Source: a bacterium
GTDB taxonomy: Bacteria > Joyebacterota > Joyebacteria > Joyebacterales > Joyebacteraceae
Assembly: GCA_025774245.1 (NCBI GenBank)
Contig: JALGWI010000013.1
Coordinates: 1 to 51,907, forward strand
Length of the DNA stretch: 51,907 nucleotides
Reading direction: 5' to 3'
Shown: piece after piece, positions 1-51,907 of the stretch
Numbering within the stretch: the stretch's first letter is position 1
How the letters are laid out: every line of letters begins with the position of its first letter
Program-made: the position numbers and the translations under genes
Notes under the pieces: generated by a model
What the model saw: only the letters and a program-made list of their open reading frames with translations
The model's database searches: none
What the model was told of the DNA's origin: nothing

Positions 1-44
1 CAGTCTTCGCGAAACCGCCGCTCAAGCTCGACCTCTAGGGTCAT
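1..44 (-). CDS. Start of a minus-strand gene cut by the window edge
   Basis: An ATG at 44 on the minus strand is preceded at good spacing by GGAGGA and opens a frame reading MTLEVELERRFRED that runs off the left edge. Fourteen residues are too few to name a family. The gene would be divergent from the agmatinase gene. A plus-strand frame ending at position 38 (tag) also exists, but it has no support beyond being open, and the ribosome-binding site favours the minus-strand reading. Moderate-to-low confidence. Confidence 0.4.
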   Translation of the reverse strand, partial: MTLEVELERRFRED

Positions 45-91
45 TGCTCCTCCGCGGCCGCGCGTCGCATCCCTGAACGGAGCCGTAGCCG

Positions 92-991
92 ATGTCAGCG
101 CAGGAACACAACCCCGGCGCGTTCCTCGATCTCCCACCGGAGTTCGCCGACCGCACGAGGGCGCGCGTGTTCGTCCTCCCGATCCCGTACGAGGCGACCA
201 CGACGTGGGTGAAGGGCACCGCGTGCGGACCGGCGGCCATCATCGACGCCTCACATCACGCGGAGACCTACGACGAGATCGCGCGCGACGAGCCCTTCCG
301 GGGCGGGATCCACACGCTGCCGCCCCTCGCCCCGGCCGGTGAGCCGGCCGAGGCGCTCGAGGACATCCGGCGCGCCGTCGCCGATCTCGCTTCGCAGGAG
401 AAGTTCGTTCTGTCGCTCGGTGGCGAACACGCGCTCACAATCGGAGCGGTGCGCGGGGTCGCGGACGTCGTGGACGATCTGACCGTCGTCCAGATCGACG
501 CGCACGCCGATCTCCGCGACGAGTACGAGGGGAGCCCACTGAACCACGCCTGCGTGATGCGGCGGCTCGTCGACAACTTCCCGATCGTGCAGGTCGGCGT
601 CCGGAGCCTGACGGTCGACGGCGCGCGTCTCATCGAGGAACGGGGGATTCCGGTGTTCTTCGCGGAGCGGATCGCATCGACGTGCCCGTTCAAGCGCGAG
701 GAGATCCCCGTCTGGATGAACGAGGCTATCGAGGCCATCCCGACCAGGCGCGTCTACCTCACGTTCGACATCGACGCGTTCGATCCCTCGATCATGCCGG
801 CCGTCGGGACGCCCGAACCGGGGGGACTCCACTGGTACCAGGTCCTGACGTTCCTGCGCACGCTCTTCGAGCGACGGGACGTCGTCGCCGCCGACATCGT
901 CGAACTCTGCCCGATCGACGGGATGGTGGCCCCCGACTTCCTCGCCGCCCGGCTCGCCTACGCGATCGCGGGCCACGCGCTTCGCGCATGA
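92..991 (+). CDS. speB: Agmatinase / ureohydrolase family enzyme
   Basis: A 299-residue protein of the arginase/agmatinase/formiminoglutamase family. The metal-binding signatures are all present: GGEHALT near residue 110, DAHADLR near 137 and DIDAFDP near 226, which together hold the two-manganese centre. By family knowledge agmatinase hydrolyses agmatine to putrescine and urea in the cytoplasm. Length and N-terminal style fit speB-type agmatinases better than arginase, but substrate cannot be fixed from motifs alone. The ATG at 92 has a weak CGGAG about 12 bases upstream. It is transcribed divergently from the partial gene at the left edge, and no decarboxylase for making agmatine is visible in the window. 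Confidence 0.87.
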   Translation: MSAQEHNPGAFLDLPPEFADRTRARVFVLPIPYEATTTWVKGTACGPAAIIDASHHAETYDEIARDEPFRGGIHTLPPLAPAGEPAEALEDIRRAVADLASQEKFVLSLGGEHALTIGAVRGVADVVDDLTVVQIDAHADLRDEYEGSPLNHACVMRRLVDNFPIVQVGVRSLTVDGARLIEERGIPVFFAERIASTCPFKREEIPVWMNEAIEAIPTRRVYLTFDIDAFDPSIMPAVGTPEPGGLHWYQVLTFLRTLFERRDVVAADIVELCPIDGMVAPDFLAARLAYAIAGHALRA

Positions 992-1025
992 CCCGCGTTT
1001 CCTGCAACCTGCCATCGATCGTGCC

Positions 1026-1703
1026 CTACGCCAGACTCTCCGCCATGACGCGAACCGCGTTCCCGAGGATCTGTGCGCCGTCGTGCTGGAACGGCCCCTC
1101 CCACCCGAGCGCCTCCCACGCCTCGTCCTCATCGAAGACGCCCTCGCCGTAGCAGGGGTGGAACTGCAACCCGTAGACCGGGAGTTCCCGGTGTCGGATC
1201 GCCTGGACGGTGCAGTAGTCCGACGTCGCGATGAGGTCAAACCCGTCGGGCACGCCTACGATCTGATCGCTGTGCTGCTCGGGGACGAGAACGGCCTCCC
1301 CGAGTCCCGAGAAGACGGGATCGTCGCCGACCGGCGCAACGTCGAAGAGCCCGACGCGCTTCTGTCGGCTGACGAGCTCCGAGCCGAACGCCTCCCCCAG
1401 CAACTGGTGCCCGAAACAGATCGCGAGCACCGGGAGCCCGGCGCCGACCGCCGCGCGCAGGAGATCCTCCTCCTCGAGCATCCAGGCAGCGGGCGACGTG
1501 AGGGAGAGGTCGCTTCCCGACAGAACCAGCGCGTCGGCCCCGTGCGAAGCGAGCCAGTCGCGGGCGGGCGCGAAGCCCTCGACCTGCGTCACGATCCGCG
1601 CCTCGAACGCGTCGGCGAACGCCTCGGCCAGCCGCGTGGCCCCGTACTCGGACGACGGGTGGTCGTTGTTGATGACGATCGCGCGCGGCCTACCCGACGA
1701 CAA
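1026..1703 (-). CDS. Class I glutamine amidotransferase-like protein
   Basis: A 225-residue stand-alone GATase1 (flavodoxin-like) domain related to GMP-synthase glutaminase. The nucleophile elbow ICFGHQLLG contains Cys96 and the histidine is His182 in LQFHPCYGE. In classical members the triad Glu follows as H-x-E; here the order is H182-P-C-Y-G-E187, so the glutamate is displaced by three positions or the role is altered. The ATG at 1703 lies inside the end of the upstream flavoprotein gene (14-base overlap), which implies translational coupling. No synthetase partner is adjacent. It could be a glutaminase-type hydrolase or a gamma-glutamyl hydrolase-like enzyme; substrate unknown. Confidence 0.8.
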   Translation of the reverse strand: MSSGRPRAIVINNDHPSSEYGATRLAEAFADAFEARIVTQVEGFAPARDWLASHGADALVLSGSDLSLTSPAAWMLEEEDLLRAAVGAGLPVLAICFGHQLLGEAFGSELVSRQKRVGLFDVAPVGDDPVFSGLGEAVLVPEQHSDQIVGVPDGFDLIATSDYCTVQAIRHRELPVYGLQFHPCYGEGVFDEDEAWEALGWEGPFQHDGAQILGNAVRVMAESLA

Positions 1704-2802
1704 TGCGCCCCCCCTTCCGCCGGAACTCCTCCCACGTCCGCCGCCTGATGAGAACGTTCCTCAGTGCGGGCCTCCGGGCCACGAACCCGATCCCGCGCGG
1801 CCCGAGAGCGTAGAAGGCGCCGCCGATCCCTCTGAGGACGTTGACATCGGGGAGAACCTCGGAGACGACGCGGCGCGCGTAGCGGTCAGAAATCGCTCCG
1901 CCCTTTCTGAACGTCGCCGCGACCGATTCCGCAGCGATCCTCCCGCTCGCGAGCGCGTGGGAGATCCCTTCGCCGGTGATGGGATTCGCCAGACCCCCGG
2001 CATCCCCGGCGAAAAGGCAGGGTCCACGAGCGAGATCGCGCATGCTCGTGCGGCACGGCGAGAGAGAGGCGAAGGGACCCTCGATGCGCCAGGTCGCGAG
2101 ATCGAGCGATTCGAGGAGAGACGTCAGCTCGTCGCGAGAGCTTCCCTTTCCGGAGGCCCTCCCGTAGATGCCGACGTTCAGGTGATCTCTCTTGGGGAAG
2201 AGCCAGCCGTAGCCGCGGCGGCGACGCGTGAAGTCGAAGACGGCACGGCCGCGATGCGGGGTGAGATCGTCGGGGCTGGGAGGGAACGCGTGGACGTAGA
2301 TGGCGCCGGTCACGGCGAGGCGGGGCATCCCGAACGCGCGGCGGATCGGCCCCTCGATCCCGTCGGCGGCGATGAGATACCGCGCGCGGTGGATCCCTCC
2401 GGCGGCGCGCACGGCGACGCCCTCGTCGTCGGCCACGATCGACTCCACCTGGTTGCCGAACTCGATCCGCGCGCCGGCCTCCTCCGCCCGCCGCGCCAAG
2501 AGCGAGTCAAGCTCCCTCCGACTCGTGGTCGCAAGGACAACACCGCCTCCCGCCCACGCGATCTTGAGATCGGGCGCGAGCAGGAGATCTACCGTCTCCA
2601 CCCGGTCGTGGATCACCGCCTCGACTTCGGGACCCAGCCAGCGGAGCGCCCGGGCCGTCAGTCCCGCGGCGCACGGCTTCGGGCGCGGGAAGACCTGCTT
2701 CTCCAGCACGACGGTCGCCAGGCCGAGCTCCGCGGCCCGCAGGGCCGCGCTCGTCCCGGCGGGACCGGCGCCGACTATGATGACGTCGTGTCCGCGCTCC
2801 AT
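1690..2802 (-). CDS. Geranylgeranyl reductase family FAD-dependent oxidoreductase
   Basis: A 370-residue flavoprotein with an N-terminal Rossmann dinucleotide site (VIIVGAGPAGTSAA, residues 8-20), the PKPCAAGLT segment (Cys44) typical of the geranylgeranyl reductase family, and a distal FAD motif around LFAGDAGGLANPITGEGI. Relatives reduce isoprenoid double bonds in archaeal lipids, chlorophyll or quinones. In bacteria of this kind the substrate (perhaps a polyprenyl or quinone side chain) is not known from sequence. It is the middle gene of a minus-strand operon, 38 bases after the metallophosphatase gene and overlapping the amidotransferase gene. No membrane segment is seen. Confidence 0.82.
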   Translation of the reverse strand: MERGHDVIIVGAGPAGTSAALRAAELGLATVVLEKQVFPRPKPCAAGLTARALRWLGPEVEAVIHDRVETVDLLLAPDLKIAWAGGGVVLATTSRRELDSLLARRAEEAGARIEFGNQVESIVADDEGVAVRAAGGIHRARYLIAADGIEGPIRRAFGMPRLAVTGAIYVHAFPPSPDDLTPHRGRAVFDFTRRRRGYGWLFPKRDHLNVGIYGRASGKGSSRDELTSLLESLDLATWRIEGPFASLSPCRTSMRDLARGPCLFAGDAGGLANPITGEGISHALASGRIAAESVAATFRKGGAISDRYARRVVSEVLPDVNVLRGIGGAFYALGPRGIGFVARRPALRNVLIRRRTWEEFRRKGGRIVVG

Positions 2803-2840
2803 CTCGAGTCCTCAGAGTGCGCCGCCCGGGGAACGCTCAG

Positions 2841-4598
2841 CTAGTCGAAGTGCATCTCCCCGAAGGTGCGCGGGTCGTAGTCGATCGGGATCTGCCAGTC
2901 GCAGGCCGCGGAGGTCCGCGCCTGCTTGCGCCGGAAGTTCAGGCCCCAGACAGGCTCCGTCGTTACGTCCGCCCCGATCTGCTCGAGCGGGATACGGGCC
3001 TCGATGCTCCAGCGGTCGTCGGTCCGCTGTGTGGCCACCTCGTACTCACCGTCCCAGGTGGCGTCGGTGGTGTAGTACATCGTCTCGTCGAACGAGATCC
3101 TCTGGTCGAACGGCGTCCCGAGCGCGTTGAAGTAGATCTGGTAGACGACCATCTCATCCCAGTCCGGCTGGAAGAAGAACCCTACGCAATCCTCGGTGTA
3201 GACGGCTCCGTCGCGCTCCTCGATGGTCGCGGTGACCTCGTCCATCTCGCCGTCGTAGCAGACGGCGGAGAGGTACAGGTTCGCCGCGTCGTAGGCGAAC
3301 CGGAACTCGGTCTCACCCTCGACGATCGTGTCGTACGGTGGGAACATCTCCGTCGTCGGCGTGCCGTCCGCCCACTCCTTCTCGCCGACCTCGCCGTCGA
3401 TCACGGGCGGTTCCTCGACCCAAGCGGCCTCGACGGTCCGCGTTACCTCGAGCGGGAGATCGACCTCCACCCGTCGCCCGTCGCTCATCGGATAGCCGCA
3501 CGAGACTCGTGGGACGGGATAGAGCGGGCCGGTGTTCTTCACGTCGAACTCGATCTCCGCGGCCTCACCCGGGGCGACGACGAGATCGATTCGAGCGGGA
3601 GAGACGGTCCACCCTTCGGGAACTTCCCAGGCCAGCAGATCCTCGATCGGCACGTCGCCCGCGTTCTCGACGCTCACGGTGATCCTCGCCGCCTCGACCA
3701 CGCCTTCACGCACCGGAAGGCCGCTCACCTCGATGAGTTCCGTCTCGATGCGGTCGATCTCTCCCAGGCCGTCGGCCGTCACGACCTCTCGAGGGTAGAT
3801 CCCTCCGAGATCGATCACCGCGAGCTCGTAGCCCGACGGCTTCACGGTGACCCACCCGAACTGGAAGAACTCGCCGCGGACGACGGGCTCGGTCTGGCTC
3901 CGGAACAGGGCACCACCCGAGCTGCCTATGACGGTGTAGTCGATCCCGTCGTAGTCGGCGGCGAAGTAGCGGTGCAGGTGCGCGGCGAAGACAGCATCGA
4001 CGCCGTGCTCGAGGAAGACCTCATGCATCGGGTCGGGCTGGCCCAGCGTGAGCGTCTGCACCCAGAGCGGCTTGTGATAGAAGACGAGTATGTTGTCGGC
4101 CTCCTGCGCGGCTCGGAGGTCCGAGACGAGCCAGGCCCGCTGTTCGTCGGGGAGCTGATCGGACCTCTCGGTCCGGCTGACGTCCAGGATGACGAAGTGC
4201 GTGTTCCCGTGATCGAACGAGTAGTAGGGCTGCTGACCGGTCCTCTCTGTGTAGACCGCCTCCGACTCGTCGCTCCAGATGTCGTGATTCCCGGGCGTCA
4301 TGTAGATCGGCACGTCGAGACGGTCGAGGAAGCCGAGGAGCGTGTCCCACTCGGCACCCACCCTCTCGAAGTCGTCCCCGTAGCCTTCGATGTGATCGCC
4401 CACCGTGACGACGAAGTCGGGACTCAGGAGCCTGATCTCCTCGAGGACCCTGGGGTAGATGCCCTCCGTGTGGCCGCCGGTCCGATCGCTCAGGATGGCG
4501 AATCGGAACACGGGTTCCTGCGCGGTCGCCGCGATGCTCGACAGGCACGCCACGGCGGCAACGGCCAGCGCCGCTCCCGCGATCGTCCCTCTCCGCAT
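2841..4598 (-). CDS. Secreted metallophosphatase with C-terminal CBM9-like domain
   Basis: A 585-residue exported protein. Residues 1-26 form a signal peptide (basic start, hydrophobic core, A-T-A end). Residues 30-270 are a calcineurin-like phosphoesterase: SDRTGG (Asp38), VGDHIEGY (Asp68), PGNHDIW, YHKPL and the terminal HLHRY metal histidines. A beta-rich linker with Ig-like character follows. The last roughly 190 residues (PPVIDGEVGEKEW to the end) look like a CBM9/DOMON-type beta-sandwich. The ATG at 4598 is preferred over an upstream in-frame ATG at 4688 because it begins the signal peptide and has GGAGG about nine bases before it. First gene of the operon with the flavoprotein and amidotransferase; a good promoter lies at 4676-4704. 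Substrate unknown. Confidence 0.85.
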   Translation of the reverse strand: MRRGTIAGAALAVAAVACLSSIAATAQEPVFRFAILSDRTGGHTEGIYPRVLEEIRLLSPDFVVTVGDHIEGYGDDFERVGAEWDTLLGFLDRLDVPIYMTPGNHDIWSDESEAVYTERTGQQPYYSFDHGNTHFVILDVSRTERSDQLPDEQRAWLVSDLRAAQEADNILVFYHKPLWVQTLTLGQPDPMHEVFLEHGVDAVFAAHLHRYFAADYDGIDYTVIGSSGGALFRSQTEPVVRGEFFQFGWVTVKPSGYELAVIDLGGIYPREVVTADGLGEIDRIETELIEVSGLPVREGVVEAARITVSVENAGDVPIEDLLAWEVPEGWTVSPARIDLVVAPGEAAEIEFDVKNTGPLYPVPRVSCGYPMSDGRRVEVDLPLEVTRTVEAAWVEEPPVIDGEVGEKEWADGTPTTEMFPPYDTIVEGETEFRFAYDAANLYLSAVCYDGEMDEVTATIEERDGAVYTEDCVGFFFQPDWDEMVVYQIYFNALGTPFDQRISFDETMYYTTDATWDGEYEVATQRTDDRWSIEARIPLEQIGADVTTEPVWGLNFRRKQARTSAACDWQIPIDYDPRTFGEMHFD

Positions 4599-4675
4599 GA
4601 TCTGCCCCCTCCCCTGGCTGCTTCGGTCGCCGGGGACCTGTCGACACCCCGAGCGGGTGCCGTTCCCCTGACTCG

Positions 4676-4704
4676 ATGCTAATCGCACGCCCCGGAGGTG
4701 TCAA
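4676..4704 (-). promoter_or_regulatory. Sigma70-type promoter for the metallophosphatase operon
   Basis: On the minus strand TTGACA (4704-4699) is separated by exactly 17 bases from TAGCAT (4681-4676). Transcription would begin near 4669 and give a leader of about 70 bases before the ATG at 4598. This is one of the closest matches to the consensus in the window. Confidence 0.7.
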
Positions 4705-4845
4705 CCGGCGTCGCCGGACGCGGCGACCGTGTTCGGTTCCGGGACGGACCCCGGTCGACGGTCGGCGACCCGTCGCTGCTCCCTCCGTCGGAATCGCCGA
4801 CTGACCCCGAGCCATCTCGGAGTTGTCCTCGCTGCAAGTTTCTGT

Positions 4846-4873
4846 TTGACTCTGGTTCGACCGTTGTTAGTAT
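4846..4873 (+). promoter_or_regulatory. Sigma70-type promoter for the zinc-ribbon/DUF2007 gene
   Basis: TTGACT (4846-4851) is followed after 16 bases by TAGTAT (4868-4873). An overlapping TATCAT at 4871-4876 offers an alternative -10 with a longer spacer. The start codon at 4927 is about 50 bases downstream. Confidence 0.55.
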
Positions 4874-4926
4874 CATACGCGTTCGCGGGCCAGCGTCTCG
4901 ACGAATCACCTTGGAGGATCAGCGGA

Positions 4927-5286
4927 GTGGCCACCTGTCCCGAGTGCGAGTGTGAGTTCGACGATCCCATCGTGATCTGTCCTCACTGCAACGTGCCTCT
5001 CGTGAATCGAGAGGAAGCTGAAGCCGGTGCCGGCGACGGAGAAGCCGTCGACGAAAACCTCCCCGCGGAAGGACTCGTCGTCATCGAGACGACGACCGAC
5101 GACACCCGCGTCGGACAGATCCGTGAGCTTCTCGAAGAGAGCGGCATCCCCTGCTTCCTGAGCGACGAGCTGTTCCCCACCGATCCGCCGCCCGACGAAA
5201 CGAAGGTCTTCATCCCGCGAGAGATGGTCGACGACGCCAAGCGGCTCATGCGAGACTACTTCATCGTGAACAAAACGGCGACGTAG
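4927..5286 (+). CDS. Zinc-ribbon plus DUF2007 (signal-transducing-like) small protein
   Basis: A 119-residue protein. The first 20 residues form a C-x2-C ... C-x2-C zinc ribbon (CPECECEF ... CPHC). After an acidic linker, residues 55-112 match the DUF2007 pattern of a small alpha/beta domain acting on 'VIETTTDDTRVGQIRELL' and 'VFIPREMVDDAKRLM'. The GTG at 4927 is chosen because GGAGG (4913-4917) precedes it by nine bases and because the zinc ribbon starts immediately after. An upstream in-frame ATG at 4729 would lie before the promoter. Cytoplasmic; function unknown, with suggested roles in signalling or protein binding for the family. Confidence 0.75.
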   Translation: MATCPECECEFDDPIVICPHCNVPLVNREEAEAGAGDGEAVDENLPAEGLVVIETTTDDTRVGQIRELLEESGIPCFLSDELFPTDPPPDETKVFIPREMVDDAKRLMRDYFIVNKTAT

Positions 5287-5330
5287 CCTGAGCCCCGTCG
5301 CCGTCGCTCCCGGATCACGTCCTTCCACAC

Positions 5331-5813
5331 TCAGCGCTTGTACCCGATCATCTTGAGGAAGTCCTTGCGCTTCCTGATGTCCTCCTCGCCCTCGATGCCC
5401 TTCGGGCTCTCGCCGTCTATGACCCCGAGAATGCCCTTGCCTTGGGGGCTTTCCGCCACAACGACCTCCAGGGGATTCGCCGTGGCGCAGTAGATCCTGC
5501 AGACCTCCTGACACGACTTCACGGCGTTCAGGACGTTAATCGGGAATCCCTCCTTCATCACGATCGCGAAGCTGTGCCCCGCGCCGATCAGGTTCACGAT
5601 GTCGACCGCCGCGCTCTCGAGAGCGTCATCGTTTCCGTCGTGCCGGACGAGACACGGGCCCGACGCTTCGGCGAACGCGATGCCGAACTTGATCGTCGGC
5701 GACAAGCTCACCATCGCCTCGTAGAGATCCTCGACCGTTTTGATGAAGTGACTCTGGCCGAGGATGATGTTGGAGTCTTCCGGGAACCGGATCGGGACGT
5801 TTCTGATCTCCAC
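5331..5813 (-). CDS. Adenosine-specific kinase (DUF355 family)
   Basis: A 160-residue protein matching the full length of the DUF355/adenosine-specific kinase family, known mainly from archaea and thermophiles. Recognisable blocks are SNIILGQSHFIKTVEDLYEA, KFGIAFAEASG, VRHDGND, IGAGHSFAIVMKEGFPINVLNAVK, and IYCATANPLEVVVAE. The biochemical assignment comes from a single archaeal relative, so adenosine phosphorylation is family knowledge, not proof. The start is GTG at 5813, preceded by AAGGAGG at six bases; longer in-frame extensions run through the promoter. A promoter lies at 5895-5923. Monocistronic, divergent from the glycosyltransferase gene. Confidence 0.85.
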   Translation of the reverse strand: MEIRNVPIRFPEDSNIILGQSHFIKTVEDLYEAMVSLSPTIKFGIAFAEASGPCLVRHDGNDDALESAAVDIVNLIGAGHSFAIVMKEGFPINVLNAVKSCQEVCRIYCATANPLEVVVAESPQGKGILGVIDGESPKGIEGEEDIRKRKDFLKMIGYKR

Positions 5814-5894
5814 GCTTCCCTCCTTGACGTTCGGCCATCCGTGACGGGAGGCGCCGGGAGTCGGTGCGCGCTCCCCGAGTCGGCCTGCCCTGCC

Positions 5895-5923
5895 AGTATC
5901 CCGCGTGGTCTGTGAGAAGTCAA
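5895..5923 (-). promoter_or_regulatory. Promoter for the adenosine-specific kinase gene
   Basis: On the minus strand TTGACT (5923-5918), a 17-base spacer, and GATACT (5900-5895). The GTG start at 5813 lies about 75 bases downstream of the predicted transcription start. Confidence 0.6.
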
Positions 5924-5952
5924 CGTGCCCCGGGACCCGTGACCTCGGAACG

Positions 5953-5987
5953 CGGAGGTTGCCACGGAGGGCGACCTCCGCTAGACT
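5953..5987 (+). promoter_or_regulatory. Glycosyltransferase promoter with embedded inverted repeat
   Basis: TTGCCA (5959-5964) and TAGACT (5982-5987) are 17 bases apart. The seven-base inverted repeat GCGGAGG (5952-5958) / CCTCCGC (5975-5981) brackets the -35 box and the spacer, with a second shorter repeat GGAGG-GCGA-CCTCC inside. The arrangement would suit a repressor operator, though in GC-rich DNA it could be fortuitous. Confidence 0.5.
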
Positions 5988-6043
5988 CTGCTCGGAGCAC
6001 TCGCCGTACGCGCAGAGCGACACCCCAGCGTTCGAGGGTCGCC

Positions 6044-7186
6044 ATGAAGATCCTCTACATATCCGAGGTCCAGTGGCGCGCCCAGATCTCGAGGAAGCAC
6101 CAGCTCGTTTGCCGCTTCCCGAGAGACTGGCACGTCACCTTTGCTTCCCCGATGAACCTCACGCCGGGCGAGAACAGCCTGCGCCTCCGTGCCGACCCCG
6201 ACCGTCCGAACGTCCAGTACGTGTCGCTGCCGCTGCCGAAGCCTGATTCGCTCGTCGCTCCGCTGCGAGCGCTGACCGGGCTCCTCTCGGCCGTCGGGAA
6301 GCGTCGCATCAGGAAGCTCGTCGCCGCGACGAGGCCCGACGTCGTCGTCACGTCGTTCATATGGGCCGCGCCGGCCGTCCCCTTCGTCAAGGAACTGGGG
6401 ATCCCCGTCGTCTACGACTGCAACGACCTCCACCCCGACTTCTACCCGTCGCGGTCCGACGAGGCCTGGAAGGCCTTCCGATCGCTCGTGGAGGCGGCCG
6501 ACGAGGTCGTCGCCTCGTCGAGCCAGCTTCTGCGCACCTGCGGACGCGGCGTGCTCGTGGGGAACGGCGTCGATCTCGACACGTTCGCGGGCAGGAGTCC
6601 CGGCCCGCTCCCCGCCCCGATCGCCGAGAGCCGACTCTCCGACTGCGATGACCTCGTGGCGTACGTCGGCTCGCTCGACGCCAGGATCGACTTCGACATC
6701 ATCGAGGGAGTCCTCGAGGCGTTCGAGCAGAAGGGGCGCAGGCGCGGGCTCGTGTGCGTCGGATGGGTGCTCGAGACGCTCGCGAGGCGGAAGGCTGAGC
6801 TCGAGAAGCGGTTCCCGACGACCGTGCTCTTCACCGGAAGGAAGCCCTACGAGGAGCTCCCGGGGTACCTGTCGGCGGCGAGCGTCGGGATTGCCCCGTT
6901 CCTCGTGAACGAGCGAACCGAGGCCGTGAACCCCAACAAGCTCTACATGTACGCGGCCATGGACATGAACGTCGTCTCGACTCCGTTCTCCGACGAGATC
7001 CGCGCGCTGTCCGACTCGATCTTCATCGCGAACGGTCCCGACGAGTTCGCCGGGGCCGTCATGGAAGCGCTCGGCGACGATGAACGCCGCCGAGCGATGC
7101 GCGATTCAATTGCCCTTCCGAACAGCTGGGACCACAAGGCCCGGGAGTTCGTGCGGATCCTCTCCGATCTCGCCGGGAAGCACTAG
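6044..7186 (+). CDS. Glycosyltransferase family 4-like protein
   Basis: A 380-residue GT-B fold glycosyltransferase. The N-terminal half has MKILYISEVQWRAQISRKHQ and the VVTSFIWAAPAV and VVYDCNDLHPDFYP segments. The C-terminal half has VAYVGSLDARIDFDIIE, TVLFTGRKPYEELPGYLSAA and GIAPFLVNERTEAVNPNKLYMYAA, where the conserved P-N-K-L-Y-x-Y-x-A block of this group binds the nucleotide sugar. Acceptor and donor cannot be told from sequence; surface polysaccharide or glycolipid synthesis is likely. The ATG at 6044 has GAGGG upstream. Its stop overlaps by a few bases the stop of the convergent lipoprotein gene. Confidence 0.85.
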   Translation: MKILYISEVQWRAQISRKHQLVCRFPRDWHVTFASPMNLTPGENSLRLRADPDRPNVQYVSLPLPKPDSLVAPLRALTGLLSAVGKRRIRKLVAATRPDVVVTSFIWAAPAVPFVKELGIPVVYDCNDLHPDFYPSRSDEAWKAFRSLVEAADEVVASSSQLLRTCGRGVLVGNGVDLDTFAGRSPGPLPAPIAESRLSDCDDLVAYVGSLDARIDFDIIEGVLEAFEQKGRRRGLVCVGWVLETLARRKAELEKRFPTTVLFTGRKPYEELPGYLSAASVGIAPFLVNERTEAVNPNKLYMYAAMDMNVVSTPFSDEIRALSDSIFIANGPDEFAGAVMEALGDDERRRAMRDSIALPNSWDHKAREFVRILSDLAGKH

Positions 7187-7743
7187 TCCGCTGACTCCGT
7201 CGCCTCCTCCCTCGGCTCACCCACCATCACCCGATCGGCCGGCCCGGCACCCTCGGGGAGCCTCGGGCGCCCGCTGCGATCGACGTCGGACTGACCGCCG
7301 TCAGCGTGATCGCGGGCGTAGGGAGGAAGCGGGACGAGGTAGTAGTGCAGCGACTCCGACGGACGGTAGTAGTCGAGGCACACTTCGTAGTACTCGGAGT
7401 AGTACCCGTCCGCGAAGACATCGACGCTGTAGCAGACGATCTCGGGCCCGCCCCTGGCCTCGCGGTAGAGGAAGTCGGCGTGGATCTGGGCGTAGCCGCC
7501 GTTGTCGACGCTCCACGTGCCCAGGAACTCCCAGTCGTACAGCCCGTCCCGGTAGAGGTCGACCTCCGCCCAATCGATGGGATACCCCGTGTAGTAATCG
7601 TAGACGGAGACGTGAAACACGGCGCGGTGAGGCGGGTAGACCTGTTCGCACCACGGGACCGGACAGACGATGCACCCGGAGACGAGCACGGAGACGATCA
7701 CGAACATCAGAGCCATGAACAGCTTTCGCACTCTCGGTCTCAT
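7183..7743 (-). CDS. Hypothetical lipoprotein
   Basis: A 186-residue protein with a lipoprotein signal: basic MRPRVRK, hydrophobic stretch, and lipobox LVSGC (Cys24). The mature part is tyrosine- and aspartate-rich (VYDYYTGYPIDWAEVDLYRDG, YYSEYYEVCLDYY), with beta-sandwich-like spacing that resembles carboxypeptidase-regulatory/transthyretin-like modules describing 'D-ADV-LY-DG' decorations. The C-terminal 45 residues are polar and probably disordered. No family recognised. The ribosome-binding site GGAGG lies upstream of the ATG at 7743. Tail-to-tail overlap with the glycosyltransferase gene. Confidence 0.75.
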   Translation of the reverse strand: MRPRVRKLFMALMFVIVSVLVSGCIVCPVPWCEQVYPPHRAVFHVSVYDYYTGYPIDWAEVDLYRDGLYDWEFLGTWSVDNGGYAQIHADFLYREARGGPEIVCYSVDVFADGYYSEYYEVCLDYYRPSESLHYYLVPLPPYARDHADGGQSDVDRSGRPRLPEGAGPADRVMVGEPREEATESAD

Positions 7744-7848
7744 GAGGGAGACCTCCTTTCGTCAGGCACGTCCTCGTCGACCCCCCTGGTCCAGAGCCTG
7801 CCGCGCGCAGCCTGGAACGAACAAGCACGATGGCCTCCACGGGGCCGG

Positions 7849-9051
7849 CTACCGTCCCCGGACGTTGACGTCGAACCGAATCCAATCGATGCTCTTCCCG
7901 TGTCGCTTCGGCCCTTGCCTGAGGCCGTAGTCGAGGATCTTGATGTCCACCCTGAGCGGACCGTCTCTCCACTTGAAGCTCCGACCGCGCTTCGGCTTCT
8001 TGCCGTGCCTCCCGTCGACGTCGATCCTGAACACGACCTCGCTCTCCCAGTCGTTGTCGCGGGTCAGCCGACCGACGATGGCGGTCGGACGCCCGTCGTA
8101 GCTCTCAACGCACTCGATGGAGAGGACGGCGGCCTCGTTCCCGTAGTAGATGTCGCGGTAGTAGGACTGGCCGCAGCGCTTCATCACGAACTCGTCGCGG
8201 AAGTGGCTGTCGCGGTGTCGCCCTCGCCTGTGCCGATCTTCCTCGACGTAGAACGAGACCGAGGCGCACGACCAGCGCTCCGGGCGGTCGTGCCACTCAG
8301 GGGGAACCGGCCAGTGACCGGGTCCGCCCACGACCACACGCTCATCGCGATCGTACCTGTCGCCGTCGTGGCGGACGAGCCGCTCGTCGCGGCCGTCCGG
8401 CCACCGGGGTCCTTCACTGCCGACCACGACGCCGCCCTCGCGAGCGCCCGGAGGGTAGTACGGATCCGGGCCGTACGTCGGCAACCACCGCCCGTACGGT
8501 CCGACGGGCCAGGCGACCTCGTGCGCGCAGGCGACGAGCGTCTCGATCCCGCTCCTCCCCGCGATCCTGAGCGAGTACCTCGTGCTCTCGGGAATGCGGT
8601 AGGCCCTCCCCGGTCGCACGAAGTTCATGCTCGACCACCTGTTCGGGAAGAGGATGTCCACGCTTCCGTCGGGCGAGTAGTCGACGATGGTCACGTAGCA
8701 GGGACGATCCACGCGGAAGTAGACCGACAGCCGTTCGCCCGGCCGGTAGGTCGACCACTCCCCGCGATCGATCCACATGCTGACCCTCGGGGGAGTGCGC
8801 GTGACGCGCCAGTGCCGCATGTCCCCGTTGGGACCACGCGGCTCCGGTCCTACGATGACCCTCTGCGCCGGCGCGTCCTGTTCTACCGGCCTCGGCTCGG
8901 CACCGGACTCGCTCTCCTCGACGGCGATGTTCGCGCCGCGCGCCGACGGCGAGAGAGCGAGGAGCGCGACCAATACAACGATCGCGCTCCAGAGTGCTGC
9001 CGCGTTCCGTCTTGCCTGAGTCGGTCCTGCAACAGCCATAGCAGTTCTCAT
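7849..9051 (-). CDS. Secreted DUF4384-domain protein
   Basis: A 400-residue exported protein. A long signal peptide or anchor (hydrophobic ALWSAIVVLVALLAL near residues 19-33) is followed by a DUF4384-like domain: MWIDRGEWSTYRPGERLSVYF, CYVTIVDYSPDGSVDILFPN and RPGRAYRIPE. DUF4384 is often fused to caspase-like or kinase domains; here it is alone. The middle (about residues 200-275) is a low-complexity stretch rich in Arg, Asp, Gly, Pro and Tyr. The end forms a second beta-rich domain (VVFRIDVDGRHGKKP ... VDIKILDYGL). The ATG at 9051 is chosen for GGAGG at eight bases upstream; an in-frame ATG at 9168 has no such site. Probably periplasmic. Confidence 0.78.
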   Translation of the reverse strand: MRTAMAVAGPTQARRNAAALWSAIVVLVALLALSPSARGANIAVEESESGAEPRPVEQDAPAQRVIVGPEPRGPNGDMRHWRVTRTPPRVSMWIDRGEWSTYRPGERLSVYFRVDRPCYVTIVDYSPDGSVDILFPNRWSSMNFVRPGRAYRIPESTRYSLRIAGRSGIETLVACAHEVAWPVGPYGRWLPTYGPDPYYPPGAREGGVVVGSEGPRWPDGRDERLVRHDGDRYDRDERVVVGGPGHWPVPPEWHDRPERWSCASVSFYVEEDRHRRGRHRDSHFRDEFVMKRCGQSYYRDIYYGNEAAVLSIECVESYDGRPTAIVGRLTRDNDWESEVVFRIDVDGRHGKKPKRGRSFKWRDGPLRVDIKILDYGLRQGPKRHGKSIDWIRFDVNVRGR

Positions 9052-9176
9052 TCTCTTCACCTCCTCTGCCGGTCCTGGGATCTCGTCTCCCCGACTTCTC
9101 CCCGATGTTCGATCGCCGGCCTTCTCCCCAACTGGTAGTTTCGACGAGTCGTCGATGTGGCTATTCATGAAACGAA

Positions 9177-9204
9177 GAGGCCGGGCCGTTGGCGACCCGG
9201 TCTC
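9177..9204 (+). terminator. Stem-loop downstream of no plus-strand gene
   Basis: GAGGCCGGG (9177-9185) pairs with CCCGGTCTC (9196-9204) across a ten-base loop, with one G-U pair when read on the plus strand. No T-tract follows and no plus-strand gene ends here, so this may be part of the control region of the minus-strand DUF4384 gene rather than a terminator. Confidence 0.25.
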
Positions 9205-9206
9205 TC

Positions 9207-9243
9207 GTCACTGTGTGACAATGTGTCGTGTAACAATGTGTCG
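9207..9243. repeat. Operator-like palindrome plus two tandem 15-mers
   Basis: GTCAC-TGT-GTGAC (9207-9219) is a perfect inverted repeat. It overlaps a tandem pair of 15-mers, TGTGACAATGTGTCG (9214-9228) and TGTAACAATGTGTCG (9229-9243), that differ at one base. The cluster sits 160 bases upstream of the DUF4384 start on the minus strand and is more AT-rich than its surroundings. A regulator-binding site is the simplest reading. Confidence 0.5.
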
Positions 9244-9376
9244 GGTGCTGCGCCGTCGCGGGTTCGCGCGCGCGGGACGCCGACGCGCGAACGCCGCGCG
9301 ATGCGACGTCACTCTCGTTCGTCGCGCGCGGCGTGATGCTGTCGTCGTTCGTGTCGACCCGGCCGACCGGAGCACC

Positions 9377-9398
9377 GTCCGCGCGAACGCGCGCGGAC
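9377..9398 (-). terminator. GC stem-loop after the sigma-factor operon
   Basis: GTCCGCGCG-AACG-CGCGCGGAC forms a perfect nine-base-pair stem with a four-base loop, ten bases past the stop codon at 9408 on the minus strand. No clear T-tract follows, so it may end transcription weakly or protect the 3' end. Confidence 0.45.
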
Positions 9399-9407
9399 GA
9401 CGTTCGT

Positions 9408-9968
9408 CTATTTCCGCGCCGAGAGCGCCAGGATCAGAACGCCCGTGCTGATCGGCGGGCCGCCGAGCAGCACGGTCCCACCGTTCCCCAGCCTGATCTT
9501 CGTGCGGAGGACGATCTCCTGCTCCACGGCCGCGTGCTCGCGGCCCGACTCCTGCGAGCGGGATCGCTGCTCCCCGTCCTCGTCCGGCTTCGGCGGGACA
9601 TCGTGGATCAGAGTGATCATCATCTCGATGCGCTCGTCGGTCTCGTCGTACGCCTCGGGCTCGACGACGAGCGAGAACCGCTCGGGAAGCTGGAACCTCG
9701 CAGAGCCGCCCATCGGGGACTCGGTCCGCCCGCTCGTCAGGAACGTGTACTGCTTGTAAGCGAAGAGCGAACGGAGCTTCCTGGCGTAGTCCGAGAGGCG
9801 GGAATCGACGAAGACCTCGCCGTCGGCCTTCTCGCTGTCCGCGGCCGTCGCCGAGGCCGAGATGGAGATCACCTCGATCGTCACCTCGTCCTTGGCCGCG
9901 GCGGGTGCCGCGAGAGCGAGGAGCGCGACGAGCAGGATCATGGGAAAGACGATAGCAATAGCTCTCAT
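9408..9968 (-). CDS. Hypothetical exported protein in sigma/anti-sigma operon
   Basis: A 186-residue protein with a clear signal peptide (MRAIAIVFPMILLVALLALAAPAAA). The mature region has a beta-alpha-beta pattern (VTIEVISISA ... SDYARKLRSLFAYKQYTFL) and a last segment, TKIRLGNGGTVLLGGPP, that recalls secretin/BON-like strands, but no family is recognised with confidence. The ATG at 9968 begins the signal peptide and has GAGGA upstream. It is the third gene of a minus-strand operon after an ECF sigma factor and its anti-sigma factor, 64 bases after the latter, which suggests an envelope protein under their control or part of the sensing machinery. Confidence 0.7.
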   Translation of the reverse strand: MRAIAIVFPMILLVALLALAAPAAAKDEVTIEVISISASATAADSEKADGEVFVDSRLSDYARKLRSLFAYKQYTFLTSGRTESPMGGSARFQLPERFSLVVEPEAYDETDERIEMMITLIHDVPPKPDEDGEQRSRSQESGREHAAVEQEIVLRTKIRLGNGGTVLLGGPPISTGVLILALSARK

Positions 9969-10032
9969 GCTTTTCCTCGAGGAGGGAGACCGGCGGTGAC
10001 TCCGGAGGGAGCCGCCCGGTGCCGTCGGGAAT

Positions 10033-10578
10033 CTACTGCGCTCCCAACGCCTCCCCGGTCGCACCTCCCTCGACTTCCTCTGCGAAGACCCAGATGACGG
10101 TCATCTCCGGGTCCTCCGACGTGAAGAACATCGGCGTGTAGCCCGCGGCGTACGTTTCGATGCTGTCGACGATGCAGTCGTCGCCGTTTCCGTTCGACCG
10201 GGAGAGAAGCCCCATCGGCCCGAGCGATAACACGACGAGCACGATCCCGGCGCACGCGCCGACCGTCGCGAGCACCCGTCTGCGGAAGGCGCCGTGGAGC
10301 GGTCGCACCTCCCGGAGTCGAGCCGATCTTCTGGTCTCCCTGTCGACCTCATCGAGCGCCTGCGAGAGGCCGACGCGGAACTCCGACCACCGCTCCTCAT
10401 GGAGCGCAGGCGGCCGCGCCGACGCAAGGATTCTATCAGATGCCCGGATCGAGTCAAGCTCACGGCTACAGGTTTCGCAGCGGCCCAGGTGTTCTTCGAC
10501 CTTCCGTCGCATCCGCTCCGGGAGCTCGTTGTCTACAAAGGCCGTGAGGTGCCGGAAAACCCGGCAATCCCGCTTCAT
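10033..10578 (-). CDS. Anti-sigma factor with zf-HC2 domain
   Basis: A 181-residue single-pass membrane protein. The N-terminal zinc-binding anti-sigma domain has C5, H10 and the H30-x3-C34-x2-C37 signature. One transmembrane helix lies near residues 103-123 (VLATVGACAGIVLVVLSLG), and a short periplasmic tail follows. By family knowledge the cytoplasmic domain sequesters the cognate ECF sigma factor until a signal releases it. The ATG at 10578 is three bases beyond the sigma stop codon, and its GGAGG site lies inside the sigma gene, so the two are translationally coupled. Confidence 0.88.
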   Translation of the reverse strand: MKRDCRVFRHLTAFVDNELPERMRRKVEEHLGRCETCSRELDSIRASDRILASARPPALHEERWSEFRVGLSQALDEVDRETRRSARLREVRPLHGAFRRRVLATVGACAGIVLVVLSLGPMGLLSRSNGNGDDCIVDSIETYAAGYTPMFFTSEDPEMTVIWVFAEEVEGGATGEALGAQ

Positions 10579-10581
10579 TCT

Positions 10582-11205
10582 CTAGTCCCCTCCTCCTTCC
10601 CCCATCACCGATGTTCCACCATCGACGTAGGGCTCGAGCATGGTTCTGAGCTTCTTTCTGGCGTAGTGAAGGCGCGACATCACAGTTCCTATGGAGCAGC
10701 CCACGATCTCGGCAATGTCCTTGTAGGAGAGCCCTTCGATCTCGTAGAGGACGAAGACGGACTTGTGGTATGGCGGAAGTGCGTCGACCGCCTTCTGAAT
10801 CTGCTCCCCAAGCTCGCCGGAGAGCACCAGGTCGCCGGGACCGCGCGGTCTACCTGTCTCGACGGCGTCACTTCCGGCGTATTCAGCGACCTCTTCGGGA
10901 ACCGTCTGGGCATCGACGGACCGCGATCGCTTCCTCGTGTAGTCGATACACGTGTTCATCGCGATGCGGTAGAGCCAGGTGGAGAAGCTCGATTTCCCCC
11001 TGAAGCTCTTGATCCCGCGATACGCTCGGATGAACACATCCTGCGAGAGATCGAGAGCGAGGTCCGGGTCCCGCGCGAATCGGTAGGCCACCGCGTAGAC
11101 GATGTCCTTGTGGCGCTCGACGAGTTCGTCGAACGCCCCGCGATCGCCTGCCTGGGCGGCCTTGACCCTCTCGAGATCGAGTTCCTTGGGATCACGCTCG
11201 GGCAT
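10582..11205 (-). CDS. ECF RNA polymerase sigma factor
   Basis: A 207-residue sigma-70 family ECF protein. Region 2 includes FDELVERHKDIVYAVAYRFA, DLALDLSQDVFIRAYRGI and STWLYRIAMNTCIDY. A variable linker follows. Region 4 has AVDALPPYHKSVFVLYEIEGLSYKDIAEIVGCSIGTVMSRLHYARKKL, a complete helix-turn-helix for -35 recognition. The ATG at 11205 has GAGGG upstream. It heads the operon with the zf-HC2 anti-sigma factor and an exported protein. An autoregulated promoter is expected but none could be named with confidence in the 167-base upstream gap. Confidence 0.93.
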   Translation of the reverse strand: MPERDPKELDLERVKAAQAGDRGAFDELVERHKDIVYAVAYRFARDPDLALDLSQDVFIRAYRGIKSFRGKSSFSTWLYRIAMNTCIDYTRKRSRSVDAQTVPEEVAEYAGSDAVETGRPRGPGDLVLSGELGEQIQKAVDALPPYHKSVFVLYEIEGLSYKDIAEIVGCSIGTVMSRLHYARKKLRTMLEPYVDGGTSVMGEGGGD

Positions 11206-11310
11206 GGTCCCTCGCGCTGGTCTTAGACGGAGCGGGGCGAGCCGTATTCACCCTCGGTACCACAGCTGATTCCACCGGGAGGCTCCATCCCGCGGGGCCA
11301 CCCCTGCCGC

Positions 11311-11328
11311 CCCGGCGTTCCCGCCGGG
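11311..11328. other. GC hairpin between sigma operon and phosphomutase gene
   Basis: CCCGGCG-TTCC-CGCCGGG forms a perfect seven-base-pair stem, 45 bases past the phosphomutase stop codon (minus strand) and 106 bases before the sigma start. No T-tract in either orientation; terminator activity is only possible. Confidence 0.35.
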
Positions 11329-11372
11329 CCCGGTCAGAAGTCCCACTATATGGGCAGTTCTCGGTCATCATC

Positions 11373-12728
11373 CTAGTACTCAATCTCCCCGAATTCCCTG
11401 AGTTTGCCGGTCACGAGCTCCTGAATCTCACTGAGCCGCTGTTCATTTCTGGCCTCGAAACGCATCACGATGACCGGCTGGGTGTTCGACGCCCTCACGA
11501 GTCCCCAGCCGTCGCCGAAGAGGATCCTGACCCCGTCGACGTCGATCACGTCGTAGTTCGCCTTGAAGTACTCGACGGCCTTCTCGACCATCTCGAACTT
11601 CGTTGCGTCGTCGCTCGTCTCGCCGCGGATCTCCGGCGTCGAGTAGTACTTCGGGATCGTCGCCACCATCTTCGAGAGCGGCTCGTCGGTCCTGGACAGC
11701 ATCTGGAGGATCCGGCACGACGCGTAGATCGCGTCGTCGAACGGATAGTAGTCGTCGGCCAGGACCATGTGGCCGCTCATCTCGCCGCCGATCGGTGCCC
11801 CGCTCTCGTTGATCTTCTTCTTGAGGAGCGAGTGGCCGGTCTTCCACATGACGGGAGTCCCGCCGTGCGCCTCGATGTCCTCGACGAGCGCCTGCGAGCA
11901 CTTGACATCGAAGATGACCTCCGCCGGTCCCTTCGCGAGGATCTCCCGAGCGAGGAGCGCGAGCACCTTGTCGGCGAAGACGAACTCCCCCCTCTCGTCG
12001 ACGGTCCCGACGCGGTCGGCGTCGCCGTCGTAGCCGATCCCGACGTCGGCGCCCTCAGATTTCACCGTGGCGATGAGGTCGGTGATGTACTCCAGCACCG
12101 TCGGATCGGGATGGTGGTTCGGGAAGTCTCCGTCCGGCTCGCAGAAGAGCGGTATGACCTCGCATCCGAGGCTCGAGAGGAGGTCGCACGCGACGAGGCT
12201 CCCGCAGCCGTTTCCCGCGTCGACGACGACCTTGAGCGGCCGCTCGAGGTGGATCCTCTGTCGGATTGCGTCCGTGTAGGCGTCGAGGACCTCCGCTGTC
12301 GACCGCGTCCCGGCGCCTTCCGCGAACTCCCCCGCCTCGATGATCGAGCGCACGGCCTGGATCTCCGCGCCGTACATCGAGTCCTTCCCGGCGTTGAGCT
12401 TGAGCCCGTTCATGTCGGGAGGATTGTGGCTCCCGGTGATCATGACGCCACCGTCTACCGGAAGCTCGTAGAGGCTGAAGTAGAACGCAGGTGTAGGGAC
12501 GGTCCCGACGTCGATCACGTCGATGCCGACCGAGAGGAGCCCCTCCGTGATCCGCTCCCTGAAGCGCGCGGTCGAGTGGCGGACGTCGCCGCCGAGAGAG
12601 ACCTTGCTCCCGCCTCGCCGGCTGATGTACGTCCCGAATCCCTTCCCGATCAGCCGGACGACCTCTTCGGTCAGGTCGTCGTCGACCACCCCGCGGATGT
12701 CGTACTCCCGGAAGATGTGGCCCTGCAT
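11373..12728 (-). CDS. Phosphomannomutase/phosphoglucomutase
   Basis: A 451-residue alpha-D-phosphohexomutase. All four domains are visible: N-terminal FREYDIRG, the phosphoserine loop MITGSHNPPDMNG (Ser100), the metal-binding loop GYDGDADRVGTVDE, the sugar-binding loop GGEMSGHM, and the C-terminal phosphate-binding RASNTQPVIVMRFEA. It interconverts hexose 1- and 6-phosphates for polysaccharide or glycoconjugate synthesis; the dual-specificity (AlgC-like) type is most likely. The ATG at 12728 follows AAAGGAGA. Downstream member of the trpS operon on the minus strand. Confidence 0.93.
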   Translation of the reverse strand: MQGHIFREYDIRGVVDDDLTEEVVRLIGKGFGTYISRRGGSKVSLGGDVRHSTARFRERITEGLLSVGIDVIDVGTVPTPAFYFSLYELPVDGGVMITGSHNPPDMNGLKLNAGKDSMYGAEIQAVRSIIEAGEFAEGAGTRSTAEVLDAYTDAIRQRIHLERPLKVVVDAGNGCGSLVACDLLSSLGCEVIPLFCEPDGDFPNHHPDPTVLEYITDLIATVKSEGADVGIGYDGDADRVGTVDERGEFVFADKVLALLAREILAKGPAEVIFDVKCSQALVEDIEAHGGTPVMWKTGHSLLKKKINESGAPIGGEMSGHMVLADDYYPFDDAIYASCRILQMLSRTDEPLSKMVATIPKYYSTPEIRGETSDDATKFEMVEKAVEYFKANYDVIDVDGVRILFGDGWGLVRASNTQPVIVMRFEARNEQRLSEIQELVTGKLREFGEIEY

Positions 12729-12823
12729 CGTCTCTCCTTTCGTGGTCCGCGGTGATGCGGCGAAGGCTGCGGCCGCGGGAGTGCTGCGCCTGCGCGGCGC
12801 TTGGGCGGCCGGCTCGTGGTCTC

Positions 12824-13438
12824 TCAGGCCTCCTCCTCGTACTCGATGTCGGGCGCGAGGAGTGCGAGGTCGGCCGACTTTCCGATCGCCCGGCGGACGT
12901 CGACCCACCAGTGCTCGCCGTGCGCGCTCAGGAACTCGACTCCGAAACTGCTCGGTCCCGTGACCCTGATCCGCACCCACGCCTGCCCGCCTTCTCCCCC
13001 GGGATCGACTCGGACGTCGAACAGGCCGAAATCCTCGAGCGTCTCTCGCAACAACGGGAAGCGCATCGGGTCGCGGCGCGCGCTCTCGTCGAAGATGTAG
13101 AGCGCCGCGCGGGTCAGGCTGATCTCGGCCGGGAAGGAACCGCCCCGCTTGCCGTTCACGAGCCGTGCCCGAAGTCCGCGCTCCCTCCGGACGAGCCCCT
13201 CCTGGAGGATACCCTTCTCCCACCCCTCGCGCGCGGCCTTTGTCTTGCGCCTTCTCCATATCTGCGTGAGGACCGCCAGGAGCGGCGCGACGAAGTAGCC
13301 GAGCGCCCTTGCCGGCTTCGCGAGGGAGGAGAGATCTATGTCGATGGAGCCGCGGTACCGGTAGACGACGTAGGCGACGGCGAGCACCGCGAGTGCGACC
13401 GGGACCCAGCGTTCGTTCCGTTCTTCGGCCAACGGCAT
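12824..13438 (-). CDS. Hypothetical membrane protein
   Basis: A 204-residue protein with two N-terminal hydrophobic segments (WVPVALAVLAVAYVVYRY and ALGYFVAPLLAVLTQIW), then a basic stretch and a soluble domain of about 130 residues with WVRIRVTGPSSFGVEFLSA and HWWVDVRRAIG. The soluble part has PH-like strand lengths, but that is only an impression. No family recognised. The ATG at 13438 is used because upstream in-frame codons lie inside trpS; an AGAGG is close to it. Lies 64 bases after trpS and 95 before the phosphomutase gene, so probably co-transcribed. Confidence 0.65.
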   Translation of the reverse strand: MPLAEERNERWVPVALAVLAVAYVVYRYRGSIDIDLSSLAKPARALGYFVAPLLAVLTQIWRRRKTKAAREGWEKGILQEGLVRRERGLRARLVNGKRGGSFPAEISLTRAALYIFDESARRDPMRFPLLRETLEDFGLFDVRVDPGGEGGQAWVRIRVTGPSSFGVEFLSAHGEHWWVDVRRAIGKSADLALLAPDIEYEEEA

Positions 13439-13502
13439 TTCCTCTCGGAGGGTGTGGTGCGCCGCTCGGAGGGCGTGAGGCCGCCGCGGGGACGCTGCCG
13501 GA

Positions 13503-14498
13503 TCAGCCGGCCGTCCCCTCGAACGCCACCCCGGTCCTCTCCTTGACCTCGGCCATGGTCGCCCTGGCGATCGGCCGAGCCCTCTCCCCGCCGTCACGGA
13601 GGATGCGTCGCAGCTCCTCCGGACGGGCCAGAAGGTCCGTGCGCTTCTCGCGGATCGGCCCGATGAGTTCCTTCATGTGCTCGATGAGGATATTCTTGCA
13701 GTCGAGACAGCCGATCCCGGCTGTCCGGCAACCCTCCGCGCAGTGCTCGAGCTCCTCGGGCGTAGAGAACACCTTGTGATAGCTGTAGATGTTGCAGACG
13801 TCCGGGTTCCCGGGATCGTCCCTCCGCTTGCGCGCCGGATCGGTCGGCGCCGTCGAGAGCTTCTTCGTGATCACCTCGTCGGTGTCGTCGAGGTAGAGGC
13901 AGTTGTCGAGGCTCTTGCTCATCTTGTCGACGCCGTCGAGGCCGAGGATTCTGGCGCCGCTCGAGAGCACCTCCGCGGGCTCCGGGAACGTCTCGCCGAA
14001 GGTGTTGTTGAAACGTCTCGCGATCTCCCTCGTGAACTCGAGGTGCGGGACCTGATCCTCCCCGACCGGGACGATCTCCGATCGGTAGAGCAGGATGTCG
14101 GCCGCCATGAGGACGGGGTAACCGAAGAGCCCCATGTTGACGTTGTCGGGGTTCTGCCTGACCTTCTCCTTGAAGGTCGGTATGCGCGAGAGCCTTCCCA
14201 TCGGGGTGACGCAGTTCAGGATCCACGCGAGCTCGACGTGCTCGGGGACGTGCGACTGCACCATCATGATGCCCCTCTCGGGATCGAGCCCCGCCGCGAG
14301 GTAGCTCGCGGCCGCGTCGAGAACGCGCCCCTGCATCTCCGATGGATCGTAGCGGGCCGTCATTGCGTGGTAGTCGACGATGCCGAAGACCGGCTCGTAC
14401 GAATCCTGAAGGGCGGTCCACTGCTTGATCGCCCCCAGGTAGTTCCCGATGTGAAGCCGTCCGCTCGGCTGGATACCGCTGAAGAAGTTCTTCCTCAT
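13503..14498 (-). CDS. trpS: Tryptophanyl-tRNA synthetase, probable [4Fe-4S] type
   Basis: A 331-residue class I aminoacyl-tRNA synthetase charging tRNA-Trp. The HIGN motif is at residues 16-19 and KMSKS at 192-196, with the TrpRS-typical GDDKTF-equivalent region and MGLFGYPVLMAADILLY between them. The anticodon-binding region carries four cysteines spaced C235-x21-C257-x6-C264-x2-C267, nearly the C-x22-C-x6-C-x2-C pattern of the iron-sulfur TrpRS of Thermotoga. A cluster there is inferred, not shown. The ATG at 14498 has a GGGAG site. A promoter lies at 14580-14609. Confidence 0.95.
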   Translation of the reverse strand: MRKNFFSGIQPSGRLHIGNYLGAIKQWTALQDSYEPVFGIVDYHAMTARYDPSEMQGRVLDAAASYLAAGLDPERGIMMVQSHVPEHVELAWILNCVTPMGRLSRIPTFKEKVRQNPDNVNMGLFGYPVLMAADILLYRSEIVPVGEDQVPHLEFTREIARRFNNTFGETFPEPAEVLSSGARILGLDGVDKMSKSLDNCLYLDDTDEVITKKLSTAPTDPARKRRDDPGNPDVCNIYSYHKVFSTPEELEHCAEGCRTAGIGCLDCKNILIEHMKELIGPIREKRTDLLARPEELRRILRDGGERARPIARATMAEVKERTGVAFEGTAG

Positions 14499-14579
14499 CT
14501 GTGCTCCCGCCCTGTGGGCCGCGTCGGCCCGGGCTCGCGCGGGTTCCCCGCGCCACCGTGTCTCGCCTGGGGTGCCGTC

Positions 14580-14609
14580 ATGCTAGCACGGCTCCGTTCG
14601 GCGCTTCAA
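14580..14609 (-). promoter_or_regulatory. Promoter for the trpS operon
   Basis: On the minus strand TTGAAG (14609-14604), an 18-base spacer, and TAGCAT (14585-14580). The trpS ATG at 14498 is about 75 bases downstream of the predicted start. No T-box or trp leader was recognised in the leader. Confidence 0.5.
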
Positions 14610-14629
14610 CCCGCGCGCGGAGCCGTCTC

Positions 14630-16888
14630 TCACTCCGGATCGACCGCGAGGATCTCGAGCCGCTGTCTGGCCTCGTCCAGCTCCGGGTTCGCCTTGAGCG
14701 CCAGCTCGTACGAGCGGATCGCCGCTCCCGTGTCGCCCGACGCCTCGTGGAAGCGTCCCGCCGCGACGTAGACCTCTTCCCGCGCGGCTCCCGTCCCGTC
14801 CTCGGAACCGCCGAGAGACAGAAGCGCCGCAACGCTCTCGTCCGCCTCCTCGAGCCGACCGAGCCCGACGAGGCCGATGACCATCTCACCGTAGACCGCG
14901 GGGTCGTCCGGCCGCTCCGCCCTGTACCGCTCGAGGTGCCCGAGAGCCGCCTCGTAGTCGTTCAGCCGGAGGTAGAGCCGCGCCACCCACATCCGACGGG
15001 AGAGATCCGGGGGATCGGCCGCGACGGTCGCTTCGAGAACCGTCAGCCCCTCGGCGAGTCGACCCGAGTTCACGAGCGCCTCACCGTACCAGAACTGGTA
15101 GGCCGAAGCTCCCGGATCGAGCGTGCTGGCCTTCCGGAACTCCTCCACCGCCTGCCCCCACTCGTTCGCGAGTCCGGCCGCGAGACCGCGACCGAAGTGC
15201 GCCTTCGCGAGGTCCGCCGCGCCGATCCGCGGGACGAGACGGCGGGTATCCAGGAGCACGGCGAACGGCTCAAGCTCCGTCTCGAACTCGAAGGCCTGCT
15301 CCGCCGACTCGATCGTGACCCACTCCTCGTACGACCACACCCCCAGGTCGATCGTGAGGGGAAGCGGCGTCCTGTAGATCTCGCCCTCCTGGGAGATCGT
15401 GCCGCGAACGAGATGGCCCCCGCCGCGAGCAACCGACTCATACTCGAGGACGTACGTCGGCAGATCACCGCGGTAGACCCACTCGTAGAAGTACCAGTCG
15501 AGGTCGCTGCCCGAGGCCGTCTCGAAGGCGTTCACGATCTCGCGGAGCCCGATCGCCTCACCCGCGTGCACCCGCGCGATCTCCCCGAGCGCGCGGCAGA
15601 AGGCATCGCGGCCGATCAGGTGTTCCAGGAGCTCGAAGAGAGCGGAGCCCTTCCCCCGACAGACGCGCGGGTCGTTCGACGGCGACGGACCGAGGCACGC
15701 CTTCAAGGGCGCGCGTCCGCCGGAGTCGACGAGCGCATCGACGTACAGAGCCAGCATCGACTCCCTGCTTCTGACGGTGCCCTCGCTGTCCCCGGTCGCC
15801 TCGAGCCATGCCAGCTCCGCGTAGCTCGCAAGCCCTTCGGAGACGAGTGGTCCGGCATCCAGGAGACACGGCCACCAGCTCCGCGACAGCTCTGACGCGT
15901 AGAAGATCGGGTCCCTCGGAAGCGGCGACCGCGGCCTGCCGGTTCGTGCCACGACGAACCCGGGCCCCATCACGACGGACGGCGCCGTCAGCGGTTGGGC
16001 GGGGGCGTTCACGACATTGAGCCAGCCGAACGGATAGGGACCGAAGCATGTCTCGAGGAATCGAACGACGGGTTTGAGGCCCGAATCGTCGAGCTTCGGA
16101 TTCGGCGCTCTGCCGGGCCGGCCGTCGGTCGACGGCGGCACGATCGTGAAGCAGTTCACGAAGACGTCTCCGAGCACGGAGAGCGTGCTCTCGAACCTGC
16201 CGACGCCGGCGGCGGCGCGGGTCACCGGGGAATCGACGCGCCAGATGTCTCCATCGGCGCAGGGGTCCGAGCGCTCCGTGAGGGACGGCGCCATGCCCGA
16301 CAGCGTCCCGGTCGCTACGCTCGAGTATCCCTCCGGGTAGCGCACCACGATGTGGAAGGTCGCCGGGTCGTGTACGACGGGAACCGGGTGCCAGTCCGAC
16401 TCCGCTCCGAGGAGAACGAGATCGGGCCCCCTCCGGACGCCTCTGCCTGCAAGCTCGCCCTCGTAGCGCACCTCGATCCGGATCGGCTCCTCGCCGGCGC
16501 CTTCCGGCACCGACACCTCGAGAGATGGCCCGCTCCGCTCGTGCGCGAGTGCACGGCCGCCCGTGAGCCTGACGGACAGAACGGAGAGCTGCTCGTTCAG
16601 GCGGAACCGCACGTGAGGGGTCCGGGCGAGCACCGAGATCGTGCTCTCGCCCGAGATCGCGCGGGTGCGCGGGTCGATGCAGACCTCGATCTCGTGGTGG
16701 AGCACGTTCTGCTCCTCGAGGGCCAGGCGCGCCGCTTCGACGCGCTCGTCGTCGAGAGCGATGAGCTCCGCGAGCGCGGACGCTGCGTGGTCCGTGATGA
16801 TCGGTGCGAACGGCACCTGTGCCGCCGCCTCTGCCCCCGCGAGCGCGACGAGAACTGCCGCGACCGCGAGTCCCAGCACTTGCCTCAT
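14630..16888 (-). CDS. M1-peptidase-like protein lacking zinc histidines, with TPRs
   Basis: A 752-residue exported protein. After a signal peptide (MRQVLGLAVAAVLVALAGAEAAA) comes an M1 aminopeptidase-like N-terminal beta domain (residues about 60-240) and a catalytic-like domain. Where M1 enzymes have HELAHQWWG, this protein reads SELSRSWWP (332-340), so both zinc histidines are replaced; the third ligand position (SEGLASYAE, Glu351) remains and the spacing is shortened by four. It therefore should not bind zinc in the usual way. The C-terminal 200 residues form tetratricopeptide-like repeats. The ATG at 16888 has GGAGGGG upstream. A scaffold or substrate-binding pseudoenzyme is inferred. 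Confidence 0.82.
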   Translation of the reverse strand: MRQVLGLAVAAVLVALAGAEAAAQVPFAPIITDHAASALAELIALDDERVEAARLALEEQNVLHHEIEVCIDPRTRAISGESTISVLARTPHVRFRLNEQLSVLSVRLTGGRALAHERSGPSLEVSVPEGAGEEPIRIEVRYEGELAGRGVRRGPDLVLLGAESDWHPVPVVHDPATFHIVVRYPEGYSSVATGTLSGMAPSLTERSDPCADGDIWRVDSPVTRAAAGVGRFESTLSVLGDVFVNCFTIVPPSTDGRPGRAPNPKLDDSGLKPVVRFLETCFGPYPFGWLNVVNAPAQPLTAPSVVMGPGFVVARTGRPRSPLPRDPIFYASELSRSWWPCLLDAGPLVSEGLASYAELAWLEATGDSEGTVRSRESMLALYVDALVDSGGRAPLKACLGPSPSNDPRVCRGKGSALFELLEHLIGRDAFCRALGEIARVHAGEAIGLREIVNAFETASGSDLDWYFYEWVYRGDLPTYVLEYESVARGGGHLVRGTISQEGEIYRTPLPLTIDLGVWSYEEWVTIESAEQAFEFETELEPFAVLLDTRRLVPRIGAADLAKAHFGRGLAAGLANEWGQAVEEFRKASTLDPGASAYQFWYGEALVNSGRLAEGLTVLEATVAADPPDLSRRMWVARLYLRLNDYEAALGHLERYRAERPDDPAVYGEMVIGLVGLGRLEEADESVAALLSLGGSEDGTGAAREEVYVAAGRFHEASGDTGAAIRSYELALKANPELDEARQRLEILAVDPE

Positions 16889-16959
16889 GTCCCCTCCCGA
16901 AGCCCGGGCGCTCGCCACGGCCGGCCGCCCCAAGGGCCAAGCCTCCCGAGTTGACGGCC

Positions 16960-16988
16960 ATCTTACCACCGGCCCGCGGTCGGGACAA
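16960..16988 (-). promoter_or_regulatory. Promoter for the M1-like gene
   Basis: On the minus strand TTGTCC (16988-16983), 17 bases, then TAAGAT (16965-16960). It is divergent from the iscU promoter in the same 203-base gap. Confidence 0.45.
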
Positions 16989-17028
16989 GGAGCGTCGCAC
17001 GCCGGGCGTCCGAGCCGCCCAGCGTCGC

Positions 17029-17057
17029 TTGACGCCGGGCGCGACGCAGGGTATCAT
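17029..17057 (+). promoter_or_regulatory. Promoter for the iscU/nifU-like gene
   Basis: TTGACG (17029-17034), a 17-base spacer, then TATCAT (17052-17057). The ATG at 17092 lies about 28 bases after the predicted start, with AAAGGAG between. No Rrf2/IscR-type box was recognised. Confidence 0.62.
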
Positions 17058-17091
17058 ATTTGTTGGAACATCATGAAAGGAGCCAGGTCAG

Positions 17092-17505
17092 ATGTCACCC
17101 GGTTACAGCGAGAAGGTCCTGGAGCACTTCCGGAATCCGCGGAACGTGGGGAAGTTCGAGAATCCCGACGGCGTCGGAGCCGAAGGGAACCCGGTCTGCG
17201 GAGACCTCATGGAGATCCACATCCTCGTCGAGGACAACAGGATCAAGGACATCAGGTTCCAGACCTTCGGATGCGGTTCTGCGATCGCGACGAGCAGCAT
17301 GGTCACCGAGCTCGCGAAGGGCAAGACGCTCGAGGAGGCGCTGGAGATCACCCGACAGGACGTGGCCGACGAGCTCGACGGTCTCCCGCCGCAGAAGATG
17401 CACTGCTCGAACCTCGCGGCCGACGCGCTGCACAAGGCGATCGAGGACTACTGGAAGAAGCACGGAGGAGGTCCGGCCGAAGATCCCAAGAAGAAGACCG
17501 ACTAG
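17092..17505 (+). CDS. Iron-sulfur cluster assembly scaffold (IscU/NifU N-terminal type)
   Basis: A 137-residue scaffold protein. The three cluster-ligating cysteines are Cys36 (NPVCGD, with Asp38), Cys61 (FGCGSAIATSS) and Cys105 (HCSNLAADAL). The family assembles a transient 2Fe-2S or 4Fe-4S cluster with sulfur from a cysteine desulfurase and passes it to apo-proteins. No desulfurase or IscA is next to it here, so it is an isolated scaffold gene; the many ferredoxin-like proteins in this window are plausible clients. It has its own promoter (17029-17057) and a terminator (17541-17566). Confidence 0.92.
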   Translation: MSPGYSEKVLEHFRNPRNVGKFENPDGVGAEGNPVCGDLMEIHILVEDNRIKDIRFQTFGCGSAIATSSMVTELAKGKTLEEALEITRQDVADELDGLPPQKMHCSNLAADALHKAIEDYWKKHGGGPAEDPKKKTD

Positions 17506-17540
17506 ACACGACGATCGCAGGTTCGAATGAGGAGAAGGAA

Positions 17541-17575
17541 CGCGGCCCTGGTCCTCCGGGGCCGCGTCTATGTTT
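17541..17575 (+). terminator. Rho-independent terminator after the scaffold gene
   Basis: CGCGGCCC (17541-17548) pairs with GGGCCGCG (17559-17566) over a ten-base loop, followed by the T-rich TCTATGTTTT. Its position 36 bases past the iscU/nifU-like stop fits termination. Confidence 0.75.
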
Positions 17576-17585
17576 TCGAATCCCC

Positions 17586-17614
17586 TTGACTTTTTGTACG
17601 CGCCATCGTAATCG
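17586..17614 (+). promoter_or_regulatory. Promoter for the DUF4190 gene
   Basis: TTGACT (17586-17591), 17 bases, then TAATCG (17609-17614), just after the preceding terminator. The start codon at 17668 follows GAGGAGA. Confidence 0.5.
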
Positions 17615-17667
17615 ATGGACGTTGACAGACGGAAGTTCGAACCCGCGCGGCGCGAGAGGAGAAGACG

Positions 17668-18000
17668 ATGGAAGGTACTCCACCGGCCCAGCCGCAGACA
17701 CCGTCGCCGACCCAACCGATGCTGGTCAAGCCGCATCGAGGTCCCGCGGTCCTCGTCCTGGGCATCGTCGGCATCGTAGTGTGCTTCGTTTGTGGCATCA
17801 TCGCCTGGATCATGGGTTCGGGCGATCTCAAGGAGATGGATCAGGGGGTGCGCGATCCCGAAGGTCGCGGTCTGACCAAGGCCGGCATGATCTGCGGCAT
17901 CGTCGGCACGGCTCTGGCTGCTCTCGGCCTCGTCTGGTGGCTCATCGCCATGCTCGTCTTCGGGACGAGCTTCCTCGGCGCGCTGGGCAACTGCTACTAG
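17668..18000 (+). CDS. DUF4190 membrane protein
   Basis: A 110-residue protein with a proline-rich cytoplasmic N-terminus and two transmembrane segments (about 28-50, VLVLGIVGIVVCFVCGIIAWI, and 73-98, MICGIVGTALAALGLVWWLI) enclosing GSGDLKEMDQGVRDPEGRGLTKAG. That two-helix hairpin with the 'G-D-L-x-x-M-x-x-G-x-x-D-P-x-G-x-x-x-T-K-A-G' loop is the hallmark of DUF4190. Function unknown. GAGGAG lies seven bases before the ATG. Followed after 13 bases by a DUF2752 gene, so the two are probably one transcript. Confidence 0.82.
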   Translation: MEGTPPAQPQTPSPTQPMLVKPHRGPAVLVLGIVGIVVCFVCGIIAWIMGSGDLKEMDQGVRDPEGRGLTKAGMICGIVGTALAALGLVWWLIAMLVFGTSFLGALGNCY

Positions 18001-18013
18001 AGCGGCGAGCCCC

Positions 18014-18433
18014 TTGAACCTCAAGCTCGTTCGCGGCGCCCGGCCGTACGGCGCGCCCTGGCAGGCGATCGCGGCCGCGGCCGTCCTCGTCGGCCTGGGG
18101 ATCGTGGTCGCCGCGCAACCCGTGCTCGAAGAAGGCCCCGTCGTGTGCCCTTTCCGGGCGGCGACGGGGCTTCCCTGTCCAACCTGCGGTCTTCTTCGTA
18201 CTGCCCACCACCTGCTCGGGGGACGAATCGGCGCCGCGTTCGCCGTGAACCCCCTCGACGCCGTTTTTCTCCTGGTCGTCGCTCCGGCGCTCCTGCTTCT
18301 GTGGATCGCGAACGCCACGCGCGGCGTCGCGCTCAGGGTCACGCTCTCCCCCGGCCAGCGCCGTTGTGCGTGGGCCGCTCTCGGAATCGTCGTCGCTCTC
18401 AACTGGATCTACGTGCTCGTGGCCCAACTGTAG
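18014..18433 (+). CDS. DUF2752 membrane protein
   Basis: A 139-residue membrane protein with three predicted helices. The central CPFRAATGLPCPTCGLLRTAHHLLGG block, with its C-P-T-C-G-x-x-R-T pattern, defines DUF2752. Function unknown. The likely start is TTG at 18014, because no ATG or GTG occurs earlier in the reading frame near the family start; GGCGAG precedes it weakly. It sits directly after the DUF4190 gene, a pairing that suggests a shared membrane role. Confidence 0.8.
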   Translation: MNLKLVRGARPYGAPWQAIAAAAVLVGLGIVVAAQPVLEEGPVVCPFRAATGLPCPTCGLLRTAHHLLGGRIGAAFAVNPLDAVFLLVVAPALLLLWIANATRGVALRVTLSPGQRRCAWAALGIVVALNWIYVLVAQL

Positions 18434-18524
18434 AGGGGAACGGAGTCCGGCGGTGCAGGCGGCGGTCGCACGTCGAGGGCCGCGTCGAGAGCCGCCTCGA
18501 GAAGCGCGACGAGGGGCGCGGCGG

Positions 18525-20822
18525 TCAGCCTTCGTGCGTGCCGTAGATCTCGCGGTAGATGCCGTAGTAACGGTACACGATCCGTACGTAGTCGTTCGTC
18601 TCCGAGAAACCGATGTCCTCCACAAACACGTCGCTGTCTCTGCCCCCCCCGTATCCCCACCAGCGCTCGGCGTTGTCGGGCCCGCCGTTGTAGGCGGCGA
18701 GCGCCCTCAGGATGTCGCCGTCGAAGTCCTCGATGAGTCCCGCGAGGTAGTAGGTGCCGAAGCGGACGTTCGTCTCGGGACGGAGGAGGTGATTGGTCCT
18801 GAAACCCCTCACACCGAGGCGGCGGGCGATGCCCCTCCCCGTCGAGGGCATGATCTGCGAGAGGCCGTGCGCGCCGGCCCACGAGACGGCCTCGGGCTCG
18901 AAGAGGCTCTCCTGTCGCATCAGGGAGAAGAACAGATTGGGATCGAGCCCGCTCTCCTCGCACTCCTCGATGACGATGTCGCTGAAGTGCTTCGGGCAGA
19001 TCTTCTTCCTGAGGTAGATGGGGGCGTCGCTGAGCTGCTCGGCCGGCGAGATCGCGAGAAGCCTCTCCGCGATGCGGATCGCCGGCTTGTGGAGGCCTTC
19101 CTTCTCGTAGTAGTTCACGAGGACGTCGAGCATCCTCGGATCCGAGCCGAGCACGTCCTCGACGAGCTCGAGCTCGGCGAGCGCCTCGCCCCTCATGTGA
19201 AGCGCCAGGAAGAGGTCGGCGCGGGCGAAGCCGGGCATCTCCATGAGGCCCTGATACAGCATCTGTCTGGTGGCCGGAAGGTAGACGTCCTCGTACCACT
19301 CCGCGAGCCACGTCGAGAAATCGAGGAGCTCCGCGCTCCAGCCGATCGTGCCGTCCGGTCCACGAAGGTCGGGACGCCCTCCCCCGGAAACGGCCCGGCG
19401 GGCGACCTCGCCCCGTTCGGCCTCGATCCGAGCGAACGATCTTCGCCCGTAGTAGGAATCCCGTTCCGCCTCGCTCGCTTCGATGAACCGCTCGACCGCT
19501 TCGTTCGCGTCCCCCAGCTCCTCGCGGCTCTTCCCGGCCCAGTAGAGCGTTCTCGCCGGCTCCTCGGGCTCGCTTCCGAGGAAGAGGTCGGCGAAGACCT
19601 CTTCGGCGCGGTCGTAGTCCTCGAGCTTGAAGAGGCAGAGGCCCGCTCTGAAGAGCGCCTCCTCCTTCATCTCGGACGAGGGGTAGCGATCGGCCACGCC
19701 GCGGAAGGTCAGAGCGGCCTCGTCCCAACGCTTCTCCTCTTCGAGGAGGCGCCCCTTCTCCCACTGCAGCAGCGCGGCGCTCCCCCCGTCGGGATGGAGC
19801 TCCACGTAGCGATCGTAGGTGGCGAGTCCCTCCTCGACCCGGCCGACGACGCGCAGGCAGTAGGCGAGCTTCGACCAGGCCAGCTCGTAGTACTCGCCGC
19901 CGCCGCCGAGCGCGATGACCTCCTCGTATGCCTTGGCCGCCGTGCGGTAGCTCCTGCGGCGCTGGTGGCTCCGTCCGAGGAAGTAGGAAGCCTCGGTCTC
20001 GAACTTCTTCTCCGGGTCGTGCTTCAGGTAGTACTCGAAAAACTCCCTCGCGTCGCCGAAGTGCTTCCGGTTGTAGAGGACGAGTCCCTGGTGGTAGCGG
20101 TCGGTGAACGACTTCGAGATCTTCCTGGCCGCCTTGAGCGCGTCGTGGGCGTACCGCGAGCGCGGGTACTCCTCGACGGCGAGGGCGAAGCTCTCCCGGG
20201 CCGCGTCCTCGTCGCGGCGCTTCGAGTAGGTCAAGCCTACCTTGTAGTGAGCCCGCGCGCGCTCGTTGTAGCTCGCGGCCTCCGCGAGGAAGAGGCGGTA
20301 CCACTGCAGCGCCATTCCCCAGTCGCCGTCGTCGTAGAAGCTGTCGCCGAGCTGCTCGACGGCCGTCCGGTCGAGGGGCGTCTTCCGCCCGTCCTCGAGG
20401 ATCTCCCGGAGCATGTCGGCGGCCTCCCCGAACTCCTTCTTCTTCCGGTGGCACCGGGCCAGGCGAAGCCGCACCGCGTCCGAGATCGGACCGAGCTCCG
20501 AGAGAGACACGGTGTACGCCTCGATCGCCGCGTCCCACTTCTTCCGGTATTCGTGCGACCGTCCGGCGAGGAAACGGGACTTCGACACGAGCCCGGCGAA
20601 GTACGGGCCCGCGGCCGTGCCGTCGTTCGCCTCGACGAGTTCGATGACCCTCTCATAGAGCCCGGCCGCGTCGGAGTAGCTCCCCGCAGCGAACTCCGCC
20701 TCGGCGAGGAAGTAGAGCGAATCCGCCGTCGCGCGCCACGACGAAGCGGCCGTGCCGGGAAGCCCCGGCAACAGGAGGAGCGCCAGAAGGGCGGGAGCGA
20801 TGAGTCTTGTGCGGGTTCTCAT
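18525..20822 (-). CDS. Slt70-like soluble lytic murein transglycosylase with TPRs
   Basis: A 765-residue periplasmic enzyme. A signal peptide (RLIAPALLALLLLPGLPGTA) is followed by roughly 550 residues of alpha-helical, TPR-like repeats that resemble the superhelical ring of Slt70. The C-terminal SLT domain has the catalytic glutamate in LMRQESLFEP (Glu638), then AHGLSQIMPSTG and ALAAYNGGPDNAERW. The enzyme class cleaves peptidoglycan between MurNAc and GlcNAc, making 1,6-anhydro ends. The ATG at 20822 is the first codon of the signal peptide, though its ribosome-binding site is distant (GAGG, 13 bases). Confidence 0.9.
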   Translation of the reverse strand: MRTRTRLIAPALLALLLLPGLPGTAASSWRATADSLYFLAEAEFAAGSYSDAAGLYERVIELVEANDGTAAGPYFAGLVSKSRFLAGRSHEYRKKWDAAIEAYTVSLSELGPISDAVRLRLARCHRKKKEFGEAADMLREILEDGRKTPLDRTAVEQLGDSFYDDGDWGMALQWYRLFLAEAASYNERARAHYKVGLTYSKRRDEDAARESFALAVEEYPRSRYAHDALKAARKISKSFTDRYHQGLVLYNRKHFGDAREFFEYYLKHDPEKKFETEASYFLGRSHQRRRSYRTAAKAYEEVIALGGGGEYYELAWSKLAYCLRVVGRVEEGLATYDRYVELHPDGGSAALLQWEKGRLLEEEKRWDEAALTFRGVADRYPSSEMKEEALFRAGLCLFKLEDYDRAEEVFADLFLGSEPEEPARTLYWAGKSREELGDANEAVERFIEASEAERDSYYGRRSFARIEAERGEVARRAVSGGGRPDLRGPDGTIGWSAELLDFSTWLAEWYEDVYLPATRQMLYQGLMEMPGFARADLFLALHMRGEALAELELVEDVLGSDPRMLDVLVNYYEKEGLHKPAIRIAERLLAISPAEQLSDAPIYLRKKICPKHFSDIVIEECEESGLDPNLFFSLMRQESLFEPEAVSWAGAHGLSQIMPSTGRGIARRLGVRGFRTNHLLRPETNVRFGTYYLAGLIEDFDGDILRALAAYNGGPDNAERWWGYGGGRDSDVFVEDIGFSETNDYVRIVYRYYGIYREIYGTHEG

Positions 20823-20940
20823 GGGGCGCAGGATCCTCGAGGCGGCGCGCCGCCTCCGGGCAGTGTCTCTTCAACAACCTGGCTTCGGAAACGGAGGGAG
20901 TCAACGGGCGTGGCGGCCGCCCACACCGAACCGGGAACGG

Positions 20941-22698
20941 TTACGAACGCTCGAGGTCGAAGATGACCTCGACCTCCTCCGCCGTCCCGGCGGCGAGCGC
21001 TCGCGAGGTCAGCTCCCTCGCCTTCGCCAGGTCGGTCTCGCGTATCGCCTTCTTAGCGAGGAGGAACCTCGCCGGCGAGACGGAGATCTCCTCCAGACCC
21101 AGACCCAGAACCAGGGGAACGTACGCGGGGTTTCCACCCATCTCCCCGCAGAGCGCGACCGGCTTCCCCTCGGCCCTGGCTCCCTCCACGGTGCGCGCGA
21201 TGAGAGCGATCACCGCCGGGTCGTGAGGCCGGTAGAGGTGATCGACGAGCGAGCTTCCTCGGTCGACCGCCAGCGTGTACTGGATCAGATCGTTCGTGCC
21301 GATACTGAGGAAGTCGCACTCCGCCGCCAGGCGCTCGGCCAGGAGCGCCGCCGACGGTATCTCGATCATCACCCCGGCCGGTGTGTCCTCCCGGAACGGG
21401 ACCCCCTCCTTCCGGAGGGCGTCCTTCGCCTCGCCGAGCCTCTCCTTCGCCGCCCGAAGCTCTCCAAGCGTGCAAATCATGGGCCAGAGGATCCGGGCGT
21501 CGCCGTGTGCGCCAGCCCGGAGAATCGCCCTCATCTGGGTGAGGAAGATGTCGGGGCGCTCCAGGAGCACCCGAATCGACCGGTAGCCGAGGTTCGGGTT
21601 GCGCTCGCGGTACGGGTTCTCGGGACCGACGAACTTATCGCCCCCGATATCGAGCGTGCGGATGACGACGGGGCGACCGGGCATCGCTTCGACGACCGAC
21701 CGATAGGTCGAATACTGCTCCTCTTCATCGAGAAAGTGGCGGGACGCCATGAAGACCATCTCGGTGCGGAAGAGGCCGACGCCGGCCGCGTTCATGCCGG
21801 CGGCCTCGGCCGCGTCGTCGACCGAGCCGACGTTGCACATGAGCTCGACCTTCACGCCGTCGGCGGTCTCGGTCGGGAGGTCTCTGAGCGACGAGAGGTC
21901 GGCCCACTCGCGCTCGTCCTCTTCCCTCTTCAGGCCGTAGCGATCGAGCGCGGCCTCGGAGGGGTGGAGGACGACGCAGCCGTCGTCGCCGTCGACGATG
22001 AGGACGTCGCCCGTCACGACGCGATCGACGATGCCCGGCACGCCGACGATCGCCGGGACGCCGAGCGAGCGGGCGAGGATCGCTGCGTGCGACTCCTTGC
22101 CACCCACCTCGGTGACGAAGCCGAGGATTCGTCCCCTGTCCATCGTCACCGTGTCCGAGGCGCGAAGCTCCGTCGCGACGACGACCATCGGCTGCACGAG
22201 TGGGCAGTGCGACCAGACGCCGAGGAGGCGCTCGATCACGCGCTTCCCGATGTCGGTGATGTCGAAGGCGCGGTCCCTGAGATAGCTGTCCCCGGACGCG
22301 GCGAGGACGGCGCTCACGCGCTTCATCACCTCCGCGACGGCCGCCTCCGCGTTCACGAGGCCGGTCCGCACGTGTCCCTCGATCTCCGTGATCGCCGACC
22401 TGTCCTCCAGGATCATCGAGTGCACGAGGAAGACGTCCGCGTGGTCCTGGCCGAGCTGCTCGGAGATCCGCTCGACGTCGCGCGCGAGCTCATCCTTGAC
22501 GAGCTCGACGGCGGCGCGGAAGCGCGCGAGCTCCCCCTCGACCTCGTCGGGGCGGATCGTGCGCGTTTCGACCTCGGTCAGGATGTCGCCGAAAACGAAG
22601 GCGGGGCCGACGGCGATGCCGGGAGAGACGGCGACGCCCTCGACGGCCGCTTCCGGCGGAAGCCCGCGGACCGGCTCGTCTGTCGTCGAACGCTCCAT
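20941..22698 (-). CDS. ptsI: Phosphoenolpyruvate-protein phosphotransferase (PTS enzyme I)
   Basis: A 585-residue protein of normal enzyme I length. The N-terminal domain carries the phosphohistidine in VTEVGGKESHAAILAR (His204). The C-terminal PEP-binding barrel has LFRTEMVFMAS, VVIRTLDIGGDKF, GYRSIRVLLERPDIFLTQ, MIEIPSAALLAE, FLSIGTNDLIQYTLAVDR and the cysteine region KPVALCGEMGGNPAYVPLVLGLGLEEISVSP. It transfers phosphate from PEP to HPr. No HPr, EIIA or HPr kinase lies in the window. The ATG at 22698 follows AGGGAGT. It lies 50 bases after the disulfide-reductase-like gene and is likely co-transcribed with it. Confidence 0.94.
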   Translation of the reverse strand: MERSTTDEPVRGLPPEAAVEGVAVSPGIAVGPAFVFGDILTEVETRTIRPDEVEGELARFRAAVELVKDELARDVERISEQLGQDHADVFLVHSMILEDRSAITEIEGHVRTGLVNAEAAVAEVMKRVSAVLAASGDSYLRDRAFDITDIGKRVIERLLGVWSHCPLVQPMVVVATELRASDTVTMDRGRILGFVTEVGGKESHAAILARSLGVPAIVGVPGIVDRVVTGDVLIVDGDDGCVVLHPSEAALDRYGLKREEDEREWADLSSLRDLPTETADGVKVELMCNVGSVDDAAEAAGMNAAGVGLFRTEMVFMASRHFLDEEEQYSTYRSVVEAMPGRPVVIRTLDIGGDKFVGPENPYRERNPNLGYRSIRVLLERPDIFLTQMRAILRAGAHGDARILWPMICTLGELRAAKERLGEAKDALRKEGVPFREDTPAGVMIEIPSAALLAERLAAECDFLSIGTNDLIQYTLAVDRGSSLVDHLYRPHDPAVIALIARTVEGARAEGKPVALCGEMGGNPAYVPLVLGLGLEEISVSPARFLLAKKAIRETDLAKARELTSRALAAGTAEEVEVIFDLERS

Positions 22699-22748
22699 GT
22701 GATTCACTCCCTGGTCAGGTGCAGCGTGGGCGACACGCGTCGGACGCG

Positions 22749-24131
22749 TCAGCCGGCGAGCTTCTTCACCGCCTGGCCGGCCGCGATCAGGATGGGATCC
22801 CACACCGGGGCGAACGGCGGCGCGTAGCTCATGTCGACCTGAGCGAGGTCGGCCACCGTCATCCCTGCGTGGAGCGCCGTGGCGATCGTGTCGATCCGCT
22901 TCGCGACGCGCTCCCTCCCGATGATCTGACCGCCCAGGAGCCTCCCGCCGTCCTTCTCGAACACGAGCTTGACGGTGATCTCCTGCCCCCCGGGGTAGCC
23001 GTGCGCGCGCGTGCTGGCCCTGATTCTCGCGGACTCGGCAGCGTGGCCCTCCGCCTTCGCACCCACGGCGGTGAGGCCGGTCTGCGCCACCTCCAGGTCG
23101 AAGACCTTCGCGACGTTGGTGCCGGCGATCCCGCCGAACTGGACGTTCCCGCCAACGGCGTTCTCCCCCGCGATCTTCCCTTGCTTGTTCGCCGTCGTCC
23201 CGAGGGGAATCCAGACCGGGCGGCGCGTCACGATGTGCGTCGCTTCGCAGCAGTCCCCGGCGGCGAGGACCGACGGCTCGCTCGTGACCTGTCGCGCGTC
23301 GGTCCGGATCGCGCGGGTCGGCCCGAGTTCGATGCCGGCCGATTCGGCCAGATCCGTGGCCGGCCTCACGCCGGTCGCCATGATCACAAGGTCGGCGGCG
23401 ACGCGCTGGCCGCCCGAGAGGACATATCCGACACGGCCGGGGTCGTCTCCCGGCTCGAATCCCCCGACCTTCCGCTCCTTGTGGAGGACGACGCCGTTTG
23501 CGAGAAGCTCCGCCTCGACGATGGAGCTCATGTCCGGATCGTAGGTGAAGAGCACCGTGGGCAGGAGCTCGACGACGGTGACACCGATGTCCCGGGCGGC
23601 CAGCGCCTCGGCCATCTCGAGGCCGATGTAGCCGCCGCCCACGACCGTGGCGCTCCGAACCTGTCCGGAGCCGAGGAAGCGTTTGATCCGCTCCCCGTCT
23701 GCGAGCGTCCTGAGCGTGAACACGCCGTCGAGCTCGACGCCCGGCAGGGGGGGTCGCACGGCCCGGGCGCCCGTCGCGATAACGAGCGCGTCGAACTCGA
23801 GGACCTCCCCGTCCGGCGTTCCCTCGATCTCGCAGGTCACGGTCCGCCGCCTCGCTTCGAGCTCGACGGCCCTGGTGCCGAGCCTCACGTCGATGTGCCG
23901 CTCGCGACGGAAGAAGTCCGCATCGTAGCGAACGAGCTGGTCGCGCTCGGTGACGAGATCGGCAATGTAATAAGGAAGGGAGCACGCCGCGTAGGAGACG
24001 TCCCGCCCCTGTTCGAGAACCACGACGTCGACGTCCGGACGGAGCCTCCTGGCGCGGCTCGCCGCGCTCATGCCCGCCGCGTCACCACCGACGACGACGA
24101 GGCGCCCTCCCTCTCTCATGGCCGAAGGCAT
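22749..24131 (-). CDS. CoA-disulfide reductase / NADH oxidase-like flavoprotein
   Basis: A 460-residue pyridine-nucleotide-disulfide oxidoreductase. The FAD site LVVVGGDAAGMSAASRAR is at residues 11-28. The single redox cysteine is Cys50 in VSYAACSLPYYI, the pattern of CoA-disulfide reductases and related NADH oxidases/peroxidases. The second dinucleotide site is VVGGGYIGLEMAEAL, and the FAD end motif is SVLAAGDCCEATH. The C-terminal dimerisation domain is complete. It could reduce CoA disulfide, polysulfide or oxygen. The ATG at 24131 has GGAGAGGAG at about seven bases; a later ATG at 24119 is possible. Confidence 0.85.
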   Translation of the reverse strand: MPSAMREGGRLVVVGGDAAGMSAASRARRLRPDVDVVVLEQGRDVSYAACSLPYYIADLVTERDQLVRYDADFFRRERHIDVRLGTRAVELEARRRTVTCEIEGTPDGEVLEFDALVIATGARAVRPPLPGVELDGVFTLRTLADGERIKRFLGSGQVRSATVVGGGYIGLEMAEALAARDIGVTVVELLPTVLFTYDPDMSSIVEAELLANGVVLHKERKVGGFEPGDDPGRVGYVLSGGQRVAADLVIMATGVRPATDLAESAGIELGPTRAIRTDARQVTSEPSVLAAGDCCEATHIVTRRPVWIPLGTTANKQGKIAGENAVGGNVQFGGIAGTNVAKVFDLEVAQTGLTAVGAKAEGHAAESARIRASTRAHGYPGGQEITVKLVFEKDGGRLLGGQIIGRERVAKRIDTIATALHAGMTVADLAQVDMSYAPPFAPVWDPILIAAGQAVKKLAG

Positions 24132-24260
24132 GCGGATCTCCTCTCCCCAGATGGTCCCGGATTGTCTCGATCGGGCGGCGCGAGCGGCCGCGAACCATGG
24201 TGGCACATGGTGGGGGCGATGACAAGGGGGGCCGACGCACATGGCCCCGGAAAGAGGATC

Positions 24261-24284
24261 GGGGGCGGCCAAACGGCCACCCCC
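24261..24284 (-). terminator. Stem-loop after the Hsp20-like remnant
   Basis: On the minus strand GGGGGTGGCC-GTTT-GGCCGCCCCC pairs over ten positions with one U-G wobble; on the plus strand the same position is a C-A mismatch. The wobble therefore points to use on the minus-strand RNA, 70 bases past the remnant's stop codon. A C/T-rich tail (GATCCTCTTTCC) follows. Confidence 0.5.
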
Positions 24285-24354
24285 AATCTGGCCTGCGCAT
24301 TCACGGGTGCTTCGTCTATGCTGTGGCGCCGGCCGAATCATCCGACCGGATCGA

Positions 24355-24444
24355 TCAGTCGCCCTCGATCTCGATCCTCCAGCCCTTCGCGACCCCGGTC
24401 TTCGGAACCTCTACCGTCAGGACGCGATTTCCATCCTCTACTCT
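24355..24444 (-). pseudogene. Remnant of an Hsp20/alpha-crystallin C-terminus
   Basis: Read on the minus strand, 29 codons give RVEDGNRVLTVEVPKTG followed by VAKGWRIEIEGD and a TGA stop. The N-R-V-L-T-V-E-V-P-K strand and the terminal I-E-I motif are the end of the alpha-crystallin domain and its C-terminal extension in small heat-shock proteins. A TAG stop in the same frame (24445-24447) cuts it off, no start codon is available, and the DNA further upstream does not resemble Hsp20 in any frame. This supports a decayed gene rather than a frameshift. The match is short, so the call is tentative. Confidence 0.5.
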
Positions 24445-24456
24445 CTATGATGCGGT

Positions 24457-24484
24457 GGCGCCCCGGCGGTTTCTCCGGGACGCC
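24457..24484 (-). other. Stem-loop upstream of the Hsp20-like remnant
   Basis: GGCGTCCCGG and CCGGGGCGCC (minus strand) form a ten-base-pair stem with one U-G wobble and an eight-base loop. As with the hairpin at 24261-24284, the wobble works only in the minus-strand RNA. Confidence 0.4.
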
Positions 24485-24506
24485 AAGGAGCCCGCGGGCG
24501 GGCGGG

Positions 24507-24525
24507 CGCGGCCGCAACGGCCGCG
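24507..24525. other. Eight-base-pair GC hairpin
   Basis: CGCGGCCG-CAA-CGGCCGCG is a perfect stem with a three-base loop, 15 bases from the longer hairpin at 24540-24570. No T-tract is adjacent. Confidence 0.4.
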
Positions 24526-24539
24526 GCTGCGCTGGAAAC

Positions 24540-24570
24540 GGAGTGCGCGCCTCGTCGAGGCGCGCACTCC
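24540..24570 (-). terminator. Strong terminator-like hairpin after the sigma/peptidase operon
   Basis: A near-perfect palindrome: GGAGTGCGCGCCTCG, one base, then its exact complement. This allows a 14-base-pair stem with a three-base loop. On the minus strand it lies 83 bases past the zf-HC2-like stop codon and is followed by CGTTTCC. A terminator for that operon is the best reading, although the T-tract is short. Confidence 0.65.
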
Positions 24571-24652
24571 GAATGGTAGCTCTGTCGAGATCCTGCCGCC
24601 CCTGTCATCTCAGGGCGGCGGACGGGTCGAGCCGCTCGCGCTGGCGCCCGAC

Positions 24653-24904
24653 CTACTCGTTGCCGCGAGCGTACTTCTCCAAAATGTCGCGCAGGCGCTC
24701 GTGAACGGCCTCGGGCATCGGCTCCTCGCCTCCGGCGCGCCTGTGGAGGATGATCGTCTGCTCCACGGTATGCACCATCGCCCTCGCGTTCACACAGTAC
24801 TTGAGGTGCTTCTCGAATTGGATCCTGACCTCAGCCCTGAGGTCGTCGTCCAGGTACTCCGAGATGCACAGGAGGAACGCTTCGCAGCCGACCACTTCGT
24901 CCAT
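24653..24904 (-). CDS. Degenerate zf-HC2 (anti-sigma-like) small protein
   Basis: An 83-residue helical protein with the layout of a zinc anti-sigma domain: Cys7, then E-Y-L-D-D-D-L, then H33-L-K-Y-C37-V-N-A40. The canonical H-x3-C-x2-C ends in Cys, but here the last ligand is Ala40 (codon GCG). It has no transmembrane helix. It would have to bind its sigma factor without a complete zinc site or use Cys7/Cys13 instead. It is the last gene of a minus-strand unit with an ECF sigma gene and an S9 peptidase gene between them, unlike the usual adjacent pair. Confidence 0.65.
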   Translation of the reverse strand: MDEVVGCEAFLLCISEYLDDDLRAEVRIQFEKHLKYCVNARAMVHTVEQTIILHRRAGGEEPMPEAVHERLRDILEKYARGNE

Positions 24905-24988
24905 CGCTCGATCCTGCTTGCCTCCCGAGTGCCTTGAAGATGGGTCGCCGCCGGCCCGGGAGTTCGGCCGTGCGACCCGCCGGTTGCT

Positions 24989-26929
24989 CTACTCGCCCTC
25001 CTCGGGCTCCTCGTACCGTCCGCCGAGGTGCTTCGCCAGGAACTGCTCCGCCGTCCCGTAGAACGACAGCCGGTTCTCTGGCTTCATGAATCCGTGTCCC
25101 TCGTCGGGGAACACGACGTACTCGACCTCGAGTCCCTTCGCCTCCATCGCCGCGACGATCTGATCGGACTCGGCCTGCACGACGCGCACGTCGTTCGCGC
25201 CCGCCGCGATGAGCATCGGGATCTCGATGTCGTCGACCTTGAAGAGCGGGGAGCGAGACCTCAGGAACGCGGGCTCCGTCTCGGGATTGCCGAGGCGCTC
25301 GTAGAAGATCGTGAGCATCGTTGTCCAGTAGGGCGGCACTGTCTCGATGAACGTGGTGAGGTCGCTCGGCCCGAACATGTCGACCGCGCAGGCGAAGAGG
25401 TCAGGGGTGAACGTGGCGCCCACGAGAGCCGCGTAGCCGCCGTACGACGCGCCGTAGATCGCGACCCGCTCCGGGTCGGCGATCCCCTCGGCGACGGCCC
25501 AGTTCACGGCGTCGACGAGATCCTGATGCATCTTGCCGCCCCACTCGCGATTGCCGGCGTTGACGAAGTCCTTGCCGTAGCCGGTGGAGCCGCGGAAGTT
25601 CACCTGCATGCAGACGTAACCGCGGTTGGCGAGCCACTGCGCCTCGGGGTTGTACCCCCAGAGGTCGCGGGCCCACGGACCGCCGTGGACGTTCAGCACC
25701 ATCGGGAGGTTCCTGCGCCCTTTCCCGACCGGGTAGGTGATGTAGCCGTGGACGTCGAGGCCGTCGCTCGCCTCGAACACGAACGGCACCATCGACGTGA
25801 GCTCGTAGTCGTTGAGGTCTGTGCGGTGGTCGAAGACGAAGGTCCAGTCCATCGACTCGCGGTCGAGGCTGTAGTACGAGATCGGACCGTCGTCCTTCGT
25901 GAACGCCACGAGCCAGGTGCCGTCGTCGTTGTCGCGGCTCACGATGCTGAACTCGCCTTCGGCCTTGTCCCGGATGGCGTCGAACTCGACCTCGAGCGCG
26001 GGATCGAGGAGCGTCCACTCTTCGCGCGCCTTCGTGAAGCTCACGGCCTCGAGTTCGTACGTGTCGGGGTTGATCATCACGTCGCTCACGTCGTAGACCG
26101 GGTCCTCAGCGATGACGTCGATCTCGTTCGTGTCGAGGTCGATCTCGACGAGACGACCGGCGTTGGCATCCCGGGAGTCGATGAGGTACATGCTCTTGCC
26201 GTCTCTCGTGAAAGTGACCGGCTGGCTCGTCAGGTTGTCCTCGGATCCCCAGGTCAGGACCTTCTCCCACATGTCCTCCTCGGTCTCCCTGACGATGAGG
26301 TCGAGCCCGCCCTCCGGCGTCACCGCGACCGCGCCGCGGACCTCGAGGTCGTAGTCGGTCATCCAGCCGACGATGTTCCCGGGGTTCCTGGCGACCATGG
26401 TGAGCTCACCGGTGTCGAGGGCGAGCTTGTAGACGTCGTGAAGGCGCGGGTCCTGCTCGTTCATCGAGAGGACGATCGTGTTCGGGTGCCGCTTGGACGA
26501 ATCGACGACGCGGACCTGGACCTCCTCGTACGGCGTGAGGTCGCGCGTCTCGCCGGTCCTAAGGCTCGAGGCGTAGAGGCGCCAGTTCTCGTCGCCTCCC
26601 TCGTCCTGGATGTACAGGATCTCCTCGCCGTCCTGCGACCAGAAGTAGAAGATGACGCCGCGGTTGTCGTCGCTCGTGACAGGCCGATCGTCGGTCTCAC
26701 CGACGGTCCTGACCCAGACGTTGAGGACGTCGTCGACGGGAGCGACGTAGGCGAGCTTCGTTCCGTCGGGCGAGAGCCTGGCGCGGATGCGCTCTGGATT
26801 GCCGAAGAGCACCGTCCGAGGTATGAGCTTGGTCTCACCCGTGCCGCACGACGAGATCGCGAGGGCGAGACCGGCGACGAGCACGGCAACGAGCCCAGCG
26901 CTCAGGATCCTTCTCGAAGACATCTTCAT
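24989..26929 (-). CDS. S9 family prolyl-oligopeptidase-like peptidase, exported
   Basis: A 646-residue protein with an N-terminal export signal ending AISSC, possibly a lipoprotein site. Residues about 45-380 form a beta-propeller with repeated 'D-G-K-L-A-Y' and 'S-x-D-G' blades. The C-terminal alpha/beta-hydrolase domain has PMVLNVHGGPWARD, the nucleophile YGASYGGYAAL (Ser495), the aspartate in AAGANDVRVVQAES and the histidine in FPDEGHGF. It is expected to cleave oligopeptides outside the cytoplasm. GGAGG precedes the first ATG by four bases and a second ATG at 26923 by ten; either may be used. Lies between an ECF sigma gene and a zf-HC2-like gene. Confidence 0.9.
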   Translation of the reverse strand: MKMSSRRILSAGLVAVLVAGLALAISSCGTGETKLIPRTVLFGNPERIRARLSPDGTKLAYVAPVDDVLNVWVRTVGETDDRPVTSDDNRGVIFYFWSQDGEEILYIQDEGGDENWRLYASSLRTGETRDLTPYEEVQVRVVDSSKRHPNTIVLSMNEQDPRLHDVYKLALDTGELTMVARNPGNIVGWMTDYDLEVRGAVAVTPEGGLDLIVRETEEDMWEKVLTWGSEDNLTSQPVTFTRDGKSMYLIDSRDANAGRLVEIDLDTNEIDVIAEDPVYDVSDVMINPDTYELEAVSFTKAREEWTLLDPALEVEFDAIRDKAEGEFSIVSRDNDDGTWLVAFTKDDGPISYYSLDRESMDWTFVFDHRTDLNDYELTSMVPFVFEASDGLDVHGYITYPVGKGRRNLPMVLNVHGGPWARDLWGYNPEAQWLANRGYVCMQVNFRGSTGYGKDFVNAGNREWGGKMHQDLVDAVNWAVAEGIADPERVAIYGASYGGYAALVGATFTPDLFACAVDMFGPSDLTTFIETVPPYWTTMLTIFYERLGNPETEPAFLRSRSPLFKVDDIEIPMLIAAGANDVRVVQAESDQIVAAMEAKGLEVEYVVFPDEGHGFMKPENRLSFYGTAEQFLAKHLGGRYEEPEEGE

Positions 26930-26995
26930 CCTTCCTCCTTACGTCCGGCCCCCGCGGGGTCACGAGGTACCTTGTCCCTGCCGGACCGCCGGCCC

Positions 26996-27595
26996 TCAGG
27001 CGGCGGCGGTTCCGCGCGTATAGTAGTGCTCGAGTCTCTCTCTCAGGTACAGCCTCGCCCTGTGCAACCGCGACTTGACCGCGGGAACCGACAGCCCGAG
27101 GATGCTCGCCGTGTCGTCGGTCGACATTCCGTGCACGTCTCTCAGGACGAAGACGATCCGGTTGTCGGGACGGAGCTCGTTGATGTGTCGAGTCAGAACG
27201 CCGGAGAGCTCCTCGTTCATCAGGTCCGAGGACGGATCGGTCGTCCAGTCGGGCACCTCACGCGGGAGCGACTCGCCACCGATCATCATCGGCCGGTCGA
27301 GCGGCACGGTGTCGAGCTTCCTCTTTCTGAGACGCATGAGGCAGGCGTTGGTTGCGATGCGATAGATCCAGGTGGAGAAGCGCGCTTCCTGGCGGAAGTG
27401 CGGAAGGGCCTCGAACGCCTTGATGAAGACCTCCTGGAGGCAGTCCTCGGCGTCCTCGGCGTTACCCAGCATCTTGATACAGAGCCCGAACACCTTCGAC
27501 TCGTGCCGCTCGACGAGCTCGCCGAAGGCGTCTTTGTCGCCTTTCTGGGCTCGCTCGACGAGTTCGGTGTCGTCCGGGAGGTTCGTCGCGGTCAT
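26996..27595 (-). CDS. ECF RNA polymerase sigma factor
   Basis: A 199-residue RpoE-like sigma factor. Region 2 holds FGELVERHESKVFGLCIKMLG, DAEDCLQEVFIKAFEALPHF and FSTWIYRIATNACLMRLRKRK. Region 4 holds LRPDNRIVFVLRDVHGMSTDDTASILGLSVPAVKSRLHRARLYLRERL. The ATG at 27595 is preferred over a GTG two codons earlier, since GAGGTG would then serve as the ribosome-binding site. It heads a unit with the S9 peptidase and the degenerate zf-HC2 protein and sits only 55 bases after the hydrogenase-protease-like gene. Confidence 0.92.
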   Translation of the reverse strand: MTATNLPDDTELVERAQKGDKDAFGELVERHESKVFGLCIKMLGNAEDAEDCLQEVFIKAFEALPHFRQEARFSTWIYRIATNACLMRLRKRKLDTVPLDRPMMIGGESLPREVPDWTTDPSSDLMNEELSGVLTRHINELRPDNRIVFVLRDVHGMSTDDTASILGLSVPAVKSRLHRARLYLRERLEHYYTRGTAAA

Positions 27596-27650
27596 TGTCA
27601 CCTCGTACCCGCGCAGCCGCGCGCCCCTGACGACAGCGCCGCCGACCTTC

Positions 27651-28133
27651 CTACAACCACTCGCTCTCCAGGGAACTCGTGCCGAACTCCTCGTGCGCTA
27701 TCTGCGCCACCAGGCGGGGCACCGCCTCGCGGGCGATCAGTGCGAGGTCCTCCCCGCGGGCGCTTCCGTCGCCAACCTCGATCGCGTAGATCGAGATCTC
27801 CGCCGGCACGACGACGCCGTCCGACGCCTCGAGCTCGAGGGTCGCGCGGTACTCGGCGTCCCTGCCCGAGCGCCGCCTCTGCACCAGCGTCAGGTCGGAG
27901 AGCCCCAGCCTCCTGAGCTCTCCCACGTCTCCCTCGCCGCTCGGGATGCAATCGACCACCACGACCTTATCGTATCCGGCCGCGAGGTCAAAGAGGTCCA
28001 GATCGGTCGACGGAATCTCAATGATATCGACATCAGGGTCCCGGAGCTTCGCGTGCAGACCGCGCGCGACGTCGAGTCCCATCCGTTCGCTCTCGAAGCG
28101 GGGGTTTCCCAGTCCCAGTATCAGCGTTCTCAT
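27651..28133 (-). CDS. Hydrogenase maturation protease-like protein
   Basis: A 160-residue protein of the HycI/HybD fold. The N-terminal LILGLGNPRFESERMGLDVA keeps Glu16, and VVVVDCIPSGEGD keeps Asp61, two of the three residues that bind the nickel of the hydrogenase large subunit. The third ligand, a histidine near residue 90 in HybD, has no counterpart (RRRSGRDAEYRATLELEAS instead). Either it acts on a different substrate or is inactive. It ends the hdr-mvhD-tfr gene run, but no NiFe hydrogenase subunit is in the window. A hairpin at 28177-28199 separates it from the flavoprotein gene. Confidence 0.72.
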   Translation of the reverse strand: MRTLILGLGNPRFESERMGLDVARGLHAKLRDPDVDIIEIPSTDLDLFDLAAGYDKVVVVDCIPSGEGDVGELRRLGLSDLTLVQRRRSGRDAEYRATLELEASDGVVVPAEISIYAIEVGDGSARGEDLALIAREAVPRLVAQIAHEEFGTSSLESEWL

Positions 28134-28176
28134 CTGCCCCCCATCGGGAAGAATCGTGCCCAGGATCCTAACGGCG

Positions 28177-28199
28177 CGGACCGGGGAGCCCCCGGTCCG
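28177..28199 (-). terminator. Perfect ten-base-pair hairpin after the fumarate-reductase-like gene
   Basis: CGGACCGGGG and CCCCGGTCCG enclose a three-base loop. It is 47 bases past the flavoprotein stop codon and 43 before the maturation-protease start on the minus strand. There is no T-tract, so partial termination or RNA processing between the two genes is more likely than a full stop. Confidence 0.5.
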
Positions 28200-28246
28200 A
28201 CCATCGGTATCGAAGCGCTACCGCCCCGCGTCCTGACACGACGAGG

Positions 28247-29878
28247 TCACGGAAGCACCGGCAGCTTCTGCTCGATCGTCTCCGGTCGACGGTACTCGGG
28301 CAGGAGCATGGGCGCGACGTGCTTCTTCGAGACCCGCGCGGCCTTGAGCGCCGCGTGGAACTTCTTCAGGTGCCCGAGCGTGAGCTTGCCGGGCTTCTTG
28401 ATCGAGGCCGCCCGCTCGGCCGCCGCCTCTCCGGCACGCCTGCCGAAGACCACGACGCCGAGGAGCGAGTTGCCCATGAGCCTGTTCCGGCCGTGGATCC
28501 CTCCCGCGACCTCACCCGCCGCGTACAGGTTCTTGACCGGCGTCTCGGTGTCCGCCGTGATCTTGAGCCCGCCGTTCTGGTAGTGCTGCGTTGGGTAGAC
28601 GAGGAGGGGAATCTGGCTCATGTCGATGCCGAACCTCTGGTACTGACGGAACATCGCCGGCAGGCGCTTCCTGATCGTCCCCGCCCCGTGCTTCGCCTCG
28701 ATGATCGGCGTATCGAGCCAGACAGAGACGTAGCCCGACGGTGTCGTGACGCCCTTCTTCCTCTCCCCGCACTCCCTGATGATCGCCGCCGCCTCGACGT
28801 CTCTGGTCTCGAGCTCGTAGATGAACCGGTGGCCGGCGGTGTTCACCAGCTGCCCGCCGAGCCCTCTCACCTTCTCGGTGACGAGCTGGCCGAGGAGCTG
28901 CTCCGGATACGCCGCGCCCGTCGGGTGGTACTGGATCGTGTCCATGAAGACGAGCGGAGCACCGGCGCGGTAGCCGAGCACGAGGCCGTCCGCGGTCGCG
29001 CCGTAGTGGTTCGTCGTGGGGAACCCCGCCACGTGCAGCCGTCCCGCGCCGCCGGTCGCGAGGATCACGGTCTTGGCCCTGACGACCAGGAAGTCGTAGG
29101 TCTCCATGTTGTAGAGGATGGCGCCGGTGACCTTCTTGCCGTCGGTGAGAAGCTCGTAGACGGGCGAGAACTCGATGGCGTCGATGCCGTGGTTCTGGGC
29201 CTCGTCACGCAGGGTCTTCATGATCTCGCCGCCGGTGTAATCGCGCGCCGCGTGCATGCGCTGCCGCGACGTGCCGCCACCGTGGATCGACATCATCGTG
29301 CCGTCCGCTTCCTTGTCGAACATCACGCCGAGCTTCTCGAGCCACGCGAGAACCTCGGGGGCGTCTATGACGAGAGCCTCGGCGAGGTCCGGGTCGTTGA
29401 AGTAGCGCCCGCCGCCCATCACGTCCAGGTAGTGGATCGACGGCGAGTCGTTCGCCTTGTCGGCGCCCTGGATGCCGCCCTGCGCCATGATGGTGTTCGC
29501 ATCACCGAATCTGAGTTTCGTTACCAGGAGGACGCTCGCCCCCTTCTCCTTCGCCACGAGCGCCGCCGCGGCCCCGGCACCACCACCACCCACCACCAGC
29601 ACGTCGACGTCGTAGTCGATCTTCGAGAGGTCGAACTTCTCGGGGTCCAGCACGCTGTACGCCTCGAAGAGCTCCGCGAACTCCTTCGGCGTCATCGTCC
29701 CCTTCGACGGCCCCACCTTCAGCTCGCGGAACACATCCTCAATGTAGTCCGGGTGGTAGTTCTCCAGAAGATCGACCTTCTGCACCGGATCGAGGAGGGG
29801 CAAGTCCTGTGTCATCCTGAACTCGCGCGTCGCTTCGATGCGCTTCATCGATTCGAGCATGCTCGGGGTGTAGTTCAC
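28247..29878 (-). CDS. tfrA: Fumarate reductase/succinate dehydrogenase-type flavoprotein (TfrA-like)
   Basis: A 543-residue flavoprotein. The FAD site is VDVLVVGGGGAGAAAAL. The active-site set of the fumarate reductase family is present: IQYHPTG, TEKVRGLGG, a G-x-R-F segment, LETRDVEAAAI, YPTQHYQNGGL (substrate histidine) and AAGEVAGGIHGRNRLMGNSLL (substrate arginine). The covalent-FAD histidine of SdhA/FrdA (S-H-T) is replaced by A-N-T in DANTIMAQGGI, so FAD is probably non-covalent as in thiol:fumarate reductase and aspartate oxidase. The start is GTG at 29878 with AGGAGG at seven bases. Ten bases after the iron-sulfur subunit gene; no membrane anchor subunit is present. Confidence 0.87.
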   Translation of the reverse strand: MNYTPSMLESMKRIEATREFRMTQDLPLLDPVQKVDLLENYHPDYIEDVFRELKVGPSKGTMTPKEFAELFEAYSVLDPEKFDLSKIDYDVDVLVVGGGGAGAAAALVAKEKGASVLLVTKLRFGDANTIMAQGGIQGADKANDSPSIHYLDVMGGGRYFNDPDLAEALVIDAPEVLAWLEKLGVMFDKEADGTMMSIHGGGTSRQRMHAARDYTGGEIMKTLRDEAQNHGIDAIEFSPVYELLTDGKKVTGAILYNMETYDFLVVRAKTVILATGGAGRLHVAGFPTTNHYGATADGLVLGYRAGAPLVFMDTIQYHPTGAAYPEQLLGQLVTEKVRGLGGQLVNTAGHRFIYELETRDVEAAAIIRECGERKKGVTTPSGYVSVWLDTPIIEAKHGAGTIRKRLPAMFRQYQRFGIDMSQIPLLVYPTQHYQNGGLKITADTETPVKNLYAAGEVAGGIHGRNRLMGNSLLGVVVFGRRAGEAAAERAASIKKPGKLTLGHLKKFHAALKAARVSKKHVAPMLLPEYRRPETIEQKLPVLP

Positions 29879-29888
29879 CTATGCCCTC

Positions 29889-30572
29889 CTAGTCTGCCTG
29901 CTCAATGTCCCGTGCGTCATAGAGCTTGGCGAGGTCGCGCTTCTTCATGCCCTTGAGGTCCGCGAGCTCCTTGTCGAACTTCCGGCGCTTGACCTCCTTG
30001 AACCGTTTGGCGAGGTGCTTCGCTTTGGGGGCGACGTGGCGGGAGTAGAGCCTCCGGCAGAGGAGCGCTACATTGTACTGGACGATCTCCGCGGGGCACC
30101 TCGCGGCGCAGAGCCCGCACATGAGGCAGTCGAACGACAGGTCGGCCGCCTTCTCGATGTCGCCCCTGAGCGCGGCCTGGATGTACTCCATGACCTCGAT
30201 GTCCTGCGGGCACGCCTTGGTGCACGTGTTGCAGGCGAGGCATCGGAAGACCTCGGGGTAGTTCTTCAGCACCGACTCGGCGTTGGGCTTGAGCCTCTCG
30301 ACGTTGTAGTTCGACTTGTTCCCAGGGAAGAAGGGAATCTCCGAGAGGTACATCTCGTCCTGGACGACCTCCTGACAGGCAAGACCGACCTTCAGGCGGT
30401 AGTCGTCCTTCGTGCGATAGACGGTCCCGCAGGCACCGCAGAAAGCCCCCCTGCAACCACATCCCCTGAGGAAGCGATACCCGGCGTACTCCATCGCCTT
30501 CATGATGGTGAGGTCCCTGGGAACCTCGTAGGCCTTCCCCATCACGTAGATGGTCAACATCTCATCTGCCAT
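29889..30572 (-). CDS. tfrB: Iron-sulfur subunit, FrdB/TfrB-like
   Basis: A 227-residue iron-sulfur protein. The N-terminal ferredoxin-like region (residues about 1-75) has GCGCRGAFCGACG and a later Cys for a [2Fe-2S] cluster. Two C-x2-C-x2-C-x3-CP motifs follow (CLACNTCTKACP and CLMCGLCAARCP), binding [4Fe-4S] clusters; one may be a [3Fe-4S] site in FrdB relatives, but here both are complete. The basic C-terminus has no CCG heterodisulfide domain, unlike methanogen TfrB. The ATG at 30572 has GGAAGAG upstream; a second at 30560 is possible. Forms a cytoplasmic pair with the TfrA-like flavoprotein. Confidence 0.87.
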   Translation of the reverse strand: MADEMLTIYVMGKAYEVPRDLTIMKAMEYAGYRFLRGCGCRGAFCGACGTVYRTKDDYRLKVGLACQEVVQDEMYLSEIPFFPGNKSNYNVERLKPNAESVLKNYPEVFRCLACNTCTKACPQDIEVMEYIQAALRGDIEKAADLSFDCLMCGLCAARCPAEIVQYNVALLCRRLYSRHVAPKAKHLAKRFKEVKRRKFDKELADLKGMKKRDLAKLYDARDIEQAD

Positions 30573-30659
30573 CGTTGCTCTTCCCCCTTGTTCACCGTGA
30601 GGGTGCGCTCGGCGTAGGAAGGAGAAGGAGGCGGCACGATCTCCCTCACGCACGTCGTG

Positions 30660-31202
30660 TTACCTGGCTTTGCGCGCGGCGGGCTTGGCCTTCTTCCCCG
30701 TCTTCTTCGCAGTCGTCTTCTTGCCGGCCGCCTTGGCCTTCACGGCGGGCTTCTTCTTCGCCGGAGCCTTCGCCGCTCCCCCGTTGCCCTTCTCGCCGGT
30801 GAGCCCGAGCTCCAAGGCCCCCAGGCTCTTCACTTCGTCGACGAAGTCCGACATCACGTGGACGAGCTTCTCGCCCTCGGCCGCCGAGATCCACTCGAGG
30901 CGGAGTCTCTCTGGCTCGATACCCATGTCGGAGAGCATGCGCTTCAGGAACGTCACCCGGCGCATCGTCTTGTAGTTGCCGTCCTGGTAGTGACAGTCGC
31001 CAGGATGGCACCCACCGATCAGCACCCCGTCGGCCCCCTCGCGGAACGCCCAAAGCACGTGCTGGGGATCGATCCGGCCGCTGCAGTTCACGCGGACCAC
31101 GACCCCGTTCGGCGGGTACTGCTTTCGCGACGTCCCCGCCAGATCGGCGCCGGCGTACGTGCACCACTTACAGAAGAAACAGACGATTCTCGGTTCGTAC
31201 AT
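30660..31202 (-). CDS. mvhD: MvhD-like iron-sulfur protein with Lys/Ala-rich tail
   Basis: A 180-residue protein. Residues 1-135 are a complete MvhD (methyl-viologen-reducing hydrogenase delta) domain: FFCKWCTYAGAD (Cys11, Cys14), VNCSGRID (Cys40), GGCHPGDCHYQ (Cys65, Cys70). In HdrABC-MvhAGD it passes electrons to HdrA by a [2Fe-2S] cluster. Residues 139-180 are an unusual lysine/alanine/proline-rich tail (repeated K-K, A-K, P-A) like histone H1, absent from typical MvhD. The ATG at 31202 is one base after the hdrA stop codon, with GGAGGG inside hdrA, showing tight coupling. No MvhA/MvhG hydrogenase subunits are present. Confidence 0.88.
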   Translation of the reverse strand: MYEPRIVCFFCKWCTYAGADLAGTSRKQYPPNGVVVRVNCSGRIDPQHVLWAFREGADGVLIGGCHPGDCHYQDGNYKTMRRVTFLKRMLSDMGIEPERLRLEWISAAEGEKLVHVMSDFVDEVKSLGALELGLTGEKGNGGAAKAPAKKKPAVKAKAAGKKTTAKKTGKKAKPAARKAR

Positions 31203-31203
31203 G

Positions 31204-33165
31204 TCAACCCTCCAGAGCCGCCGAGACCATCTTGTAAACCTGCTCGTCAGTGAGGTTCCTCTGCTGAGCCGAGGCGGACGGACACGCGGCGATGCAGGCG
31301 CCGCAGCCCTCGCAGATCGCCTCCTGGATCTTGGCGATCCCGTTCTCCTCGTCGAACTCGGCAGCGTCGTACGGGCAGACCGATATGCAGACCCTGCATC
31401 CCGCGCAGGTGTCCTCGTCGATCCACGCGATGATCGGCTCGCGGTGGTACTCCTCTTCCGCGAACAGGTGCGCGACCTTGCTCGCCGCGCCGGATGCCTG
31501 CGCGACCGCTTCGGGGATGTCCTTCGGCCCCTGGGCGGCGCCCGCGAGATAGAACCCGGGCGCCAGGCTCTCGACCGGCCTGAGCTTCGGGTGCGCTTCC
31601 GCAAGGAAGCCCCACTCGTCCGTGTGGATCTTGAGCTTGTTGGCCAGCTTCTTCGCCGCGACGTTCGGCACGGTGGCGAGTCCGAGGACGGCCATGTCGG
31701 CCGCGATCTCGACCTTCTTGCCCGTCAGCGTGTCGACGCCCCAGACCATGACCTTCCCGTCCTCTTCGTAGATCTTCGACACCTTGCCGCGGATGTAGAG
31801 GACGTCGTCCTCCTCGGCCGCGCGGGTGTAGAACTCCTCGTAGCCCTTCCCGGCCGTCCTGACGTCCATGTAGAAGACGTAGGCCTGGCCGTCGTGCACC
31901 TTGTGCTTGTAGAGCATCGCGTGCTTCGTCAGGTACATGCAGCAGACCTTCGAGCAGTACGGCATGTGCGCCTCGGGATCCCTCGATCCGCAGCACGTCA
32001 GGAAGACGATCTCCTTCGGCTCCTTGCCGTCCGAGGGGCGGCGAACCTCGCCCTCGGTCGGTCCGGACGCGGACAGCATCCGCTCGAACTGGAGGCCCGT
32101 GATCACGTCGGCGTACTTGCCGCCGCCGTACTCGCCCATGTTCTCGATCGGGTAGAGGTCGTACCCCGTCGCCACGACGATCGCGCCGACCTCCTCCTCG
32201 ATGATCTCGTCCTTCTGCTCGTAGTCGACGCAGCCGACCGGACAGACCTTCTGGCAGATCCCGCACTTGCCGTCCTTGAGGAAGTACGTGCAGTGCTCGG
32301 GATCGAGGACCGGCTTGTTGGGGACGGCCTGCGGGAACGGCGTGTAGATCGCCTTCCTCATCGCGAGCCCCTCGTCGAACTCCGACTCCGTCTTCACCGG
32401 GCACTTCTCGACGCAGACGCCGCACCCTGTGCAGGCGTCGCGATCGACATAGGCCGCCTTCTTCCTGATCTTGACCTTGAAGTTGCCGACGAACCCGGCG
32501 ACGTCGTCGATCTCCGAGTAGGTCATGAGGTTGATCCTGGGGTGCTGCGACACCTCGACCATCTTCGGCGTCATGATGCACTGCGAGCAGTCGAGCGTCG
32601 GGAACGTCTCGGAGAGCTGCGCCATGTGCCCACCGACCGACGGCGACTTCTCGACCAGGACGACCTCGTGGCCGGCGTTGGCGATGTCGAGCGCCGCCTG
32701 GATGCCGGCGATCCCCGCCCCCACCACGAGCGCCTTGTGCGTCATCGGCACCGAGATCGGATCGAGCGCCTCGTCGAGTCGGGCCTTCTCGACCATCGTC
32801 TTGATGATCTTGATGGCCTTCTCGGTCGCGGCTTCCTTCTCGCCCTGGTGCACCCAGCTGCAGTGCTCGCGAATGTTCGCGATCTCGACCTGGTACGGAT
32901 TCACTCCCGCCACCCTGCCCGCTCGTCTGAAGGTCGCCTCGTGGAGCGTCGGCGAACACGCCGCGACGATGACCCCCGTCAGGTTGTGTTCCTTGATGGC
33001 GTCCTTGACCAGATTCTGGCCGGGATCGGAACACATGTAGGTGTAGTCGGTGGAATGCGCCACGCCGGGGTACTTCCCCAACTCCTCCGCGACTCGCTTG
33101 ACGTCCACCACCCCGGCGATGTTGCTCCCGCAGTGGCAAACGAAGACCCCAATGCGTTCTTCCAT
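31204..33165 (-). CDS. hdrA: Heterodisulfide reductase subunit A (HdrA)
   Basis: A 653-residue flavo-iron-sulfur protein. The N-terminal domain has FVCHCGSNIAGVVD; the FAD fold begins with ALVVGAGIAGIQAALDIA and includes the HdrA-specific GGHMAQLSETFPTLDCSQC. Four ferredoxin motifs are seen: CTGCGVCVEKCP, CGICQKVCP, CAGCRVCISVCP and CEGCGACIAACP. HdrA carries the bifurcating FAD in methanogens and in several bacteria. The ATG at 33165 follows AGGAGGGG; a GTG one codon earlier would be too close to that site. Placed between hdrB and mvhD, it is the probable electron hub of the complex. Confidence 0.94.
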   Translation of the reverse strand: MEERIGVFVCHCGSNIAGVVDVKRVAEELGKYPGVAHSTDYTYMCSDPGQNLVKDAIKEHNLTGVIVAACSPTLHEATFRRAGRVAGVNPYQVEIANIREHCSWVHQGEKEAATEKAIKIIKTMVEKARLDEALDPISVPMTHKALVVGAGIAGIQAALDIANAGHEVVLVEKSPSVGGHMAQLSETFPTLDCSQCIMTPKMVEVSQHPRINLMTYSEIDDVAGFVGNFKVKIRKKAAYVDRDACTGCGVCVEKCPVKTESEFDEGLAMRKAIYTPFPQAVPNKPVLDPEHCTYFLKDGKCGICQKVCPVGCVDYEQKDEIIEEEVGAIVVATGYDLYPIENMGEYGGGKYADVITGLQFERMLSASGPTEGEVRRPSDGKEPKEIVFLTCCGSRDPEAHMPYCSKVCCMYLTKHAMLYKHKVHDGQAYVFYMDVRTAGKGYEEFYTRAAEEDDVLYIRGKVSKIYEEDGKVMVWGVDTLTGKKVEIAADMAVLGLATVPNVAAKKLANKLKIHTDEWGFLAEAHPKLRPVESLAPGFYLAGAAQGPKDIPEAVAQASGAASKVAHLFAEEEYHREPIIAWIDEDTCAGCRVCISVCPYDAAEFDEENGIAKIQEAICEGCGACIAACPSASAQQRNLTDEQVYKMVSAALEG

Positions 33166-33174
33166 CACCCCTCC

Positions 33175-34086
33175 TTAAAGCAAGCTCTTCTCGGCCAGCA
33201 CCGGCCGCGGATCCACGTAGTTATCTGTGAAGTCAATGTGCTCACCGTCGATCCCGAGGGCGATCCCCAACAGCTGCGTGAAATAGATGACGGGGATCTT
33301 CCTGAACCCGCGGACCTCCTTCGCCATCTCCTCCTGCTTCTTGTCGAGGTTGTAGCGGCAGAGCGGGCAGGTGGTGACGATCACGTCCGCGCCGCGCTTG
33401 ATCGCGGAACTGACGACGTTCCTCGAACACGCGATGGCCAGATCTTCGTCGCTGACGATCTGGAACCCGCCGCAGCACTCGGTCTTCATCGGGAAGTCGA
33501 CCACGTCGCAGCCGAGCGTCTCGAGGAACTCCTCGAAGATCGAGGGCTGCTCGGGGTCGTCGAACTCCATCTCCTTCTTCGGACGAAGCAGCATGCACCC
33601 GTAGTACGGCGCGACCCGCAGGTCCTTGAGCTTCCGCCTGACCTTCTTCGCGACCGCCTCGTAGCCCACCAGGTCCCTGAGCATCTCGAGGAAGTGGATC
33701 ACCTCCACCTGGCCGGTGTAGTCCTCCCTCGTGTAGCTCTCGATCTCTTCCCGGGCCTCGGTGTCGGCCCGAAGGAAGAGGTTCGCCTTCTCGGCCTTCT
33801 CCGGGTCGGTGCGGATCGTCCTGTTCGCTCGCTTCAACACGTGATAGCAGAACGAGCAGAGCGTCACGAGCTTGTCGCCCTCCCTCGACGCGTACGCGAG
33901 GTTCCTCACGGGCGCGAGGATCTCCATCACGCTGTCGGTGACGAGCGGGAAGACCGCTCCGCAGCACGTCCAGATCGGCAGTTCCTCGAGCTCCACCCCG
34001 AGGGTCTTCGCGCATTCCCTCGCCGAGACGTCGAAGTCGAGGGCTCGTTCGTGAAGAGTGCAACCCGGGTAGTAGGGGATCTTCAT
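33175..34086 (-). CDS. hdrB: Heterodisulfide reductase subunit B (HdrB)
   Basis: A 303-residue protein with two CCG domains. The first has YYPGCTL, WTCCGAVFPL and TLCSFCYHVLKR; the second has YYGCMLLRPK, TECCGGFQIV and TTCPLCRYNL. These cysteines hold the two noncubane [4Fe-4S] clusters at which methanogen HdrB cleaves CoM-S-S-CoB. In bacteria the disulfide substrate is not established. GGAGG lies five bases before the ATG. Nine bases separate its stop from hdrA. Confidence 0.93.
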   Translation of the reverse strand: MKIPYYPGCTLHERALDFDVSARECAKTLGVELEELPIWTCCGAVFPLVTDSVMEILAPVRNLAYASREGDKLVTLCSFCYHVLKRANRTIRTDPEKAEKANLFLRADTEAREEIESYTREDYTGQVEVIHFLEMLRDLVGYEAVAKKVRRKLKDLRVAPYYGCMLLRPKKEMEFDDPEQPSIFEEFLETLGCDVVDFPMKTECCGGFQIVSDEDLAIACSRNVVSSAIKRGADVIVTTCPLCRYNLDKKQEEMAKEVRGFRKIPVIYFTQLLGIALGIDGEHIDFTDNYVDPRPVLAEKSLL

Positions 34087-34104
34087 CTCTTCCTCCGTCT
34101 CGGT

Positions 34105-34518
34105 CTATCCGTTCAGCTTTCTGAGCGCCCCGACCACACCCATCTGAGGAGCGTCGGACACCATGATCGCCGACACCTCGTCCGCGTCCATCCTGGGCGT
34201 CGAGAGACGCTTCCTGAGAACGATCTGCCTCAAGGCGTCGCAGATGCTCGAGAACTCGACACCCTTGGGACACTTGGAAGCGCACTGCAGGCACGACGCG
34301 CAGATCCAGATCGTCTTGGAGTCGAGCGCCTCGTCGGCCTGACCGAGCTGGAGGAGCCTGATGACCTCGCTCGGAATGACGTCCATCTCGTTCACCACCG
34401 GACAACCCGCCGAGCACTTCCCGCACTGATAACACTCGAGAAGTGACTGCCCGGACAGGTCTTCGACCCGTTTGATGATGTCGCCCTTGATGTGCTCGCT
34501 CGTGATCCTGAGCCTCAT
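34105..34518 (-). CDS. hdrC: Heterodisulfide reductase subunit C (HdrC)
   Basis: A 137-residue protein with two [4Fe-4S] motifs, CYQCGKCSAGCPV and CASCLQCASKCPKG, which relay electrons between HdrA and HdrB. First gene of the hdr run. The ATG at 34518 is chosen for GGAGG five bases upstream and because family N-termini begin near this point; an in-frame ATG at 34629 would add a non-conserved extension. A possible promoter overlaps a hairpin at 34639-34673. Confidence 0.92.
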   Translation of the reverse strand: MRLRITSEHIKGDIIKRVEDLSGQSLLECYQCGKCSAGCPVVNEMDVIPSEVIRLLQLGQADEALDSKTIWICASCLQCASKCPKGVEFSSICDALRQIVLRKRLSTPRMDADEVSAIMVSDAPQMGVVGALRKLNG

Positions 34519-34638
34519 CGATACCTCCGAAGCGTGCCGGCGGACGCGGGCGCGCGGTCCGTCGTCGCCCTCGCGTCGCTGAGCGTGGTTCCGCGGCTCC
34601 TCCCATTCGGGGAGGTCGCCTCCTGTCATCGCTGCGCC

Positions 34639-34673
34639 ACTATAGAGATGAGGGTAGGCGACTTCACCTACCC
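34639..34673 (-). promoter_or_regulatory. Possible hdr operon promoter with overlapping inverted repeat
   Basis: On the minus strand TATAGT (34644-34639) is a good -10. The -35 position 17 bases away reads GTGAAG, a weak match. It falls within GGGTAGG-N8-CCTACCC (34652-34673), a perfect seven-base inverted repeat. An activator or repressor binding the repeat would explain the poor -35. The leader to hdrC would be about 115 bases. Confidence 0.4.
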
Positions 34674-35059
34674 GTCATGAAATGAGAATGGCCCGTCCCG
34701 CCGCACCGAGAGTGTGTCCCGTTCTATGCAGTTGAACGCTAGCTGCTCCCAGCCCTCGCCGACACCCCAACGGTCCGTCCCAGCCCTTCTGACTGTGCCC
34801 GCGCGGGGGCCGCGATCGGCCCTCCACTCACCTAGACGAGAAGGAGTCACCGCAGCGCATCGCCCCGCACCACGGTGACATTCGAACAATGAGAGTACAA
34901 CGGAGGAGTGCGGGTGTCAACATTCTTTGGGGCTGTCAGGTGCGGCTGGCGGGCGCGAGCGAGCGGGGCTTCGCTCTCGCCGCGCCCCCCCGGGTGCGTG
35001 CGGCTGCCGGTCCGGCGTCCTGCCGAGCGCGCCGCCCGGTGTCCCACCGGCCCCGGCTC

Positions 35060-35077
35060 GCCGGTCGATCGACCGGC
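35060..35077. repeat. Perfect 18-base palindrome
   Basis: GCCGGTCGATCGACCGGC is fully self-complementary. It lies about 105 bases upstream of the -35 box at 35183 with no associated T-tract, so a regulator-binding site is as likely as a hairpin. Confidence 0.45.
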
Positions 35078-35182
35078 TTGTGTCGCCGCGCCGGCCTGTG
35101 CGCGGCCTGTCAGGGGGGCGCAGGCGCCGGGGACATCTGCGCGGGATCCGACTTCAGCGCAATTCGCGGCAGAACATCCGGG

Positions 35183-35211
35183 TAGACATCATCATACTTG
35201 TATGTTATAAT
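35183..35211 (+). promoter_or_regulatory. Strong sigma70 promoter upstream of the beta-helix gene
   Basis: TAGACA (35183-35188), exactly 17 bases, then a perfect TATAAT (35206-35211), set in an AT-rich patch of otherwise GC-rich DNA. Transcription would start near 35218 and give a leader of about 265 bases before the beta-helix start codon. Confidence 0.75.
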
Positions 35212-35294
35212 CTTAGTACTCGCCGAGTGCACGAGCGGCGCCGGCCCCTCCCGGCCCTGGCCGCCGACACTCGCTCCCCCCCCAGGAGGTGCGC

Positions 35295-35450
35295 ATGAGG
35301 CGCTTCGACACGCGCGCGCTCACTCCTACCACCGCTCCGAAACGGTGCGACGCCCGGCCGGATCCCGGGACAGGGCTCCGTGCGGCTCGAGGGTGCATGC
35401 GAACCACTTCCACAAGGAGGTCGCGTATGACGTTCACCGCGATCGAGTGA
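35295..35450 (+). CDS. Short leader ORF with internal restart
   Basis: Fifty-one codons beginning MRRFDTRALTPTTAPK, preceded by a perfect AGGAGGT four bases before the ATG. Inside it, in the same frame, a second near-perfect site (AAGGAGGT, 35414-35421) precedes an ATG at 35427 that would give only the heptapeptide MTFTAIE before the shared TGA at 35448-35450. The beta-helix start codon follows 32 bases later with its own GGAGG. Composition (Arg, Thr) is not that of a known family. A regulatory leader peptide or a decayed gene start is inferred. Confidence 0.4.
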   Translation: MRRFDTRALTPTTAPKRCDARPDPGTGLRAARGCMRTTSTRRSRMTFTAIE

Positions 35451-35482
35451 CGCTCTGTAACCCTCAGTGCTGGAGGTGAGGT

Positions 35483-36523
35483 ATGCTACGCACAAGCCTC
35501 CTCTCCCTGACCCTCGTTGTCATTCTCTCAACTGCCCTCCCCGCCGACGTCGTCTACGTCGACCCCTACGGAGGGGGGGACTTCTACACCATCCCCGCTG
35601 CGGTGGCCGCCACTTCCGCCCCGGACACGGTCCTCGTGGCCCCGTGCACCTATTTCGTGTTCTCGTGGGCGGGCTGGCCCGTTCCGCTGCTATCGACCGC
35701 CCCCGTGATCATGAGCGAGGGTGGTGCGGACGTCACGATCCTCGATGGTGACGGATTTGCCGCGGCGTTCGAGACGTTCGATGAGGGCGCCCGCATCTGC
35801 ATCATCGGCTTCACGATCACGGGGACAACGACGCCGGTGATCTGTCCCACCGCGAACTTCGTGGAGTTCACGGACAACATCGTTACCGCGAATGCCACCG
35901 GGCTGGACATCGCCAACGTCATGTCCGCGGGCCTCATCGCTCGGAACGTGTTCAGCTACAACGGCCCGTTTGGGATCCGGATCTGGCACTTCTGGGGGCC
36001 GATCGAGGAGAACGAGATCTACGGAAACGGCTACGGCATCAAGGGCACGTGCTGCGAGACCCCCCTCATCAGGAACAACCACATCCACGATAACAACCAG
36101 GGAATCTCAACCGGTTTCTATGCGACGATCGAGGGGAACACCGTCGAGTACAACGGATACAGGGGGATCGGCGCGTCCGGCGGTTCGGACAGCTACGTCC
36201 GCAACAACATCGTCCGCTACAACGGCACCGGGCTTCTCCTCGGGTACGTGACAGGAATCGAGGTGAAGGGGAACGACCTCTGCGACAACACGACGTTCGA
36301 TCTCGAGCTCGCGGCGGGCGGGTCACCGGGCAACGTGGACGCCACGATGAACTGGTGGGGCACCACCGACCCGGACGTGATCTCGGACCACATCTGGGAC
36401 TGCAACGACGATCCCGGCATCCCGAACTGCGTGGTCTTTGAGCCCTGCTGCGACGCGCCGGGCTGCCCGATCACCCCGGTCGAGTCCCTGACCTGGGGCG
36501 CGATCAAGGGGATGTACCGGTAG
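35483..36523 (+). CDS. Secreted right-handed beta-helix protein with C-terminal TWGxIK tail
   Basis: A 346-residue protein. A signal peptide (MLRTSLLSLTLVVILSTALPA) leads to a parallel beta-helix whose coils appear as repeated N-x-I/V units: FTDNIVTANATGLDI, IEENEIYGNGYGI, IRNNHIHDNNQGI, IEGNTVEYNGYRGI, VRNNIVRYNGTGL and VKGNDLCDN. The family resembles NosD/pectate-lyase-like proteins; no catalytic residues can be assigned. The last ten residues, TWGAIKGMYR (36491-36520), recur with little change in two other exported proteins of this window. The ATG at 35483 has TGGAGGT upstream. Confidence 0.82.
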   Translation: MLRTSLLSLTLVVILSTALPADVVYVDPYGGGDFYTIPAAVAATSAPDTVLVAPCTYFVFSWAGWPVPLLSTAPVIMSEGGADVTILDGDGFAAAFETFDEGARICIIGFTITGTTTPVICPTANFVEFTDNIVTANATGLDIANVMSAGLIARNVFSYNGPFGIRIWHFWGPIEENEIYGNGYGIKGTCCETPLIRNNHIHDNNQGISTGFYATIEGNTVEYNGYRGIGASGGSDSYVRNNIVRYNGTGLLLGYVTGIEVKGNDLCDNTTFDLELAAGGSPGNVDATMNWWGTTDPDVISDHIWDCNDDPGIPNCVVFEPCCDAPGCPITPVESLTWGAIKGMYR

Positions 36524-36543
36524 GTCCGCGGGTTCTCGGGACA

Positions 36544-36580
36544 GAGGAGCAGGCGTCGCTCGGCGCCTGCTTCCTCTTGC
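36544..36580 (+). terminator. Terminator-like hairpin after the beta-helix gene
   Basis: GCAGGCG (36549-36555) pairs with CGCCTGC (36564-36570); the stem extends through GAGGA and TCCTC with one bulged T. A short CTCTT follows. Located 21 bases past the stop codon. Confidence 0.55.
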
Positions 36581-36678
36581 CGGTCGCTGCTGTTCCCGGT
36601 AGAGTCGGGAGAGCGGCGCGGTCCGAGTGGCGCCGCGGTCCACGAACGAGAATCGATCCAGCGAACGGAGCTATCGAG

Positions 36679-37701
36679 ATGAACATCGACGCACTCGCGA
36701 CCACGGCGCGCGCGATGGTCGCCCCCGGCAAGGGCATCCTCGCCGCCGATGAGAGCACCGGCACGATCAAGAAGCGCTTCGACTCGATCGACGCCGAGTC
36801 GACGGAAGAGACGCGGCGGGCCTACCGCGAACTCCTCTTCACGACGGAGGGCGCTCCGAAGTACGTCAGCGGCGTCATCCTCTTCGACGAGACGCTCCGC
36901 CAGCAGGCAAGCGACGGCAGGCCGTTCCCGAAGGTCCTCGCCGACAGCGGGATCATCCCGGGCATCAAGGTCGACATGGGAGCGAAGGACCTCGCCGGGT
37001 TTCCGGGAGAGAAGGTGACCGATGGACTCGACGGTCTCCGTGGCCGGCTCGCCGAGTACTACGACCTCGGTGCGCGCTTCGCGAAGTGGCGTGCAGTGAT
37101 CACGATCGGCGACGGCATCCCGACGCGCACGTGCATCGAGTCGAACGCGCACGCGCTCGCCCGCTACGCCGCACTCTGCCAGGAGTCCGGACTCGTGCCG
37201 ATCGTGGAGCCCGAGGTCCTCATGGACGGCGGCCACACGATCGAGCGCTGCGAAGAGGTCACGCTCGCGACGCTCGAGCGCGTCTACTCCGAGCTTCACG
37301 GGCACCGCGTCGTCCTCGAGGGAACGCTGTTGAAGCCCAACATGGTGCTATCCGGGAAGGACTGTCCGACGCAGGCCGGCGTCGGGGAGGTCGCCGCGGC
37401 GACGCTCCGGTGTTTCCTCAGGGTCGTCCCCGCGGCCGTGCCGGGGATCGTGTTCCTCTCCGGCGGGCAGACGCCGGAACAGGCGACTGAGCGCCTGAAC
37501 GCAATGAACGCGATGGGCGACTACCCGTGGGAGCTCAGCTTCTCGTACGGCCGCGCGCTTCAGGCGCCGGTGCTCGAAGCCTGGCGCGGCAGCGACGCGA
37601 ACGTCGGCGCGGCGAAGCGCGCCTACCACCACCGCGCGAAGCTGAACGGCGCGGCTCGCTACGGGAACTACTCACGGGAGATGGAGAAGGTCTCAGTCTA
37701 G
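36679..37701 (+). CDS. Class I fructose-bisphosphate aldolase
   Basis: A 340-residue aldolase of the eukaryote-like class I type. Signatures include APGKGILAADESTGTIKKRF, KVDMGAKDL, RAVITIGDGIPT, PIVEPEVLMDG, the Schiff-base lysine in VLEGTLLKPNMV (Lys219) and VPGIVFLSGGQTPEQATERLNAMN. It cleaves fructose 1,6-bisphosphate in glycolysis and runs backward in gluconeogenesis. The C-terminus (YSREMEKVSV) lacks the terminal Tyr that tunes activity in animal enzymes. The ATG at 36679 fits the family start; CGGAG lies nine bases upstream. Monocistronic between a beta-helix gene and a GNAT gene. Confidence 0.93.
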   Translation: MNIDALATTARAMVAPGKGILAADESTGTIKKRFDSIDAESTEETRRAYRELLFTTEGAPKYVSGVILFDETLRQQASDGRPFPKVLADSGIIPGIKVDMGAKDLAGFPGEKVTDGLDGLRGRLAEYYDLGARFAKWRAVITIGDGIPTRTCIESNAHALARYAALCQESGLVPIVEPEVLMDGGHTIERCEEVTLATLERVYSELHGHRVVLEGTLLKPNMVLSGKDCPTQAGVGEVAAATLRCFLRVVPAAVPGIVFLSGGQTPEQATERLNAMNAMGDYPWELSFSYGRALQAPVLEAWRGSDANVGAAKRAYHHRAKLNGAARYGNYSREMEKVSV

Positions 37702-37756
37702 TCCCGGCCAGGATCCGCCCCGCCGCCCGGGCTCCGATCGAGGGCACGAGATCGTC

Positions 37757-38365
37757 ATGCTCTTCTATCCTGAGAAGGCCGACGTCCCCGAGCGTCTGAC
37801 GACCGACGAGGTCGTGGTCAGGCCCCTTCGCTCGACGGACGCCGAGGCGGACTACGACGCGTTGATGTCGAGCCGCGAGATGCTCCGCGTGTGGGACCAG
37901 AGCGACTGGCCTTCCGACGAGTTCACGCTCGAGGAGAACCGGGCTGACCTCGCGGAGCACGAGTCGGACCACGCGTCGCGCCGCGCGTTCACGTACACGG
38001 TGACGGATCCCGCAGAAGAGCGGTGCCTCGGCTGCGTCTACATCTACCCGCTGGAGCCGATCCTGAAGAGCGTGGGCGAGAGCGAGGGTGAGCTCGCCGA
38101 CGTGGGTGACTTCGAGGCGTACGTGACGTTCTGGGTGCGCGAGTCGGAGCTGGCAGGCGGGCTCGAGCGGCGGCTCCTGGCGGGGCTCATCGACTGGTTC
38201 GACCGCGAGTGGGCGTTCGGGCGCGTCGCCTTCGGGACGAACAGCGCCGACGCCCGGCAGATCTCCGTCCTCGGCGAGATGGGGTTCGAGACGAAGTGGC
38301 GGTACCCGGTTCCCGGGCGAGCCACCGACTACGTGATCTGCGCGCGCGAGCAGGGCGCGGGCTGA
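37757..38365 (+). CDS. GNAT-family N-acetyltransferase
   Basis: A 202-residue single GNAT domain of the RimJ/RimL-like type: VVVRPLRSTDAEADYDAL at the start, a middle block AYVTFWVRESELAGGLERRL in the acetyl-CoA region, and NSADARQISVLGEMGFETKWRY near the end, the 'N-x-x-S-x-x-x-L-x-x-x-G-F' block. Substrate unknown. It is 21 bases upstream of the LigD-type gene and may be co-transcribed with it. Confidence 0.78.
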   Translation: MLFYPEKADVPERLTTDEVVVRPLRSTDAEADYDALMSSREMLRVWDQSDWPSDEFTLEENRADLAEHESDHASRRAFTYTVTDPAEERCLGCVYIYPLEPILKSVGESEGELADVGDFEAYVTFWVRESELAGGLERRLLAGLIDWFDREWAFGRVAFGTNSADARQISVLGEMGFETKWRYPVPGRATDYVICAREQGAG

Positions 38366-38386
38366 CGGGCGCACACGGTCGACGAC

Positions 38387-38854
38387 ATGGAGGAAGACAC
38401 CGTGGCTCTGAGATTCGTCGTCCAGGAGCATCACGCCTCGCGACTCCACTACGACTTCCGGCTCGAGCGGGACGGCGTGCTCGTCTCGTGGGCGATCCCA
38501 AAGGGGCCGTCGATGAACCCGGCGGAGAAGCGGCTCGCGATCCAGGTCGAGGACCACGATCTCGAGTACGCCGACTACGAGGGGATCATCCCCGACGGGG
38601 AGTACGGCTCGGGCGCCGTCGTGACGTGGGACACCGGCACCTACGAGCCGGTCGAGTGGAAGGAGCGCGAGATCCAGTTCGTGCTCGAGGGCGAGAGGCT
38701 CAGGGGCACCTTCGTCCTCGTTCTCCTCAAGAGGGGCAAGGGGAACGAGTGGCTCCTCATAAAGAGGAAGGACGAGCACGCGCAGACCGACTGGAAGATC
38801 GAACGGGCGCTCACCCCCGAGAGAGAGGGCCAGCTCGAGATCAGGATGCCGTGA
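38387..38854 (+). CDS. Stand-alone LigD-type 3'-phosphoesterase domain
   Basis: A 155-residue protein that is almost exactly the phosphoesterase (PE) domain of bacterial LigD. Motifs are FVVQEHHASRLHYDFRLE (the metal-binding H-H-x-x-x-x-H and D-F-R-L-E), VLVSWAIPKGPS, VEDHDLEYADYEGIIP and GEYGSGAVVTWDTGTYEP. In LigD this domain trims 3' ribonucleotides or phosphates during end joining. Neither ligase, polymerase domain nor Ku is nearby, so it would act alone. The ATG at 38387 (or a GTG at 38402) starts the domain. Confidence 0.87.
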   Translation: MEEDTVALRFVVQEHHASRLHYDFRLERDGVLVSWAIPKGPSMNPAEKRLAIQVEDHDLEYADYEGIIPDGEYGSGAVVTWDTGTYEPVEWKEREIQFVLEGERLRGTFVLVLLKRGKGNEWLLIKRKDEHAQTDWKIERALTPEREGQLEIRMP

Positions 38855-39027
38855 AGTGGCTCGTCGCCCGCGACCCCGAATGCCCGCCTCAGCAGCCGCA
38901 CCCCTTTTCGTGGTATGATCGCAGTACCTGTGAGAGAACGCTCGGCGGGCGAGGCCCCCGGCGCTCGGACGGGAGCCGCGTCATCCCGAGCAGGCGCGCC
39001 CCCGCACCATAGAGCGGAGGAAGACAG

Positions 39028-40032
39028 ATGAGAGACATGAGCGCAGCCGGCTCGAGCACGGCCGCTCTCACGCGAATGACCGAGCCCGCGAGGCCACGGC
39101 TCGGCATCAGCACCTGCCTTCTCGGCGAGAAGGTCCGCTACGACGGCAGGACGAAACGCGACCACTTCCTCACCGACACGTTCGGGGAGTTCGTCGAGTG
39201 GGTGCCCGTCTGTCCCGAGGTGGAGTGCGGCCTTCCCGTCCCCCGCGAGCCGATGCATCTCGAGGGCGATCTGTCCGCTCCGCACCTCGTGACGTCGAGA
39301 ACCGGCATCGACCACACACCGCGGATGCGACGCTGGGCGAAGAAGCGGCTCGACGAGCTCGCGAGGGAGGATCTCTCCGGGTTCGTCTTCAAGTCGCGGT
39401 CGCCGAGCTCGGGAATGGAGCGCGTCCCGGTGTTCGATGCGGACGGCGTCCCGCGCCGCGTCGGCGCCGGGATCTTCGCGCGGGCCTTCATGGACCGCTT
39501 CCCCCTCCTTCCCGTCGAGGACGAAGCGCGTCTGCACGATCCAGAGCTCCGCGAGAACTTCATCGAGCGCATCTTCTGTCTTCAGCGGTACCGGAAGGCC
39601 CTCGGGAAGCGCAGGTCGCGTGGCGCGCTCGTCGACTTCCACGCCGCGCACAAACTCGAGATCATGGCGCACAGCCCGAAGATCCTCAGGGAGATGGGAC
39701 GCGTCATCGCGCACGCGAAGGACGTCCGGCCGAGCGAGCTGTGCGCTTCGTACGAGGAGCTCCTCGTGAAGGCCCTCGGACTCAAGGCGACGCCCGGCAA
39801 GAACGCCAACGTGCTCCGCAACGCCCTCGGGTACTTCAAGAAGGAACTCACAGCCGACGAGAGGGCCGAGGCCCTGGAGGCGGTCGAGGCGTACCGGGAG
39901 GGGTACATGCCGCTCGTGGTGCCCCTCACGCTCGTCGGCCACTACGTCCGGAAGTACGGCCAGCCGTACCTCGGGCAGCAGTCGTATCTCCACCCCCACC
40001 CCGTCGAGCTCAAGCTCCGGAACCACGCGTAG
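39028..40032 (+). CDS. DUF523-DUF1722 fusion protein (YbbK-YbgA type)
   Basis: A 334-residue protein. The N-terminal half (about 25-165) is DUF523: GISTCLLGEKVRYDG, VPVCPEVECGLPVPREPM, FVFKSRSPSSGMERVPVF. The C-terminal half (about 195-320) is DUF1722/YbgA: LVDFHAAHKLEIMAHSP, ELCASYEELLVKAL, NVLRNALGYFKKEL and PLVVPLTLVGHYVRKYGQPYL. The conserved cysteines of DUF523 suggest metal or redox chemistry; relatives have been linked to 2-thiouracil desulfidation and to tRNA-related roles, without a settled function. The ATG at 39028 has GGAGG at seven bases. Confidence 0.88.
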   Translation: MRDMSAAGSSTAALTRMTEPARPRLGISTCLLGEKVRYDGRTKRDHFLTDTFGEFVEWVPVCPEVECGLPVPREPMHLEGDLSAPHLVTSRTGIDHTPRMRRWAKKRLDELAREDLSGFVFKSRSPSSGMERVPVFDADGVPRRVGAGIFARAFMDRFPLLPVEDEARLHDPELRENFIERIFCLQRYRKALGKRRSRGALVDFHAAHKLEIMAHSPKILREMGRVIAHAKDVRPSELCASYEELLVKALGLKATPGKNANVLRNALGYFKKELTADERAEALEAVEAYREGYMPLVVPLTLVGHYVRKYGQPYLGQQSYLHPHPVELKLRNHA

Positions 40033-40060
40033 AGGGGCCCGGGACAGCGGACGGAAGGGG

Positions 40061-40089
40061 TTGACAGCGGCATTCCCGAGGAAGATACT
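40061..40089 (+). promoter_or_regulatory. Promoter for the malic enzyme gene
   Basis: A perfect TTGACA (40061-40066), 17 bases, then GATACT (40084-40089). Transcription would start near 40096, immediately before the palindrome at 40101-40114. Confidence 0.68.
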
Positions 40090-40100
40090 TGGCGGGGAAA

Positions 40101-40114
40101 TGAATGCGTATTCA
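40101..40114. promoter_or_regulatory. ARG-box-like palindrome at the malic enzyme start site
   Basis: TGAAT-GCGT-ATTCA is a perfect inverted repeat with the half-sites and four-base spacing of the ArgR/AhrC box (TGAAT-N4-ATTCA, usually with W in the spacer). It lies just downstream of the predicted transcription start, a typical repressor position. Only one box is seen, while ArgR usually binds two. Confidence 0.4.
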
Positions 40115-40118
40115 GTAA

Positions 40119-41855
<1,737 letters not shown>

Positions 41856-41923
41856 GAGGGCTTGCGAACGGCGGGGCGCGCGGATGTCGCGGTGTCCTGA
41901 TGAAACTTCAAGGGGACGAACGG

Positions 41924-41959
41924 ACGGCGGGTCACAGAGGCCCGCCGTTTCCCGTTTTG
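41924..41959 (+). terminator. Rho-independent terminator after malic enzyme
   Basis: ACGGCGGG (41924-41931) pairs with CCCGCCGT (41941-41948) over a nine-base loop. The tail TTTCCCGTTTT completes a standard terminator, about 70 bases past the stop codon. Confidence 0.82.
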
Positions 41960-42031
41960 GTGAGTTGTGCTCACCGCCCGCGGCGGTGCGCTGGTCTGTG
42001 CGGGATCCGGCAGGCGCACGGACCGACAACG

Positions 42032-42060
42032 TTCACCCTTCCTCCGCATCCTAATATACC
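42032..42060 (+). promoter_or_regulatory. Possible promoter for the choice-of-anchor V gene pair
   Basis: TTCACC (42032-42037), 17 bases, then TATACC (42055-42060), in a locally AT-rich patch that also contains TAATAT. Each hexamer matches four of six consensus bases. The first gene starts at 42133. Confidence 0.35.
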
Positions 42061-42132
42061 GAGCAGGCGGCCCGGCCGCTGAGTCGAGCCACCGGGTCTA
42101 CAAGTCATTGGGTGGGATGAGGAGGTGGAAAG

Positions 42133-42738
42133 ATGCTCCGTGCAACCGCGGCCATCGCCGCATTGATCGTACTCTGGACCGCCGGTCCCGCACTCGCCCG
42201 GTCTGGGAACCCCCCGGACGCGAGGACGGGTGCCCCGGGCGAGAGCACCTGCGCCGGCTGCCACGGCAACCTGAACACTGGGAATGGCTCGATCGTCGTG
42301 ACCGGCCCGGACGCCTACGCCGCCGGTGATACGATAGACGTGTTCGTGCAGGTCGAGGACGCCGGCCAGTCGCGATGGGGATTCGAGGTGACCGTGCTCG
42401 ACGATTCGAACGAGCCGGCAGGCAGTGTGATCCTGACGGACCTAGCCCGGACGCAGCTGTCGGTGGCCGGGGGCACCGGGCGCCAATACGTGAAGCACAC
42501 GTCGCTCGGAACCGATCCCGGCACTCCGAACGTCTCGCCCGGGTGGGGCTTCAGGTGGGCCGTGCCGGTCCCGATCCCAGACGCCGTGACGTTCTACATC
42601 GTCGGGATCGCCGCGAACGGAAACGGGAGCACGAGCGGCGACTACACCTACACCGACGTTCACGTCATGGACGGCGTGAGCGCGGCGCTCGGGGAAGACG
42701 AGACCACGTGGGGGAAGATCAAGTCGCTCTTCCGATGA
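42133..42738 (+). CDS. Choice-of-anchor V protein with CXXCH site and TWGxIK tail (copy 1)
   Basis: A 201-residue exported protein. After the signal peptide (MLRATAAIAALIVLWTAGPALA) comes the sequence DARTGAPGESTCAGCHG, with Cys40, Cys43 and His44, the haem c motif that opens choice-of-anchor V/Reelin-like proteins. A beta-sandwich follows (FVQVEDAGQSRWGFEVTVLD, GRQYVKHTSLGT, WGFRWAVPVP, VTFYIVGIAANGNGSTSGDY). It ends in TWGKIKSLFR (42706-42735). The family is known for pairing with different C-terminal anchors; here the anchor position is taken by this short tail. GGAGG lies seven bases before the ATG. Probably periplasmic or surface-bound. Confidence 0.84.
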   Translation: MLRATAAIAALIVLWTAGPALARSGNPPDARTGAPGESTCAGCHGNLNTGNGSIVVTGPDAYAAGDTIDVFVQVEDAGQSRWGFEVTVLDDSNEPAGSVILTDLARTQLSVAGGTGRQYVKHTSLGTDPGTPNVSPGWGFRWAVPVPIPDAVTFYIVGIAANGNGSTSGDYTYTDVHVMDGVSAALGEDETTWGKIKSLFR

Positions 42739-42782
42739 GCGTCCACAGTTTCCGCAGCAGGAGTTCGAACCAGGGAGGTAGG

Positions 42783-43388
42783 ATGATGCTGCACGTCATT
42801 CGGCTGGTCGCTCTCGTGAGCGTGATCGCGTTCGCAAGCATCGCGGTCGCCTTCTCGACCGGCCCGCCGAACGAACGGACCGGGGCCCCGGGTGAAGGCA
42901 CGTGCGCGGACTGCCACGGCAACCTCAATGTCGGCGACGGCAGGATCGTCGTCCAGGCGGACTCGCCGTACGTCCCCGGAGAGACGGTGGACGTGACGGT
43001 ATGGGTCAGGGACCCCGGTCAGATCAGGTGGGGGTTCGAGCTGACCGTCCTCGACGGGAACAACCTGCCGGTCGGCGATCTCATCGTGACCGAGCCGACG
43101 CGCACGCAGGTGTCGGTCGCCGGGAACGGGCGCCAGTACATCAAGCACACGGCACTCGGGACCGACAACGGAACGCCCGACGAGTCGCCCGGATGGAGCT
43201 TCCAGTGGGCCTCCCCCGCCGTCGACCCGGGCAGCGTGACGTTCTACATCGCCGGGAACGCCGCGAACGGGAACTTCGCGAACACAGGCGACTTCATCTA
43301 CACGAACGTCTACATCTATGATGGCTCTCACTCGTTTCTAATTGACGACGACACCACGTGGGGTATGATCAAGGCGCTGTACCGATAG
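42783..43388 (+). CDS. Choice-of-anchor V protein with CXXCH site and TWGxIK tail (copy 2)
   Basis: A 201-residue paralogue of the preceding gene, with the same order: signal peptide, ERTGAPGEGTCADCHGN (Cys41, Cys44, His45), beta-sandwich (VWVRDPGQIRWGFELTVLD, GRQYIKHTALGT, WSFQWASP, VTFYIAGNAANGNFANTGDF) and the tail TWGMIKALYR (43356-43385). The copies are diverged, so the duplication is not recent. Start is ATG at 42783 or the adjacent ATG at 42786, which has the better distance from GGAGG. Only 44 bases separate the two genes. Confidence 0.84.
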   Translation: MMLHVIRLVALVSVIAFASIAVAFSTGPPNERTGAPGEGTCADCHGNLNVGDGRIVVQADSPYVPGETVDVTVWVRDPGQIRWGFELTVLDGNNLPVGDLIVTEPTRTQVSVAGNGRQYIKHTALGTDNGTPDESPGWSFQWASPAVDPGSVTFYIAGNAANGNFANTGDFIYTNVYIYDGSHSFLIDDDTTWGMIKALYR

Positions 43389-43470
43389 CCGAGCGTCAGC
43401 CGTCGCGGCGCCTGCCACGGTCGCGACATGGGTGCGCCCGATCCGATCGGAGCGCGCGAAGGAGGCCACC

Positions 43471-43899
43471 ATGTCCAAACCGAAGTACCTCTGGCCCGTG
43501 CTCTTCCTCACGACAGCTCTCCTCGCGGGCTGCAGCTCGAGCGATCCGTCCTCCTCGAACGGGGGGAACGGAGACGTCCCCGAGGAGCCGTCGTTCTCTG
43601 AGCACGTCCAGCCGATCTTCAACGCGAACTGCACAGCCTCGATCTGCCACGGCGGCTCGGCGGGCGGACTCACGCTCACGTCCGGCAACTCCTACGACGA
43701 GCTCGTGAATGTCGATTCCGGGAATGAACCGCAGTGGAAGCGCGTCCTCCCGGACGACGCCGAGAACAGCTACCTCGTCATGAAGCTCGAGGGACGGCAG
43801 ACCGTCGGGGCCCGCATGCCGTCCGGCGCGGCTGCGCTCCCGAACGATGACATCCAGACCATCAGGAACTGGATCGACGACGGCGCAGAAGAGAACTGA
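43471..43899 (+). CDS. Lipoprotein with CX4CH haem-like site
   Basis: A 142-residue lipoprotein (lipobox LLAGC, Cys21) with a low-complexity serine/asparagine linker. The domain that follows has SFSEHVQPIFNANCTASICHGG, where Cys54, Cys59 and His60 give C-x4-C-H instead of C-x2-C-H, then GLTLTSGNSYDELVNV, NSYLVMKLEGRQTVGARMPSG (a candidate methionine ligand) and IQTIRNWIDDGAEEN. The layout matches Planctomycete-type cytochrome c domains at the end of larger proteins. Whether haem is bound through C-x4-C-H is open. AAGGAGG lies five bases before the ATG. Likely co-transcribed with the CXXCH gene that follows. Confidence 0.75.
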   Translation: MSKPKYLWPVLFLTTALLAGCSSSDPSSSNGGNGDVPEEPSFSEHVQPIFNANCTASICHGGSAGGLTLTSGNSYDELVNVDSGNEPQWKRVLPDDAENSYLVMKLEGRQTVGARMPSGAAALPNDDIQTIRNWIDDGAEEN

Positions 43900-43931
43900 G
43901 ACAGGACACTTCTACCCGGAGAGTGGTAACG

Positions 43932-44513
43932 ATGATGAAAGCACTCCTAGTCGCAGTCCTCGTCTTGGCGTGCGCCGGTTCCGCGCTCTCGGAGAACCAC
44001 GAAGAGACGGCGACGGACGAAGTGACCGAGGCCGCGGAGGTCACCGGGACGACGGAGGCGAGACCCGTTGCCACGCCCGAGACGAAGGTCGCGGCGCTCT
44101 TCCAGTCCCGGTGCATCGCGTGCCACGGGGGCGAGCGTCCGGCAGCGGGCATGAGCCTCGCCGTCGACGGTTTCGTCGCGTCGCTCACGGACGTGCCGAG
44201 CACAGAGGCCAAGAAGCTCGCCCGCGTCGACACCGGGAATCCCGAGGCCAGCTATCTCCTCATGAAGCTCCGCGGCGACAAGGGGATTCAGGGGAGCCGC
44301 ATGCCGATCGGCCTCCCTGCTCTCGAGGAGGAGGAACTTCAGATCGTCGTCGACTGGATCGAACTCCTCGCGGCGGAGCGGGCCGAGGCCGCCGCCGAAT
44401 CCGATGGCGGCGAGGCCGGCGCTGCCGCCGCCGGTGCGGCCACTGCAGGGGGAGCAGCCGCTGCCGGGACCGCCGGCGAGACAGAGGAAGTCTCCGGAAA
44501 AAAAAAGCCATAG
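43932..44513 (+). CDS. Exported CXXCH cytochrome-like protein, zero frame before A9 slip site
   Basis: A 193-residue protein. Signal peptide (MMKALLVAVLVLACAGSALS), acidic linker, then a cytochrome c-like domain with SRCIACHGG (Cys61, Cys64, His65), MSLAVDGFVASL, ASYLLMKLRGDKGIQGSRMPIG (probable Met ligand) and IVVDWIELL. An alanine/glycine-rich linker leads to [12 protein letters not shown] and a TAG stop at 44511-44513. The stop follows nine adenines (44498-44506), and the -1 frame continues directly as a DUF5777 domain with no start of its own. ATG at 43932 or 43935, with GGAGAG upstream. Probably the N-terminal part of a longer product. Confidence 0.78.
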   Translation: MMKALLVAVLVLACAGSALSENHEETATDEVTEAAEVTGTTEARPVATPETKVAALFQSRCIACHGGERPAAGMSLAVDGFVASLTDVPSTEAKKLARVDTGNPEASYLLMKLRGDKGIQGSRMPIGLPALEEEELQIVVDWIELLAAERAEAAAESDGGEAGAAAAGAATAGGAAAAGTAGETEEVSGKKKP

Positions 44514-44558
44514 ATCCAGATGACGCCGGGGCCGCGCTCGCGTACGCGCCCTCGGCGT
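44484..44558 (+). promoter_or_regulatory. Candidate programmed -1 frameshift signal (dnaX-like)
   Basis: Three elements stand in order. A Shine-Dalgarno-like GAGGA (44484-44488) lies 12 bases upstream of the heptamer A-AAA-AAG (44501-44507), which is in the correct phase in the zero frame and sits within an A9 run. After 15 bases follows a 14-position stem (44523-44536 with 44545-44558) with one mismatch and one G-U pair and an eight-base loop. The same heptamer directs -1 slippage in E. coli dnaX. A -1 shift joins the CXXCH protein to the DUF5777 frame. A sequencing error in the A-run is the alternative. Confidence 0.5.
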
Positions 44559-45292
44559 TCTCCGCGCTCAAGCTCATCAACCTCCCGACGACCCGTCCGA
44601 TCGGCGGGCACAACATCCTGTTCAGAATCTCCCACCGGTTCGTCCCCGCAACGCGAACGGGCTACGACACGTTCTACGGCGTGAACGGCCCGGCTATCAT
44701 CCTGCTGGGTCTCGGGTACGGCATCACCGACAGGATCGGCGTGATGTTCGAGCACACGAACGTCTTCCACGAGTACGAGCTCACCGTCACGTGGCTCGCG
44801 ATGGAGCAGAGCGGGTCGACCGGTGTTCCCGTCTCTCTGGCGCTCGCCGCGAGTGGGTGCCTCGTGACGCAGACCGGGCCGGACGAGGACGTCTTCGCGT
44901 CCGAGAACATGAAGTTCACGCTGCAGTCGATCGTCTCGCGCCGATTCGGGGACTCGTTCTCCGCGCTGGCCGCTCCGATCTACGCGTCGAACACGGACCA
45001 CTGGGAGAAGGACTCGCAAGGCACGTTCGCGATCGGGATCGGAGGAAGGTGGGTCGTGACGGGTGGTTTCTCGCTCACGGGCGAGTGGATCCCCGTGATC
45101 GACGGCTACGAGACCGGCCACGAGTCGTGGGGATTCGGACTCGACTACGAGGTCGGGGGACACGCGTTCCAGGTCGTCCTCACGAACTGCTTCGGTCTCA
45201 CGACCGACCAGTATGTCCCCGGCGGCGACCTGAGGTTCACGGACGGCGAGATCAGGATCGGCTTCAACATCTTCAGGACGTTCTGGCTCTGA
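44498..45292 (+). CDS. DUF5777 barrel-like domain, -1 frame continuation
   Basis: About 264 codons beginning [20 protein letters not shown]. The sequence resembles DUF5777, a beta-barrel-like outer-membrane family: [115 protein letters not shown] and the terminal [13 protein letters not shown] ending in an aromatic residue. No ATG, GTG or TTG lies in this frame before a GTG near 44739, which is inside the domain. It must therefore be expressed by a -1 shift at 44501-44507, or the A9 tract is miscalled. In the fused form a periplasmic haem domain would sit in front of a barrel. Confidence 0.72.
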
Positions 45293-45332
45293 CGGTAACC
45301 GGAGTCGATGCGCCCGAGCGAAGGATGGCACC

Positions 45333-47516
45333 GTGGAAAGGCACCGGAGGCGCATCAGCATCGCGGCCGCGGCGATCGTGATCGTCGCGATCGCGCTGGC
45401 GAGATCGGGAGGAGAGAACGTGACACCGGAAGGCACGCCCAACAGGCTCATCCACGAGAAGAGCCCCTACCTGCTTCAGCACGCCCGGAACCCGGTCGAC
45501 TGGTACCCATGGGGCGACGAGGCCTTCGAGAGGGCGGAGCGCGAGAACAGGCCGGTCTTCCTCTCGATCGGTTACTCCACCTGTCACTGGTGCCACGTCA
45601 TGGAGCACGAGTCGTTCGAGGACCCGGAGGTCGCGGCCCTCATGAACGAGACCTTCGTCTGCATCAAGGTCGACCGCGAGGAGCGGCCCGACATCGACGG
45701 CGTCTACATGGAGGTCGCCCAGCTCATGAGCGGGAGGGGCGGCTGGCCGCTCACGATCATCATGACCCCGGACAAGAGGCCGTTCTTCGCCGCGACCTAC
45801 ATTCCGAAGAACGACCGCTTCGGCATGACGGGGATGATGACCCTCGTGCCGCGGATCGCCGAGCTCTGGTCGACGCGGAACGCCGAGCTCGTCGCGACGG
45901 CCGATCGGGTCGTCGACGCGATCCGGCAGGCGTCCGCGGGCGCGGCCGGTGGCGACCTCGACCTCGGAGCGGCGGTCCTCGAGACGGCCTACGGCCAGCT
46001 CAGGGACTCGTACGATCTGAGGTACGGCGGCTTCGGCGGCGCTCCGAAGTTCCCGACGCCGCACAACCTGCTCTTCCTCCTGCGCTACTGGTCCAGAAGC
46101 GGAAGCGACGACGCGCTCGACATGGTCGAGACGACGCTCCACGCGATGCGGCGCGGCGGGGTCTACGACCACGTCGGGTTCGGCTTCCACCGCTACTCGA
46201 CCGACGCCGAGTGGCTCCTCCCCCACTTCGAGAAGATGCTGTACGACCAGGCCCTCCTCGCGATGGCGTACACGGAGGCGCACCAGGCGACCGGTGGGCC
46301 CGAGTACGAGCGCACGGCGAGGGAGATCCTGACCTACGTGTTGCGCGACATGACCGCTCCCGAGGGCGGATTCTACTCCGCCGAGGACGCCGACAGCGAA
46401 GGCGTCGAGGGGAAGTTCTACCTGTGGACGACCGCGGAGATCCGCGAGGCGCTAGACGACGAGGAAGCCGAACTGGCCGCCAGGGCCTTCAACCTCCGCG
46501 ACTCCGGCAACGTCAAGAACGAGGCGACGGAGCACGAGACCGGCGCGAACATCTTCCACCTGACGGAGCCGCTTCCCGCGATCGCGAAGTCGATGGGCCT
46601 CTCCGAGGAGATCCTCGCGGCCCGCCTCGAGACGATCAGGCAGAAGCTCTTCGAGATCAGGGAGAGGCGCGTTCACCCCCACAAGGACGACAAGATCCTG
46701 ACCGACTGGAACGGTCTCATGATCGCGGCGCTCGCCAAGGCGGCGAGCGTTTTCGGCGACGACTCGTACGCCAACGCGGCCCGAAGGAGCGCCGACTTCC
46801 TTCTCACGACGATGAGAGAAGACGGTCGATTGCTCCACCGGTTCCGCGACGGCGACGCCGCGATCCCCGGGACCGCCGAGGACTACGCGTTCCTCACGTG
46901 GGGACTCCTCGAGCTCTACGAGGCGACGTTCGAGGTCCGCTACCTCTCCGCCGCCGCGCGCCTGAACGAGGAACTCCTCGCCCACTTCTGGGACGACGAG
47001 GGCGGCGGGCTCTACTTCACCGCGGACGACGCGGAGACGCTTCTCACGCGCCGCAAGGAGATCTACGACGGCGCCATTCCGTCGAGCAACTCCGTGGCGA
47101 TGCTGAACCTCCTCCGGCTCGGGCGGGTCACGGGCGATCCTTCGTTCGATGAACGGGCGGCCTCGATCGGCCGCGCCTTCTCCGAGCAGGTCGAACGCTA
47201 TGCCGCCGCGCACACGCAGCTCATGAGCGCCATCGACTTCGGCGTCGGGCCTTCCCGCGAACTCCTCATCGTCGGGGAGCCCGGAGCGGACGACACGCGA
47301 GAGCTCGTCGCGGCGGCGCACGCACGATACGTTCCCAACAAGGTCGTGCTCCAGAGGCCCGCAGACGGAGCCGGCGAGCTCTCGGGAATAGCCGGATGGG
47401 CGGACGCCCACGCGGCGATCGACGGACGCGCCACCGCGTACGTCTGCCGGAACTACGAGTGCGAGCTTCCGACGACCGATTCCGCGAAGATGGTCGAGCT
47501 CCTCACGACGCCCTGA
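45333..47516 (+). CDS. YyaL/DUF255-type thioredoxin-fold protein, membrane-anchored or exported
   Basis: A 727-residue protein. A hydrophobic N-terminus ([18 protein letters not shown]) precedes the thioredoxin-like DUF255 domain: [38 protein letters not shown] (Cys84, Cys87) and [15 protein letters not shown], then [22 protein letters not shown] long alpha/alpha-barrel follows ([31 protein letters not shown]-like [49 protein letters not shown]-like). This is the whole YyaL/spermatogenesis-associated-20 architecture, whose reaction is unknown. The start is GTG at 45333 with AAGGA upstream. Last gene of the secreted haem cluster. Confidence 0.88.
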
Positions 47517-47520
47517 CGCG

Positions 47521-47548
47521 TTGCATCGGCCCCGCCCTGTGGTAGACT
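47521..47548 (+). promoter_or_regulatory. Promoter for the tandem GNAT/molybdoenzyme genes
   Basis: TTGCAT (47521-47526), 16 bases, then TAGACT (47543-47548), beginning four bases after the YyaL-like stop codon. The first GNAT start is at 47709, leaving a leader of about 155 bases that contains the repeat at 47625-47658. Confidence 0.5.
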
Positions 47549-47624
47549 CCTGGAACCGCGACACGACGGCGTGACGACCCGGGCCGTACTCCCGCGCGGT
47601 CCACGCCGGTGGCGCGCTCTTGCC

Positions 47625-47658
47625 GGCCTTCGCGCCCGGCCTTCGCCTCGGCCTTCGC
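47625..47658. repeat. Three-copy GGCCTTCGC repeat in a leader
   Basis: GGCCTTCGC occurs at 47625-47633, 47638-47646 and 47650-47658, with period 13 and then 12. It lies in the untranslated leader of the first GNAT gene. Purpose unknown; a small GC-rich tandem expansion is the plain explanation. Confidence 0.5.
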
Positions 47659-47708
47659 GCCCGGCGGAATCCCGGAACGTCTTCCGCGACCCGGAGGAAC
47701 GACCCGCC

Positions 47709-48632
47709 ATGCCAGGAATCGAGGTTCGCCCTCTCGAGACGGGATCGGAGCCGCTCTGGATCGGCCTCGACCAGGCCCCCGGCGACGCCGAGGCGCGGCT
47801 CGAGGCGTTCGTTGCGAAGCTCGCCGAGAAGGACCATCGCGATCCCCGCGCGTTCCTCCTCGCCTTCGACGGCGGGACGTGCGTCGGCCGTCTCGAAGGC
47901 GTCTTCCTCCATGACAAGCTCTACTTCATCCGCGAGGTCCTGTCGGCCGAGGGCGTCGATCACGACGCCGTCGCGGACGCGCTCGGGACGTACCTGCGTC
48001 GTTCGTTCTCCCGGAAGGCCGTCGAGGTCCTGACGTGGGACCGGCCCGACGCGGAGCCGATCCACCGTCTTCTGGCGCGAACGGGGTTCGTGGTCGACAA
48101 GAAGAAGATCTTCGTCGAGAAGAACCTCTCGGGGTACCGGCCACAGCACGAGGACCCGTTCACCTACCGGCCCCTCTCGGAGATCGGCGAACCCGCCTTC
48201 CTCGGAATCATGACCGAGGCGGCGACAGGCGATCCGTTCGAGGAGATAAATGCGCGCGACCCGGAGGAGGACTTCCGGGACCTCAAGGCCTACGCGGGGA
48301 GCAAGTTCGACCCCACGTGGTGGAGGGTCGCCTACCTCGACGACGAGCCGGTCGGCGTGGCGCTGCCGCAGGAGTTCTCGGACCGGGAGAAGGAGGGCAC
48401 GCTCTTCTACGTCGGCGTGCGTCCGAGGTTCCGCGGCCGCGGCTTCGGGAGGGTGCTCCACGCGAGCGGACTCGCGTTCCTCGCGGGCAAGGGGGTGACC
48501 CGTTACGTCGGCTCCACGGACACGCGGAACCACCCGATGGTGAGGATCTTCGTCGTGAACGGCTGCGACCAGACGGGAAGGCAGCTCTTCTACAAGGCGC
48601 TCAGGCGGGATGACGCCGGCGCGGGAAACTGA
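47709..48632 (+). CDS. GNAT-family protein with two acetyltransferase-like halves
   Basis: A 307-residue protein. The C-terminal half (about 150-300) is a normal GNAT domain with FTYRPLSEIGEPAFLGIM, VAYLDDEPVGVALPQ, LFYVGVRPRFRGRGFGRVLHASGLAFL (the acetyl-CoA loop R-x-x-G-x-G) and YVGSTDTRNHPMVRIFVVNGC. The N-terminal half (about 1-130) has the length and strand pattern of a GNAT-like fold (FLLAFDGGTCVGRLEGVFLHDKLYFIREVLSAEGV) but no clear acetyl-CoA loop, so it may be structural. Substrate unknown. GGAGG lies 11 bases before the ATG. Followed closely by another GNAT gene. Confidence 0.8.
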   Translation: MPGIEVRPLETGSEPLWIGLDQAPGDAEARLEAFVAKLAEKDHRDPRAFLLAFDGGTCVGRLEGVFLHDKLYFIREVLSAEGVDHDAVADALGTYLRRSFSRKAVEVLTWDRPDAEPIHRLLARTGFVVDKKKIFVEKNLSGYRPQHEDPFTYRPLSEIGEPAFLGIMTEAATGDPFEEINARDPEEDFRDLKAYAGSKFDPTWWRVAYLDDEPVGVALPQEFSDREKEGTLFYVGVRPRFRGRGFGRVLHASGLAFLAGKGVTRYVGSTDTRNHPMVRIFVVNGCDQTGRQLFYKALRRDDAGAGN

Positions 48633-48640
48633 GGTTGCTC

Positions 48641-49282
48641 GTGGCCGCGAAGAAGCAGGATCACGCGAAACTCACGGTGCTTCCGGTCACCGCCGAACGC
48701 TGGCCGGATCTCGTCACGCTCTTCGGGAAGCGCGGGGCCTGCGGTGGCTGCTGGTGCATGTGGTGGCGGCTCACGTCTGCGGAGTTCGAGCGCAGAAAGG
48801 GCGCCTCGAACCGGAGGGCCATGAAGCGGATCGTCGAGTCGGGCGAGGTCCCGGGGCTCATCGCCTACGACGGGGACGAGCCGGTCGGGTGGTGCTCGGT
48901 CGCGCCGCGCGAGAAGTTCCCGAGGCTCGCGCGCTCGCGGATCCTGAAGCCCGTCGACGACACGCCCGTCTGGTCGATCGTCTGCTTCTTCATAGCGAAG
49001 GAGCATCGAGGCAAGGGGGTCTCGACGGCGCTCCTCGGGGCGGCGGTCGACCGCGTGAAGAGCCGGGGCGGCCGTGTCATCGAGGGATACCCGGTCGAGC
49101 CGAAGAAGGACCGGATACCGGACGCCTTCGCGTGGTACGGCATCGCGTCGTCCTTCCGGAAGGCGGGGTTCAGGGAGATCCTCCGCCGGTCGGAGACGAG
49201 ACCGATCATGCGGTACGAGATCGGCGGCGGCGCGCGGACCGGATCCGCGCGCAAGTCCCCTTCGAGGAGGAAACGGACGTGA
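48641..49282 (+). CDS. GNAT-family N-acetyltransferase with Cys-rich N-terminus
   Basis: A 213-residue GNAT protein. The early segment GKRGACGGCWCMWWRLTSAEFE is typical of a GNAT subgroup with a CGGCWCMWW stretch. The acetyl-CoA loop is FFIAKEHRGKGVSTALLGAAVDRVKSRGG, and AFAWYGIASSFRKAGFREILRR completes the fold. Substrate unknown. GTG at 48641 is chosen because GAGG sits six bases before it; a TTG at 48635 would directly abut that site. Its TGA overlaps the GTG of the molybdoenzyme gene (GTGA), so the two are translationally coupled. Confidence 0.82.
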   Translation: MAAKKQDHAKLTVLPVTAERWPDLVTLFGKRGACGGCWCMWWRLTSAEFERRKGASNRRAMKRIVESGEVPGLIAYDGDEPVGWCSVAPREKFPRLARSRILKPVDDTPVWSIVCFFIAKEHRGKGVSTALLGAAVDRVKSRGGRVIEGYPVEPKKDRIPDAFAWYGIASSFRKAGFREILRRSETRPIMRYEIGGGARTGSARKSPSRRKRT

Positions 49283-51555
49283 GCGACGGTGGAACGGTCG
49301 GCACGGCGGTGACCCGCGTCGACGCCGAGGACAAGGCGACCGGGCGCGCCCTCTACGTCGACGACCTCCGGTTCGCCGGCATGCTCCACGCCGCGCTCGT
49401 CTTTCCGGGGTGCGCGTCAGGGCGCCTCGTCGGGATCGACGCCTCCGCGGCGCTCGACGTTCCCGGCGTCCGGGCCGTGCTGACGGCCGACGACGTCCCG
49501 GGCGAGAACCAGGTCGGCGTCGTCGACTCCGACCAGCCCCTCCTGCCAAAGGACACGATCCGCTACACCGGCGACGCCGCGGCGATCGTGGTCGCCGACT
49601 CGCCGGCGCTCGCGCGCGAGGGGGCGCGCGCGGTCCGCCCGCAGATCGAGGAGCTTCCCGGCGTCTTCGACGCCGTCCGCGCAATGGAGCCCGACGCTCC
49701 GAAGGTCCACGAGGGCGGAAACGTATTCCTGCACTACAAGGTCCGAAAGGGCGACGTCGACGCGGGATTCGCCGAAGCCGACATCATCGTCGAGCGGACA
49801 TTCCGCACGCACCACCAGGAACACGCGTATCTCGAGCCCCTCGGCGCGATCGCCGTCCCGGGCGACGACGGATCGATCACGATCTACGGCACGATGCAGT
49901 CCCCCTACTACGTTCAGAAGGCGGTCGCCACCGTTCTCGGGGTGCCGCTCTCCCGCGTCCGCGTCATCCAGACCGTAACCGGCGGCGGATTCGGAGGCAA
50001 AGAGGACGTCCCGAGCGAGATCGCCGCGTGCGCGGCGGTCGCCGCCCGGAAGATCGGGCGGCCCGTCAAGCTCGTCTACTCCCGCGAGGAGGACTTCTAC
50101 CGATCGAGCAAGCGGCACCCGATGGTCGTCACGTACAAGCTCGGCGCGACGAGGGACGGGAGGTTCACCGCGGCCGAGATCCGCATCGTGGCGGACGCCG
50201 GAGCGTACTCTACCCTGACGCCGGTCGTCGTCTTCCGGGCGACGGCTCACGCGACCGGGCCGTACGAGATCCCGAACGTCCGCACCGACGCCTACGGCGT
50301 GTACACGAACAGGCAGACGACCGGAGCGTTCCGCGGGTTCGGGCAGCCGCAGACGATCTTCGCGAACGAGTCCGTCGTCGACGAGGTGGCAGACACGCTC
50401 GGGATCGACCCGATCGAGATTCGCCTCCTGAACGCCCTCGCCGTCGGCAAGCGGACCGCCACGAACCAGCTTCTCGAGGAGAGCGTCGGCCTTCCGGAGA
50501 CGCTCGCGCTCGCCCGCGAGCGATCCGGATGGGACGAGAGGCGACGCGAGTTCGTGAGCGACACGGGCGCCATCAGGCGCGGGATCGGCGTCGGCTCGAT
50601 CTACTACGGAGTGAGCCTGGGAGCCAAGGGCCTCGCCCTCGACGGCTCGGGCGCCGTCGTGAACGTCTACCGCGACGGGTCGGTGCGGATCGCGATCGGC
50701 GGCACGGAGATGGGCCAGGGGCTCCTGACCGTCCTCACGCAGATCGCCGCCGACGCGCTCGGGGTCTCCATCGAAGCGATCCACATCGACCACGTCGACA
50801 CGAGCGTCGTGCCCGACAGCGGGCCGAGCGTCGCGTCGAGGACGACGCTCATGTCCGGGAACGCGATCATCGACGCCGCGGAGAAGCTCAAGGCGCGCAT
50901 GGGCGCGGTGGCCGCCGACGTGCTCGGCGTCGACCCGGCCGACGTCAGGTTCGGCGCGGGGCGCGTCGGCGGACGGGGACGCGATCTCGCGTTCGACGAG
51001 CTCGCGGCGGAGTGCTGGGCGCGGAACGTGAACACCGCGGCGGAAGGCTGGTACGCCGCGCCCCTGTCCACGTTCGACGAGAACGGACAGGGCGACGCCT
51101 ACGCTGTCTACTCGTACGCGACGCAGATCGCCGAGGTCGAGGTCGACACCAGAACCGGCCGCGTCCGCCTCGTGCGGATAACGGCGGCGCACGACGTCGG
51201 TCGGATCCTGAACCCGGTCACCCTCGAGGGACAGATCCAGGGCGGCGTCCTCCAGGGCGCGGGCATGGCGCTCTACGAGAAGATGGTGACCGACGGCGGC
51301 GAGATCCTGACGCCCGACTTCTCGACCTACATCCTCCCGACCTCGCTCGACGTTCCCGAGATCGGGACGGTGTTCGTCGAGGCCCCCTACTCGAAGGGGC
51401 CGTTCGGCGCGAAGGGGATCGGCGAGACTCCGGCGATGCCGGGGGCCGCCGCGATCGCCAACGCCGTCGCCCACGCCACGGGCATCAGGTTCCACGAACT
51501 CCCGCTGACCGCCGAGGCGGTCCTGCTCGCTCTCTCCGAAGGGAGACACCGATGA
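49279..51555 (+). CDS. Xanthine dehydrogenase family molybdopterin-binding subunit
   Basis: A 758-residue large subunit of the molybdenum hydroxylase family. Motifs are KATGRALYVDDLRFAGMLHA, the moco-binding VTGGGFGGKEDVPSE, QTTGAFRGFGQPQ, IGGTEMGQGLLTVLTQIAAD, HDVGRILNPVTLEGQIQGG and the catalytic glutamate in GAKGIGETPAMPGAAAIANA. The expected [2Fe-2S] and FAD subunits are not adjacent, so they must lie elsewhere or beyond the right edge. The actual substrate (purine, aldehyde, nicotinate or other) is not determinable. GTG at 49279 has GGAGG at eight bases and overlaps the GNAT stop. Confidence 0.92.
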   Translation: MSDGGTVGTAVTRVDAEDKATGRALYVDDLRFAGMLHAALVFPGCASGRLVGIDASAALDVPGVRAVLTADDVPGENQVGVVDSDQPLLPKDTIRYTGDAAAIVVADSPALAREGARAVRPQIEELPGVFDAVRAMEPDAPKVHEGGNVFLHYKVRKGDVDAGFAEADIIVERTFRTHHQEHAYLEPLGAIAVPGDDGSITIYGTMQSPYYVQKAVATVLGVPLSRVRVIQTVTGGGFGGKEDVPSEIAACAAVAARKIGRPVKLVYSREEDFYRSSKRHPMVVTYKLGATRDGRFTAAEIRIVADAGAYSTLTPVVVFRATAHATGPYEIPNVRTDAYGVYTNRQTTGAFRGFGQPQTIFANESVVDEVADTLGIDPIEIRLLNALAVGKRTATNQLLEESVGLPETLALARERSGWDERRREFVSDTGAIRRGIGVGSIYYGVSLGAKGLALDGSGAVVNVYRDGSVRIAIGGTEMGQGLLTVLTQIAADALGVSIEAIHIDHVDTSVVPDSGPSVASRTTLMSGNAIIDAAEKLKARMGAVAADVLGVDPADVRFGAGRVGGRGRDLAFDELAAECWARNVNTAAEGWYAAPLSTFDENGQGDAYAVYSYATQIAEVEVDTRTGRVRLVRITAAHDVGRILNPVTLEGQIQGGVLQGAGMALYEKMVTDGGEILTPDFSTYILPTSLDVPEIGTVFVEAPYSKGPFGAKGIGETPAMPGAAAIANAVAHATGIRFHELPLTAEAVLLALSEGRHR

Positions 51556-51907
51556 GAGTGACGACAACGCTCGTCGTCGTGCTTGCGCTCCAGCTCGCCC
51601 CCGTCGCGGGGGCCGCGGGGGTCGACGAGATCCTCGACGACGCGCTCGCGGCGATCGTGCTCACGCGCGACGACCTCCACTTCCGGACCGACTACGCTGA
51701 CAGGCCGGACTCGTTCCGGATCTCCGTGGTCGATTCGCTCCTCGAAAGCCCGCTCGACACCGAGCACTACGTGCTCGCGTTCGCCGACCGGATGCCGGAG
51801 CTCGAGCGGCTCGAGGACCTGGTCGTCGCCTGCGCGGCGGACCTCGACCTCGATGTCCGGCTGCCGGATCCGGGCGACGCGCCGCCGGCGAGCGGAACGA
51901 TGGAGCC
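51552..51907 (+). CDS. Partial secreted hypothetical protein
   Basis: A frame beginning MRVTTTLVVVLALQLAPVAG, a clear signal peptide, whose ATG overlaps the molybdoenzyme TGA (ATGA). The visible 118 residues are rich in Asp and Leu (VDEILDDALAAIVLTRDDLHF, ADLDLDVRLPDPGDAPPASG) and belong to no family I recognise. The gene runs off the right edge. Coupling suggests a product linked to the molybdoenzyme unit, though an exported protein and a cytoplasmic hydroxylase make an odd pair. Confidence 0.7.
   Translation, partial: MRVTTTLVVVLALQLAPVAGAAGVDEILDDALAAIVLTRDDLHFRTDYADRPDSFRISVVDSLLESPLDTEHYVLAFADRMPELERLEDLVVACAADLDLDVRLPDPGDAPPASGTME

Follow-up and report, generated by a model that had tools for sequence, protein, structure and literature searches.

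The window, the whole 51,907-nucleotide stretch of Joyebacterota DNA analysed here, carries on its minus strand an open frame running from 16969 to 14630, with the ATG at 16888 as its likely start, which encodes a protein with an M1 aminopeptidase-like body and a tail of tetratricopeptide repeats (TPR). Its N-terminus resembles a signal peptide and is hydrophobic also in the orthologues that are complete at this end; we infer from these sequences that the protein is secreted, probably to the periplasm. Wherever a contig was long enough, the gene order among orthologous loci was the same: phosphomannomutase, trpS, the M1-like gene, a divergent NifU gene and a lytic transglycosylase.

Table 1. 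Features of the M1-like gene, its product and its nearest neighbours in the window
Feature	Residues	Position	Strand	Basis or remark
M1-like pseudopeptidase CDS with TPR tail	752 aa	14633..16888	-	Stop codon 14630-14632; orthologues
Probable signal peptide	1-24	16817..16888	-	Judged by eye from sequence
N-terminal beta domain (M1 domain I)	60-249	16142..16711	-	Model and structure match
Catalytic-like domain (M1 domain II)	268-473	15470..16087	-	Model and structure match
Beta-sandwich domain III	479-546	15251..15454	-	Model, conservation; most conserved domain of the clade
TPR superhelix	557-749	14642..15220	-	Pfam, model; where large M1 enzymes have helical domain IV
Cys70	70	16679..16681	-	Candidate disulfide partner of Cys210
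Cys210	210	16259..16261	-	Candidate disulfide partner of Cys70
Cys281	281	16046..16048	-	18/18 in dead clade, 0/29 in HEXXH-bearing relatives
Cys398	398	15695..15697	-	18/18 in dead clade, 1/29 in relatives
Cys431	431	15596..15598	-	18/18 in dead clade, 0/29 in relatives
GAMEN exopeptidase motif region, motif lost	297-309	15962..16000	-	Alignment; loop alignment uncertain
SELSRSWWP replacing HELAHQWWG (HEXXH lost, WW kept)	332-340	15869..15895	-	Sequence, alignment
Glu351, position of third zinc ligand	351	15836..15838	-	Glu in 10/18 orthologues
RGKG replacing Y-x-K-G	411-414	15647..15658	-	Alignment; catalytic Tyr lost in 18/18
trpS, conserved downstream neighbour		13503..14498	-	Pfam, synteny; context only
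NifU/IscU-like gene, conserved divergent neighbour		17092..17505	+	Pfam, synteny; context only

Assignment to the M1 fold was carried mainly by profile and structure comparison. The Pfam Peptidase_M1 model (PF01433) gave the window protein 18.5 bits, below the cut-off of 27.7, and NCBIfam gave sub-threshold matches only; 12 of 18 family members matched Peptidase_M1 at an E value of 0.01 or better, those of genomes G003 and G019 scoring above the PF01433 cut-off. A profile built from the 18 orthologues, searched against PDB, matched the Deinococcus radiodurans M1 metallopeptidase 6a8z (E 6.9e-11, profile positions 34-453). The AlphaFold model of the window protein (pLDDT 84.0, pTM 0.70) showed an N-terminal beta domain, a helical catalytic domain, the beta-sandwich domain III and a TPR superhelix; it superimposed on the Deinococcus enzyme 6ifg_B with a Z score of 28.4 (rmsd 4.0, 398 residues) and on tricorn factor F3 with a Z score of 28.1 over 440 residues. 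Best Foldseek matches were M1 aminopeptidases, and the structure matches listed for the model are M1-type enzymes, placing the protein in the M1 fold superfamily (gluzincin aminopeptidase fold, a beta saddle followed by a thermolysin-like domain II). An earlier reading of the sequence alone had called both the M1-like fold and the TPR tail long and intact; the former is borne out by profile and structure although Pfam stays sub-threshold, and the latter by well-supported Pfam repeats.

The best profile and structure match, the two-domain D. radiodurans M1 zinc metallopeptidase (6a8z, 6iff, 6ifg), covers domains I and II; its chain is only about 430 residues long and so lacks domain III and the TPR tail. 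According to the entry titles its zinc site is present and substrates are bound in the structures, whereas the window protein has lost the zinc site. Large M1 aminopeptidases (tricorn factor F3, PepN, IRAP, ERAP1), in which domain III is a beta sandwich and domain IV a helical superhelix, have the same domain order; the window protein differs from them in the loss of all catalytic positions and in a helical tail that is recognised as TPR.

Read directly on the minus strand, the sequence SELSRSWWP does stand where active enzymes have HELAHQWWG, as first reported. Counted from the position of the first histidine (S332), E351 lies 19 residues downstream compared with 23 in HEXXH-X18-E, confirming a distance four residues shorter; from the second-histidine position the spacing is X14 rather than the X18 of active M1 enzymes. 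Among 92 HEXXH-bearing rows, some of which repeat one gene, X14 was absent (X18 in 65, X17 in 19, X15 in two, X20 in one, and five unread by the pattern). Glu351 itself had been described as retained, which is true of the window protein but not of its family, where the position is Glu in ten, Asp in three and Ala in five of the 18 orthologues.

Across the 18 orthologues HEXXH was found in none. The first zinc-binding histidine was missing from all (Leu in eight, Ser in seven, Gly, Trp and Ala in one each), the general-base glutamate was kept in eight, and the second histidine in four (otherwise Arg in 11, Lys in two, Ala in one). Since the four orthologues with the second histidine carry Ala at the distal glutamate, every orthologue has at most one zinc ligand out of three. 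The catalytic tyrosine was likewise missing from every orthologue (Arg in nine, Gly in six, Glu, Leu and Lys in one each), so the loss is wider than the sequence-only reading had proposed. By comparison, all five active-site positions were intact in 29 of 29 HEXXH-bearing M1-like outgroup rows, seven of them from the same phylum (six genes, one of which was read twice) and the other 22 from outside it. No GxMEN-like string occurred in the 18 orthologues; we regard GAMEN as a weak feature because 10 of the 28 active outgroup rows lack its glutamate too. The register of the alignment is supported by W338, W339 and the GxYP motif, which remain invariant. An alternative zinc site built from other histidines was considered and dropped, no histidine being invariant in the family. 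HEXXH, the X18 spacing of the glutamate, the YxKG tyrosine and GAMEN, which mark active peptidases of family M1, are all missing.

Exact duplicates were removed before these counts. The outgroup excluded L055, the N-terminal fragment of the G004 gene split at a contig end, and L027, L031 and L032, which matched through TPR only, were unused; L065_0 reads the L060_1 gene a second time, is included in the 29 outgroup rows and was removed for the later 28-row comparisons.

Orthologues were present in 18 of the 20 genomes examined from this phylum-level group, which represent one family and eight genera, and in all eight of the genera. Each was matched at an E value of 2.4e-183 or lower, compared with 2.4e-31 for the best match outside the phylum, and phage records contained no match to the gene. 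A scan of named genomes turned up a single orthologue, in the metagenome-assembled genome BHB10-38_Bin_124 (JALGZK010000002.1), and its protein is identical to that of G001; BHB10-38 is listed as a bottom-layer sample of Bohai Sea sediment (PMC12345210). Errors of sequencing or assembly, and a recent mutation confined to the window genome, are refuted as explanations, with a negligible probability, by the 17 other genomes that share the loss; nothing was found in its favour, and no orthologue within the phylum had kept HEXXH.

In a tree of 44 rows (L020, L022 and L065_0 omitted) the 16 proteins without the active site formed one clade, supported at 100/100, whose stem is long (1.51 changes per column); the phylum's own active paralogues were placed elsewhere. 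The simplest reading is that the site was lost a single time, before the eight genera separated, rather than by mutation of a present-day aminopeptidase gene. Zinc site, general base and transition-state tyrosine would all have been given up once, ahead of the divergence of these genera. Which active group lies closest is uncertain. Active M1 proteins carrying GYGMPS or GNWxEG motifs (L066, L023, L069 and others) branch as sister to the dead clade with weak support (82/70) and share a short spacing, X17 or X15, but all of them keep HEXXH, the distal glutamate and the tyrosine.

Evidence that the gene is maintained came from substitution patterns as well as distribution. Simple Nei-Gojobori estimates of dN/dS, made without a significance test, were 0.138-0.250 in the M1 part (16 closest pairs) and 0.07-0.58 in the TPR part (eight closest pairs), the latter range making constraint on the tail less sure. 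The dead gene diverged faster than an active paralogue in 15 of 15 genome pairs (for example, 55% versus 76% identity); taken with the dN/dS of the M1 part, this indicates a gene that is constrained, but less so than the enzyme. The faster divergence, and a possible loss in genome G009, would also suit a gene decaying toward a pseudogene, but this is very improbable given frames free of stops in all 18 orthologues (two of them, L020 and L022, cut by contig ends), the low dN/dS and retention across eight genera. The suggestion that the gene is kept under purifying selection is upheld by the same dN/dS range together with its presence in 18 of 20 genomes and 8 of 8 genera. Homology to an enzyme, loss of essential residues and maintenance of the gene, the three marks of a pseudopeptidase, are therefore all found here, and the clade-wide extent of residue loss and maintenance upholds the original reading of the protein as an M1 pseudopeptidase.

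Conservation in the clade has moved away from the former active site. Forty-four positions were near-invariant in the dead clade and seldom shared by active relatives, many of them packed closely into residues 496-540 of domain III, and mean conservation was highest in the domain III core (0.77), followed by the TPR tail (0.62), the former HEXXH helix (0.59) and the GAMEN loop (0.50). The catalytic domain has gained Cys281, Cys398 and Cys431, and a fourth cysteine that lies at position 410 in 11 sequences and at 405 in five others, never at both, and is missing in two. In the N-terminal domain Cys70 and Cys210 were absent together, in L021 only. This pattern in the sequences suggests disulfides, by which the cysteines peculiar to the family probably stabilise the domain that has no zinc.

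The same residues allow another view, that the protein is still an enzyme with a new zinc-independent chemistry, for instance on C281, C398 and C431 or on the invariant D406 and R375. The three cysteines, present in all 18 orthologues and nearly absent from active relatives, and the invariant and clade-specific D406 speak for it, and drift at the old catalytic positions is compatible with another ligand or chemistry in the pocket. We nevertheless consider it unlikely: invariant cysteines in secreted proteins often serve to form disulfides, residues of the old pocket vary among the 18 orthologues, and no new catalytic-looking motif was recognised in the family.

Active M1 genes are patchy in the phylum. 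Near-complete genomes in which PF01433 found no other Peptidase_M1 match still carry the dead gene; it was the only copy seen with PF01433 in G003 (100% complete), G013 (100%), G011 (98%), G018 (94%), G014 (90%) and G017 (78%). The dead gene therefore need not partner an active M1, and an obligate partnership was dropped from consideration. A role in regulating an active M1 aminopeptidase of the same cell, or in acting as its decoy partner, draws on the presence of active M1 genes in some of these genomes and on the observation that pseudoenzymes sometimes regulate their active cousins, as described in PMC11266112; with six genomes carrying, as far as PF01433 shows, the dead gene alone and the active paralogues in another part of the tree, it is improbable.

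Of 20 other M1 matches examined in the phylum, 18 keep HExxH, and two short ones (L119 and L124) show no such motif. L106 and L108 (G010:C4 and G004:C44) encode an M1-like protein of 427 residues in which HETAH is followed at a short distance by the distal glutamate, apparently another M1 subfamily of the phylum. Outside the phylum, 59 of 60 further matches, taken from a longer list and biased toward lookalikes of the dead clade so that they form no census, keep HEXXH and the distal glutamate. The remaining match, L145 (G074:C302:22300-25300), aligns in its C-terminal half only and without HEXXH; by eye it combines a transglutaminase-type N-terminal part with an M1-like C-terminal half.

Taken as a whole, we favour, with a probability of roughly 65%, a secreted and catalytically dead M1-fold pseudopeptidase whose zinc site was lost once and which would now serve as a scaffold or adaptor. 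A protein-binding scaffold role, as the sequence-only reading had suggested, is plausible and probable, with domain III and the TPR superhelix as the surfaces through which it would act. TAF2 of TFIID, which is not known to have zinc ligands, is a precedent for a dead M1 fold in a structural role. Its aminopeptidase-like fold has been placed inside TFIID (PMC6220335, PMC4309443). TAF2 is eukaryotic and nuclear, and orthology with the pseudopeptidase is not claimed. A bolder extension would make the protein a bacterial counterpart of TAF2, that is, a phylum-defining, secreted, zinc-free M1 fold, braced by disulfides and extended by a TPR superhelix, acting as the core scaffold of an undescribed cell-envelope complex and kept more widely than any working M1 found; this proposal we hold as tentative and rather doubtful. 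Yeast Tma108, an M1 family member, is listed as a pseudopeptidase that has kept HExxH-x18-E (PMC11266112), whereas the Joyebacterota protein has lost HEXXH. The pseudometallopeptidases shown in that review are eukaryotic. No bacterial M1 pseudopeptidase was found in the openly licensed literature, which is weak evidence of absence. Pseudopeptidases as such are already known; the clade-wide variant is new. An aminopeptidase fold that lost its whole metal site was kept across the eight genera examined from an uncultured phylum-level lineage, where its active cousins are retained less consistently. It offers a clean case in which to ask what an enzyme fold does after catalysis is lost, since domain III and newly acquired cysteines, no longer the pocket, are now the conserved parts.

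The neighbours trpS, NifU, the phosphomannomutase-type gene and the lytic transglycosylase suggest no common pathway. As conservation extends to the entire block, the shared gene order tells little about function, and linkage to these genes was dropped as a source of functional hints. Two genomes yielded no orthologue. The absence from G005 is an assembly gap, since that assembly also lacks trpS and NifU. In G009, which is 90% complete, the gene was not found although it might be expected: trpS and NifU sit on separate contigs, no part of the pseudopeptidase gene is matched in the 458 bases preceding NifU, and the frames upstream of trpS are unrelated, so that loss or rearrangement is possible. 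One of these frames, IS3-type transposase-like by eye, lies in L097 (G009:C216, 1825-2805, minus strand) on the side where the pseudopeptidase would be expected, and may mark such an event.

Two further observations concern the adjoining part of the window. In the phosphomannomutase-type frame (11373-13259, minus strand) about 180 residues precede domain I; L081 aligns with it over its full length, and most loci align only from about residue 130-174. Beyond it, between 7849 and 11205 on the minus strand, an ECF-type sigma factor (10582-11205) comes first, then a zinc-finger anti-sigma-like gene (10033-10578) and a gene for a DUF4384 protein (7849-9168), an order conserved in the phylum.

Follow-up and report, generated by a model that had tools for sequence, protein, structure and literature searches.

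The window, by which we mean the whole stretch of 51,907 nucleotides that was analysed, belongs to a 3.2-Mb assembly (G000). We compared it with two congeneric genomes, the MAGs BHB10-38_Bin_124 and AB_69_Bin_103 (G001, 3.2 Mb, and G002, 2.9 Mb), so that the comparison covers three species. In the window, the frame of a putative exported cytochrome (ORF1) ends just after a run of nine adenines (A9), and a startless second frame (ORF2) continues from the same run as a predicted membrane beta-barrel. The features of the locus are as follows.

43432..43899, plus strand: small lipoprotein-like haem-type protein (CTASICHG), directly upstream of ORF1; synteny common to G001, G002 and G008 (a member of the same family)
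43923..44513, plus strand: ORF1, putative secreted c-type cytochrome with the haem site CIACH, an Ala-rich linker and the C-terminus GKKKP before the stop
44484..44488, plus strand: GAGGA, Shine-Dalgarno-like, 12 nt before the heptamer; spacing not kept in the relatives
44498..44506, plus strand: A9, candidate slippage run; exact match in three species
44498-44504, plus strand: A_AAA_AAA, overlapping the A_AAA_AAG heptamer
44501..44507, plus strand: heptamer A_AAA_AAG in zero phase
44498..45292, plus strand: ORF2, predicted DUF5777 membrane beta-barrel in the -1 frame; Pfam domain at 44558-45283
44511..44513, plus strand: zero-frame stop TAG, the end of the free cytochrome; distance from the run identical in three species
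44519..44562, plus strand: RNA hairpin downstream of the run, a possible stimulator; main stem 44522-44536 / 44545-44559
44521..44523, plus strand: third-frame stop TGA, which leaves only the barrel frame open past the run; the relatives are alike
45333..47516, plus strand: DUF255/Thioredox_DsbH (YyaL-like) protein, downstream, by profile match

ORF1 probably starts at ATG 43932 and opens with a signal peptide, MMKALLVAVLVLACAGSALS, that was recognised by eye. Against the cytochrome c Pfam models the window's protein scores E=3e-5, below the gathering score, and its homologues in G001 and G002 match PF00034 above the cut-off (25.3 and 25.0 versus 21.3), the window's own copy lying slightly under. 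With a CXXCH motif, a profile match and an export signal (by eye), ORF1 has the features by which we class it as a c-type cytochrome. Two tandem CXXCH paralogues (CAGCHGN and CADCHGN, at 42133-42738 and about 42800-43388) precede the cytochrome lipoprotein in the window, and in G008 a CXXCH protein similar to this tandem pair also precedes it.

From the run onwards, 264 codons of the -1 frame are open, up to a stop at 45290-45292. It matches DUF5777 (PF19089) over positions 1-247 of 247 (E=1e-52; 178.9 bits versus a cut-off of 23.1), which agrees with the domain assigned to it in the preliminary description of this DNA, where the frame had also been called startless. Indeed, ORF2 has neither a start codon nor a signal peptide of its own, and ATG, GTG and TTG are absent from the run to codon ~59 in the window. 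We found no mention of DUF5777 in the literature searched and no relative of ORF2 among solved structures (best E=0.018). An AlphaFold2 model of the barrel built from four sequences was poor (pLDDT 42).

The A9 run lies in GC-rich (66%) DNA and is the single nine-mer in the 52-kb window, where all other A runs are one to five long. The cytochrome frame reads GGA AAA AAA AAG CCA TAG across the junction, stopping four bases past the run. The run, the phase of the A-AAA-AAG heptamer, the GAGGA 12 bases upstream and the position of the stop were thereby found where they had first been described. Both frames other than that of the barrel terminate within at most five codons past the run, in the window as in the relatives.

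The preliminary description had proposed that conservation of the A run with disrupted frames would speak for programmed slippage and that fused single-frame orthologues would speak for an error. Within the genus, run and disrupted frames are conserved. The barrel of G001 and G002 is 76-78% identical in amino acids to that of the window, the block GG-A9-G-CC-N-TAG is identical in both, and the barrel lies in the -1 frame in both. GGA AAA AAA AAG CC is invariant in the three species, while the adjoining upstream linker varies in sequence and, through indels as long as 33 nt, in length. In all three species the cytochrome frame is closed four bases past A9. The barrel frame is closed upstream of it by a TGA that precedes the run by 9 nt in G002 and by 27 nt in G001; therefore, the two frames can be joined only within a short bracket, and A9 is the one remarkable feature of that bracket. 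In the window the barrel frame is open back to 43781, but because of the stops in the two relatives we take this opening to be incidental.

A homopolymer miscall had been raised as a doubt, and homopolymers are prone to sequencing or assembly error. If the run were such an error, the real gene would be a single-frame fusion, and homologues of that form do exist: cytochrome and barrel share one open frame without an A9 run in G008 and in two members of other families (G123 and G072). On the other hand, A9 occurs at the same place in three species whose MAGs were binned separately, the TGA before and the TAG after the run bracket it in both G002 and G001, and the fused homologue of G008 has no run altogether. 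Conservation of A9 and of the split frames makes a miscall highly improbable. The simplest history, as an inference from these homologues, would be an always-fused ancestor that gave rise to the A9-split gene in this genus.

The relatives had also been named as the place to look for A8 or A10 restoring one open frame, or for a separate start of the DUF5777 gene. Both carry exactly A9, and neither has a usable start. The first of these results bears on phase variation, in which replication slippage within A9 would toggle the barrel on and off in the population. A run of nine adenines is mutable and surface proteins frequently phase-vary, but a variable tract should show A8 or A10 in some genomes, whereas three of three species have A9, which is never the 'on' length for the barrel here. 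We consider such a switch very unlikely.

The second result bears on the idea of two separate genes, the barrel being translated without a frameshift by internal initiation or by reinitiation after the TAG. In other lineages (G352, G222, G209 and G371), DUF5777 is encoded by a gene that stands alone and brings its own signal peptide, which would give this idea a precedent. In the three species, though, no ATG, GTG or TTG occurs in the barrel frame until 147-174 nt past the run, which is already inside the domain, so that reinitiation would produce a shortened barrel lacking a signal peptide. Separate translation of the barrel is thus barely credible. Two of the stand-alone genes have neighbours of interest: that of G352 (L024) adjoins a CXXCH protein and that of G209 (L031) a YceI-like protein (by eye), suggesting a wider association of cytochrome, DUF5777 and YceI. 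Of 20 genomes examined in the phylum, four carried DUF5777, which also occurred in scattered other lineages.

We also considered a pseudogene. The ratio dN/dS was 0.16-0.26 for the barrel part (dS 0.39-0.64) and 0.32-0.46 for the cytochrome part, so that neither half is decaying. As judged from these ratios the barrel is under purifying selection, and on this, with the conserved A9 and frames, we rejected a pseudogene as unlikely. Taken together, the conserved run, the stop bracket, purifying selection and single-frame homologues without the run make error, pseudogene, reinitiation and phase variation unlikely. The comparative evidence strongly supports programmed recoding that would join the CXXCH cytochrome to the DUF5777 barrel.

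Long runs are rare in these genomes. Searching both strands of each complete assembly by pattern, we counted runs of exactly A8, exactly A9 and at least ten: 0, 1 and 0 in G001; 0, 1 and 0 in G002; and 2, 3 and 1 (one A10) in G000. Thus, A9 of the cytochrome-barrel gene is the sole A/T run of at least eight in the genomes of G001 and G002. In these two species the gene has only two AAA lysine codons, both at the A9 site, versus 9 and 12 AAG codons. Of the two further A9 runs in G000, one is intergenic and one is coding. The latter (contig 109, L114, about 1565-1573, minus strand) is in frame in an accC-like (biotin-carboxylase) gene, of which about ten codons are left at that point (GTLERKKKTEKELAVTV followed by the stop). 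It has no counterpart in G001 and G002, and slippage there would alter the tail alone.

Which enzyme slips is less clear-cut than the recoding itself. The preliminary description had read the site as a dnaX-like -1 frameshift signal, as in E. coli, where tandem slippage of tRNA-Lys on A_AAA_AAG or A_AAA_AAA is stimulated by a downstream hairpin; here it would give the fusion. Of that reading, the conserved in-phase heptamer and programmed recoding stood. The Shine-Dalgarno element did not, since the window has it near the expected spacing of about 10 nt from the heptamer but G001 and G002 do not; the spacing of the stem is variable, two tRNA-Lys are encoded, and all nine adenines are kept. Ribosomal slippage is nonetheless a possible mechanism, if a rather doubtful one as sole cause. 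A_AAA_AAG is in phase and followed by CC in three species, and CC after AAG is the most shift-prone ribosome context in E. coli (PMC5009743). The run also forms A_AAA_AAA, on which tRNA-Lys(UUU) could slip by itself.

The RNA structure downstream adds evidence on both sides. The 13-pair stem first noted in the window holds and comprises 14 pairs plus two outer pairs. It is weak (-28.4 kcal/mol, z -1.7) and distant (spacing 11-14 nt, compared with 5-9 nt for the E. coli dnaX type; the main stem begins 14 nt past the heptamer). The hairpins of the relatives, in contrast, begin about 5 nt past the heptamer; measured against dinucleotide shuffles, that of G002 has z -7.0 (-47.6 kcal/mol) and that of G001 z -5.9 (-45.0 kcal/mol). 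Between the two, one synonymous pair has changed in a compensatory way (GAC/GTC to GAT/ATC) and one GU has become GC, and folding energy at the site ranks 1-3 within the barrel region. Such hairpins are expected to have no role in slippage by RNA polymerase. Against this, codon-preserving controls gave p of about 0.02-0.06 in the relatives (75-99 nt stretches spanning the hairpin) and 0.03-0.15 in the window, and simulation of the six synonymous changes between the two relatives gave p 0.04-0.07 for retention of the fold. The register of pairing also differs between the window and the relatives, so that no downstream stem with base-by-base covariation was found in common to all three species. 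Selection on the relatives' hairpins, as far as these sequences indicate, is weakly supported.

Stem-loops can also drive slippage by polymerase, as in the Roseiflexus IS. An upstream hairpin abutting the run in the window (GAGAC...GTCTC) was considered as such a driver and rejected, as it is absent or unremarkable in the relatives and under synonymous shuffles.

In Thermus, the presence of two tRNA-Lys has been suggested as the reason why polymerase slippage at nine adenines serves dnaX, whereas in E. coli, which has a single tRNA-Lys, it is the ribosome that shifts (PMC5009743). We found genes for both tRNA-Lys(UUU) and tRNA-Lys(CUU) in the two genomes checked (anticodons TTT and CTT in G000 and G001), so AAA and AAG do not depend on one shared tRNA-Lys(UUU) as they do at E. 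coli dnaX. With a tRNA-Lys(CUU) of its own, AAG should be held firmly (PMC5009743), which argues against the ribosome as well. The tRNA cluster Lys(CTT)-His-Arg(TCT) occurs twice in G000 (contigs 3 and 84; L102 and L093), as is expected of a strain mixture in a MAG.

A conserved run length of nine among homologues is regarded as a sign of purposeful transcriptional slippage (PMC1088944). The cytochrome-barrel gene has sequence hallmarks of the Thermus dnaX type: an A/T run of at least nine at the frame junction, a length conserved as A9 in three of three species, and avoidance of other A/T runs of at least eight across the genomes of G001 and G002. The A_AAA_AAG heptamer requires only six adenines and a G, and all nine are kept in the three species; RNA-polymerase slippage of the Thermus dnaX type appears to fit this somewhat better. 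We therefore favour, as the probable explanation, one gene that gives two exported proteins by programmed slippage at A9, with RNA polymerase as the main slipping enzyme. Given the strong downstream hairpins of the relatives, ribosomal -1 frameshifting is a serious rival or partner, and the two enzymes may act together.

On this preferred explanation, unslipped reading would yield a short, secreted cytochrome with one haem, whose Ala-rich tail ends in GKKKP. A slip into the -1 frame, either as one extra A in the mRNA or as a ribosome moving back one base, would let translation continue into the DUF5777 beta-barrel and tether the same cytochrome to it, presumably in the outer membrane. Since ORF2 lacks both a start codon and a signal peptide, synthesis and export of the barrel would depend on the slip. 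RNA polymerase would slip mainly, as in Thermus dnaX, with the ribosome as a possible contributor. The frequency of slippage is presumably useful, and a substantial yield is plausible, since frameshifting in E. coli reached 40% with a 9-A cassette taken from a different gene (PMC3711429). The roughly equal output of both products suggested in the preliminary description is a guess.

We infer that the products help to carry electrons through the envelope, a process to which the ratio of free to tethered cytochrome would be relevant. Our tentative proposal, for which the chances fall a little short of even, is that a recoding switch specific to this genus sets a fixed ratio of free periplasmic to barrel-anchored cytochrome and arose from an always-fused ancestor. 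If true, this would be the first known case in which programmed slippage divides an electron carrier, respiratory or extracellular, between a soluble form and one tethered to a membrane. To our knowledge, few cellular bacterial genes use recoding purposefully. A gene for an exported cytochrome and an outer-membrane barrel was not among the reported cases in the literature searched, which mostly excluded subscription papers; the process would be of a known kind, and the pair of products novel. The locus is thus a well-supported recoding candidate of a new functional class in an uncultured sediment lineage. Because its A9 occurs naturally in GC-rich bacteria that have two tRNA-Lys, it would allow transcriptional and ribosomal slippage to be separated directly. 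Annotation would otherwise overlook the barrel or label it a pseudogene.

Several known systems resemble parts of this arrangement. As is proposed for the cytochrome-barrel gene, the copA frameshift of E. coli lets one gene produce a metal-binding domain both free and tethered to a membrane, but there the free domain is the shifted product, the protein is a copper chaperone/ATPase and the membrane is the inner one. The E. coli dnaX cassette shares the in-phase A_AAA_AAG, the 3' hairpin and, in the window only, the upstream GAGGA. It differs in that here the Shine-Dalgarno element and its spacer are not conserved, the run is A9 rather than A6G and two tRNA-Lys are present; moreover, the dnaX shift leads to the short product, whereas the shift in the cytochrome-barrel gene would lead to the long one. 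In the Chlorobi, dnaX consists of two adjacent ORFs at an A run with recoding into the long product, yet it encodes a replication protein and its run has 7-10 adenines, varying among species (PMC3711429). The magnesium-chelatase genes with frameshifts found by GeneTack likewise have two ORFs, a -1 transition at poly-A and fused homologues elsewhere (PMC3711429); their product is a cytoplasmic enzyme and the context of the run is not identical, in contrast to the exported cytochrome and membrane barrel proposed here. Thermus thermophilus dnaX and the cytochrome-barrel gene agree in several respects: A9 stands in a GC-rich genome, lysine has two tRNAs, stops lie close by in the other frames, and one gene gives two products, as is proposed for the cytochrome-barrel gene (PMC5009743, PMC1088944). 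The gene and function are different, and the long product, unslipped in Thermus, would here be the slipped one.
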